Shown here piece after piece: positions 1 to 36,762 of a stretch of DNA of 36,762 bases. Source of the stretch: an uncultured Bacillota bacterium (GTDB lineage: Bacteria > Bacillota_I > Bacilli_A > Erysipelotrichales > Coprobacillaceae); the NCBI GenBank assembly GCA_949290865.1, contig CASETM010000058.1:1-36762 (forward strand), read 5' to 3'. Positions within the stretch are counted from its first letter, which is position 1. Each line of letters starts with the position of its first letter. The position numbers and the translations under genes are program-made. A model generated the notes under the pieces. That model was not told where the DNA came from and did no database searches. It saw only the letters and a list, made by a program, of their open reading frames with translations.

Positions 1-288
1 CTCGTATAATGTAGTTAAGATATTTTTAACTACATTTCTTGTATTTAGATTTTTGTTAAGAGATATCTATAAACTCATTATTCGTAGATTATAAAATCTA
101 TATTATAATGTCTGTAGAGATAGAGTGGTTTTAGCCTCCTCTATAGACACTCTTATTATAACAAAGACCGCTGTAAAATAATAATATTTTCTCAAATGAA
201 AAAACTGTTAACATTATTTGTCAACAGTCCAAAGAAAATAAAACTTTCTTTATACGCCCCTGCCAAGGACTTTTATTATAACATCATT
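1..288. other. Non-coding stretch with hairpins
   Basis: No convincing gene is seen here. Two hairpins stand out: arms TGTAGTTAA (10-18) and TTAACTACA (26-34), and an 11-bp arm pair at 109-119 and 139-149 with one G-T wobble and a 19-nt loop. A TATAAT sits at 104-109 on the + strand just before the second hairpin, so a short + strand transcript is possible but not shown. The right end holds the 3' terminator of the operon that follows. Confidence 0.5.
198..227 (-). terminator. Rho-independent terminator of the MBL-HD-HD operon
   Basis: On the minus strand CTGTTGAC, a 7-nt loop and GTTAACAG form an 8-bp stem with one wobble, followed by TTTTTT. It lies about 60 nt beyond the stop codon at 289. 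A second AGTCC/GGACT pairing lies between the stop codon and this hairpin. Confidence 0.7.
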
Positions 289-783
289 TCACGATAAATC
301 ATAGATTGCATTCAACAAAATCATTCCTGATTCTGTTTTAAAAATCCGATCACGCATAGTTGAAATCTGCTTCTGATCTAGTTTCATTTCATCCCCATTG
401 ACCAAAAAATCAGCTTCCAGCAGAATCTGATGATCAATGCCTTGAACATGATCATAGCTATGATGATGCCCTACCAGTTCCATTATTCGCTCAACCACAT
501 CCTCTGGCAAACAAAACTCCTGCAGAAATTCCTTCACTAAAGCTGGACCTTCTTTTTCCTGATACGCCCCTAAGGTTGAACCATATTTTTCACGACATAA
601 AGGACAGGCAATATCATGAACAATAGCGCTGATTTCCAGGATCTCCATGGTTTTAACATCAAGCTTTTCTAGATGTCCAATTAAACGAGCATAGCTATGT
701 ACCTTGATAAAATGGGCAATATCATGTTTTTTCAGATCACCTGTACATTGCAGGATCATCTTCTGCATGATCAGATCAATCAT
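289..783 (-). CDS. HD-domain metal-dependent phosphohydrolase
   Basis: A 164-residue HD superfamily protein, probably cytosolic. The metal-binding signature is complete: H29, the HD pair H56-D57, the H106-H107-H108 run and D125. HD proteins of this size hydrolyse phosphate esters of nucleotides or related small molecules; the substrate cannot be read from the sequence. The ATG has GGAGGG eight bases upstream and lies inside the end of the preceding HD gene (8-nt overlap), so translation is probably coupled. It is the last gene of a three-gene operon behind another HD protein and an MBL-fold hydrolase. No truncation is seen. Confidence 0.85.
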   Translation of the reverse strand: MIDLIMQKMILQCTGDLKKHDIAHFIKVHSYARLIGHLEKLDVKTMEILEISAIVHDIACPLCREKYGSTLGAYQEKEGPALVKEFLQEFCLPEDVVERIMELVGHHHSYDHVQGIDHQILLEADFLVNGDEMKLDQKQISTMRDRIFKTESGMILLNAIYDLS

Positions 784-1324
784 TGGCTTGTCCCTCCTTG
801 ATCAGCTGCCTGGCAAGAAAAAGAAATTCCTGTTCAATTTCATGATAATCTCTTTCCTGAAAATCTGGTTTTGATCTTAATGGTGGGACATTATCACTTT
901 GATGATGACTTAACATCACGGTCATTTCATTTTCCAGCATATCATTATCAATACTTTGCCACAGACTTTTATCAATATCTGACAATCCATATTTTCTAAA
1001 AATCGTTTCCATGATCATATCTTCAATAACATAATAAGCCTGCAGATGCTGTTTGACCGGTCTGATAATATCAGCGATATATCCTTCACTGGCATCATGG
1101 AGCAGACAGGCAAGTATGACTTTGGCGCCATAGCCTCTGGCCATCGCTTCATAGGCACAGTTGAGACTGTGTTGTCCTACAGAATAAAAATAAAGCAGCT
1201 GTCCCGATCCTCGACACATCATGCTTAAAGCATGAGCAATATCTTCCAGACAGATATCATCTTCACAGATCTTCATAGGATCAAAAATTCTGCCTGTATA
1301 AGAATTCATGACATTACTGTTCAT
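776..1324 (-). CDS. HD-domain hydrolase, YfbR-like
   Basis: A 182-residue HD-domain protein resembling YfbR-type deoxynucleoside 5'-monophosphatases and the HD proteins often annotated as phosphohydrolases. It begins with the characteristic YTGRIFDP segment, then SVGQHSL (H52) and the HD pair H76-D77 in CLLHDASEGY, then a later D127. The metal ligands appear complete. The start ATG follows GAGGGC and overlaps the end of the upstream MBL gene by about 11 nt; its own end overlaps the next HD gene by 8 nt. Nucleotide monophosphate hydrolysis is inferred from the family. Confidence 0.85.
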   Translation of the reverse strand: MNSNVMNSYTGRIFDPMKICEDDICLEDIAHALSMMCRGSGQLLYFYSVGQHSLNCAYEAMARGYGAKVILACLLHDASEGYIADIIRPVKQHLQAYYVIEDMIMETIFRKYGLSDIDKSLWQSIDNDMLENEMTVMLSHHQSDNVPPLRSKPDFQERDYHEIEQEFLFLARQLIKEGQAND

Positions 1325-2000
1325 TTTTTGCCCTCAATATGCCACAGTGCTGATACTGATACAGCAGGACATCATCTCTTTGCCATGGTTTCCCAATAAG
1401 ACTATGATCATCACTTTTTGCGATACATGTCAACAGCTGTGAAATACCCTCTTTAGATATTGGACATGTATTATGACATGGATAAATCAAAATATCATCA
1501 CTGACAATATCATTCAGTTTTTTCAGTGAATGGATATACTGATCCATGTTACGCTGTTTTCCAAACATATAAACTGGACCATAGGAAACAGTATCTCCTG
1601 AAAAAAGCAGATGGTGCTGACGATCCAGCAAGCAAATTGAACCAGGAGTATGTCCTGGAGTATGAATGACTTCTAGAATCATCCCACCCAGATCAAAAGT
1701 ATCTCCTTCTTTGACAGTTTTCATCCTGATGTCATGATCCTGCAGACCAGCTGTTTCATCACCATGAAGATAGACCTGATCAAATTGATCAAGATTGGTA
1801 ATATGATCGATATCACTGTGCGTTAGACAAAGTGAAAACGGTAAAGAAGTCACCTGTCTGACAAGTGCTAAAAAATCAACCGGGAATGCGCCAGTATCAA
1901 TGATCAAAGCCTGTTTTTGCCCAGTGATCACAAAGCTTCTGACCATTTCCTGATCGATCGCATAAATATTTTCATCAATTTTTTTAATGACCGTTTCCAT
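1314..2000 (-). CDS. Metallo-beta-lactamase-fold hydrolase
   Basis: A 228-residue MBL-fold protein, probably a small cytosolic two-metal hydrolase of the glyoxalase II-like branch. Visible motifs are THSDIDH (H61, D63, D65, H66), HTPGHTPGS (H117), SGDTV (D136) and a late YPCHN histidine, in family order. The substrate is unknown. The start follows AGAGGTGAG. It is the first gene of an operon with two HD hydrolases that overlap it and each other, so the three products may act on one small-molecule pathway. The terminator of the DUF134 gene lies just upstream. Confidence 0.85.
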   Translation of the reverse strand: METVIKKIDENIYAIDQEMVRSFVITGQKQALIIDTGAFPVDFLALVRQVTSLPFSLCLTHSDIDHITNLDQFDQVYLHGDETAGLQDHDIRMKTVKEGDTFDLGGMILEVIHTPGHTPGSICLLDRQHHLLFSGDTVSYGPVYMFGKQRNMDQYIHSLKKLNDIVSDDILIYPCHNTCPISKEGISQLLTCIAKSDDHSLIGKPWQRDDVLLYQYQHCGILRAKNEQ

Positions 2001-2027
2001 AAACTCACCTCTTTATCATTCATTATA

Positions 2028-2067
2028 AAAAAAACAAAAACAAAAGAAAAGACCATGATGGTCTTTA
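2028..2067 (-). terminator. Terminator of the DUF134/NifX gene
   Basis: On the minus strand AAAGACCA, TCA and TGGTCTTT form an 8-bp hairpin followed by a T-rich tail. The stem starts at the stop codon. Confidence 0.85.
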
Positions 2068-2748
2068 ATGACATTGATGATGCCCATGACAATGATGGTT
2101 GTCATCATGTTCATGATGTTCACATTCGCTGTCAGGATCATAATGCAATGTTCCAGCAATATAGCTTTCAACCTGAGCAAGCGCATTGCCACTGGCTCCT
2201 GGCAGTACCTTTAATCCTGAAGCTGTCAAATGATTTTTCGCTCCCCCGCCAATTCCGCCACAGATCACGGTATCAACACCTAAATCAGCCAGAAAGCCAG
2301 CCAAAGCACCACATCCTGACTGTGATGCATCAACCATTGATGAGTGAATAATATTGCCATCTTCCACTTCACATATCAAAAAACTTGGACAATGTCCAAA
2401 ATGCTGAAAAACTTCTCCATTAACACATGTTACTGCTATTTTCATTTTATGCTCTCCTTTACTTTGCTGCAGATGATAATGTCCGCCCTGGATTTCCATC
2501 TCATGTCCTTCCAACAGAAAACGTGCCAATTTCTTTCTGGCCAGATTATATAGAGAAACCACCGTACTTCTAGAAACTCCCATCGTCAAAGCACACTGTT
2601 TCTGATCATAGCCTAGATAATCGATCAGACGAATCGTTTCGTATTCTTCTAATGACAGGATAATCTTCAGTTCTCCACATTTGTCACTGTAAAAATGCGT
2701 ATATTCTGGCATTTTCCCGATAATTTTCTTTTTGTTTTGTCTTGCCAT
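2065..2748 (-). CDS. DUF134 HTH protein fused to NifX/NifB-type domain, His-rich tail
   Basis: A 227-residue two-domain protein. Residues 1-85 are a DUF134 domain with a sigma-region-4-like helix-turn-helix (about 47-75, SRSTVVSLYNLARKKL). Residues 102-200 match the dinitrogenase iron-molybdenum cofactor domain (MKIAVTC, HFGHCPSF, CGGIGGGA). The last 20 residues are a His/Cys/Asp tail (HEHDDNHHCHGHHQCH), likely to bind metal. I chose the ATG at 2748 because GGTGATGATA precedes it; a longer frame upstream runs into the promoter. An internal in-frame ATG at 2445 has its own GGAG eight bases upstream, so the NifX-like half may also be made alone. It probably regulates itself and the divergent MATE gene in response to metal or Fe-S status; that is inference. 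Confidence 0.85.
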   Translation of the reverse strand: MARQNKKKIIGKMPEYTHFYSDKCGELKIILSLEEYETIRLIDYLGYDQKQCALTMGVSRSTVVSLYNLARKKLARFLLEGHEMEIQGGHYHLQQSKGEHKMKIAVTCVNGEVFQHFGHCPSFLICEVEDGNIIHSSMVDASQSGCGALAGFLADLGVDTVICGGIGGGAKNHLTASGLKVLPGASGNALAQVESYIAGTLHYDPDSECEHHEHDDNHHCHGHHQCH

Positions 2749-2764
2749 TATCATCACCATGTTT

Positions 2765-2793
2765 AGTATATAATTATTATTGACATATGTCAA
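2765..2793 (-). promoter_or_regulatory. Promoter of the DUF134/NifX gene
   Basis: Minus-strand TTGACA (2788-2793), 17-nt spacer, TATACT (2765-2770). The predicted start is only about 10 nt before the ATG at 2748, so the transcript has almost no leader. Confidence 0.7.
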
Positions 2794-2799
2794 TAATAA
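2774..2799. promoter_or_regulatory. 26-bp perfect palindrome, divergent operator
   Basis: Thirteen-base arms with no spacer, centred on GACATATGTC. It holds a TTGACA on each strand (2780-2785 plus, 2788-2793 minus), the -35 boxes of the divergent DUF134/NifX and MATE genes. A dimer bound here would block both promoters. The DUF134/NifX protein is the natural candidate. Confidence 0.8.
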
Positions 2800-2869
2800 C
2801 ACTGTATTATCTTTGTTTACTAATATCATCCAAAGGACTATAATAGAATTTATGAAAGAAGTGATAACA

Positions 2870-4237
2870 ATGAATTATGAAGACAAAATTGAACTGTTTG
2901 AAAAAAGATCAATTCCAAAAGCTATAGCAACACTGGCAATTCCTACAATTTTAAGTTCTCTGGTCATGGTTTTTTATAATCTTGCCGATACATACTTTGT
3001 AGGGATGCTCAACGATCCTATTGAAAATGCTGCCGTAACCTTTGTTGCTCCGGTCCTGCTGGCATTTAATGCCGTCAATAATCTTTTCGGGGTAGGCTGT
3101 TCCAGTCTGATGAGCCGTTCTTTAGGTTCGCGACATTATCATGTCGTTAAAAAAACATCGGCCATCGGATTTTATTGTACGGTCTTTTTTGCTGCTGCTA
3201 TTTCACTGGGATGTATTTTATTCAGTACTCCTCTCATCAATATGTTAGGAGCTGATCAGGCCTCTTTTCAGTCAACCTATGGCTATATGAAATGGACCGT
3301 AATGTTTGGTGCCATTCCGGCTATCTTAAACGTCGTCATGGCTTATATGGTTCGTTCTGAAGGTGCTTCCCTTCATGCCAGCATTGGTACCATGTCAGGA
3401 TGTTTCCTCAATATCATCCTTGATCCAATTTTTATTCTACCATGGGGATTTAATATGAAAGCTGCTGGTGCTGGCTGTGCTACTTTTATTTCTAACTGTG
3501 TTGCCTGTCTCTATTTCTTTATTCTGTTAAAAGCAAAAAAGGATCATACTTTTATCTCTTTAAATTATCGTTTTTTCAGTTTTGATAAAAGTATCCTTGC
3601 TTCTATATTTGCAGTCGGAGTTCCTGCCAGTATTCAGAATCTGTTAAACGTTACTGGTATGACAATCCTCAACAATCTGGCATCTGCCTATGGAACCACT
3701 GCTATTGCTGCCATGGGTATTACCTATAAGATCAATATGGTCCCCAGTCAAATTGCCCTGGGACTTTCTCAAGGTGTCATGCCTTTGATTAGCTACTGTT
3801 ATGCCAGCCATAATGGTAAACGTATGAAAAAAACAATCACGGCATCCATGAAAGTTTGTGCTGGTTTTGCTGTATGCGCTTCATTACTTTACTTTGTCAA
3901 AGCTGATTTCTTTATTAGTCTATTTATGTCCAATAAAGAAATTGTCGCTTATGGTTCACGATTTTTAAGAGGTTACTGTTTAGGAATTCCTTTTCTAACT
4001 TTTGATTTTTTATGTGTTGGTGTTTATCAGGCCATTGGTAATGGTAAACTGTCGCTGTTCTTTGCGATTGCCCGTAAAATCATTTTGGAAATCCCCGCAT
4101 TACTGATTCTGAATATACTGTTTCCATTATATGGTCTTGCCTATGCACAATTTGTTACGGAACTGATTTTAACAGTCATTGCTGGTTATGTTATGATCCG
4201 CCTGTTTAAGGAAATTTCTACGAATGAAACAAATTAA
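2870..4237 (+). CDS. MATE family efflux transporter
   Basis: A 455-residue integral membrane protein of the MATE (multi antimicrobial extrusion) family, expected to export drugs or metabolites using a Na+ or H+ gradient. It has the usual twelve hydrophobic segments in two related halves and family motifs near the N-terminus (PTILSSLVMVFYNLADTYFVG). I chose the ATG at 2870, preceded by AGAAGTGAT; the frame is open further upstream but that part crosses the promoter. It is transcribed away from the DUF134/NifX gene and shares the palindromic operator with it, so the two are probably co-regulated. The substrate is unknown. Confidence 0.9.
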   Translation: MNYEDKIELFEKRSIPKAIATLAIPTILSSLVMVFYNLADTYFVGMLNDPIENAAVTFVAPVLLAFNAVNNLFGVGCSSLMSRSLGSRHYHVVKKTSAIGFYCTVFFAAAISLGCILFSTPLINMLGADQASFQSTYGYMKWTVMFGAIPAILNVVMAYMVRSEGASLHASIGTMSGCFLNIILDPIFILPWGFNMKAAGAGCATFISNCVACLYFFILLKAKKDHTFISLNYRFFSFDKSILASIFAVGVPASIQNLLNVTGMTILNNLASAYGTTAIAAMGITYKINMVPSQIALGLSQGVMPLISYCYASHNGKRMKKTITASMKVCAGFAVCASLLYFVKADFFISLFMSNKEIVAYGSRFLRGYCLGIPFLTFDFLCVGVYQAIGNGKLSLFFAIARKIILEIPALLILNILFPLYGLAYAQFVTELILTVIAGYVMIRLFKEISTNETN

Positions 4238-4264
4238 AAGAGTTATCGAATGATAACTCTTTTT
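4236..4264. terminator. Bidirectional terminator
   Basis: AAAAGAGTTATC, GAAT, GATAACTCTTTTT. It lies between the convergent MATE and MBL genes and overlaps both stop codons, with A/T runs on both sides. Confidence 0.9.
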
Positions 4265-5069
4265 AAATGATTCGATCCCCACTATGCATATAATTCAACT
4301 GATCCTTCATGATATCTTTCATCAATAAAAAAGCTTTCTGTCCAGTACAATGCCCTGTATAATATCGTGAACTGGTATTCTTCAGTTCCCAGGCAGTCTT
4401 GATAATATCGTCGATTTCTGTTTGTTCATAACCCACTTTCTTCGCTAGATGAAAGCCACTAATCACAATATCTGGATCAGCATAGCCCAGTTCATGATAG
4501 CGGTCGAGAATATTCAATATACCATTATGCGCACAGCCTGACAATAAAATACGTTTCCCTTCACTATTAATCAGCAAACACTGCTCATGAATAAAATCAT
4601 CTGGAAAACACTGGCCATTTTTCTTGACTGACAGTTCTAGATTTGTACGTGCAAAATAACGTCTTCCTTTGATATTTGCAAAAATAAAGAGCTCATCATC
4701 AATCTGTAGATCTCCCTCCAGCAAATGCAGATGAGGCAGCTGCAAGATATTTTTATCGATTCCAATATATCTGTCACCATGATAGTGATCTTCTCCAGCC
4801 TGTTTTTGCATATAGATTTCTGCCTGAGAATTGATTCGACAGAAATCCAAAAGTCCGCCAGCATGATCATAATGACCATGACTAATGATCACCGTATCAA
4901 TCTTTGTCAGGTCTATGCCCATTTTAACTGCATTTTCAATGGTCTTCTGACTAGCTCCTGTATCAAATAACAGACGATGTTTTCTAGTTTCAATATATAA
5001 GCTTAAACCATGTTCAAAATAACATTGCTGTTTCCCTGGTGTATCTTCCATTAGTGTTACGATCTTCAT
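4263..5069 (-). CDS. MBL-fold metal-dependent hydrolase (COG1237 type)
   Basis: A 268-residue MBL-fold protein of the COG1237 type, related to proteins annotated as dihydropterin-ribofuranosylaminobenzene phosphate synthase-like hydrolases. Visible motifs are FDTGAS, ISHGHYDHAGG (H64, H66, D68, H69), SGCAHNGI, SGFHL and the C-terminal YTGHCTG. The motif set is complete and the length normal. The start ATG overlaps the esterase stop codon as TAATG, so the two are translationally coupled. Cytosolic; the substrate is unknown. Clostridial relatives are widespread and mostly uncharacterised. Confidence 0.85.
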   Translation of the reverse strand: MKIVTLMEDTPGKQQCYFEHGLSLYIETRKHRLLFDTGASQKTIENAVKMGIDLTKIDTVIISHGHYDHAGGLLDFCRINSQAEIYMQKQAGEDHYHGDRYIGIDKNILQLPHLHLLEGDLQIDDELFIFANIKGRRYFARTNLELSVKKNGQCFPDDFIHEQCLLINSEGKRILLSGCAHNGILNILDRYHELGYADPDIVISGFHLAKKVGYEQTEIDDIIKTAWELKNTSSRYYTGHCTGQKAFLLMKDIMKDQLNYMHSGDRII

Positions 5070-5710
5070 TATTCATCCTCCTTACTGGCAAGCCAGTTCA
5101 TGGCTCTGATCATTCTCTGATCAACATTTTGAAAATGATTACCCTGTTCAAAAAACAGCAGACAGTTATTATCCCGCTGGTAGAACTGTGCAAGCTGTTT
5201 GGTTTTTGTTTTGACAACAGAAAAAACAGGATGACGAGTACAATGTTCTTTATTTCCCAGTGACAGATAGATTTTTTTATGATAGACGGGATGCTTTCTA
5301 ACAAAATCGTAAAAGCCAGGGTACCATAATGATCCTGAACAGCTGATTGCGCCAGCAAATAGCTGAGATTGATGAAAAGCATACAAACTGAACAGTCCCG
5401 CTAAAGAATAGCCGGCAATATAAAGACGACGGCAGGAAGTCTGCAGGTACGGAATCACCTGACTGTCAAGAAACTGCAGGAATTGCTCACCGCCACCAGA
5501 AAAAGACTGAAACTCCTTAACATCAGACACTTTCCACGGTGATAGTTCCCGATTCCAGTCATGACAGACAAGTCCGGCTAAAGAACATGATACCTGGCTG
5601 GTGATTTCATCCCAATATTTCAGTTCATGTTCTCCCATGATCCAAAAAATTATGTCTTTTGTTCCTTTATCTTCGATATATAAATGATATCCATCAATGA
5701 TCTTCTTCAT
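5069..5710 (-). CDS. Alpha/beta hydrolase (esterase)
   Basis: A 213-residue alpha/beta-hydrolase resembling the esterase D / enterochelin esterase-like group. The nucleophile elbow is GYSLAG (S102) and the likely catalytic histidine is H192 in EQGNHFQN; the acid residue is not certain. No signal peptide is seen, so it is probably cytosolic. I chose the ATG at 5710, with GATGGTG five bases upstream, over one 12 nt earlier without a good RBS. It is the first gene of a two-gene unit with the overlapping MBL hydrolase, which suggests successive steps on one ester or lactone substrate; that is inference. Confidence 0.75.
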   Translation of the reverse strand: MKKIIDGYHLYIEDKGTKDIIFWIMGEHELKYWDEITSQVSCSLAGLVCHDWNRELSPWKVSDVKEFQSFSGGGEQFLQFLDSQVIPYLQTSCRRLYIAGYSLAGLFSLYAFHQSQLFAGAISCSGSLWYPGFYDFVRKHPVYHKKIYLSLGNKEHCTRHPVFSVVKTKTKQLAQFYQRDNNCLLFFEQGNHFQNVDQRMIRAMNWLASKEDE

Positions 5711-5756
5711 TTTTTTCACCATCTTTATTTTATTATAATCCTCTCAGACGCTCAAT

Positions 5757-5783
5757 AAAAAAAGATCCAGTTACCTGAATCTT
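5757..5783 (-). terminator. Terminator of the unknown 183-residue gene
   Basis: On the minus strand AGATTCAG, GTAA, CTGGATCT and a T run form an 8-bp stem with one wobble immediately after the stop codon. Confidence 0.85.
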
Positions 5784-6335
5784 CTACTTAATTCTTTTAT
5801 ATAAAATGGCTTCATCATAACCAAAAGTTCTTTTTCCATTAACTTCCATTTTTTCACTGACTTCTAAAACATCTTTTGAAAAACGTTCAAACAGCGTAAA
5901 TTTAAGAACCGGTGTAAACATGCTTTCACTGCCACCTTCCCATACTCCATTGTTTTCAGTATATATAGCAGGTGTGAATTTTTCTGATGGTTTCAGATCT
6001 TCATAATTAATTTCCTGCAGTGATTCATATGTAAACGTCTTTTTATCAATTCCCGCAGGAACTTCATACGATGTTAATTGAATGCCATTTTCTTCTTCTG
6101 TAAATAAAAATAAATGAGGTGATGCCTGAGTACGTCCATTTGTTGTATAATAACTTTCTTCAACCATAAAGAATCCATTAAAATCTGCTGGTAAATGACT
6201 AATCTTATCATTACAGATCGTATTGACATGTCTTGCCAAAGGAAATTCAATATTTGCTTTCTGCATTTGTTCGAACTGATCTTTGTTGTCGAATTCTCCT
6301 GTTAAAATATTCATAAATTCCTTTAATTGACTCAT
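5784..6335 (-). CDS. Conserved hypothetical protein, 183 residues
   Basis: I do not recognise this protein with confidence. It is acidic, soluble, without signal peptide or membrane segment. The N-terminal FMNILTGEFDNKDQFEQ and the later FFMVEESYY, followed by beta-rich sequence, recall the CpcT/CpeT-like fold (a small beta barrel with family members outside cyanobacteria), but this is a weak impression. I chose the ATG at 6335, which has GGAGGA at ideal distance; an ATG 15 nt earlier would place that RBS inside the coding sequence. It is monocistronic, with a terminator behind it. Confidence 0.65.
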   Translation of the reverse strand: MSQLKEFMNILTGEFDNKDQFEQMQKANIEFPLARHVNTICNDKISHLPADFNGFFMVEESYYTTNGRTQASPHLFLFTEEENGIQLTSYEVPAGIDKKTFTYESLQEINYEDLKPSEKFTPAIYTENNGVWEGGSESMFTPVLKFTLFERFSKDVLEVSEKMEVNGKRTFGYDEAILYKRIK

Positions 6336-6422
6336 AAGTTGTTCCTCCATTTCTCTTATAGTCTAGAGAAGCCCATTATAGAACGTTTTAGAATCTTTGT
6401 CATTCTTTTTAATCTATTATTT

Positions 6423-7358
6423 TTAAGCAATGAACAAAACAATCAAAGTGTATACGATCAAAGTGATAATCATATACAATGAAACAAAAGCTGCCTGAAA
6501 ATCTTCATCTTCTTCCCCATGATTCAATGGAGAAATAAGCATCGGCATCGCAAAACCAGTTGGGCATGAAAAATAAATCAGTACTGCAATCATATAGATT
6601 TTGTCAGCCATCTGCTGCGGAAACAGCACAAAGAATCCTGCAATGATCAGTGCAAACAGGATAACTCTGACAATCAGCAGTTTTATTAAGTCAGGCAGAG
6701 TATCCATATTGATTTTCAGATTATAGCCAATGATAAATAAGATCATTCCAACAATTGGTCCAGTCACCTGAGAAACCGTATTGGTATAAAGATCAATATA
6801 ATCACTGCTGCATAACAGCTGATAAGCACCTGTCAGATTAAGAATTAGTCCTGCCAAAACCGCAATAACAAAAGAATTTGTAAAAATACGTTTCAGCAAA
6901 TCTTTCAGATCTGTCGATTCAGTTGAAGCTTTAGCTACAAGAACCGGAACAATAATAAAAGCAATTAATGAGCCGGCAATATCAAAAATAACTGTATTGC
7001 TGGCATAGCTCAATCCAACGATAGATGTATAAAGCGGCAAGGCAACATTGCCTCCTTCTACGGTTGTTAATAAATATGGTGAAAAATGAGCAATCTTTCT
7101 GCCCGTTAATGGTGTCAGTATTTTACCAATGATCATGGTGAAACAGAAAGCTGCAAAAACATAAAGAACAATATAAAATGCTGATGATTCTATTCTGGCA
7201 GTTAATAAAATATTAAAGATCATCACTGGAAACAGAATATCAAAGACTATGTGATTGGCCCCATCTTTTTGCTGAGGTGTAACCCATTGTCTAATTCTAG
7301 CAGCTGCTCCTAAGCCAATCATAAAAAATACAGGAAATAAGGTTGTTAATGCTGTCAT
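6423..7358 (-). CDS. AEC family transporter
   Basis: A 311-residue membrane protein of the auxin efflux carrier (AEC) family, which in bacteria exports or takes up organic acids such as malate. About ten hydrophobic segments are visible in two halves of five, with the family's polar helix breaks, for example the glycine- and asparagine-containing EGGNVALPLY near residue 100 and PTGFAMPML near the C-terminus. I chose the ATG at 7358 (MTALTTLFPVFF) because AAGGAGGATC lies nine bases upstream; a frame starting 39 nt earlier would include this RBS. The next gene upstream is a divergent HTH regulator that could control it. Confidence 0.85.
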   Translation of the reverse strand: MTALTTLFPVFFMIGLGAAARIRQWVTPQQKDGANHIVFDILFPVMIFNILLTARIESSAFYIVLYVFAAFCFTMIIGKILTPLTGRKIAHFSPYLLTTVEGGNVALPLYTSIVGLSYASNTVIFDIAGSLIAFIIVPVLVAKASTESTDLKDLLKRIFTNSFVIAVLAGLILNLTGAYQLLCSSDYIDLYTNTVSQVTGPIVGMILFIIGYNLKINMDTLPDLIKLLIVRVILFALIIAGFFVLFPQQMADKIYMIAVLIYFSCPTGFAMPMLISPLNHGEEDEDFQAAFVSLYMIITLIVYTLIVLFIA

Positions 7359-7525
7359 GATTTGATCCTCCTTCAATGTCACATTTATTTTAAGCACATC
7401 TTCATTGAATTACAAATACTTATACTAAATATGTATCTATGCTTATTTTCTATATTTTCTATATGTTTGTTTTTTCTAAGAAAATCCCATACTCTCTATA
7501 GATATTCTGCTTAATATACTTATAT

Positions 7526-7553
7526 ATTCGAGCTGTCGAATTAGCACATGCTA
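7526..7553. promoter_or_regulatory. Two adjacent inverted repeats, candidate operator
   Basis: ATTCGA-GCTG-TCGAAT (7526-7541) is followed directly by TAGCA-CA-TGCTA (7542-7553). Both lie just before the HTH gene and within the divergent region shared with the AEC transporter. Autoregulation is inferred. Confidence 0.5.
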
Positions 7554-7573
7554 CTATCTTAATAGGTGATATA

Positions 7574-7945
7574 ATGATCGTAAAAATAGATGAAATAGGA
7601 AAAACATTTCAGGGTATCATGAAAGAAAAACAAATGTCTGCTCGCGTTTTATCATTAAGAACAGGCATTGCCGAATCTTCATTAAGTAATTTTTTTCATG
7701 ACATGTCATTCAAACGCTGTTTTCATATGATTTCAGAACTGGCAAGGGTCTTTAATCTCACTTCAATAACTATTATTTTTGATAAATCTCTTTCTGAAAA
7801 AGATTTTCAGGATCTTCCAGAAAGTAAAGACTATTTTGATACAACAACTTTGCTGCCAGAATATAAAAAAGAATTTTTAAAAATTGTTGAAAAAAATGAA
7901 GAAGCAAAAAGAAAAATAGAAAATATAAAAAAGAAAAATATATAA
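7574..7945 (+). CDS. Small HTH (Xre-like) transcriptional regulator
   Basis: A 123-residue protein with an N-terminal Xre/Cro-like helix-turn-helix (residues about 18-60: LSLRTGIAESSLSNFFHD is the recognition region). The C-terminal 40 residues are charged and lysine-rich and likely helical (YKKEFLKIVEKNEEAKRKIENIKKKN). No effector domain is seen. The ATG follows AGGTGAT. It is divergent from the AEC transporter and preceded by two inverted repeats, so local control of itself and perhaps the transporter is likely. A terminator shared with galE follows. Confidence 0.75.
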   Translation: MIVKIDEIGKTFQGIMKEKQMSARVLSLRTGIAESSLSNFFHDMSFKRCFHMISELARVFNLTSITIIFDKSLSEKDFQDLPESKDYFDTTTLLPEYKKEFLKIVEKNEEAKRKIENIKKKNI

Positions 7946-7977
7946 AAAAGGCTTATCCGAAGATAAGTCTTTTCTTT
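7945..7977. terminator. Bidirectional terminator between HTH gene and galE
   Basis: AAGGCTTATC, CGAA, GATAAGTCTT with one G-T pair, flanked by A and T runs, overlapping both gene ends. Confidence 0.85.
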
Positions 7978-8977
7978 ATTTCATATGTTTTTTAGCAAAA
8001 TTCCATGTGTCACGGCACATATCATCGATATTTTTTTCAGCAACCCAGCCCAGTTCAATTTTGGCGCGTGTTGGATCAGCATAACATGTTGCAATATCAC
8101 CAGCTCGACGTGGTTTGATTTCATATTTGATCTTAACACCATTAACTCTTTCAAAAGCTTTGACCAGGTCCAGAACACTGTAGCCTTTTCCAGTTCCTAG
8201 ATTACAGATATGCACACCTGGCTGACTATATTTTTCAATAGCCAGAACATGTCCTTTTGCCAGATCAACAACGTGGATATAATCTCTAACACCAGTTCCA
8301 TCATGCGTATCATAATCATTGCCAAAGACACCAAGACATTCCAGTTCCCCTGTTGCAACTTTCATGATATATGGCATCAGATTATTAGGGATTCCTTGTG
8401 GATCTTCCCCCAGCAGTCCTGATTCATGCGCACCAATAGGGTTAAAATATCTTAACAGCGTAACTGACATGTCAGGACAGGCAAACTGTACATCAGTTAG
8501 TATTCTTTCCATCATTGCCTTACTGGCACCATATGGGTTGGTTGTTTCTCCCAGCTGACAGTCTTCAGTTAATGGCACAACTTCGGGATCTCCATAAACT
8601 GTTGCACTAGAACTGAAAACAATATTTTTAACACCATATTTTTTCATCATTTTAGCAACAACCAAAGTTGACATTAAATTGTTAGTATAGTATTCAATTG
8701 GTTTTTCCACCGATTCACCAACGGCTTTAAAAGCAGCACAGTGAATAACAGCATCAATATTATTTTCTTCAAAAACAGCCTCCGTTTTAGCCTCATTTAA
8801 AATATTAAACTCATAAAACTTCACATCTTTTCCAGTAATATCCCTGATATACGATAATACTTCTGGTTTAGAATTAGAAAAATCATCAATCACGATAACA
8901 TCATGACCTGCTTCAATCAGTTCAACGCAGATATGACTTCCTATATAACCAGTTCCTCCCGTAACTAATACTTTCAT
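7976..8977 (-). CDS. galE: UDP-glucose 4-epimerase
   Basis: A 333-residue extended short-chain dehydrogenase that interconverts UDP-glucose and UDP-galactose with bound NAD, serving the Leloir pathway and surface polysaccharide synthesis. Visible are the nucleotide-binding GGTGYIGSH (7-15), FSSSATVYG with catalytic serine (about 124), and the catalytic YGASK pair Y149 and K153. The ATG at 8977 is preceded by AAAAGGAG at ideal distance; the frame is open 21 nt further upstream but lacks an RBS there. No other galactose genes are adjacent and it appears monocistronic. Cytosolic. Confidence 0.95.
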   Translation of the reverse strand: MKVLVTGGTGYIGSHICVELIEAGHDVIVIDDFSNSKPEVLSYIRDITGKDVKFYEFNILNEAKTEAVFEENNIDAVIHCAAFKAVGESVEKPIEYYTNNLMSTLVVAKMMKKYGVKNIVFSSSATVYGDPEVVPLTEDCQLGETTNPYGASKAMMERILTDVQFACPDMSVTLLRYFNPIGAHESGLLGEDPQGIPNNLMPYIMKVATGELECLGVFGNDYDTHDGTGVRDYIHVVDLAKGHVLAIEKYSQPGVHICNLGTGKGYSVLDLVKAFERVNGVKIKYEIKPRRAGDIATCYADPTRAKIELGWVAEKNIDDMCRDTWNFAKKHMK

Positions 8978-9149
8978 AAATTTCTCCTTTTTTTTCATTT
9001 TAACAATTATATGATAAATAATAATCTCTCTAAATTCAATGCTTTTTCCGCATTTCCTGATTATATTTAACCATTCATGTCATATTTACTTTATTAAATT
9101 GTCGTTTCTATAGTATAATAAAATATATTCTTATAGGGGAGGGATCAAT

Positions 9150-9845
9150 ATGCACAATACAGTCATTATCGATGATATGAAAGAACATATTGATAGAATA
9201 TTACCGTTTTTAAAAAATTACCCTGATCAGTCAATCAGAACATATCAGTCTGTTGATGAATTTTCAAAAGATATTCATCAATTTTCCAATGATACGCTCT
9301 TTATCCTGGATATTTGTATTGGTGAAAACGATGGAATCTCTACTGCTAAAACAATCATTGAGATGTATCCTTCTGCACAGATCATCTTTATCAGTTCTTT
9401 TCTTGATAAGGCACTTGAAGTGTATGAAGTTAAACACTGTTACTTTATCTATAAGCCTCAGTTAGAACACTATCTGCCAGCTGCCCTTGCCAAAGCTATG
9501 GATAACCTGGAAGATGAACAAAAATATCTGTCACTTCAGCTTAAAGATAAAGTCATGATCATCAGGTTTAAAGATATCATCTATATTGAAAGAAACAAAA
9601 GGAATACCTTTGTTCATAGCACTGATGAAACTGTTAAAACATCTGTTAATCTTAATGTTCTGTTCGACCAGTTACCTTTATATTTTGTCAGATCACATAA
9701 CAGTTTTATCTTTAATATCAAATACGCTAAAGAAATCAAAAGAACATCTGTCATTTTAAATGATGGTGTTACTATACCTGTCAGTCGCAGATATCAAAAC
9801 GAAGTCAAAAAAGCCCTGCATCAGTATCTGATCAATCAGCTGTAA
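9150..9845 (+). CDS. LytTR-type response regulator
   Basis: A 231-residue response regulator of the AgrA/LytR class. The receiver domain (1-115) has the acidic pair D8-D9, phosphoacceptor D54 (FILDICIG), a serine near 82 and K102 in YKPQ. Residues 130-231 are a LytTR DNA-binding domain (DIIYIERNKRNTFVHS, FVRSHNSFIFN, VTIPVSRRYQ). The ATG follows GGGGAGGG. It is the first gene of a three-gene + strand operon and should be phosphorylated by the kinase components encoded next. The promoter has a good TATAAT (9114-9119) and poor -35, as expected of an activated promoter. No signal-peptide gene is recognised nearby. Confidence 0.9.
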   Translation: MHNTVIIDDMKEHIDRILPFLKNYPDQSIRTYQSVDEFSKDIHQFSNDTLFILDICIGENDGISTAKTIIEMYPSAQIIFISSFLDKALEVYEVKHCYFIYKPQLEHYLPAALAKAMDNLEDEQKYLSLQLKDKVMIIRFKDIIYIERNKRNTFVHSTDETVKTSVNLNVLFDQLPLYFVRSHNSFIFNIKYAKEIKRTSVILNDGVTIPVSRRYQNEVKKALHQYLINQL

Positions 9846-9862
9846 AAAGGAAACTGACATTA

Positions 9863-10669
9863 ATGAATCATTTGATCTTAAATATCAATTATTTCTTTAA
9901 TATCTTTATCTTTTTTGGCTTTGTCGTTTCTTTTAAAAAAATATCCAAACAAACACTCTCACAAATCGTATTAATTTCGTTGCTGACAAGTACAGTCATC
10001 ACTTATATACTGTTTCGCAGTTTGATTGCAAAAAATCTGTTTATGTTCATTGTTTCAGCTTTAACCGGATATTTTCTTTTAGACAGGACAATGAAAGATA
10101 TTGTCGTTCAGTTTATTGTCTTTTTGAGTATAGGCTGCATCAATGAACTATTGGTTACACCCCTGTATTCTGGTTATATGCAAAATGGAATTTTTCATAT
10201 GGTCTGGTGGGTACATATTTTATTATCCGTCTGTTTAAACATCGGACTGTTTATTATGTTAAAAGCACATGTTTACTTTATGAACAGCATGGCATTTTTA
10301 AAAAAAGAATATTTTTTCTCATTCTTTACTTTGTTATTGCTAATTTTTATTTCTTCACTGTTAGGAACATTATTTTCTTTAGATTTCTACGAATATTATG
10401 AATATTTTGATTTCGTTCCGGTTTTTTTCATCTTCGTTTTATTTACAATCTGGATAATCCTGTTAATAACTTTGATCATTATATTTATCAGGCAGTATTA
10501 TGATGAAAAAGACCGTCTGATGATGAATGAGCTGCCTGCTACCTATCAGCAGGTACTCAAAAAAATCTCATTAAAAGATCAGCAGGATTATGCTCGTATA
10601 CAACATGATATTCTGAACTATATTCAAATATATAAAACGATTGATGATAATGAAAGGAAAGATCATTAA
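9863..10669 (+). CDS. Polytopic sensor protein ending in a histidine-kinase H-box
   Basis: A 268-residue protein with six or seven hydrophobic segments (about residues 8-24, 35-52, 57-74, 82-100, 115-134, 150-172, 186-209) and a short cytoplasmic tail. The tail ends with YARIQHDILNYIQ, in which H248 and N252 match the HDxxN phosphoacceptor box of AgrC-type GHKL kinases. The protein stops about 20 residues later, with no ATPase domain. The stop codon overlaps the next start as TAATG. The next protein has the ATPase but lacks the histidine. I infer that this is the sensor and phosphoacceptor half of a split kinase. Confidence 0.75.
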   Translation: MNHLILNINYFFNIFIFFGFVVSFKKISKQTLSQIVLISLLTSTVITYILFRSLIAKNLFMFIVSALTGYFLLDRTMKDIVVQFIVFLSIGCINELLVTPLYSGYMQNGIFHMVWWVHILLSVCLNIGLFIMLKAHVYFMNSMAFLKKEYFFSFFTLLLLIFISSLLGTLFSLDFYEYYEYFDFVPVFFIFVLFTIWIILLITLIIIFIRQYYDEKDRLMMNELPATYQQVLKKISLKDQQDYARIQHDILNYIQIYKTIDDNERKDH

Positions 10670-11514
10670 TGAAGACTAATCTGAAATTAATACAGAATAT
10701 TGTGTGTTTGGGTTTTCTCTTCATAGAAATCCTTCTGCTTTTTTTAACCTGGAGTGGATTCTTCTATCCCATAATTGATGAATATATGCTTTTGAATATG
10801 ATCATCATTCTTAATATAATTGTTTTCTATCTGTATTTTGTCGTTTGTCAGTATTTAAAAAACAAGGCTCTGACCGAAGTAAAAACTGACCTGCTGAAAA
10901 AACAGCTGGAAATACAGAAAGAATATAATCTAATCATTGAAGAAAATAATAAAATCTACAATACGATCAAAAACAATATCCTCACACAACTCAATCAACA
11001 GGAATACGATGATTCTATCAGGAATCTCAATAAAACTGACATTGGCAGGCTGATTGAACAGGAATCACAGTTACATGATGTTCACTATTGTAACAATAAG
11101 ATCATTGATGCGATCATGTACAATAAAATTCTTATCTGTAGAAAAATGCATATCACGGTTTATACAGAAATCGTGGTTCCTGAACATATCACCGTTGATG
11201 ATATTGATCTGATTTCTATTTATACTAATCTTTTCGATAATGCTATTGAAGCCTGTACAAAACTGCATGATAATGAAAAACAGATTGAAATCAGATCACG
11301 AATCATTCATGATTATCTGGTCATCACTATTGAAAACAGTTATGATCCTCAAACACTAAAAGATGATTTTTCAACAACAAAAAAAGATACCCATCATCAC
11401 GGTATCGGTACCAAAATCATCAAAATGATCACAAAAAAATATCATGGGCAGTTAACAGTAAAAAAAACAGATCACTCTATTGAATTTCAAATAACACTCC
11501 AACTTCCCGATTAA
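10669..11514 (+). CDS. GHKL ATPase-domain membrane protein, H-box degenerate
   Basis: A 281-residue protein with two N-terminal membrane helices (about 10-30 and 40-60), a coiled-coil linker (65-110) and a C-terminal GHKL ATPase domain (about 150-281) with N-box NLFDNAIEAC (187-196), IENSYD and the HHGIGTKI glycine box. Where AgrC-type kinases have HDxKNHx, this protein reads NTIKNNI (98-104), so the phosphoacceptor His is replaced by N98 while the lysine and first asparagine remain. It should not autophosphorylate in the usual way but could phosphorylate H248 of the preceding protein. It is translationally coupled to that gene. Confidence 0.8.
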   Translation: MKTNLKLIQNIVCLGFLFIEILLLFLTWSGFFYPIIDEYMLLNMIIILNIIVFYLYFVVCQYLKNKALTEVKTDLLKKQLEIQKEYNLIIEENNKIYNTIKNNILTQLNQQEYDDSIRNLNKTDIGRLIEQESQLHDVHYCNNKIIDAIMYNKILICRKMHITVYTEIVVPEHITVDDIDLISIYTNLFDNAIEACTKLHDNEKQIEIRSRIIHDYLVITIENSYDPQTLKDDFSTTKKDTHHHGIGTKIIKMITKKYHGQLTVKKTDHSIEFQITLQLPD

Positions 11515-11539
11515 AAGGAAAAGTCTCTGCTTTTCCTTT
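11513..11539. terminator. Bidirectional terminator
   Basis: AAAGGAAAAG, a 6-nt loop and CTTTTCCTTT between the kinase operon and the convergent macrodomain gene. Confidence 0.85.
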
Positions 11540-12002
11540 ACTTTTTATAAATAACAAGAAATACTTCCATATCATGATTTTTAAGAAATTTTCTGATCGT
11601 ATCCACCGCAATCTGTAAAGCCTCATTATAAGGATAGCCATAAATTCCTGATGATATCACCGGAAAAGCAATCGAAGAAAAATGATAATCACTTGCCAGC
11701 TGCAAAGACTGATGGTATGCATTTACCAACAGTTCCTTTTCGTGATGATGACCATCACGATAAACCGGTCCTACAGCATGGATAACAGCTTTCGCTTTGA
11801 GCTGAAACCCTGGAGTTATGACCGCCTCTCCCGTCGTAATTGGTGCTAAAGACTGACAGGCTGCAGTCATCTGTTCAAAACCGGCTTTCCGGAAAATCGC
11901 ACCACATACTCCACCACCCGCTAACAGCTGGCAGTTGGCCGCATTGACGATGACATCGGTTGCCATTTCGGTAATATCATGATTAACGATCTTTAATGAC
12001 AT
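11538..12002 (-). CDS. Macrodomain protein (ADP-ribose / O-acetyl-ADP-ribose hydrolase)
   Basis: A 154-residue single macrodomain protein, YmdB-like. It shows the signature VIVNAANCQLLAGGGVCGAI (ADP-ribose binding, residues about 17-36), HAVGPVY and the second loop ISSGIYGYP. Such enzymes deacetylate O-acetyl-ADP-ribose or remove ADP-ribose from targets. Cytosolic. The ATG has AGGGAGG eight bases upstream and overlaps the end of the LysR gene by 20 nt, so both are in one transcript. No ADP-ribosyltransferase or sirtuin gene is seen in the window. Confidence 0.9.
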   Translation of the reverse strand: MSLKIVNHDITEMATDVIVNAANCQLLAGGGVCGAIFRKAGFEQMTAACQSLAPITTGEAVITPGFQLKAKAVIHAVGPVYRDGHHHEKELLVNAYHQSLQLASDYHFSSIAFPVISSGIYGYPYNEALQIAVDTIRKFLKNHDMEVFLVIYKK

Positions 12003-12846
12003 TGCTATAGCCTCCCTCTTTCAGTTGATCAATAAGTGCATGCAACACTTCATTCTGGTCATTTTTTCGCCATACAAAATAAATCTGAAATGTCTGACGA
12101 GAAGTATCTAATGGAACAAATGACAAATACTGCTGATAGCTTCCATACCCTTTGATAAAATCTGCAAGAATTGCTGTATCATCATGAAAAAGCAACTGCA
12201 TAAGCACAACATCAAGATCACCACTCATAAAGTGTGGCTCGCTTGTATCCATGACAACATTTGACTGATTTTTAACTTCAAAATAAGATAGAGTCTTTTT
12301 ATGACTTAAAAAATGATTTTTTCTCATAACTGCCACAAATGGATAATCAGCAACCAAGAGATGATCACATTCATCAGAAAAAGTTTGATCACCGTAACCA
12401 ACTCTTGATGTAAAAATACAATCCAACTGATATTTTTTAAGCATCATTTCAACTGTCTGACGAGAATGACGATGAAACTCCAGTTCTACAAATTCATATT
12501 TTTGATAAAACTGCTCAAAAATACGGATCAGCAGACATTCTTCTAAACCTCGCAAATAGCCAATACGCAACTTTCCTGTTTTCTGATGATTCAGAAAATC
12601 AACCAGCTGATAACATTCCAGATCAATATCCATCATTTTTTTAGCACTTTGTAAAAAAATTTTTCCTTTATCAGTCAAAGACACTTTCTGCCTGGTTCTT
12701 TCAAACAGTAGAAAACCCAGACTGTCTTCAAGATGCTTAATATGATTGGTAACCGCCGTCTGAGAAATATACAGATTCTTACTCGCTTGAGTAAAATTCA
12801 GTGTTTTCGCTACTTCAACAAAACATTTTAACTGTTGGATATTCAT
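11983..12846 (-). CDS. LysR-family transcriptional regulator
   Basis: A 287-residue LysR-type regulator: N-terminal winged HTH (1-60, LNFTQASKNLYISQTAVTNH) followed by an effector-binding domain (about 90-285) with the usual periplasmic-binding-protein fold pattern. It is followed by the overlapping macrodomain gene and is divergent from the YczE-like membrane protein, the typical arrangement in which a LysR protein controls the divergent gene. An inverted repeat AATAAC-N5-GTTATT lies just upstream. The effector is unknown. Confidence 0.9.
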   Translation of the reverse strand: MNIQQLKCFVEVAKTLNFTQASKNLYISQTAVTNHIKHLEDSLGFLLFERTRQKVSLTDKGKIFLQSAKKMMDIDLECYQLVDFLNHQKTGKLRIGYLRGLEECLLIRIFEQFYQKYEFVELEFHRHSRQTVEMMLKKYQLDCIFTSRVGYGDQTFSDECDHLLVADYPFVAVMRKNHFLSHKKTLSYFEVKNQSNVVMDTSEPHFMSGDLDVVLMQLLFHDDTAILADFIKGYGSYQQYLSFVPLDTSRQTFQIYFVWRKNDQNEVLHALIDQLKEGGYSNVIKDR

Positions 12847-12858
12847 ATTCTACCTCTT

Positions 12859-12875
12859 AATAACTTTTTGTTATT
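12859..12875. promoter_or_regulatory. Inverted repeat upstream of the LysR gene
   Basis: AATAAC (12859-12864), five T, GTTATT (12870-12875). The spacing of about 11 positions between half-site centres suits a LysR-type box. It lies 13 bp before the LysR start codon, so autoregulation is plausible. Confidence 0.4.
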
Positions 12876-12953
12876 ATATCATAATATATTAATATTAGAC
12901 AATTATTGATATGATCATCATAATAATAACGGAATCAAAACCGGAGGAAATTT

Positions 12954-13592
12954 ATGAAAAAATATATCATTTACTTTATTGGACTTAATTTTATTGCTTC
13001 AGGTATCGTGTTAAACATCTCAACCGGACTAGGTGTCGCCGCCTTATCTAGCTCAATTTATGCAACCAGCCAAATCTTTCATCTATCATTAGGAACAGCT
13101 TCCATTATCTGGTACATTATTTTTGTCATTATCCAATGTATGCTTTCAAAAAGAATAACCCGCGAATTTCTGTTAGAAATACCGTTATCATTTCTTTTCG
13201 GATATCTCAATGATTTTTATGATATGCTTATCAACATTCGTCCAGCTTCGCCTGTTATTTCTTTTTTATTGCTGGCTGTTGCCCTATGTTTTATCTCAAT
13301 AGGTGTTTATTTGACCAGTCAGACAAATCTGGTCTTAAATCCAGGCGATGGCATTGTTAAAACTGTCAGTCAGGTTTTTCATCAGCCCTTCTATAACATC
13401 AAAAACGCATTTGACATTTCGATGATCGTTTGTTCTATTTCACTAAGTCTTCTTACTAAAAATCCTATTATGGGCATTGGTATTGGTACTGTTATTTCAG
13501 CCATTATGATTGGCAGGCTGATTAAAATCTGGAATCGTTTATTTAACCCTGTTCTTTTTCCAGAAACAAATATTCCTACAGCTTCACAATAA
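12954..13592 (+). CDS. YczE/YitT-like membrane protein
   Basis: A 212-residue protein with five to six hydrophobic segments that resembles the YczE family (COG2364): the N-terminal YFIGLNFIASGIVLNISTGLGVAAL pattern (an early glycine-rich helix and short loop; residues 7-31) and the NPGDGIVKTVSQ segment after the fourth helix. The function of the family is not established; in Bacillus subtilis yczE affects lipopeptide synthesis. The ATG follows CGGAGG. It is divergent from the LysR gene and probably regulated by it. A bidirectional terminator follows. Confidence 0.8.
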   Translation: MKKYIIYFIGLNFIASGIVLNISTGLGVAALSSSIYATSQIFHLSLGTASIIWYIIFVIIQCMLSKRITREFLLEIPLSFLFGYLNDFYDMLINIRPASPVISFLLLAVALCFISIGVYLTSQTNLVLNPGDGIVKTVSQVFHQPFYNIKNAFDISMIVCSISLSLLTKNPIMGIGIGTVISAIMIGRLIKIWNRLFNPVLFPETNIPTASQ

Positions 13593-13618
13593 TGACAATT
13601 TCCCCATTCTTTATAAAG

Positions 13619-13646
13619 AAAAAGATCACTTACGAGTGATCTTTTT
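13619..13646. terminator. Bidirectional terminator of the YczE-like gene and polyamine operon
   Basis: AAAAAGATCACT, TACG, AGTGATCTTTTT: a 12-bp perfect stem with A and T runs at either end. It closes the polyamine operon on the minus strand. Confidence 0.92.
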
Positions 13647-14754
13647 AAGAAAGGCGATTTTTAAAATCGTCATACCCAAATTCTTTGACAAGTTCTATTT
13701 TATCATCGGTTTTTAAAACAATTGCTGGTAAGTTCATACCATTAAAAGTATTGTTTTTTACCATCGAATAGATCGCCATATCACAAAAATACAGCTGATC
13801 GCCAGGTTTTAAAGGCTGATCAAAAGAATAGTCACCAATAATATCTCCTGCCAGACAGGTTGGTCCCCCCAAGCGATAAGTCCAGGCTTTTTCCTGTGGC
13901 AAAGCACTGTTAATAATCAGCGGACGATAGGGCATTTCCAGAACATCAGGCATATGACAGGCTGCTGAAGTATCCACAATAGCAATATCCATACCGTTAT
14001 GGATAATATCCAAAACTGATGTAACCAGAAAACCAGCATTTAAAGCAACCGCTTCACCTGGTTCAAGATACACTTCAACTTGATATTTATCTTTAATTTC
14101 CTTAATGATTGCGATCAATGTTTCACGATCATAGTCATCTCTGGTGATATGATGACCACCACCAAAGTTTACCCACTTCATCTGATGAAGATAAGATCCA
14201 AATTTTTCTTCAACAGCACGAACTGTTGTTACCAGATCATCGCTATTTTGTTCACAAAGCGTATGAAAATGCAATCCTTCTATACCTTCCAGCTGTTCTG
14301 GATCAAACTGATCAATCGTAACACCCATTCTTGAAAAAGGTGCACAAGGATCATAAATAGCATGTCCCTGCTGTGTAGAACATTCCGGATTGATTCTTAT
14401 CCCACAGGAAACATGATATTTTTGCGCTAAAGATTTATATTTTTGCCATTGATTGAATGAATTAAAGACAACATGATCACAAATCTGCATGATCTGGTCT
14501 ATTTCATCATCACGATAAGCAGCACTGTAAACATGATTTTCCTTGCCCATTTCTTCTTTACCAAGACGAGCTTCAAACAAACCACTGGCTGTAGTTCCAT
14601 CAAGATACTGTCCCAGCAAAGGATAAATTCGATACATGGAAAAACATTTCTGAGCCAGCAGAATTTTACATCCTGACTGTTTTCTCACCTGAGCCAGTAT
14701 TTCCAAATTATGTTTGAGCAATTCGGTGTCAATTAAATAATAAGGTGTCTTCAT
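13645..14754 (-). CDS. nspC: Carboxynorspermidine/carboxyspermidine decarboxylase
   Basis: A 369-residue PLP enzyme of the alanine-racemase fold (group IV decarboxylases) that decarboxylates carboxyspermidine or carboxynorspermidine. PLP lysine is K36 in LLAQKCFSMY; GLHFHTLCE, NFGGGHHITR, YLEPGEA and the C-terminal CDMAIYSMVKNNTFNG are family hallmarks. The length is normal. The ATG overlaps the stop codon of the upstream dehydrogenase as TAATG; the pair forms the aspartate-semialdehyde route to spermidine from putrescine. It is the last gene of the six-gene operon. Whether the product is spermidine or norspermidine depends on the diamine; with putrescine made by the same operon, spermidine is expected. 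Confidence 0.93.
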   Translation of the reverse strand: MKTPYYLIDTELLKHNLEILAQVRKQSGCKILLAQKCFSMYRIYPLLGQYLDGTTASGLFEARLGKEEMGKENHVYSAAYRDDEIDQIMQICDHVVFNSFNQWQKYKSLAQKYHVSCGIRINPECSTQQGHAIYDPCAPFSRMGVTIDQFDPEQLEGIEGLHFHTLCEQNSDDLVTTVRAVEEKFGSYLHQMKWVNFGGGHHITRDDYDRETLIAIIKEIKDKYQVEVYLEPGEAVALNAGFLVTSVLDIIHNGMDIAIVDTSAACHMPDVLEMPYRPLIINSALPQEKAWTYRLGGPTCLAGDIIGDYSFDQPLKPGDQLYFCDMAIYSMVKNNTFNGMNLPAIVLKTDDKIELVKEFGYDDFKNRLS

Positions 14755-15956
14755 TAGTCTACCAGTACCGGATCAAAGTCTTCATGCCATGGCAGTCCAT
14801 ATTGATTCAAAGCATCCATAAATGGATCAGGATCAAATTCTTCAACATTGTAAACACCTGGTTTTTGCCATTTTCCCTGCAGCAGCAGCATCGTTGCAAT
14901 CATTGCGGGAACTCCAGTTGTATAGCTGACTGCCTGTGAACCCACTTCTTTATAACATTCCTGATGATCACAAACATTATATAAGTAATATTTTTTATAC
15001 TGTCCATCTTTTTTCCCTTGGAAAATGCAGCCAATATTCGTTTTTCCGACAGTACGAGGTCCCAGTGTTGCGGGATCAGGTAAAACAGCTTTTAAAAACT
15101 GCAGTGGGACGATCTTTTTTCCTTCAAATTCAATCGGCTCAATTGATGTCATTCCAACATTTTCTAGACATTTCAGATGTGTCAGATAACTTTGACCAAA
15201 AGTCATAAAGAAACGAATACGCTTGATTCCAGGTATATTGATACCTAGTGATTCCAGTTCTTCATGATGCAAAAGATACATATCTTTTTTACCAACTTCC
15301 GCAAAATCGTATTCTCTTTTGATTTCCATCGGTTTGGTTTCTACCCAATGACCATCTTCCCAATAGCTGCCATTGGCTGAGACTTCTCTGATATTGATTT
15401 CTGGATTGAAATTAGTCGCAAATGGATATCCGTGGTCACCACCATTACAGTCAAGAATATCGATGTAGTTAATTTCATCAAACTGATGTTTTAAGGCATA
15501 GGCACTGAAAACACCAGTAACACCCGGATCAAATCCAGCTCCCAAGATAGCCGTAATCCCAGCTTTTTCAAATCTTTCACGATAAGCCCATTGCCATGAA
15601 TATTCAAATTTGGCTGTATCTTCCGGTTCGTAGTTTGCTGTATCGATATAATGTGTTTTGGTTGCCAGACAAGCATCCATGATTGTCAGATCCTGATATG
15701 GCAGTGCCAGATTTAACACAACATCTGGCTGAAAATCATTGATCAATGCAATCAGTTCATCAACATTGTTGGCATCCACCTGCGCCGTATGAATGATTGT
15801 TTTGGTTTGTCCTTGAAGTTTTTCTTTTAACTGATCGCATTTGCTTTTTGTTCTTGAAGCAATCATGATTTCATCAAAAACATCGCTGTTTTGACAACAT
15901 TTATGGATGGCTACCGAAGCAACACCACCACATCCAATAATTAAAGTTTTACTCAT
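14754..15956 (-). CDS. Carboxy(nor)spermidine synthase (saccharopine dehydrogenase family)
   Basis: A 400-residue enzyme of the saccharopine dehydrogenase/Lys1 family that condenses aspartate semialdehyde with putrescine and reduces the imine with NAD(P)H to carboxyspermidine. It has the Rossmann motif GCGGVAS (8-14), the family segment ILGAGFDPGVTGVFSAYA (about 136-153), DCNGGDHG and the late SYTTGVPA. It is followed directly by nspC with a TAATG overlap and preceded by speB with no gap (TAA then ATG), which supports the carboxyspermidine assignment over lysine metabolism. Confidence 0.92.
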   Translation of the reverse strand: MSKTLIIGCGGVASVAIHKCCQNSDVFDEIMIASRTKSKCDQLKEKLQGQTKTIIHTAQVDANNVDELIALINDFQPDVVLNLALPYQDLTIMDACLATKTHYIDTANYEPEDTAKFEYSWQWAYRERFEKAGITAILGAGFDPGVTGVFSAYALKHQFDEINYIDILDCNGGDHGYPFATNFNPEINIREVSANGSYWEDGHWVETKPMEIKREYDFAEVGKKDMYLLHHEELESLGINIPGIKRIRFFMTFGQSYLTHLKCLENVGMTSIEPIEFEGKKIVPLQFLKAVLPDPATLGPRTVGKTNIGCIFQGKKDGQYKKYYLYNVCDHQECYKEVGSQAVSYTTGVPAMIATMLLLQGKWQKPGVYNVEEFDPDPFMDALNQYGLPWHEDFDPVLVD

Positions 15957-16820
15957 TTACTTTTCCTCCCCTTTATTGATTGCGAGTAATAATTCTCTTA
16001 AGACCTTACAGGCCAAAGCTGTCGATGCACCGCTTTGATCATAAATCGGTGAGAGCTCATTAAGATCCATGGCAACAATATTGAGCTGACTGACTGCCAT
16101 GATAGCCTGTAACAGTTCATTAAAGCTGACACCACCAGCTTCTGGTGTTCCGGTTCCAGGAAAAACACTGGGATCCAGAACATCCAGATCAATTGTCAAA
16201 TAAACCGGATAGCCCTGACACTGAACAATTGCATCTGCTAAACCGGTAAAATCAAATTTATGCAGAATCGTATGATCATTTGCCCATAAAAATTCAGCGC
16301 GTTCACCACTGCGAATGCCAAACTGATAGATTCTATCATCACCAATGAGATCATGAACACGACGGATCACCGAAGCATGAGAAAGCTTTTCTCCTAAATA
16401 CTGATCTCTTAAATCGGTATGAGCATCAAAATGAATAACGCGCAGATCTGGATATTTTTTGACAGCTGCTTCAACTGCTCCTAATGTCACCAGATGTTCC
16501 CCACCGACCATACATGGTCTTTTATTCGCTGATAAAACTGCTTGCGTCATTTCCTGAATCTGATCAAGAGCTTTACGAGGATTGCCAAAAGGCAGTTCCA
16601 GGTCCCCGGCATCAAATACCGCTATATCTTCCAGATCACGGTCCTGATAAGGACTGTAGGTTTCCAGTCCAAATGATTCTTTACGCATCGTAGCCATCGC
16701 AAAACGAGTGCCAGGACGATAAGATGTCGTACTGTCCATCCCCGCTCCAAAAACAACACATTCTGCTTCAGCAAATGATGCATCTAATCCTATAAAAGTT
16801 TCTATATTTTTATTCCACAT
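15957..16820 (-). CDS. speB: Agmatinase
   Basis: A 287-residue ureohydrolase that splits agmatine into putrescine and urea with two manganese ions. Metal ligands are all present: H109 in GGEH, D132, H134 and D136 in FDAHTD, D211 and D213 in IDLDVLDP. The GAGMDSTTSYRPGTR segment near the N-terminus is typical of agmatinases. The start overlaps the end of speE by about 11 nt and has GGAG ten bases upstream. In this operon it links arginine decarboxylase to both spermidine-forming branches. Cytosolic. Confidence 0.94.
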   Translation of the reverse strand: MWNKNIETFIGLDASFAEAECVVFGAGMDSTTSYRPGTRFAMATMRKESFGLETYSPYQDRDLEDIAVFDAGDLELPFGNPRKALDQIQEMTQAVLSANKRPCMVGGEHLVTLGAVEAAVKKYPDLRVIHFDAHTDLRDQYLGEKLSHASVIRRVHDLIGDDRIYQFGIRSGERAEFLWANDHTILHKFDFTGLADAIVQCQGYPVYLTIDLDVLDPSVFPGTGTPEAGGVSFNELLQAIMAVSQLNIVAMDLNELSPIYDQSGASTALACKVLRELLLAINKGEEK

Positions 16821-17661
16821 CTCTAAGCAGCTCCTCTACATAAGTTGGCAGGGCAAAAGCCCCAACATGAATTCCCGTATTATAGTATCTGGTCTTCAAC
16901 TGGCGAACATTCCATTTGGTTTTCTGAAAATCCTTGACTGGATGATATTTCTTTGAAGCAAAACCAAACAGCCAGTGCCCAGAAGGATATGTCGGAATAT
17001 GTGCCTGATAGACACGGGATATCGGAAAGCTTTCCACGATCCGCTTATGCGCTCTTTGCATGGCCACAGCATCCTCATGATAAAATGGGCTTTCATGCTG
17101 ATTAACCATGATTCCTGTTTCATTCAGGGCTTTATAGCAGTTTCCATAGAATTCTTTGGTAAACAGACCTTCTCCCGGCCCAAACGGATCGGTCGAATCA
17201 ACAATGATCAGATCATATTCATTTTCTTTGGTACGAACAAACTTTAAGCCATCCTGATAATAGATATGCACTCTGGGATCATCTAAGCTGCAGGCTGTTG
17301 TCGGCAGATATTTCTTGCTGACTTCAACAACCAGTTCATCGATTTCAACCATATCGATGCTTTCAATCGTTTCATAGCGGCATAACTCTCTAATCACACC
17401 ACCATCTCCGGCACCAATGACCAGAACTTTTTTGACATGAGGATGAACCGCCATTGGCACATGAACGATCATTTCATGATAGATAAATTCATCTTTTTCT
17501 GTCAGCATCATATAGCCATCCAACGCCAGAAAACGTCCAAATTCCTGCGAATCAAAAATATCGATCCGTTGAAATTCACTATGGCCGCTAAACAGCTGAC
17601 GATCAACCTTGATAGAAAACTTAACGCCTTTTGTATGTCGTTCACTAAACCACAGTTCCAT
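16810..17661 (-). CDS. speE: Spermidine synthase (polyamine aminopropyltransferase)
   Basis: A 283-residue aminopropyltransferase that transfers aminopropyl from decarboxylated SAM to putrescine, releasing methylthioadenosine. The nucleotide-binding motif GAGDGG (83-88), the EIDELV segment and DSTDPFGP with catalytic D155 are present, and HEMIVHVPM binds the substrate region. I chose the ATG at 17661 because GGAGG is nine bases upstream; ATG 6 nt earlier sits only three bases from it. The start is inside the end of speA (17-nt overlap). The presence of this enzyme together with the carboxyspermidine pair in one operon is unusual. Confidence 0.94.
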   Translation of the reverse strand: MELWFSERHTKGVKFSIKVDRQLFSGHSEFQRIDIFDSQEFGRFLALDGYMMLTEKDEFIYHEMIVHVPMAVHPHVKKVLVIGAGDGGVIRELCRYETIESIDMVEIDELVVEVSKKYLPTTACSLDDPRVHIYYQDGLKFVRTKENEYDLIIVDSTDPFGPGEGLFTKEFYGNCYKALNETGIMVNQHESPFYHEDAVAMQRAHKRIVESFPISRVYQAHIPTYPSGHWLFGFASKKYHPVKDFQKTKWNVRQLKTRYYNTGIHVGAFALPTYVEELLRDVE

Positions 17662-19117
17662 CTTCATCTTCCTCCCTGATAACATTTAAATATTCAATCT
17701 TCATATCTTCGGGTCCTGTCATAAAACACCCTTTTTTCTTTGCATAGTCAATATATGTTAGTATTTCATCAGTAATTTTTTCCCCTGGTGCTAAAATTGG
17801 TATTCCCGGAGGATAGCACATCACAAATTCTCCACAGATACGGTTAGCTGTATCTGCTAACGGCAACGATTCTTTTTCACTGTAAAATGCCTGCTGTGGT
17901 GACATCATCACCTGAGGACTGATATATTCCTGATCCAACATGCCACTGCGATCTTTTTTAAACCTGCGGCGGATTTCTGACAACGCTCCTACCAGACGTT
18001 CAATATTGGCTTCACTGTCTCCAACAGAAATATAAGCCAGAATATTGCCAATATCACCGAATTCAATCTGAATGCCATATTCATCTCTAAGCAAATCATA
18101 AACCTCGATTCCTGCCAGACCAATATCCAGTGTAAAGATTGAAAGTTTGGTAATATCAAAATCATAGACACTGTCGCCATTGATCAATTCCCGGCTGTAG
18201 GCATAATAATCACCGATCAGATTGATTTCTTCACGGGCATAATGAGCCAGTCGACAGACACGGTCAAAAATCTGCTGGCCATGCAAAGCCAGGTTTTTGC
18301 GTGACATGTCCAAGCTGGATAAAAGCAGATAAGAACCACTGGTCGTTTGCGTCAAGTTAATGATCTGACGCACATAATCTTCGTTAATATCTGGCCCAGT
18401 CAGCAAAAAAGAACTCTGAGTCAGACTGCCTCCAGATTTATGCATACTGACACTGGCCATATCAGCTCCTGCTGCCATCGCTGATAAAGGCAGATCATCA
18501 CTGAAATAAAAATGCGTACCATGAGCTTCATCTACCAGTGCTTTCATGCCATAAGCATGTGCCAAATCAACAATTGCCTTTAAATTGGAACAAATTCCAT
18601 AATAAGTGGGATTATTAATCAGGATCGCCTTGGCATCAGGATTTTCTTTCATCGCCGCTTCGACCTGACTAACCGACATTCCCAGAGAAATTCCCAGTCT
18701 AGCATCAACATCAGGATTGACATAAACTGGAATCGCTCCTGTTAGAATCATCGCATTGATGGCACTGCGATGAACATTACGAGGCATGATGAGCTTTTCT
18801 CCAGCTTTGACACTGGCCATGATCATGCTTTGAACTGCTGATGTCGTTCCTCCCACCATAAAAAAAGCGTGACTGGCACCAAAAGCATCAGCCGCCAGTT
18901 CTTCAGCTTCTTTGATTACTGAAACAGGATGACACAGATTATCTAAAGGTTTCATTGAATTAACATCGACACTCATACATTGTGTCCCTAAAAAAGCTGT
19001 CAGTTCTGGATTGCCTTTGCCATGTTTATGTCCTGGTACATCAAAAGGAACAATGCGTTCTTTTTTCAAATTGACCAGTGCTTCATAAATTGGCATTCTC
19101 TTTTGATCAAGTTTCAT
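17645..19117 (-). CDS. speA: Arginine decarboxylase (Orn/Lys/Arg decarboxylase family)
   Basis: A 490-residue PLP-dependent decarboxylase of the fold-type I Orn/Lys/Arg group (short form without the N-terminal wing domain). The FDVPGHKHG motif is at 25-33, the PLP lysine is K227 in SVSMHKSGGSLTQ and the aspartate of the cofactor pocket lies in VDEAHG. Substrate cannot be read from the motif alone, but the agmatinase gene two places downstream makes arginine the likely substrate, giving agmatine. I chose the ATG at 19117, with GGAGG seven bases upstream; an ATG 6 nt earlier touches that RBS. Eleven bases separate it from the speD stop codon. Confidence 0.88.
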   Translation of the reverse strand: MKLDQKRMPIYEALVNLKKERIVPFDVPGHKHGKGNPELTAFLGTQCMSVDVNSMKPLDNLCHPVSVIKEAEELAADAFGASHAFFMVGGTTSAVQSMIMASVKAGEKLIMPRNVHRSAINAMILTGAIPVYVNPDVDARLGISLGMSVSQVEAAMKENPDAKAILINNPTYYGICSNLKAIVDLAHAYGMKALVDEAHGTHFYFSDDLPLSAMAAGADMASVSMHKSGGSLTQSSFLLTGPDINEDYVRQIINLTQTTSGSYLLLSSLDMSRKNLALHGQQIFDRVCRLAHYAREEINLIGDYYAYSRELINGDSVYDFDITKLSIFTLDIGLAGIEVYDLLRDEYGIQIEFGDIGNILAYISVGDSEANIERLVGALSEIRRRFKKDRSGMLDQEYISPQVMMSPQQAFYSEKESLPLADTANRICGEFVMCYPPGIPILAPGEKITDEILTYIDYAKKKGCFMTGPEDMKIEYLNVIREEDEDGTVV

Positions 19118-19128
19118 GGTCATCCTCC

Positions 19129-19914
19129 TTAAAAAATATTGCTGCCACTGTAAATTTCAATCATTTCCTGACGTAGATTATTGGTAATCTCCAGACGAAT
19201 CTTAGGGGGCAGTTCATAAATGTCAGTTTTAAAGAGATAGTTCTGCAGATCGATTTCTTTGATCAGCATTCTGGTATGAAAAAGATTAGCCTGATAGACA
19301 TTGATATCGGTCGCATCATATTTCAACTTAATCAGCGGATCGATAAATTCCTGAATCGAAACCATATGATTATCCATAAACAGTTTTTTCCCTTTAATAT
19401 CACGGGTAAATCCTCGTACCCGATAATCCATTGTAATAATATCTGAATCAAAACAGCGAATCAGAAAATCCAGTGTTGATAACGGCGATATTTCACCACA
19501 GGTTGAAACATCAATATCAACCCGAAAAGTCGCAATACTGGTTTCAGGATGAAATTCCGGATAAGTATGAACCGTGATATGACTTTTATCGAGATGTCCT
19601 AAAATAACCCGATCATCAATTTCTTCCATCTGTCCTTGTCTTTTTTTCAGCATATCTTCTTCTGCTAAAAGCATCGTTACGCTGGCTCCCTGCGGATCAT
19701 AATCCTGTTTTGATACATTGAGAACATGAGCCCCGATCATCTTGGCAACTTCATATAAAATATCCGTCAGTCGTTTAGAATTATACTGTTCATCAATATA
19801 GGCAATGTAATCTCTCTGTTCACGCTGTGTCTTGGCATAGCAAACATCGTAGATATTAAAACTTAAAGATTTGGTCAAATTGTTAAATCCATATAATTTC
19901 AGTTTCTGATTCAT
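19129..19914 (-). CDS. speD: S-adenosylmethionine decarboxylase proenzyme (class 1, E. coli type)
   Basis: A 261-residue SAM decarboxylase proenzyme. It self-cleaves at the lysine-serine bond K110-S111 within DKSHITVHTYPE to give the pyruvoyl cofactor on the new alpha-chain; the length and spacing match the E. coli-type class rather than the short archaeal/Bacillus type. It supplies decarboxylated SAM to SpeE. Catalytic cysteine C139 is seen in VSTCGEISPL. It is the first gene of the polyamine operon and is preceded by a terminator hairpin and a long structured leader. RBS is GAGGGG upstream of the ATG. Confidence 0.94.
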   Translation of the reverse strand: MNQKLKLYGFNNLTKSLSFNIYDVCYAKTQREQRDYIAYIDEQYNSKRLTDILYEVAKMIGAHVLNVSKQDYDPQGASVTMLLAEEDMLKKRQGQMEEIDDRVILGHLDKSHITVHTYPEFHPETSIATFRVDIDVSTCGEISPLSTLDFLIRCFDSDIITMDYRVRGFTRDIKGKKLFMDNHMVSIQEFIDPLIKLKYDATDINVYQANLFHTRMLIKEIDLQNYLFKTDIYELPPKIRLEITNNLRQEMIEIYSGSNIF

Positions 19915-20256
19915 TTTCCTATCCCCTCTTTAACAAAAAAAATCAAGCAGGAAATTCCGCTTGATTTATATATCGACTTAAAAAGAACAATATTTGCCTT
20001 TTTTTTGACCATTCCTTAGCAAGAATTACCTTTAATACTCTTATTGATTTTTTCACAAGTGTGATGTGCCAGAAGCACACGGTTGTATAGTCACCAACTC
20101 AATGCCAGATCATGGCATCAACTTATAAAATTTGAACTTTCGTTCAATCAATAAGGCAACAAAGTTGCCGCTCGGCTTTGACCAGCTGTCCGTATGGCTA
20201 TAACTCATCAGAGTGGTCAATTTATTCTCGCAAAAAGAATAATCATTTTGCTCGAC
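19915..20256 (-). ncRNA. Structured 5' leader of the polyamine operon, candidate riboswitch
   Basis: The predicted transcript starts near 20256 and runs about 340 nt to speD. Helices read on the minus strand: GCAAAA/UUUUGC near its 5' end; UUGACCA (20214-20220) with UGGUCAA (20178-20184); GGCAAC-UUU-GUUGCC (20155-20169); then a 9-bp long-range helix UUAUUGAUU (20146-20154) with AAUCAAUAA (20041-20049). That helix encloses GAAC-GAAA-GUUC, AUGCCA-N5-UGGCAU (20102-20118) and GUGUGC-N5-GCACAU (about 20064-20080). A second UGGUCAA (20005-20011) could compete for UUGACCA. A terminator lies just before the RBS. I recall no Rfam class with this pattern; ligand unknown. Confidence 0.65.
19933..19966 (-). 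terminator. Terminator/attenuator in the speD leader
   Basis: On the minus strand AAATCAAGC and GCTTGATTT form a perfect 9-bp stem over a partly paired 10-nt loop, followed by a run of T. It ends about 20 nt before the speD ATG, between promoter and RBS, so it would stop transcription of the whole operon unless prevented. Confidence 0.88.
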
Positions 20257-20260
20257 TATG

Positions 20261-20289
20261 ATTATAAAACACAGTTTCACAAAAATCAA
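20261..20289 (-). promoter_or_regulatory. Promoter of the polyamine operon
   Basis: Minus-strand TTGATT (20284-20289), 17-nt spacer, TATAAT (20261-20266). It lies between the end of the MetC-GNAT gene and the leader RNA. Confidence 0.75.
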
Positions 20290-20326
20290 TCCTATTTTTA
20301 TAAAATTAAAATAAAAGTTTAATATA

Positions 20327-22030
20327 CTAAACTCCGGCATTCTTGAAACATTCTGTATCATCCCAAATCAGTTTTTGAGAATGGATGCGTGTCTGATCAA
20401 AAATATCAATAAAATCATGATCCCATCTGGCTCCTAAATGGCTATACAGATTTCGCGCATGATCATTACCAGAAACAACACAGATGCTCATTTTTAAATA
20501 TCTATGACTATAGGCAACATATCCAACCTTGCTGATCAGCCTGGTACCAATTCCCTGCCCTCTGGCTTTTTCACTAACATGCAGTGAATCCAGATAAAAA
20601 CAGTTTGGGAGCTGTTCATCTGGACGACAAGCCGCAAATCCCAGCAGTTCACCACCACAGCACGCAACAAAAATATGATGATGTTCATTATGAAGAAAGG
20701 TCTGCCATTTATTCATGACTTTTTCGATATCCAAATGCTGCAGATATTCGTCTGGAACAAGTCCCTGATATGTTTTCTGCCAGTTATAAACATATAGTGT
20801 TGCTATATCTTGAATGTCTGAATTTGTTGCACAACGTATTTCCATCTGCCAACCTCTATTCGGTTTAAGATAGGCATGATCCAGTGCCTGTTTGATATCT
20901 TTAATCAGCAGTTCTGGTTCCTCTAATCCAATATACATACGCATATGTCCAAAAGCAAGCCCTCTTTGCTGCAGTTCAAGTTCATTATTTCCTTTGTATA
21001 CTGGTAAAATCAGACTTTCAAATCCGCCCCAGCTGTAAGCTAAAGTAAAATGTTCAAGTCTGTCAGTAAATGTTTCAATAATTTTCGCATCCGCATCCTT
21101 TAAAACAATACCAAGCAGACTTCCCATGCCAGATAAATATTTTTCTGCCAGCTCTTTTTGCGTACTATCCCCACAAAGCGGATGATAAATCTTTTCAATT
21201 CTTTCATCATTCTGGAGAAACGCTATTACTTGTCTAACTGACTGATCTAAATATTTCATTCTCACTGGCAAGGTTCTTAATCCACGAATAGCTAGCCAGG
21301 CATTCATTGGTGACATTGTTGCACCAAGATAAGTGACACTAAAATCCCTGATTATCTGAATAACTGGATTTCTTGCGACAGCAATCCCACCAACCAGATC
21401 GCTATGTCCACCTATATATTTTGAACAGGAATGAATGACGACATCAATACCATGCTGCAAAGGTTTCTGTAACAATGGTGTTGCCCAGGTATTATCGATA
21501 ACCGTATATATATGTCTTTCTTTCGCTGTTTTGGCAATCCATTGCAAATCAAGCAGTTCAAACTTCTGTGATGAAGGACTTTCAAAATAAATCATTTTTG
21601 TATTGTCCTGCAGATACTGTAGAATTTCTGCTGTATTTTGAACATCTATCTTCGTACTCTCTACGCCGAATTTTTCTAAATATGAAATCAGTTTAACACT
21701 TGATCCATAAACCGTATTGACAATAAGAATATGATCGCCTTTTTTTACAAGACTTAAAATGGTTCCAGAAATAGCCCCCATACCAGAAGCAAAACTAATG
21801 GCATCATCGCCACCTTCCAGCTGGGCAATTTTCTGTTCTAGTAATGCAGTTGTTGGGTTTTGACCTCTGGTATATGTATAAGCAAACTGCCCACCTGCAT
21901 TAACTTCCAAATAATGTTGAAAATTTTTAAACTTAAATGACGATGTCTGTACTATTTCCGGGGAAATGGTCAAATAGTCGTTTCCCTCATCAGCATCCAA
22001 TGATAAACAGATATTATTTAAATCTTTCAT
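20327..22030 (-). CDS. MetC-like cystathionine lyase fused to GNAT acetyltransferase
   Basis: A 567-residue fusion. Residues 1-388 are a Cys/Met-metabolism PLP enzyme: YTYTRGQNPTT, PLP lysine K204 in SCSKYIGGHSD, and AYSWGGFESLI typical of MetC-type cystathionine beta-lyases. Residues 396-567 are a complete GNAT N-acetyltransferase with the acetyl-CoA loop RGQGIG (490-495). The start has GGAGGAG. The junction is short (about seven residues), and the GNAT part begins at an ATG (20845) with its own AGAGG seven bases upstream, so it may also be translated alone. Just before the junction TAA and TAG occur in one other frame. Either a real fusion or the result of an indel joining two genes. Confidence 0.85.
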   Translation of the reverse strand: MKDLNNICLSLDADEGNDYLTISPEIVQTSSFKFKNFQHYLEVNAGGQFAYTYTRGQNPTTALLEQKIAQLEGGDDAISFASGMGAISGTILSLVKKGDHILIVNTVYGSSVKLISYLEKFGVESTKIDVQNTAEILQYLQDNTKMIYFESPSSQKFELLDLQWIAKTAKERHIYTVIDNTWATPLLQKPLQHGIDVVIHSCSKYIGGHSDLVGGIAVARNPVIQIIRDFSVTYLGATMSPMNAWLAIRGLRTLPVRMKYLDQSVRQVIAFLQNDERIEKIYHPLCGDSTQKELAEKYLSGMGSLLGIVLKDADAKIIETFTDRLEHFTLAYSWGGFESLILPVYKGNNELELQQRGLAFGHMRMYIGLEEPELLIKDIKQALDHAYLKPNRGWQMEIRCATNSDIQDIATLYVYNWQKTYQGLVPDEYLQHLDIEKVMNKWQTFLHNEHHHIFVACCGGELLGFAACRPDEQLPNCFYLDSLHVSEKARGQGIGTRLISKVGYVAYSHRYLKMSICVVSGNDHARNLYSHLGARWDHDFIDIFDQTRIHSQKLIWDDTECFKNAGV

Positions 22031-22060
22031 ATGATCTCCTCCTGACTAAAGCATAACACA

Positions 22061-22098
22061 AAAAAAAGAACATCAATAAAAATTTCAAATTGATGTTC
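22061..22098 (-). terminator. Terminator of the rpiR-type gene
   Basis: On the minus strand GAACATCAAT, an 11-nt AT-rich loop and ATTGATGTTC, followed by a run of seven T, between the RpiR gene and the MetC-GNAT gene. Confidence 0.88.
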
Positions 22099-22123
22099 TC
22101 TGTTTCATATTCTGAAACACTTT

Positions 22124-22858
22124 TTAAATACGCATATAGTCAAAGAAAATTTTTTGTGAAAACATAACAAACAAAACTGTCATCACCGTCTGATGAGCGA
22201 CCGCTGGTAACGTAATCCACTGATAAATGTAAGAAGGAACAGATGAGACTGCATCAAAACTGATAACGTAGATTCTCGCCTGACAACGCTGATATTGTGC
22301 CTGGCGCACGAACAGCCGCTCCATAAATTTTCCTGATGCCGTGAAAATTATGATCAGATCCTGAGCAGAAGCCTGCAGGAAAATATCTTTCTGTTCCTGG
22401 ATATGATCACAGCAGTGAATAAACTTGCCAATCTGTGACAGTGAATACTGGAGATTGTACGCCGCCAGATGAGACTGCATATGACCCATGACATAAATCG
22501 AATGATATTGCTGTAAATCTTTGACAAGCTGATCTATTTGAATCTCCGCCAGCAGATCAATATGATTTTTGATATCATCAGCATATTGAACAAAAGGATA
22601 TGAAAAAGAACTCTTATCATTTAAGTAGTCTGATGATCTTATCATCAGCTGCAGATCCAGAAAATCTTCTAAACCAATGGATTTGCAAAATCGACTGACT
22701 GCTGATTTGGATACATGACATTGTTCAGCCAAATAAGAAGTTGACAGACGATCCATCTCGCCAATATGATGCAACAAATAATCCGCAATCCTGTAATTGA
22801 TCGAATCGGCTGGACTATGATTGATAACTCCTAATAACAGTGTTAATGTATTATTCAT
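22124..22858 (-). CDS. RpiR-family transcriptional regulator
   Basis: A 244-residue regulator with an N-terminal HTH_6 domain (residues 1-75; LAEQCHVSKSAVSRFCKSIGL is the HTH) and a C-terminal SIS sugar-phosphate-binding domain (about 105-235; YVMGHMQSHLAAYNL, IIIFTASGKF). Members usually sense phosphosugars. The ATG follows AAGGAGG. It is flanked by terminators or gaps rather than by a sugar operon, so its target is not obvious; the histidine phosphatase/MATE pair upstream or the MetC-GNAT gene downstream are possible. A 15-bp inverted repeat lies in its promoter region. Confidence 0.85.
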   Translation of the reverse strand: MNNTLTLLLGVINHSPADSINYRIADYLLHHIGEMDRLSTSYLAEQCHVSKSAVSRFCKSIGLEDFLDLQLMIRSSDYLNDKSSFSYPFVQYADDIKNHIDLLAEIQIDQLVKDLQQYHSIYVMGHMQSHLAAYNLQYSLSQIGKFIHCCDHIQEQKDIFLQASAQDLIIIFTASGKFMERLFVRQAQYQRCQARIYVISFDAVSSVPSYIYQWITLPAVAHQTVMTVLFVMFSQKIFFDYMRI

Positions 22859-22901
22859 GCAATAGCCTCCTTAGCAGTTATCATTATTATAACATAAACT
22901 G

Positions 22902-22916
22902 AGAAAACTGTTTTCT
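22902..22916. promoter_or_regulatory. Inverted repeat in the rpiR promoter region
   Basis: AGAAAAC-T-GTTTTCT, seven-base arms around one base. It lies next to a minus-strand -10-like TATAAT for the RpiR gene. It could be an operator or a weak terminator for the gene before it; its T-run is poor. Confidence 0.35.
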
Positions 22917-22918
22917 TA

Positions 22919-23518
22919 TTAACACTGAATATCTTCAGCATCAAGATACTGTAAAAAATGCCAGCGGCCATTTTCATAAGTTAAAATGACAGCACTGCTG
23001 TTTTTGATAAAGGCAAACTGTTTATAGAAATCCGGAAAATGTGCATTGAGCCAGGCAAAGAGCGAACAGCCATGCCCTACAACCAGAACTGTCTGATCAT
23101 CCTGACCAGCTGTTAACTGATTAAAAAATGCTTCCTGACGTTCAATCACATCACCGATCCATTCTCCCTGATAAGGACGATAATCCATTTTCTGATCAAT
23201 AAACGACTCTGGTGAATCAATCTTCATCTGCGCTCTTATCTCTATAGCAGTTCCTTCAAAAATACCAAAATGAATCTCTTTCAGTCTTTGATCTTCCTGA
23301 TAAGGAATATTTCTGTTTTTTATCAGTATTTCTAAAGTTTCTTTTGCTCGTCCTGTTGGTGAACAGTATGCCTGATTAATAGCAAAAGCTTTCAGCTTTT
23401 CAGCCATATTTTCAGTCTGCTGTATACCTTTTTGAGTGACGGGAGAATCACACCAGCCCTGTGTTAAATGAATTTCATTAAAATGTGTATGCGCATGTCG
23501 AACCAGTATTATTTTCAT
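22919..23518 (-). CDS. Histidine phosphatase family protein
   Basis: A 199-residue phosphoglycerate mutase-like phosphatase. The catalytic motif LVRHAHT near residue 5 gives the phospho-histidine H8; R57 in SPTGRAKET, E84 in EIHFGIFEG and H155 in VVGHGCS complete the active site. Most family members dephosphorylate metabolites such as alpha-ribazole phosphate or sugar phosphates; the substrate here is unknown. The start lies one base after the stop codon of the MATE gene, so they are co-translated. Confidence 0.85.
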   Translation of the reverse strand: MKIILVRHAHTHFNEIHLTQGWCDSPVTQKGIQQTENMAEKLKAFAINQAYCSPTGRAKETLEILIKNRNIPYQEDQRLKEIHFGIFEGTAIEIRAQMKIDSPESFIDQKMDYRPYQGEWIGDVIERQEAFFNQLTAGQDDQTVLVVGHGCSLFAWLNAHFPDFYKQFAFIKNSSAVILTYENGRWHFLQYLDAEDIQC

Positions 23519-23519
23519 G

Positions 23520-24878
23520 TTATGACTCCCTGTTAGAACTGTCCAATGAGATTTTTTGTTTTTTGATGACTTTTAAACGATATAAAGAAATTATCGCACA
23601 AATCAACTCAGTAATCACAAAAGCCCACCAGCAACTATTAAGACCAAAAATATTTCCTAATGTCCAGGTTAAAGGCAAAAGAATGATCAATTGTCTTAAC
23701 AAAGCAATAAGCAAAGAATCATTGGCCTGATCAATAGCCTGAAAAATAGAGCAAATCACCATTGATATTCCAGCAAAAACCAAACTAATACTGATAACCC
23801 TTAAAGCAGAAATACCTATACTTAACATATTAGCTTTGGCATCAAACAAGTAAAGCAACTCTACAGGGAATAATTCAAATACAACGGTTCCCACCAGCAT
23901 GATAGCTGTTGATAAAAACAAAGAAAAGCGAATAGCTTCATGAATTCTTTGTTTATGATTCGCTCCATAATTATAGGCAATAATTGGAATTAATGCATTT
24001 ATCATTCCACTGACAGCCATGAAAATAAACTGCTGCAGTTTATAATAAATACTAAAAACAGTAACTGCTAACGTTGAAAACGGAATCAAAATAACATTCA
24101 TAAAAACAGTCATAAAACTCATAATTGACTGCATTAAAATTGCCGGAAAACCAACACGATAAATCTGCTTCAAAATAGTTTTTTGTGGTCTCCATTTATG
24201 AATCTTTAACTGTATTTCTTTGATTTTCTGCTGAGTAATAAAAATTCCCATGATCATGGCTATAATTTGTCCATTGACAGTCGCAATAGCAGCTCCTGTT
24301 ACACCTAAAGCTGGCATTCCAAAATAACCAAAAATAAATATTGGATCTAAAACAATATTAATCAGTGCGCCTGCCCCTTGAATGATCATATTATAGAATG
24401 TATTTCCTGTTGACTGCATGATTCTTTCATAAGTAATCTGGACAAAAACACCAAAAGAAAATAATGTACAGATTTTCATATAACTAACACCCATATCAAT
24501 GATCTGTTCATTATTCGAAAAAAACATGAGAAATTTTTCTGCGAATAATACACCTAACAATGCAAAGACAATACCATTACAGATTGCTAGAAATATCCCA
24601 TGCATTGCAACAGAATTGGCCTTATTTTTTTCATTTTCTCCTAAAAAACGAGACAGTAAAGAATTAACACCTACGCCTGTTCCACAAGCCACAGCAACGA
24701 TGATCATCTGCACGGGATAGCATAAAGACACCGCTGTCAGTCCTTCCTGTGAATAATACGCAATAAACATACTGTCAACAATGTTATATAATGCCTGGAT
24801 CAGCATCGACAGCATAACTGGAATAGACATTGTTACGATCAGTTTTTTCATGTTCATTGTTCCCATTTTGTTTTCCAT
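23520..24878 (-). CDS. MATE family efflux transporter
   Basis: A 452-residue MATE transporter with about twelve membrane helices. The N-terminal IPVMLSMLIQALYNIVDSMFI and the mirrored second half (MQSIMSFMTVFMNVIL) are typical. I chose the ATG at 24878, with GAGGA eight bases upstream, over TTG one codon earlier. It is not closely similar to the MATE protein at 2870-4237. The gene is preceded by a structured leader with a terminator, suggesting that it is switched on by a ligand or stress, as seen for other drug exporters. It is followed at once by a histidine phosphatase gene. Confidence 0.9.
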   Translation of the reverse strand: MENKMGTMNMKKLIVTMSIPVMLSMLIQALYNIVDSMFIAYYSQEGLTAVSLCYPVQMIIVAVACGTGVGVNSLLSRFLGENEKNKANSVAMHGIFLAICNGIVFALLGVLFAEKFLMFFSNNEQIIDMGVSYMKICTLFSFGVFVQITYERIMQSTGNTFYNMIIQGAGALINIVLDPIFIFGYFGMPALGVTGAAIATVNGQIIAMIMGIFITQQKIKEIQLKIHKWRPQKTILKQIYRVGFPAILMQSIMSFMTVFMNVILIPFSTLAVTVFSIYYKLQQFIFMAVSGMINALIPIIAYNYGANHKQRIHEAIRFSLFLSTAIMLVGTVVFELFPVELLYLFDAKANMLSIGISALRVISISLVFAGISMVICSIFQAIDQANDSLLIALLRQLIILLPLTWTLGNIFGLNSCWWAFVITELICAIISLYRLKVIKKQKISLDSSNRES

Positions 24879-25013
24879 CAATATTTCCTCTTTTTACACA
24901 AACTAAAAAAGAACCCCATTAGGTTCTTTGAACATCACTTTGATAGTTTCTTATGTTTTATGCAAAGTGCGGGGTAATGAGATGGGATTCATTACCTGTC
25001 ACATTTCATGACT
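24879..25013 (-). ncRNA. Structured 5' leader of the MATE gene with terminator
   Basis: Predicted transcript from about 25013. On the minus strand GGUAAUGA-N8-UCAUUACC (24973-24996) is a strong hairpin; CACUUUG and CAAAGUG (24963-24969 with 24936-24942) pair over 20 nt; GCAUCA at the 5' end can pair with UGAUGU following them, giving a three-way junction. A terminator follows. The loop of the first hairpin contains AUCCCA, complementary to UGGGGU at the terminator. I do not recognise a known aptamer (not guanidine-I, THF or purine by memory). Confidence 0.6.
24904..24928 (-). terminator. Terminator in the MATE leader
   Basis: On the minus strand AAGAACC, TAATGG and GGTTCTT with a T run, placed about 25 nt before the MATE start codon. 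Confidence 0.88.
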
Positions 25014-25019
25014 GATGCG

Positions 25020-25048
25020 ATTATAGCAAAACTCATGTACGATAGCAA
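25020..25048 (-). promoter_or_regulatory. Promoter of the MATE/phosphatase unit
   Basis: Minus-strand TTGCTA (25043-25048), 17-nt spacer, TATAAT (25020-25025), 140 nt upstream of the start codon. Confidence 0.75.
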
Positions 25049-25091
25049 GCACTCATAAACAAAATTACGAAGAAATCATTAAAATCTTTCA

Positions 25092-25826
25092 TTATAATTC
25101 CTGATATGAAATCAATTGAATATCTCCATGTTTCTTTAAAAATTCTTTAACCTCGTCGCTGGTTAAAATTTCTTTTTCAAAAGCCCTTTTTATATGATAA
25201 CTGCTGTTTTTTAGGATTGTTGCATCCACATAGGCAGGATGACACATAATTTCAATAAGATCTTTATCTCTATGTTCTTTGAAAATCTGCAGCAGATTAT
25301 CTAGCGATACACCATCATCATAAAACTGATTCATAAAATTACGTGAACTTTTAACTCCCTTTAATCGTGCTTTTTCTTCCACATCTCGATCAACAGCTCG
25401 AATTGGTATATTCAGTTCCTTCGCCAGTTTCATAATAATTTCATATTGTTTATTTGTACAGCCATAATGATAGTCCAAATGCGTAGGCTTAAAACCGCTT
25501 TGCATAAACTTTTGCAGCTGTGCTCGATATTCTTTTTCAATTTCCTGAATTGCTGCTTTTTCAATTCTTTCTAAATTATGATCAAAATAACCGGCTTCAT
25601 TCGTTAAGCCACTTGCTTCAGAAAGCGGTTTTCCCACTGTCATGACAAAATGTAAACCAACCTTTAAACATGGATACTTTTTCATTAATTCAATCGCATG
25701 ATCAAAACCTGGCATATTAACCATTAAAGAGGTTGATGACACGATTCCTTCTTGAAAACATTCTAATACTCCTAAATTCTGTCCTTTGCTGTAACCAAAA
25801 TCATCAGCGTTCACTATTACTTTCAT
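25092..25826 (-). CDS. YdjC/ChbG-family carbohydrate deacetylase
   Basis: A 244-residue member of the YdjC/ChbG family, which deacetylates chito-oligosaccharide or related N-acetylated substrates with a divalent metal. Motifs: NADDFGYS (6-13), KVGLH (about 59), HLDYHYG (about 137) and CHPAYVD (about 194). The third motif usually reads HLDxHxH, and here the last histidine is replaced by glycine, yet the other metal ligands are kept. The ATG is preceded by GGAAGG. It has its own short unit; no chitobiose transport genes are adjacent. Confidence 0.85.
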   Translation of the reverse strand: MKVIVNADDFGYSKGQNLGVLECFQEGIVSSTSLMVNMPGFDHAIELMKKYPCLKVGLHFVMTVGKPLSEASGLTNEAGYFDHNLERIEKAAIQEIEKEYRAQLQKFMQSGFKPTHLDYHYGCTNKQYEIIMKLAKELNIPIRAVDRDVEEKARLKGVKSSRNFMNQFYDDGVSLDNLLQIFKEHRDKDLIEIMCHPAYVDATILKNSSYHIKRAFEKEILTSDEVKEFLKKHGDIQLISYQEL

Positions 25827-25919
25827 CTTATTTTTCCTTCCTGATTTTTATCTGTGTAATTACAGTATATCATAACTGCTTCTCTAACCACTTTCATTTA
25901 CTAAAAATATATTTTTATC

Positions 25920-25948
25920 TTGACTATTTAAGCATTTAAGAATATATT
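25920..25948 (+). promoter_or_regulatory. Promoter of the ferredoxin operon
   Basis: TTGACT (25920-25925), 17-nt spacer, TATATT (25943-25948). The -10 box is the left half of the palindrome described next. Confidence 0.7.
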
Positions 25949-25956
25949 TAAATATA
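25943..25956. promoter_or_regulatory. Palindromic operator candidate for the ArsR regulator
   Basis: TATATTTAAATATA, a perfect 14-bp palindrome that starts at the -10 box. ArsR proteins usually bind AT-rich imperfect repeats over the promoter of their own operon; the third gene of this operon is an ArsR protein. Confidence 0.5.
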
Positions 25957-25969
25957 ACGAGGTGATAAA

Positions 25970-26161
25970 ATGAATCAATTTATTGCATATATTCATACTA
26001 ACTGTGTTGCCTGTGGTGCATGTATGAAAGTGTGTCCACGACACGCTATCTCAATCAAATATGGAATTAAAGCCAAAGTAAATACAGACTTATGTGTAGG
26101 TTGTGGTATATGTGTAAAAACCTGTCCTGCTGGCATTATTGAAAAGAAAGAGAGAACATAA
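25970..26161 (+). CDS. 2[4Fe-4S] ferredoxin
   Basis: A 63-residue ferredoxin with two complete clusters: C12, C15, C18, C22 and C42, C45, C48, C52 in CxxCxxCxxxCP arrangement. It is a soluble electron carrier. The ATG is preceded by CGAGGTGAT. It is the first gene of an operon with an iron-sulfur membrane protein and an ArsR regulator, so it probably passes electrons to or from that membrane protein. Confidence 0.93.
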   Translation: MNQFIAYIHTNCVACGACMKVCPRHAISIKYGIKAKVNTDLCVGCGICVKTCPAGIIEKKERT

Positions 26162-26162
26162 A

Positions 26163-26750
26163 ATGAAAAAAAAGAAGTGGTATGATTATTTATGGATTTA
26201 TACTCCAGTATATTTATTATTAGGCATGTTTAATATCTTATTTGCCTGGTTAGGAATGATAGAGTTTGCTATTCCTTTATGCATTGCCATCATCAAAAGA
26301 AATAAAGATTTCTGTCATCGTTATTGTGGCAGAGGACAATTTTTTGATATTCTGGGAAATAAACTCAGACTTTCTCGACAAAAACAGCCCCCAAAATTTT
26401 TATCATCCAAAATATTTAGATATGGATTTTTAGTCTTCTTTATGACCATGTTTATCCTGATGATTTATTCTACTTATCAGGTTTTTACTGGAACTAAAAA
26501 TCTGTCACAGATTGTAACACTGTTATGGTCAGTAAAAATTCCTTGGATGTTTGCATATCAAGGGACACTGTATTCACCAGGTATAGCACAGTTTGCTTTT
26601 GGAATGTATAGCATGATGCTGACATCTAGTGTTCTTGGTTTTATCACTATGTTGATTTATCGTCCCCGCAGCTGGTGTGTCTACTGTCCAATGGGCACAA
26701 TGACCCAAGCCATTTGTCAAATTAGAAATCGAGGTATCGAAGATGAATGA
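26163..26750 (+). CDS. NapH/MauN-like iron-sulfur membrane protein
   Basis: A 195-residue membrane protein with about four hydrophobic segments and two cysteine clusters: FCHRYCGRGQF (C51, C55) and WCVYCPMGT (C172, C175). The CxxCP-MG motif is typical of NapH/MauN/NosR-type proteins that carry electrons across or along the membrane, but the usual C-terminal ferredoxin domain is absent; the separate ferredoxin upstream may replace it. I chose the ATG at 26163, after the ferredoxin stop codon, with AGAGAG upstream. The electron acceptor is unknown. Confidence 0.78.
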   Translation: MKKKKWYDYLWIYTPVYLLLGMFNILFAWLGMIEFAIPLCIAIIKRNKDFCHRYCGRGQFFDILGNKLRLSRQKQPPKFLSSKIFRYGFLVFFMTMFILMIYSTYQVFTGTKNLSQIVTLLWSVKIPWMFAYQGTLYSPGIAQFAFGMYSMMLTSSVLGFITMLIYRPRSWCVYCPMGTMTQAICQIRNRGIEDE

Positions 26751-27030
26751 TCAAGTTTATATTGTCAGCGAAATATTAAAGACATTATCAAATCCTAATC
26801 GCCTGATGATTGTCTGTTTACTACAGGGAAAGGAGCAGACTGTCACTGAATTACATGAAACAATGAATAATATTTCAATGGCAGCTTTATCACAGCATTT
26901 GTCAACCCTTAAAGCGATGGGATTTGTTGACAGCATAAAAAAAGGACAGTTTATCTACTACCATCTTAAAGACCAACGTATTATTGAAATTATCAATCTT
27001 TTAAAAAAAATATACTGTAAAAAACTATAA
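26743..27030 (+). CDS. ArsR-family transcriptional regulator
   Basis: A 95-residue winged HTH protein (LKTLSNPNRLMIVCLLQGKEQTVTEL is the opening; residues 12-37; MAALSQHLSTLKAMGF is the recognition helix). Only two cysteines (C24, C92) are present and the classical metal site ELCVCDL is missing, so it may sense redox or sulfur species rather than arsenic, or use other ligands. It overlaps the iron-sulfur gene by 8 nt and probably represses the operon through the palindrome at 25943-25956. A terminator follows. Confidence 0.88.
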   Translation: MNDQVYIVSEILKTLSNPNRLMIVCLLQGKEQTVTELHETMNNISMAALSQHLSTLKAMGFVDSIKKGQFIYYHLKDQRIIEIINLLKKIYCKKL

Positions 27031-27044
27031 TTATTATAATAAAC

Positions 27045-27080
27045 AAGACCTGTCTAATTTTAAAATCAGGTCTTATTTAT
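27045..27080 (+). terminator. Terminator of the ferredoxin operon
   Basis: AAGACCTG (27045-27052), a loop that contains ATTTTAAAAT, and CAGGTCTT (27067-27074), then ATTTATT. Also could act for the convergent FUSC gene. Confidence 0.8.
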
Positions 27081-27102
27081 TATATAATTCTTTTTTTACA
27101 AG

Positions 27103-28209
27103 TTAACTATATGATTTTGATAGTAGATTGAAAACAGCTTGGTATTTAAGCTTTCCACTGACTACACATATTTTTCTAGAAATGTATCTTTCATATACAT
27201 AATAGAATAACAATGCAAAAGTGATTCCTAAAACGGTATCTATAATTCGTAAAATGACAGCTGACTGCAAACCATATATCTGAGATACAATCATCAAAGC
27301 ACCTAAACAATTCAATGCAGTCTTAAACTTATAATCAACACAAAAACCTAAACAAAATCCACCAAATGGACCAATCATACCATGTAATCCTACAGGAAGC
27401 AAAGAATATATAAGATAAAACATAATCGATCCAGCTGCCACACCTGTAAATCTCTGGATAAATCTTTCTTTTATTTTTGACTCTTTGGAATATTCGCAAA
27501 GTAATGAACCACAAGCAAATCCAGCCCACATAAATCGTTCAATATGAAAAGCATGTCCTAATGATAATATTGCACCTACCCCCATAGACATCCTCAACAT
27601 CGATTGATATTTGAATTCTTGCATATCAATCTGTTTTATTTTTTCAATGAACCTCATATCACGGTTTTTATCTCTATGTTTTAAATAAAAAATTGATCCA
27701 CATATAATAAGACCAGTAAGGGTAAGATAAATTCTTTGAATAAAGTCTTGTCCGTATACTGGATTTCCAGAAAGATAAATATAAGCAAAACCAAATAAAC
27801 CACCATTCCCCATCTCTGGCTTGTCACAAGTCACAAATAAAATAATAAAAAAGGATATCAAATGAATAACAAACCCCCATAAAGGAAAAACAGAATCAGC
27901 AATGACTGGCGAAACAAGCAAAAGAAAAAAAGCCAGACTTAACATTAATAATGCATCCTTGATACAATAGCCAAAATCAACAAATCTTACTCCTAGCAAT
28001 ATACAGAAAACAGCAACCACCATAGGCGTGTTTTTACTTCCAAAAATAGCAGTCAATCCAGTAATAAAAACTATTGCAAATAACACAATCAGCAAGGAAC
28101 GCATGAACATTCCACTAGCTAATTTCATCTTTTCTTTTTTTATAATTTTCTTTTTCATGAACATCTTCGTTACCTGAGGATCCCATTGTAGAATATCATA
28201 AAATTTCAT
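27103..28209 (-). CDS. FUSC-like membrane protein
   Basis: A 368-residue protein with about ten hydrophobic segments in two clusters separated by a charged loop (KHRDKNRDMRFIEKIKQ, residues about 175-195). The layout and the end of each cluster resemble the FUSC/aromatic acid exporter-like (YccS/AaeB-type) family, though it lacks a large soluble domain; substrate unknown. I chose the second of two ATG codons, with GGAGG six bases upstream. It overlaps the MarR gene by 14 nt and is probably a drug or acid exporter controlled by that MarR protein. Confidence 0.7.
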   Translation of the reverse strand: MKFYDILQWDPQVTKMFMKKKIIKKEKMKLASGMFMRSLLIVLFAIVFITGLTAIFGSKNTPMVVAVFCILLGVRFVDFGYCIKDALLMLSLAFFLLLVSPVIADSVFPLWGFVIHLISFFIILFVTCDKPEMGNGGLFGFAYIYLSGNPVYGQDFIQRIYLTLTGLIICGSIFYLKHRDKNRDMRFIEKIKQIDMQEFKYQSMLRMSMGVGAILSLGHAFHIERFMWAGFACGSLLCEYSKESKIKERFIQRFTGVAAGSIMFYLIYSLLPVGLHGMIGPFGGFCLGFCVDYKFKTALNCLGALMIVSQIYGLQSAVILRIIDTVLGITFALLFYYVYERYISRKICVVSGKLKYQAVFNLLSKSYS

Positions 28210-28642
28210 CATTTCCCTCCTTAGTGACTGCCATCATTTGGTTTGCTTTTGAAATGAGACTAAATAAAATTTCAAAATCTTTCCCCATTTCACGATATAA
28301 ATCATAAAATTTTTGCAACATGATCTCAAAATCATTTTTTAAAGCTTTTTCTCCCTCTACTGTCAAAGAAAGAGTGTAACTCCGCTCATCAGCGGATTTT
28401 TTTTCTCGTTGAATGCACCTTTTTTCATAAAGGCTTTTTAGACATCGACTAACCGCTTCCTTTTTCATACCACTTACCTTACTTAAATATAAAGGAGTAC
28501 AATCATTTGAGGTCAAATAAATCCACGCTAATAATTCTCTTTCACTCGCTGTTAGAAATTGCTTTTGTTTTTTTGTAAGCATCATTCTTGCAAACTGATT
28601 TAGCTCCTGATGCATAGTTAACATTTCCTGCCAATCAATCAT
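28196..28642 (-). CDS. MarR-family transcriptional regulator
   Basis: A 148-residue MarR protein: winged helix with LYLSKVSGMKKEAVSRCLKSL as the recognition region (about 53-73), the wing KKSADERSYTLSL with the conserved DxR (about 84-96), and terminal helices for dimerisation. I chose the ATG at 28642, with AGGAGG six bases upstream. It is the first gene of a two-gene operon with the FUSC-like protein. The operator overlaps its own -10 box, so it almost certainly represses itself and the exporter. Confidence 0.9.
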   Translation of the reverse strand: MIDWQEMLTMHQELNQFARMMLTKKQKQFLTASERELLAWIYLTSNDCTPLYLSKVSGMKKEAVSRCLKSLYEKRCIQREKKSADERSYTLSLTVEGEKALKNDFEIMLQKFYDLYREMGKDFEILFSLISKANQMMAVTKEGNDEIL

Positions 28643-28653
28643 AGACAACCTCC

Positions 28654-28680
28654 TATATAATTAACATTGTTAATTATATA
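28654..28680. promoter_or_regulatory. MarR operator, 12-bp arms
   Basis: TATATAATTAAC (28654-28665), ATT, GTTAATTATATA (28669-28680): perfect arms around three bases. The core TTAAC-N3-GTTAA is a common MarR site in Bacillota. It covers the -10 box and start site. Confidence 0.88.
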
Positions 28681-28700
28681 AAATAGAGTTAATTTGTCAA
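28673..28700 (-). promoter_or_regulatory. Promoter of marR-FUSC operon
   Basis: Minus-strand TTGACA (28695-28700), 16-nt spacer, TATAAT (28673-28678). Confidence 0.85.
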
Positions 28701-29079
28701 CAGCAAACCTATATCAAAATACATATTCAATATCTAATATAATACAAATCAGTCACAAACTTTTCTTTAATCAAATTCTTCATTATTTGATTTTCTCAAA
28801 AACTTCATCATAATTTTCATTCCACTTAAAAAGGATTTTATCATCTTTCAGCCTTCTCTTCATCGTGTGCGATAATTCTTTTTATCATTCTTTATATTTA
28901 CAAAAAATACTTTTTATCATGTAAACGAATAAAAGCTAAAATATCAGATTAATAACGTGAAAAAATAATAGCAGCTAACACTCAAAGCTTTTATCTATTA
29001 TGAATACATATATTATTTGATTGATTTTCCTTTAAATTTTCAATCCAAAAAACTATAGATGGAAGTCATTTTTCTATCC
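28701..29079. other. AT-rich non-coding gap
   Basis: About 380 nt with no supported gene. The only frame of note is 26 codons on the minus strand (28783-28863) without an RBS, which I do not call. No clear RNA structure or repeat was seen. Confidence 0.5.
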
Positions 29080-29739
29080 CTAGATATTGTTTTTCATTAA
29101 ATAAATAGACAAAAACATAGGAATTAATGTTATTAAGATAGCATGATACATATATAATTTTGTAATACAAACCCCTATAAAAGCACCAGCAATAAAAGCC
29201 ATAATAATAAAAATATAATGTAACATATTGATCAATAAATGATAATCTTTTTGAGTCAATACATGATAAAAATATTCACTGGCACTTCTCAAATTTCCTG
29301 TACACATCGTTGAAGAAAACGGTTTTCCTAACACCTTACGAAAACTTTCTGCCTGCATGGCACACAAAAAAGAAATCATAATGTTTGTTAAAATATTAAA
29401 AATATTATTCATCGGTACGAAACCAACAATAACAATAATAACAGCTTCAAAAAACAAAACTACCTGACGCCAGTGAAATTTAGTATTAGAACGGTCACGC
29501 ATATACATTGCTACCAAAATACCTGCTATGAACGCTAGAATCGGAATAGCATATCTCAGTGTTTTCATATACTCACCATTAGCCAAAGTAATACCAACTC
29601 TAACAATATTTCCAGTTTGAGCGTTAGCAAAAACCTGATCTCGACAACAATAGGTATAAGCATCTAAAAAACCTCCAACAATTGCCAGTAAAATTGCCAA
29701 ACCAAATGATTCTGATTTTTGAAGATATTTTTCTTTCAT
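29080..29739 (-). CDS. DUF1275 (YoaK-like) membrane protein
   Basis: A 219-residue protein with about six hydrophobic segments and the DUF1275 hallmarks: AIVGGFLDAYTYCCRDQVFANAQTG opening (AIVGGFLDAYTY at about 17-28, ANAQTGN just after) and the MQAESFRKVLG and CTGNLRS segments. It belongs to a family related to YoaK of unclear function, possibly transport. I chose the ATG at 29739 with GGAGG eight bases upstream; the open frame extends 129 nt further but crosses the terminator of the gene upstream. Confidence 0.85.
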   Translation of the reverse strand: MKEKYLQKSESFGLAILLAIVGGFLDAYTYCCRDQVFANAQTGNIVRVGITLANGEYMKTLRYAIPILAFIAGILVAMYMRDRSNTKFHWRQVVLFFEAVIIVIVGFVPMNNIFNILTNIMISFLCAMQAESFRKVLGKPFSSTMCTGNLRSASEYFYHVLTQKDYHLLINMLHYIFIIMAFIAGAFIGVCITKLYMYHAILITLIPMFLSIYLMKNNI

Positions 29740-29793
29740 CCTGCCATCCTCCTTTTTCATCACCACTATAATCTTTTTAATATATACAAACCA

Positions 29794-29810
29794 TTGATTT
29801 CTTAAATCAA
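29794..29810. promoter_or_regulatory. Inverted repeat before DUF1275 gene
   Basis: TTGATTT-CTT-AAATCAA, seven-base arms. On the minus strand the first arm doubles as a -35-like TTGATT with TATATA about 18 nt downstream. Possible operator; no regulator gene is adjacent. Confidence 0.4.
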
Positions 29811-29814
29811 GAAA

Positions 29815-29843
29815 CAAAAAAACACAAGCTAATAACTTGTGTT
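29815..29843 (-). terminator. Terminator of the DJ-1 pair
   Basis: On the minus strand AACACAAG, a 7-nt loop and CTTGTGTT followed by a T run. Confidence 0.9.
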
Positions 29844-29851
29844 CTTTACTC

Positions 29852-30403
29852 TTATTTTCCACCTGCAAAATGATACATGAGTCTTTCTTTCATAATCGAA
29901 ACATCTTTCCCTAAAACTTCTGCAATTTTAAAAGCAAAGGGATATGGTGTTGCTGGACCCTGACTAGTAATAATATTTTGATCAAATACAACAACATCAT
30001 CCTGAAAAATACCACCTATCAGTTTTTTGGCATAGCCAGTATAACCTGTTACTTTTTTACCAGTAATAACTTTGGCATCAGATAATACAACTGTTCCTGA
30101 ACACATAGCTGCCAAATATTTACCATGATCATTAAAATACTGTACCATAGCAATGACTTCAGGATCATTTTTTAAATTATCTCCTCCTGGTCTCCCTCCT
30201 GGTAAAACCAGCATGTCATAATTTTTTATTTCATCACCAAACATTTTATCAGCTTTAATATACATCTGATGCATCCCCTTAACAAACTGATCTTTAAAAC
30301 TAAAAGTATGACATTCTATTCCTGCTCTTCTTAATAAATCAACGATCGTTAAAGTTTCTCCTTCTTCATAGCCTTCTGCCATTAACACTGCCACTTTTGC
30401 CAT
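29852..30403 (-). CDS. DJ-1/PfpI family protein (second copy)
   Basis: A 183-residue protein of the DJ-1/YajL group. Catalytic-type cysteine C101 sits in the elbow AAMCSGTVV, and the acidic partner E14 is in GYEEGETLTIVDLLRR. DJ-1 family members include deglycases, chaperones and glyoxalases; the exact role cannot be told. I chose the ATG at 30403 with GGAGG nine bases upstream. It lies directly behind a closely similar gene with the same orientation and is clearly a tandem duplicate. Confidence 0.88.
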   Translation of the reverse strand: MAKVAVLMAEGYEEGETLTIVDLLRRAGIECHTFSFKDQFVKGMHQMYIKADKMFGDEIKNYDMLVLPGGRPGGDNLKNDPEVIAMVQYFNDHGKYLAAMCSGTVVLSDAKVITGKKVTGYTGYAKKLIGGIFQDDVVVFDQNIITSQGPATPYPFAFKIAEVLGKDVSIMKERLMYHFAGGK

Positions 30404-30404
30404 A

Positions 30405-30965
30405 TTATTCATCCTCCTTAACATCGAATGCATTAAAATAGACCATCCTGTTTTTGATCGCTAATGCATCGCCACCTAACAGTTCAACCAGTTTATATGC
30501 AAATGCATATGCTGTTGCTGGTCCACGACTCGTCACAATCTGACCATCAATAACAACCTTATCTTCTAAATAATTCCCTTTTTTGATTTTTTTATCATAT
30601 CCTAAATATGCCGTAAAATTCTTATTATCTAATAATCCTGCTCTTTCCAAGGCAATAGGTGCTGCACACATAGCACAAATATATTTCCCTTTTTCATTCA
30701 TCTGATGAAGAATATCCATGACTATTTCATTATCTCTTAAATTAACAGCTCCATCATATCCTCCAGGTAAAATCACCATATCATAATCAATAACTTCTTC
30801 ACTTAATACTTTATCACATTGCAAAGTAATATCATGTCCCCCAGTTACAATCTGATCAAAGCCAAATGTATCACATTGAATCTGTGCTCGACGAAGAATA
30901 TCCACAATCGTCAAGGTTTCACCTTCTTCAAATCCCGGTGCTACTAAAACTGCCGCTTTTTTCAT
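30405..30965 (-). CDS. DJ-1/PfpI family protein (first copy)
   Basis: A 186-residue DJ-1 family protein. The nucleophile is C100 in CAMCAAPIALE, the classical DJ-1 form, with E14 in GFEEGETLTIVDILRR. Its stop codon lies one base before the start of the second copy. The two are alike in the N-terminal 25 residues and in the GPAT-Y-FA-K region but diverge around the cysteine (AAPIALE against SGTVVLS), so they may differ in specificity or form a heterodimer. RBS AGGAGG. Confidence 0.9.
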   Translation of the reverse strand: MKKAAVLVAPGFEEGETLTIVDILRRAQIQCDTFGFDQIVTGGHDITLQCDKVLSEEVIDYDMVILPGGYDGAVNLRDNEIVMDILHQMNEKGKYICAMCAAPIALERAGLLDNKNFTAYLGYDKKIKKGNYLEDKVVIDGQIVTSRGPATAYAFAYKLVELLGGDALAIKNRMVYFNAFDVKEDE

Positions 30966-31047
30966 TAGTTCTTCCTCCTTTTCTCTTTACAGCTTTCATT
31001 TTAAACATCTCTCCCTTGAAAACAATCGATTTCCTGAATTAAGAAAT

Positions 31048-31086
31048 ACAAAAAGACACAGCTATAAAAACAAATGACTGTGTCTT
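31048..31086 (-). terminator. Terminator of the cat gene
   Basis: On the minus strand AAGACACAG, a 16-nt loop and CTGTGTCTT with TTT, 33 nt beyond the stop codon. Confidence 0.85.
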
Positions 31087-31118
31087 ATCTTACAATTTAT
31101 GAACTGTTCATCCAGTTT

Positions 31119-31745
31119 TTAAAAATCATTGATCATTTCCTGTAACTCATTAAGAAAACGACATAAATGATAGCCATCACATACTGCATGATGAACCTGC
31201 ACCGCTAATGGCAAAATAATTCTGCCATCATCTTCATAATATTTTCCCATGGTAAATATTGGTCTTAAATACTGATATCCTTCCTGCAAATTCAATTGAA
31301 AACCTTCAAATGTTGTCCAAGGTATCATTGATACAGAAAAACAATTTCCTGGCATATCTGGCTTTCCGGAAAGAGAATGATTATTTCCAAATTGTTCTAA
31401 GTCTTTTTCATAGTTTGCACAGAAATCATCTAAATTATCAGTAAACAATGTCCAAAGAATGGAAAAAGTTTCTGATTCTTTATGAAAAACTGTATAACTT
31501 GGTATCATATCACTAAAAAAACCAACTTCCTGTTTTTCATTATAATCCATCCTGAATTCTTGATGACGATTCACAAGACGCGTTAAATAATAAAGCATCA
31601 CTGGGTATAGTTTATACTTGGCTTTAATGATTTTAGTAATATCTAATTTTATAGACATACTATATGTACAAGGAACATTTTGAAAATAATGTTGAAAATA
31701 TTCATGTCTTTCCCATTTTTCAATATCAATATTTGTAAATGTTAT
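31119..31745 (-). CDS. Chloramphenicol O-acetyltransferase-like protein, ATA at the expected start
   Basis: A CatA-family acetyltransferase that transfers acetyl from acetyl-CoA to chloramphenicol or a similar acceptor. The HHAVCDG motif, with the catalytic second histidine, and the MIPWTTF and YTVFHK segments are intact and the C-terminus is normal. The N-terminal 29 residues (TFTNIDIEKWERHEYFQHYF and so on) are coded in frame before the first ATG (31658), but where the family starts with methionine this gene has ATA (31743-31745). A GGAG lies nine bases before that ATA. No ATG, GTG or TTG exists between the upstream stop and 31658. The gene uses a rare start or is a recent start-codon mutant. 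It may be cotranscribed with the metallophosphoesterase gene 41 nt upstream. Confidence 0.78.
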   Translation of the reverse strand: MTFTNIDIEKWERHEYFQHYFQNVPCTYSMSIKLDITKIIKAKYKLYPVMLYYLTRLVNRHQEFRMDYNEKQEVGFFSDMIPSYTVFHKESETFSILWTLFTDNLDDFCANYEKDLEQFGNNHSLSGKPDMPGNCFSVSMIPWTTFEGFQLNLQEGYQYLRPIFTMGKYYEDDGRIILPLAVQVHHAVCDGYHLCRFLNELQEMINDF

Positions 31746-31786
31746 TTTCCACTTCTCCTTTATATCTCATTTTTTATATATATGAC

Positions 31787-33529
31787 TTAATGTCGAATTG
31801 CATCTAATGGTATGGAATCAATTTCAAAACTATGATCACTATTTAGCGTAATCAAGGTTCCTCCTCTTTGTGATGAATGCTGTTGAATTCCTGGCATCGC
31901 TAAATAATCGATTGATCTGCCAAAAGTGAGTCTTATGCCTTCATATTCTAAAGAAATATGATTATAGTGATCATGGCCTGCAAACATGGCTTTGGTACTG
32001 CCAAGTCTTTTTGCCGTTTCAAATAACTGACTTTCATATTTTGAAGTGCAGATAGCTTCATTTTTTTCACCAATAGTTCCAAAATAATATTTCACTTCTT
32101 TACTTTTTTGCTTATAAAGTTTATAAGCTGTTTGATATTCTTCTATTGGCATATGAAAGAATATCATAGAATCAGGTATATTCCCGGAATCAAAAGAAAG
32201 CAGAGTTTGTTCATACCACTTGACCTGATCATCATGAATATAATCGTAATCTGTCATATGTCCAATATACTGATTAGAATCCAGCAAAAATAAAATCTGG
32301 TTAATTGTATCATCTTTATTCTTGATCATAATATACTGATTATATCGTCCCGTTATATGCGGGCGTTTTTGACTATATAAAAGTGTATGATCATTTGTCT
32401 GAGCAAATTTTTGAAATAAATGATCTATCTTTTTAAAAGATGCAGTGGATACAGTTTCAGTATCATGATTACCATAAACAAATGTCCAGGGAATACCAAT
32501 ATGACGCATAAAACTGCAAAACTGTTCAATCGGAGCATAGTTATTGAATGATAAAGAAAACAGACCAATACTAAAAACAAAATCACCAGTAATGACAACT
32601 AAATCAGATCGAGTATATTCAATTAAATCATAAACGGCATGAAGCGCATTTTTATCTTCTCCAATAGTATATAATGATCCACCCAAATGAATATCTGTAA
32701 GCTGTAAAATTTTAAAGGTATCTTGCGACATTTGAATCATATAAGAACCATCCTCATTTTCAGTTATGTTATTTTCATATTTTTTAACCGACGGAATACT
32801 ATTGATGTAGGGCTGTAAATACCAATAATCTGCAGTCATTATCATATATAAACTCAATGTACATATCGATACCATCAACAAAATATTTTTAAATAACTTT
32901 TTTAATGAAAAAATTTTTTTATATTGCCAATATATGATATAAAACATGACAAACATATAAACTGGTATTGCACAAAGCATGAATTTGATAATATATGTCT
33001 GTTCAAAAAAGAAAAAATAAATAATCTGTATGATGATCACTAACAGCCAATAAATACCAGAACATATTAATAATTGTTTAATTTCGCCAAAATAATTCTG
33101 ATACATATGACCATTGACTTTTTGACAGCAATACAAAAGTAAACTATTTTTAATAACAAAATACAAACCAAATCCTGTTAACAAAAAATATGGCACCCGC
33201 AAATGATGATATGCAGTCCATTTTAAATATGAATAAAAATAAACATAATAATTCAATGCTAAAACAAAAGACATAACAAAAAGACCTATCGTTACAGTAA
33301 CCGCAATAGATAAATTCTTCCATAATTTGATCTGCATATGCTTTATTTCATCTATAACAAACACATAACAACAAGTCAACTTTTTCAATGCTAACCATAA
33401 AAACAGTATCTCGCAGCAAAAGAATAACAAAAGCCAAAAAGAAAAAGAATAAAACAGATAAAATCCATTCATCAGCCATATCACAAATATAAAGCTAATG
33501 GATTTTACTAAAATCATATTTTTATTCAT
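31787..33529 (-). CDS. Membrane-anchored metallophosphoesterase
   Basis: About 580 residues. The first 240 hold seven or so membrane helices; a calcineurin-like phosphoesterase domain follows with LQLTDIHLGG, VVITGDFVFS, VYGNHDTE, FFHMP and AGHDHYNH in order, so all five metal motifs are present. The catalytic domain is probably outside or facing the membrane, like YkuE/PA-phosphodiesterase-type proteins that act on lipid or wall-linked substrates; this is inferred. I chose the second of two ATG codons after AAAGGGTG. It overlaps the end of the HAD gene by about 8 nt. Confidence 0.85.
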   Translation of the reverse strand: MNKNMILVKSISFIFVIWLMNGFYLFYSFSFWLLLFFCCEILFLWLALKKLTCCYVFVIDEIKHMQIKLWKNLSIAVTVTIGLFVMSFVLALNYYVYFYSYLKWTAYHHLRVPYFLLTGFGLYFVIKNSLLLYCCQKVNGHMYQNYFGEIKQLLICSGIYWLLVIIIQIIYFFFFEQTYIIKFMLCAIPVYMFVMFYIIYWQYKKIFSLKKLFKNILLMVSICTLSLYMIMTADYWYLQPYINSIPSVKKYENNITENEDGSYMIQMSQDTFKILQLTDIHLGGSLYTIGEDKNALHAVYDLIEYTRSDLVVITGDFVFSIGLFSLSFNNYAPIEQFCSFMRHIGIPWTFVYGNHDTETVSTASFKKIDHLFQKFAQTNDHTLLYSQKRPHITGRYNQYIMIKNKDDTINQILFLLDSNQYIGHMTDYDYIHDDQVKWYEQTLLSFDSGNIPDSMIFFHMPIEEYQTAYKLYKQKSKEVKYYFGTIGEKNEAICTSKYESQLFETAKRLGSTKAMFAGHDHYNHISLEYEGIRLTFGRSIDYLAMPGIQQHSSQRGGTLITLNSDHSFEIDSIPLDAIRH

Positions 33530-34379
33530 CATCACCCTTTTGACAGCTCCATTGTTTATATAAAGATTCACACTCTATTGGATTTTCAAAATATTTGTCA
33601 ATAACTATCAGTTCGCCATCTTCTTCATTAGTATAAGGCAAAACACAGCCTATTTTTTCTTTCAACACATCATTGCCATTAGCCATTACAAAACCATACT
33701 TAACAAGTTCCAGCATTTCCAGATCATTCATCGCATCACCAAAGGCCATAATTTCATCAGCATTAATATTCCATTTATCCATTAACATAGCAATACCATG
33801 GCCTTTATCAGCTCCTTTAATAATAATATCAATACAGCCATGTCCACTCGTAACAACCTTTAATTGATCATCAACTGCTTCTTGCAATTGCTTTTCAATT
33901 AAATCAACCAGATCTTCCTGAACAACAAGTGATATTTTCATAATGTCATCATCAATTTTCGCAAAAGATTTAACTTTTTCCATCTTTGGAAAGTAATTTT
34001 GAAAAAAATGACATAATTCCTCTGGCGTTGATGATAATACATAAGAAGATTTTTTACCACAAATCAAGGTAAATTCTATTCCCTCGATATTCATCAGTAA
34101 CTGAGCCACATGAAGATATGTATTTTTATTCATTTGTGCTAAAAATATTTCCTGTCCTTCACTGACAATATAACTGCCATTTTCTGCAATAAAACTCATA
34201 TTTTGAAAATCATCAAAGAAAGATATTAACTGATAATATTGATTACCACTGGCCACAACAAACTTGATATCATGATCTTTCATTTGACCATACAACTGAC
34301 TAAATCTTTTTTTATCATAAGTCAAATCACGATGATAAAATGTTCCATCCAAATCTGTAACAATCATTTTAATATTCAT
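33522..34379 (-). CDS. Cof-type HAD phosphatase
   Basis: A 285-residue HAD hydrolase of the Cof/YidA subfamily (type IIB cap). DLDGTF (residues 8-13) carries the nucleophile and acid aspartates, the SGN at about 44 is motif II, K192 lies before GHGIAML and FGDAMNDLEML is motif IV. Such enzymes dephosphorylate sugar phosphates or flavin precursors; the substrate is not known. The RBS is AGGAG. It lies between a lipoprotein gene (25 nt away) and the overlapping metallophosphoesterase gene, so one transcript is likely. Confidence 0.9.
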   Translation of the reverse strand: MNIKMIVTDLDGTFYHRDLTYDKKRFSQLYGQMKDHDIKFVVASGNQYYQLISFFDDFQNMSFIAENGSYIVSEGQEIFLAQMNKNTYLHVAQLLMNIEGIEFTLICGKKSSYVLSSTPEELCHFFQNYFPKMEKVKSFAKIDDDIMKISLVVQEDLVDLIEKQLQEAVDDQLKVVTSGHGCIDIIIKGADKGHGIAMLMDKWNINADEIMAFGDAMNDLEMLELVKYGFVMANGNDVLKEKIGCVLPYTNEEDGELIVIDKYFENPIECESLYKQWSCQKGDDE

Positions 34380-34404
34380 ACTTTTCTCCTATCTGTTTTT
34401 CATA

Positions 34405-34803
34405 TTATTCAATAATAAAAGTATCATTAAATAGATATTCTTTTTTTCCATCACTTACTATCAGTGTTTTATTCTCATCATCAAGATGATTTATATATTT
34501 ATATACATATCGTGTATCTTGATCATTGGTTTTATCAAATGAAATATAAATTGTAGATACTGAGCCATCCTGTTTTAGTCTTACCTGATCTGGATCAATA
34601 TGCATATTTTCAAAAACAATATATGTATAGTTTTTATTTTCAAATGTATAGATACCCTCTTTTTGTAAAAATGCACAATCATATTGATCAATAACTTCTG
34701 GAGCTACTTTAATTAGTTTAACCTGTTCTTGCTCTAATTTCGATTGACAGCCAGATAATCCAACAACGAATATCGCCATTGTAATGATAAATATTTTTTT
34801 CAT
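34405..34803 (-). CDS. Small lipoprotein of unknown function
   Basis: A 132-residue protein with a type II signal peptide: MKKIFIITMAIFVVGLSGC, with the lipobox LSGC and lipidated C19. The mature part is charged and has no domain I recognise. The ATG at 34803 has GGAGG eight bases upstream and replaces an earlier in-frame ATG that would lie inside it. It appears to be the first gene of the lipoprotein-HAD-metallophosphoesterase unit. Membrane-anchored, outer face. Confidence 0.75.
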   Translation of the reverse strand: MKKIFIITMAIFVVGLSGCQSKLEQEQVKLIKVAPEVIDQYDCAFLQKEGIYTFENKNYTYIVFENMHIDPDQVRLKQDGSVSTIYISFDKTNDQDTRYVYKYINHLDDENKTLIVSDGKKEYLFNDTFIIE

Positions 34804-34909
34804 ATGATATGCCTCCATTTCTGATACATTCTTTATTCAATCATATCATACCTCAAACATAATCTCGATAACTTCTATATCATAAATAAAATATACAAGT
34901 TTGAAATAT

Positions 34910-36366
34910 TTAAGAATGAAAAACATCACCCTCTTTCTTTTTAGTCAAAGCAATAAAATGATCAGCTTTTTCAAATTCTGGTTTTGTACACATACTGACT
35001 ACAAAATAGATAACTGTTGACAAAGTCACACCTAAAATAATTTGTAGTGGCGACTGAAATTCCCAAAAAGCTGGTAAAGAAATTCCAAAACCAATCAATA
35101 AATTATAAAGACAATATAATAATCCTGCACACATTGATGCCATTGCACCTTTTGAATTTCCTCGACGCCAAATAAAACCAGCAATCAAAGGTACAAAAAC
35201 ACCTGTTGTAATAATATCTGATGCAATCCATGAGACTTCTAAAATAGAACGAATTCTTAAAGATATGAATAATGCTGTTAACGTAACCAATAATGTTGCC
35301 AAACGAGAAAATTTTAATTTTCTTTCCTCACTGTGTTTTGCAGGATATAAATCAATAGATAAGGTCATGGCTGCTGTATTAATTAAAGAATCCATCGTCG
35401 ACATAATAGCAGCTGAAATACCAACAAATACAAAAGCACCTAATAAAGGTGACATATAGTTCAATACGATAGAAGTCACCACCCCACCTTCTGGCATCTT
35501 ATCAAAAATAACAATACCGGCCATTCCAGTAAAAACAACAATTAAATATAAGGGAATATAAGCTATAAAACTCATCACCGTCATCTTATAAGCATCTTGA
35601 TCACTTCTTGCTGCAGAAATTCGTTGCCAAACATTGGCCTGTATCATCCATGCACAGCCAAAAGTTATCACATAAGTCATATAATGACTAGCTCCAGAAA
35701 AAAATTCAAAAAATCCGTTTTTCCCATCAGTTTAGCTGTTTGTTGAATCTCAGCAATTCCACCAGAGTGTGACATCGCTGTAACAAATACAATCAAAGCA
35801 GAACAAAGCAAAAGAACAAATTGAATAATATCTGTTAAAACAACTCCTCGAAATCCGCCAAATAATGAATAAATTAAAACAATGGATGTCCCAATTATGA
35901 CTGCCCATTCATAATTTAACCCTAAATAAGTTCCAAAGAAATTACAAATCCCAACCATTTGTGATGCAGCTGAAAATGTCATAAAAATCAAGATCATCAC
36001 CGAAAGCATACGTGCTGTTTGCTGCGAATAACGTGATTTCATCATTTCACTTTGTGTCAGATAACCCAAACGACGAATAGCTTTTGATCCAATAATCATC
36101 AAAAAAGTCGAAATTAAAACGGGTACACCATAATACCAAAACGCTCCCAATCCATCTTCAAAAGCCTAGTCTGCAGTGGAAAGTGCTGAACCCGCTTTCC
36201 ACCAGGAGGCGATAAAAGTAATAGATAGTGCCCAAAATGGTAAACTCCTTCCTGCAAAAAAATAATCTAAAACATTATTATTTTTCTTTTCTTTTGTGAC
36301 AGCAATTAATAAAACAGCAAAATATATGACTAGCGCTATTAAAGATATAGTCTGCACTTTTCCCAT
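34910..36366 (-). pseudogene. Sodium:solute symporter (SSS family), broken
   Basis: Three pieces together give a normal-length (about 485 residue) SSS-family symporter: an N-terminal 66 residues (FAGRSLPFWALSITFIASWWKAGSALSTAD end; positions about 37-66), a middle part starting AFEDGLGAFWYYGVP, and a C-terminal part ending KKKEGDVFHS. Two lesions separate them: an in-frame TAG (36166-36168) right after STAD, and a loss of one A in an A run near 35718-35722 (minus strand GGAAAAACGG), after which the frame reads correctly as GFFEFFSGASHYM. The RBS GGGGAGG and start are intact. The decay is recent because the sequence is otherwise unaltered. Sequencing error could explain the homopolymer change but not easily the stop. 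Confidence 0.85.
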
Positions 36367-36484
36367 AATTTTCCTCCCCGTACATAAATAGTCTAATATC
36401 TATTATATCAGAATGACATCATGACCAATTGTAAAGTTCTAACAAATTGATAAATAATATGATTTGTTAACAAAGATTTCAGTA

Positions 36485-36523
36485 TAAAAAAAGACTTGTG
36501 AAAACAAATTTTTCCAAAGTCTT
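36485..36523 (-). terminator. Terminator of the tmRNA gene
   Basis: On the minus strand AAGACTT, a long loop and AAGTCTT followed by a T run, about 100 nt beyond the tmRNA end. Confidence 0.7.
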
Positions 36524-36625
36524 CTTATTTAAAAACAATCGATGATTTATCATCTTTTTTATTGTAAAACGAACATTTCGATAAAGAATGAAAAATTCAC
36601 ATTATCAAGTTCGTCATATTTCTTT

Positions 36626-36762
36626 TGGTGGAGCTGAGGGGAATCGAACCCCTGTCCAAAAGTCATTCCTCCAAAGCGTCTACAGTTTAGTCCATTGAAT
36701 GATTTAACCTGGCTACAATCAATGAACAATTTTACACCAGGCGATTCTTTCAATTTTCGTGA
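36626..36762 (-). ncRNA. ssrA: tmRNA (ssrA), 3' part, runs off the window
   Basis: The minus strand ends with GGACAGGGGTTCGATTCCCC and then TCAGCTCCACCA, the conserved tRNA-like 3' end (T-arm, acceptor and encoded CCA) of tmRNA, which rescues stalled ribosomes. TGTAGACGCTT and the preceding pseudoknot region are also tmRNA-like. The tag-peptide frame and 5' half lie beyond the window's right edge, so the tag cannot be read. Confidence 0.95.

Follow-up and report, generated by a model that had tools for sequence, protein, structure and literature searches.

The speD-speA-speE-speB-CASDH-nspC operon of the window (the whole 36,762-nt stretch of DNA analysed here) is preceded on the minus strand by a leader (20254..19931) that combines a promoter and an intrinsic terminator with numerous helices, and we hold with high confidence that this leader contains a real, conserved cis-regulatory RNA. 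The RNA is likely to be a riboswitch, and, judging from the sequences and gene neighbourhoods compared here, it is probable that the complete statement holds, namely that a widespread Bacillota cis-regulatory RNA responds to a polyamine, for example spermidine, as a transcriptional ‘off’ riboswitch. We lean slightly towards regarding it as a new, widespread Bacillota class of polyamine-sensing riboswitch, in which D1 and D2 may be two sensing modules combined in one switch. One fragment, D1, is already known, whereas the element as a whole appears to be new, as do its architecture and mechanism. An earlier note on this DNA had proposed a structured, terminator-bearing leader of a polyamine operon, and this is borne out by both covariation and a conserved genomic association.

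The operon and its leader

The leader transcript is ~320 nt long and lies upstream of speD. The genes and the signals that flank the RNA are as follows.

20261..20289, minus strand: sigma-A-like promoter TTGATT-17 nt-TATAAT (−35 at 20289, −10 at 20261), predicted
19940..19967, minus strand: intrinsic terminator AAATCAAGCGG-AATTTC-CTGCTTGATTT followed by a U tract, from sequence inspection
19129..19914, minus strand: speD, S-adenosylmethionine decarboxylase (TIGR03331, 401 bits)
17645..19123, minus strand: speA-type Orn/Lys/Arg decarboxylase (PF01276)
16810..17685, minus strand: speE, polyamine aminopropyltransferase (NF002010, TIGR00417 above cut-off)
15957..16820, minus strand: speB, agmatinase (TIGR01230 above cut-off)
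14754..15956, minus strand: carboxyspermidine dehydrogenase (CASDH) candidate (PF16653/PF03435)
13645..14754, minus strand: nspC candidate, carboxy(nor)spermidine decarboxylase (PF00278)

For CASDH, the Paenibacillus relative matches a carboxynorspermidine synthase model, below that model's cut-off, and for nspC the relative L121 matches TIGR01047 above cut-off. The transcript is expected to start near 20254 on the minus strand. Of the promoter claimed in the earlier note, the TTGATT-17-TATAAT sequence is present and in related speD leaders its TATAAT recurs at the same distance 5′ of the RNA, but the consensus alone is no better than chance (9 matches in 2 kb versus 7.9 expected). The terminator lies 25 nt upstream of the speD ATG (19914), and the leader fold is more stable than that of dinucleotide shuffles (z = −6.28, with 0 of 100 shuffles as stable). 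Inspection by eye found no conserved upstream ORF between the promoter and D1, and the RNA is present as a single copy in its own genome. Elsewhere in the window, 20327-22030 (minus strand) holds one 567-aa ORF with a Cys/Met-metabolism PLP enzyme at residues ~4-386 and a C-terminal part that by eye resembles a GNAT acetyltransferase, and 36626-36762 (minus strand) is a partial tmRNA gene cut off at the window end.

Domains D1 and D2 and the outer helix

The RNA itself can be divided into the following elements, listed in 5′ to 3′ order of the transcript.

20224..20245, minus strand: outer helix P_out, 5′ strand, GCGAGAAU (20231-20224) plus extension UGAUUAUUC (20245-20237); duplex permutations
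20172..20219, minus strand: domain D1, the RF02440 match; cmscan and covariation
20219-20215 with 20183-20179, minus strand: D1 helix P1; covariation
20214-20211 with 20206-20203, minus strand: D1 helix P2; covariation
20199-20197 with 20186-20184, minus strand: D1 helix P3; covariation
20192-20190 with 20175-20173, minus strand: D1 pseudoknot CGG with CCG; changed on both sides in 2 sequences
20039..20176, minus strand: domain D2, the match of covariance model R1; R1 match and covariation
20155..20169, minus strand: hairpin P0, GGCAAC-UUU-GUUGCC; covariation
20154-20146 (UUAUUGAUU) with 20049-20041 (AAUCAAUAA), minus strand: D2 long-range helix Pa, 9 bp; exact pairing
20145-20142 with 20137-20134, minus strand: D2 hairpin Pb, GAAC-GAAA-GUUC with a GAAA loop; covariation
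20130-20121 with 20060-20051, minus strand: D2 helix Pc with side hairpins; nearly invariant
20006..20026, minus strand: P_out, 3′ strand, AUUCUUGC (20026-20019) and GAAUGGUCA (20014-20006); duplex permutations and MFE fold

Several of these had been named in the earlier note: its 9-bp helix (20154-20146 with 20049-20041) is exact, its GAAA hairpin at 20145-20134 is present, and so are the UUGACCA (20220-20214) and UGGUCAA (20184-20178) with which it closed the 5′ domain. It had also called the leader unassigned, a description to be dropped on a hit to a known Rfam family, and such a hit was found. With cmscan, RF02440 (SpF59_sRNA, “ldcC RNA”) matches 20219-20172 at 40.9 bits (gathering score 37.2), and the match is full-length, taking model positions 1-54 onto 48 nt of the leader. 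RF02440 is a 54-position Rfam family from Streptococcus, of type ‘Gene; sRNA’ with no function given, and models one domain (D1) only.

In D1 the three helices P1, P2 and P3 meet in a junction, and the CGG of the P3 loop pairs with CCG in the 3′ tail. In an alignment of 78 sequences, 92.2% of cells are paired and 8 of the 15 pairs change on both sides; there are 88 double-change cells, versus 27 ± 5 in shuffles and 18-44 in slid controls, the latter a comparison that favours the structure as it was derived from the same sequences (all covariation alignments were made with MAFFT). Support for the pseudoknot is thin, because its both-side changes are limited to two closely related sequences. RF02440 fails to detect a variant of D1 (GACC...GCUGACGGUCAGCAGGUC...GCCGA) that lies ~60-100 nt 5′ of the D2 match in L147-L150, where P1 and the CGG-CCG pseudoknot are kept and P3 is longer.

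For D2 and P_out we compared leaders outside Streptococcus and Lactococcus. The covariance model R1 scores the window copy, one of its own 63 training sequences, at 91.1 bits (E 9e-15). Across these 63 sequences 90.5% of D2 cells are paired, with 71 double-change cells versus 19 ± 4 in shuffles and 11-44 in slid controls, which are biased towards the structure in the same way as for D1. Most of the covariation in the D2 region sits in P0, where all 6 pairs change on both sides (63 leaders), and in Pb; Pa and Pc give little evidence either way because they are nearly invariant. The covariation that the earlier note had looked for in homologous leaders is thus found in its GAAA hairpin (Pb), while its 9-bp helix (Pa) is too uniform to be informative. 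No Rfam family was found for the D2 region in the 20 relatives' loci scanned, nor for the remaining ~180 nt here. RNAalifold alone on the gappy D2 alignment returns 9 pairs only, with different partners for the 3′ strands of Pa and Pc. In alignment A2 it prefers CUUGU (Pc 3′, columns 213-217) with AUAAG (the end of Pa, columns 229-233), and this pairing inside D2 may represent a further alternative state.

P_out joins the segment directly 5′ of D1 to a segment downstream of Pa, and in the window it stands where relatives usually have a D3 hairpin (GAGU...ACUC). Its pairings among leaders include GCAAGAAU with AUUCUUGC, GCAAAUAUU with AAUAUUUGC and UGUACAGAAAUU with GAUUUCUGUACA, and many distinct compatible states are found across leaders. 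In 62 leaders the own duplex averages −10.56 kcal/mol versus −7.41 kcal/mol for swapped strands, and none of 20000 permutations did as well; the signal persists at <80% identity (~22 cluster representatives, p ≤ 0.0002) and at <75% (9 representatives, p ~0.03). The MFE fold of the window forms P_out unaided. The extension of P_out in the window, UGAUUAUUC with GAAUGGUCA, holds a second UGGUCAA (20011-20005), which the earlier note had reported correctly and had proposed to pull the 5′ arm of P1 away. This repeat is not conserved even in L109, from the other species of the genus that has the RNA; L109 has GAUUAUUC with GAAUGAUC at the extension, a compatible change. The repeat is therefore better read as part of P_out than as a competitor of P1, and the switch of the first reading is replaced.

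Expression platform

A strict terminator scan over the 72 leaders with both D1 and D2 found a terminator in 39. In these leaders the Pc 3′ strand, often with the neighbouring hairpin strand included, complements the terminator 5′ arm and its flank (for example CGCAUCAACUUGUAAAAUGG with UAUUUUACAGGCGGUGCA in L044), so that Pc and the antiterminator are mutually exclusive; as predicted from the pairing, this exclusion is how “off” riboswitches usually work. In a set of 34 non-redundant leaders, the antiterminator duplex with a leader's own arm averages −13.94 kcal/mol, versus −10.54 kcal/mol for swapped and −7.84 ± 0.36 kcal/mol for shuffled arms, and none of 20000 permutations equals the own duplexes. 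The signal is kept in ~11 representatives at <80% identity (p below 0.0002). When folded up to the terminator 5′ arm, 18 of the 39 leaders pair most of that arm with the Pc region, and the remaining leaders pair the arm elsewhere or keep Pc; energy models alone therefore do not settle the switch.

The window copy has D1, D2, P_out and the terminator, but its antiterminator complementarity is weak (−4.3 kcal/mol, and −6.3 kcal/mol in L109), and folding and comparing the two gave no alternative antiterminator common to both. Either the switch uses other partners in the window and L109, or it is eroded in their genus. A mutually exclusive expression platform, as expected of a riboswitch, is thus found for the family (34 leaders) and not in the window copy.

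As the comparison of leaders shows, P_out encloses the pseudoknotted D1, hairpin P0 and the branched core D2 (Pa, Pb and Pc). In the mechanism that we propose, at high polyamine concentration the ligand would bind and lock D2, Pc would form and block the antiterminator, and the terminator could then form and turn the operon off. At low polyamine concentration the Pc 3′ strand would instead capture the terminator arm and transcription would continue.

Gene context, candidate ligand and known RNAs

Of 295 genomes searched within the order, 36 have an RF02440 match; one genome from a different family in the class has the element as well, and so does Lactococcus lactis, which served as a control. 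The genes behind 31 loci include speD, nspC, potA, PotD-like genes and secreted lipoproteins. We also fetched 80 speD loci, mostly from Clostridia, independently by protein similarity; simple patterns, the counts of which are approximate, detect at least one of D1 and D2 no more than 520 nt from the start in 65 of the 80, and both in 51. Among the speD loci sampled, no element was found at that of Sporolactobacillus or at most selenomonad speD genes. A replicon of Paenibacillus cellulosilyticus carries a full copy ahead of CASDH-nspC. In viral contigs, one match inside an IS66-like element (L120) was set aside as a chance match; the viral contigs gave no D2 match and phages none.

The two domains do not always occur together. 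The R1 search found D2 copies without D1 before speD (L129 and L137) and before speA (L132, L133, L134 and L136), and elsewhere D1 is present and D2 is too diverged for detection (e.g. L094, L102-L104 and L107). As D1 is missing from some speD and speA copies, D2 is the likelier sensor-actuator core, and D1 would be an accessory module or a second sensor. At L101:1501-3050 an RF02440 element, with no D2 detected there, precedes an Lnt-like carbon-nitrogen hydrolase gene.

As in riboswitches, a structured RNA with covariation lies in the 5′ leaders of one pathway's genes. We infer both the ligand and the direction of switching: speD, speA, nspC, CASDH, potA and the PotD-like genes share the supply of polyamines, which points to spermidine or a related polyamine. 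It is rather unlikely that the riboswitch responds to some other pathway metabolite (SAM, decarboxylated SAM, methylthioadenosine, arginine, agmatine or putrescine). In most operons speD comes first, and SAM and decarboxylated SAM are its substrate and product, but the RNA also precedes nspC alone and the potA and potD-like import genes, to which sensing of SAM, decarboxylated SAM or arginine is unsuited; SAM and arginine, both put forward in the earlier note, are less likely on these grounds, and putrescine or agmatine is possible.

Attenuation by proteins is common in Bacillota, and since the RNA's ligand is a candidate only, an RNA-binding protein rather than a small molecule might bind the leader and drive attenuation. 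We consider this improbable, as proteins typically recognise much smaller targets than this element, which spans ~230 nt and has eight or more helices, a pseudoknot and long invariant stretches, and an informal look noticed no gene at all loci that could encode such a protein. Similarly doubtful is that polyamines, which bind RNA non-selectively (PMC10853860), merely stabilise RNA folding in general and have no specific aptamer here: the unpaired stretches CGGACAGC, GUGAAA and AAGAGUAGUAAAAG are invariant in distant genera and therefore suggest a specific site.

A polyamine riboswitch of the kind we favour has a precedent in the spermidine riboswitch of Trichococcus ilyis ldcC, a transcriptional off switch that is a variant of SAM-I, with the SAM-I four-way junction and a mutually exclusive terminator and antiterminator (PMC10853860). 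The leader resembles it in lying upstream of polyamine genes and in the exclusive terminator/antiterminator layout, but its architecture differs from the SAM-I four-way junction and no SAM-family or clan match was found in the leader by Rfam, even at E ≤ 1. Membership was rejected on the absent SAM-I aptamer fold, and T-box membership on the absence of a T-box motif or Rfam match in the leader, in agreement with the earlier note, which had seen neither T-box nor S-box hallmarks. The odc1 and potE motifs are candidate cis-elements near polyamine genes (PMC8632094). Unlike the leader, odc1 contains an upstream ORF and has its 5′ end base-paired to a loop (PMC8632094), and speF is an alphaproteobacterial Rfam-type motif; an Rfam scan of the window matched none of odc1, potE and speF. 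Only one spermidine riboswitch class, narrowly distributed, is convincingly supported, and its discoverers expect further classes (PMC10853860). In its gene associations, size, conservation and expression platform the RNA is what one would expect of a further class. If our reading is true, it would be a second, far commoner one, present in many bacteria of gut and soil, with gut anaerobes, Paenibacillus, lactococci and pneumococcus among its hosts.

In pneumococcus the RF02440 element is known as F59, SN20, srn235 and Spd_sr49 (PMC3395615, PMC12323649, PMC2887815). In S. pneumoniae it forms part of a transcript of 318-327 nt from between SP0915 and SP0916, for which a promoter and a terminator have been predicted (PMC2887815, PMC12323649), and SP_0916 (speA) is an arginine decarboxylase gene (PMC7531197). 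The likeness to the window extends from the D1 match and the place upstream of this decarboxylase gene to the position of D1, with the F59 core 32 nt from the transcript 5′ end and D1 in the window at ~35 nt. The RF02440 model and, within the partial coverage of our literature search, the publications differ in having no D2, P_out, antiterminator or spe/nsp/pot distribution, and the same search found no description of RF02440 as a cis-regulator of polyamine genes. The pneumococcal authors took the element as an sRNA, and one of them proposed an FMN switch on the basis of a motif in common (PMC3395615, PMC12323649, PMC2887815). It is very improbable that the terminated leader works chiefly as a trans-acting small RNA, despite its annotation as sRNA F59/SN20/srn235 and its listing with a lung phenotype. 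Where it occurs it forms the 5′ leader of polyamine or related genes, the coevolution of its terminator arm with the rest of the leader argues for control in cis, and an insertion in F59 could be polar on SP_0916. The earlier note's proposal of a new riboswitch or a large sRNA stands as far as riboswitch-like features across leaders go, but a fragment had already been catalogued as the sRNA RF02440.

Deletion of the pneumococcal polyamine importer potABCD lowered all major polyamines and raised speA 16.9-fold and speE 14.4-fold by qRT-PCR, a rise not shown by RNA-Seq in the same study (PMC8540371). The polyamine-off direction that we propose agrees with this, because speA and speE rise when loss of the importer lowers polyamines. 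On the polyamine riboswitch reading, the pneumococcal ‘small RNA’ would probably be a feedback sensor, which could explain why speA and speE were reported to rise on loss of polyamine import.

Secreted hydrolase-like lipoproteins are also led by the RNA; these are C39-like (L084, L105, L106, L108, L110, L111 and L147-L150), M28 (L082 and L097) and C26 of the gamma-glutamyl hydrolase type (L144). Most C39 leaders have no detectable terminator and would therefore need another output. The secreted hydrolases led by the RNA may release polyamines from conjugates.
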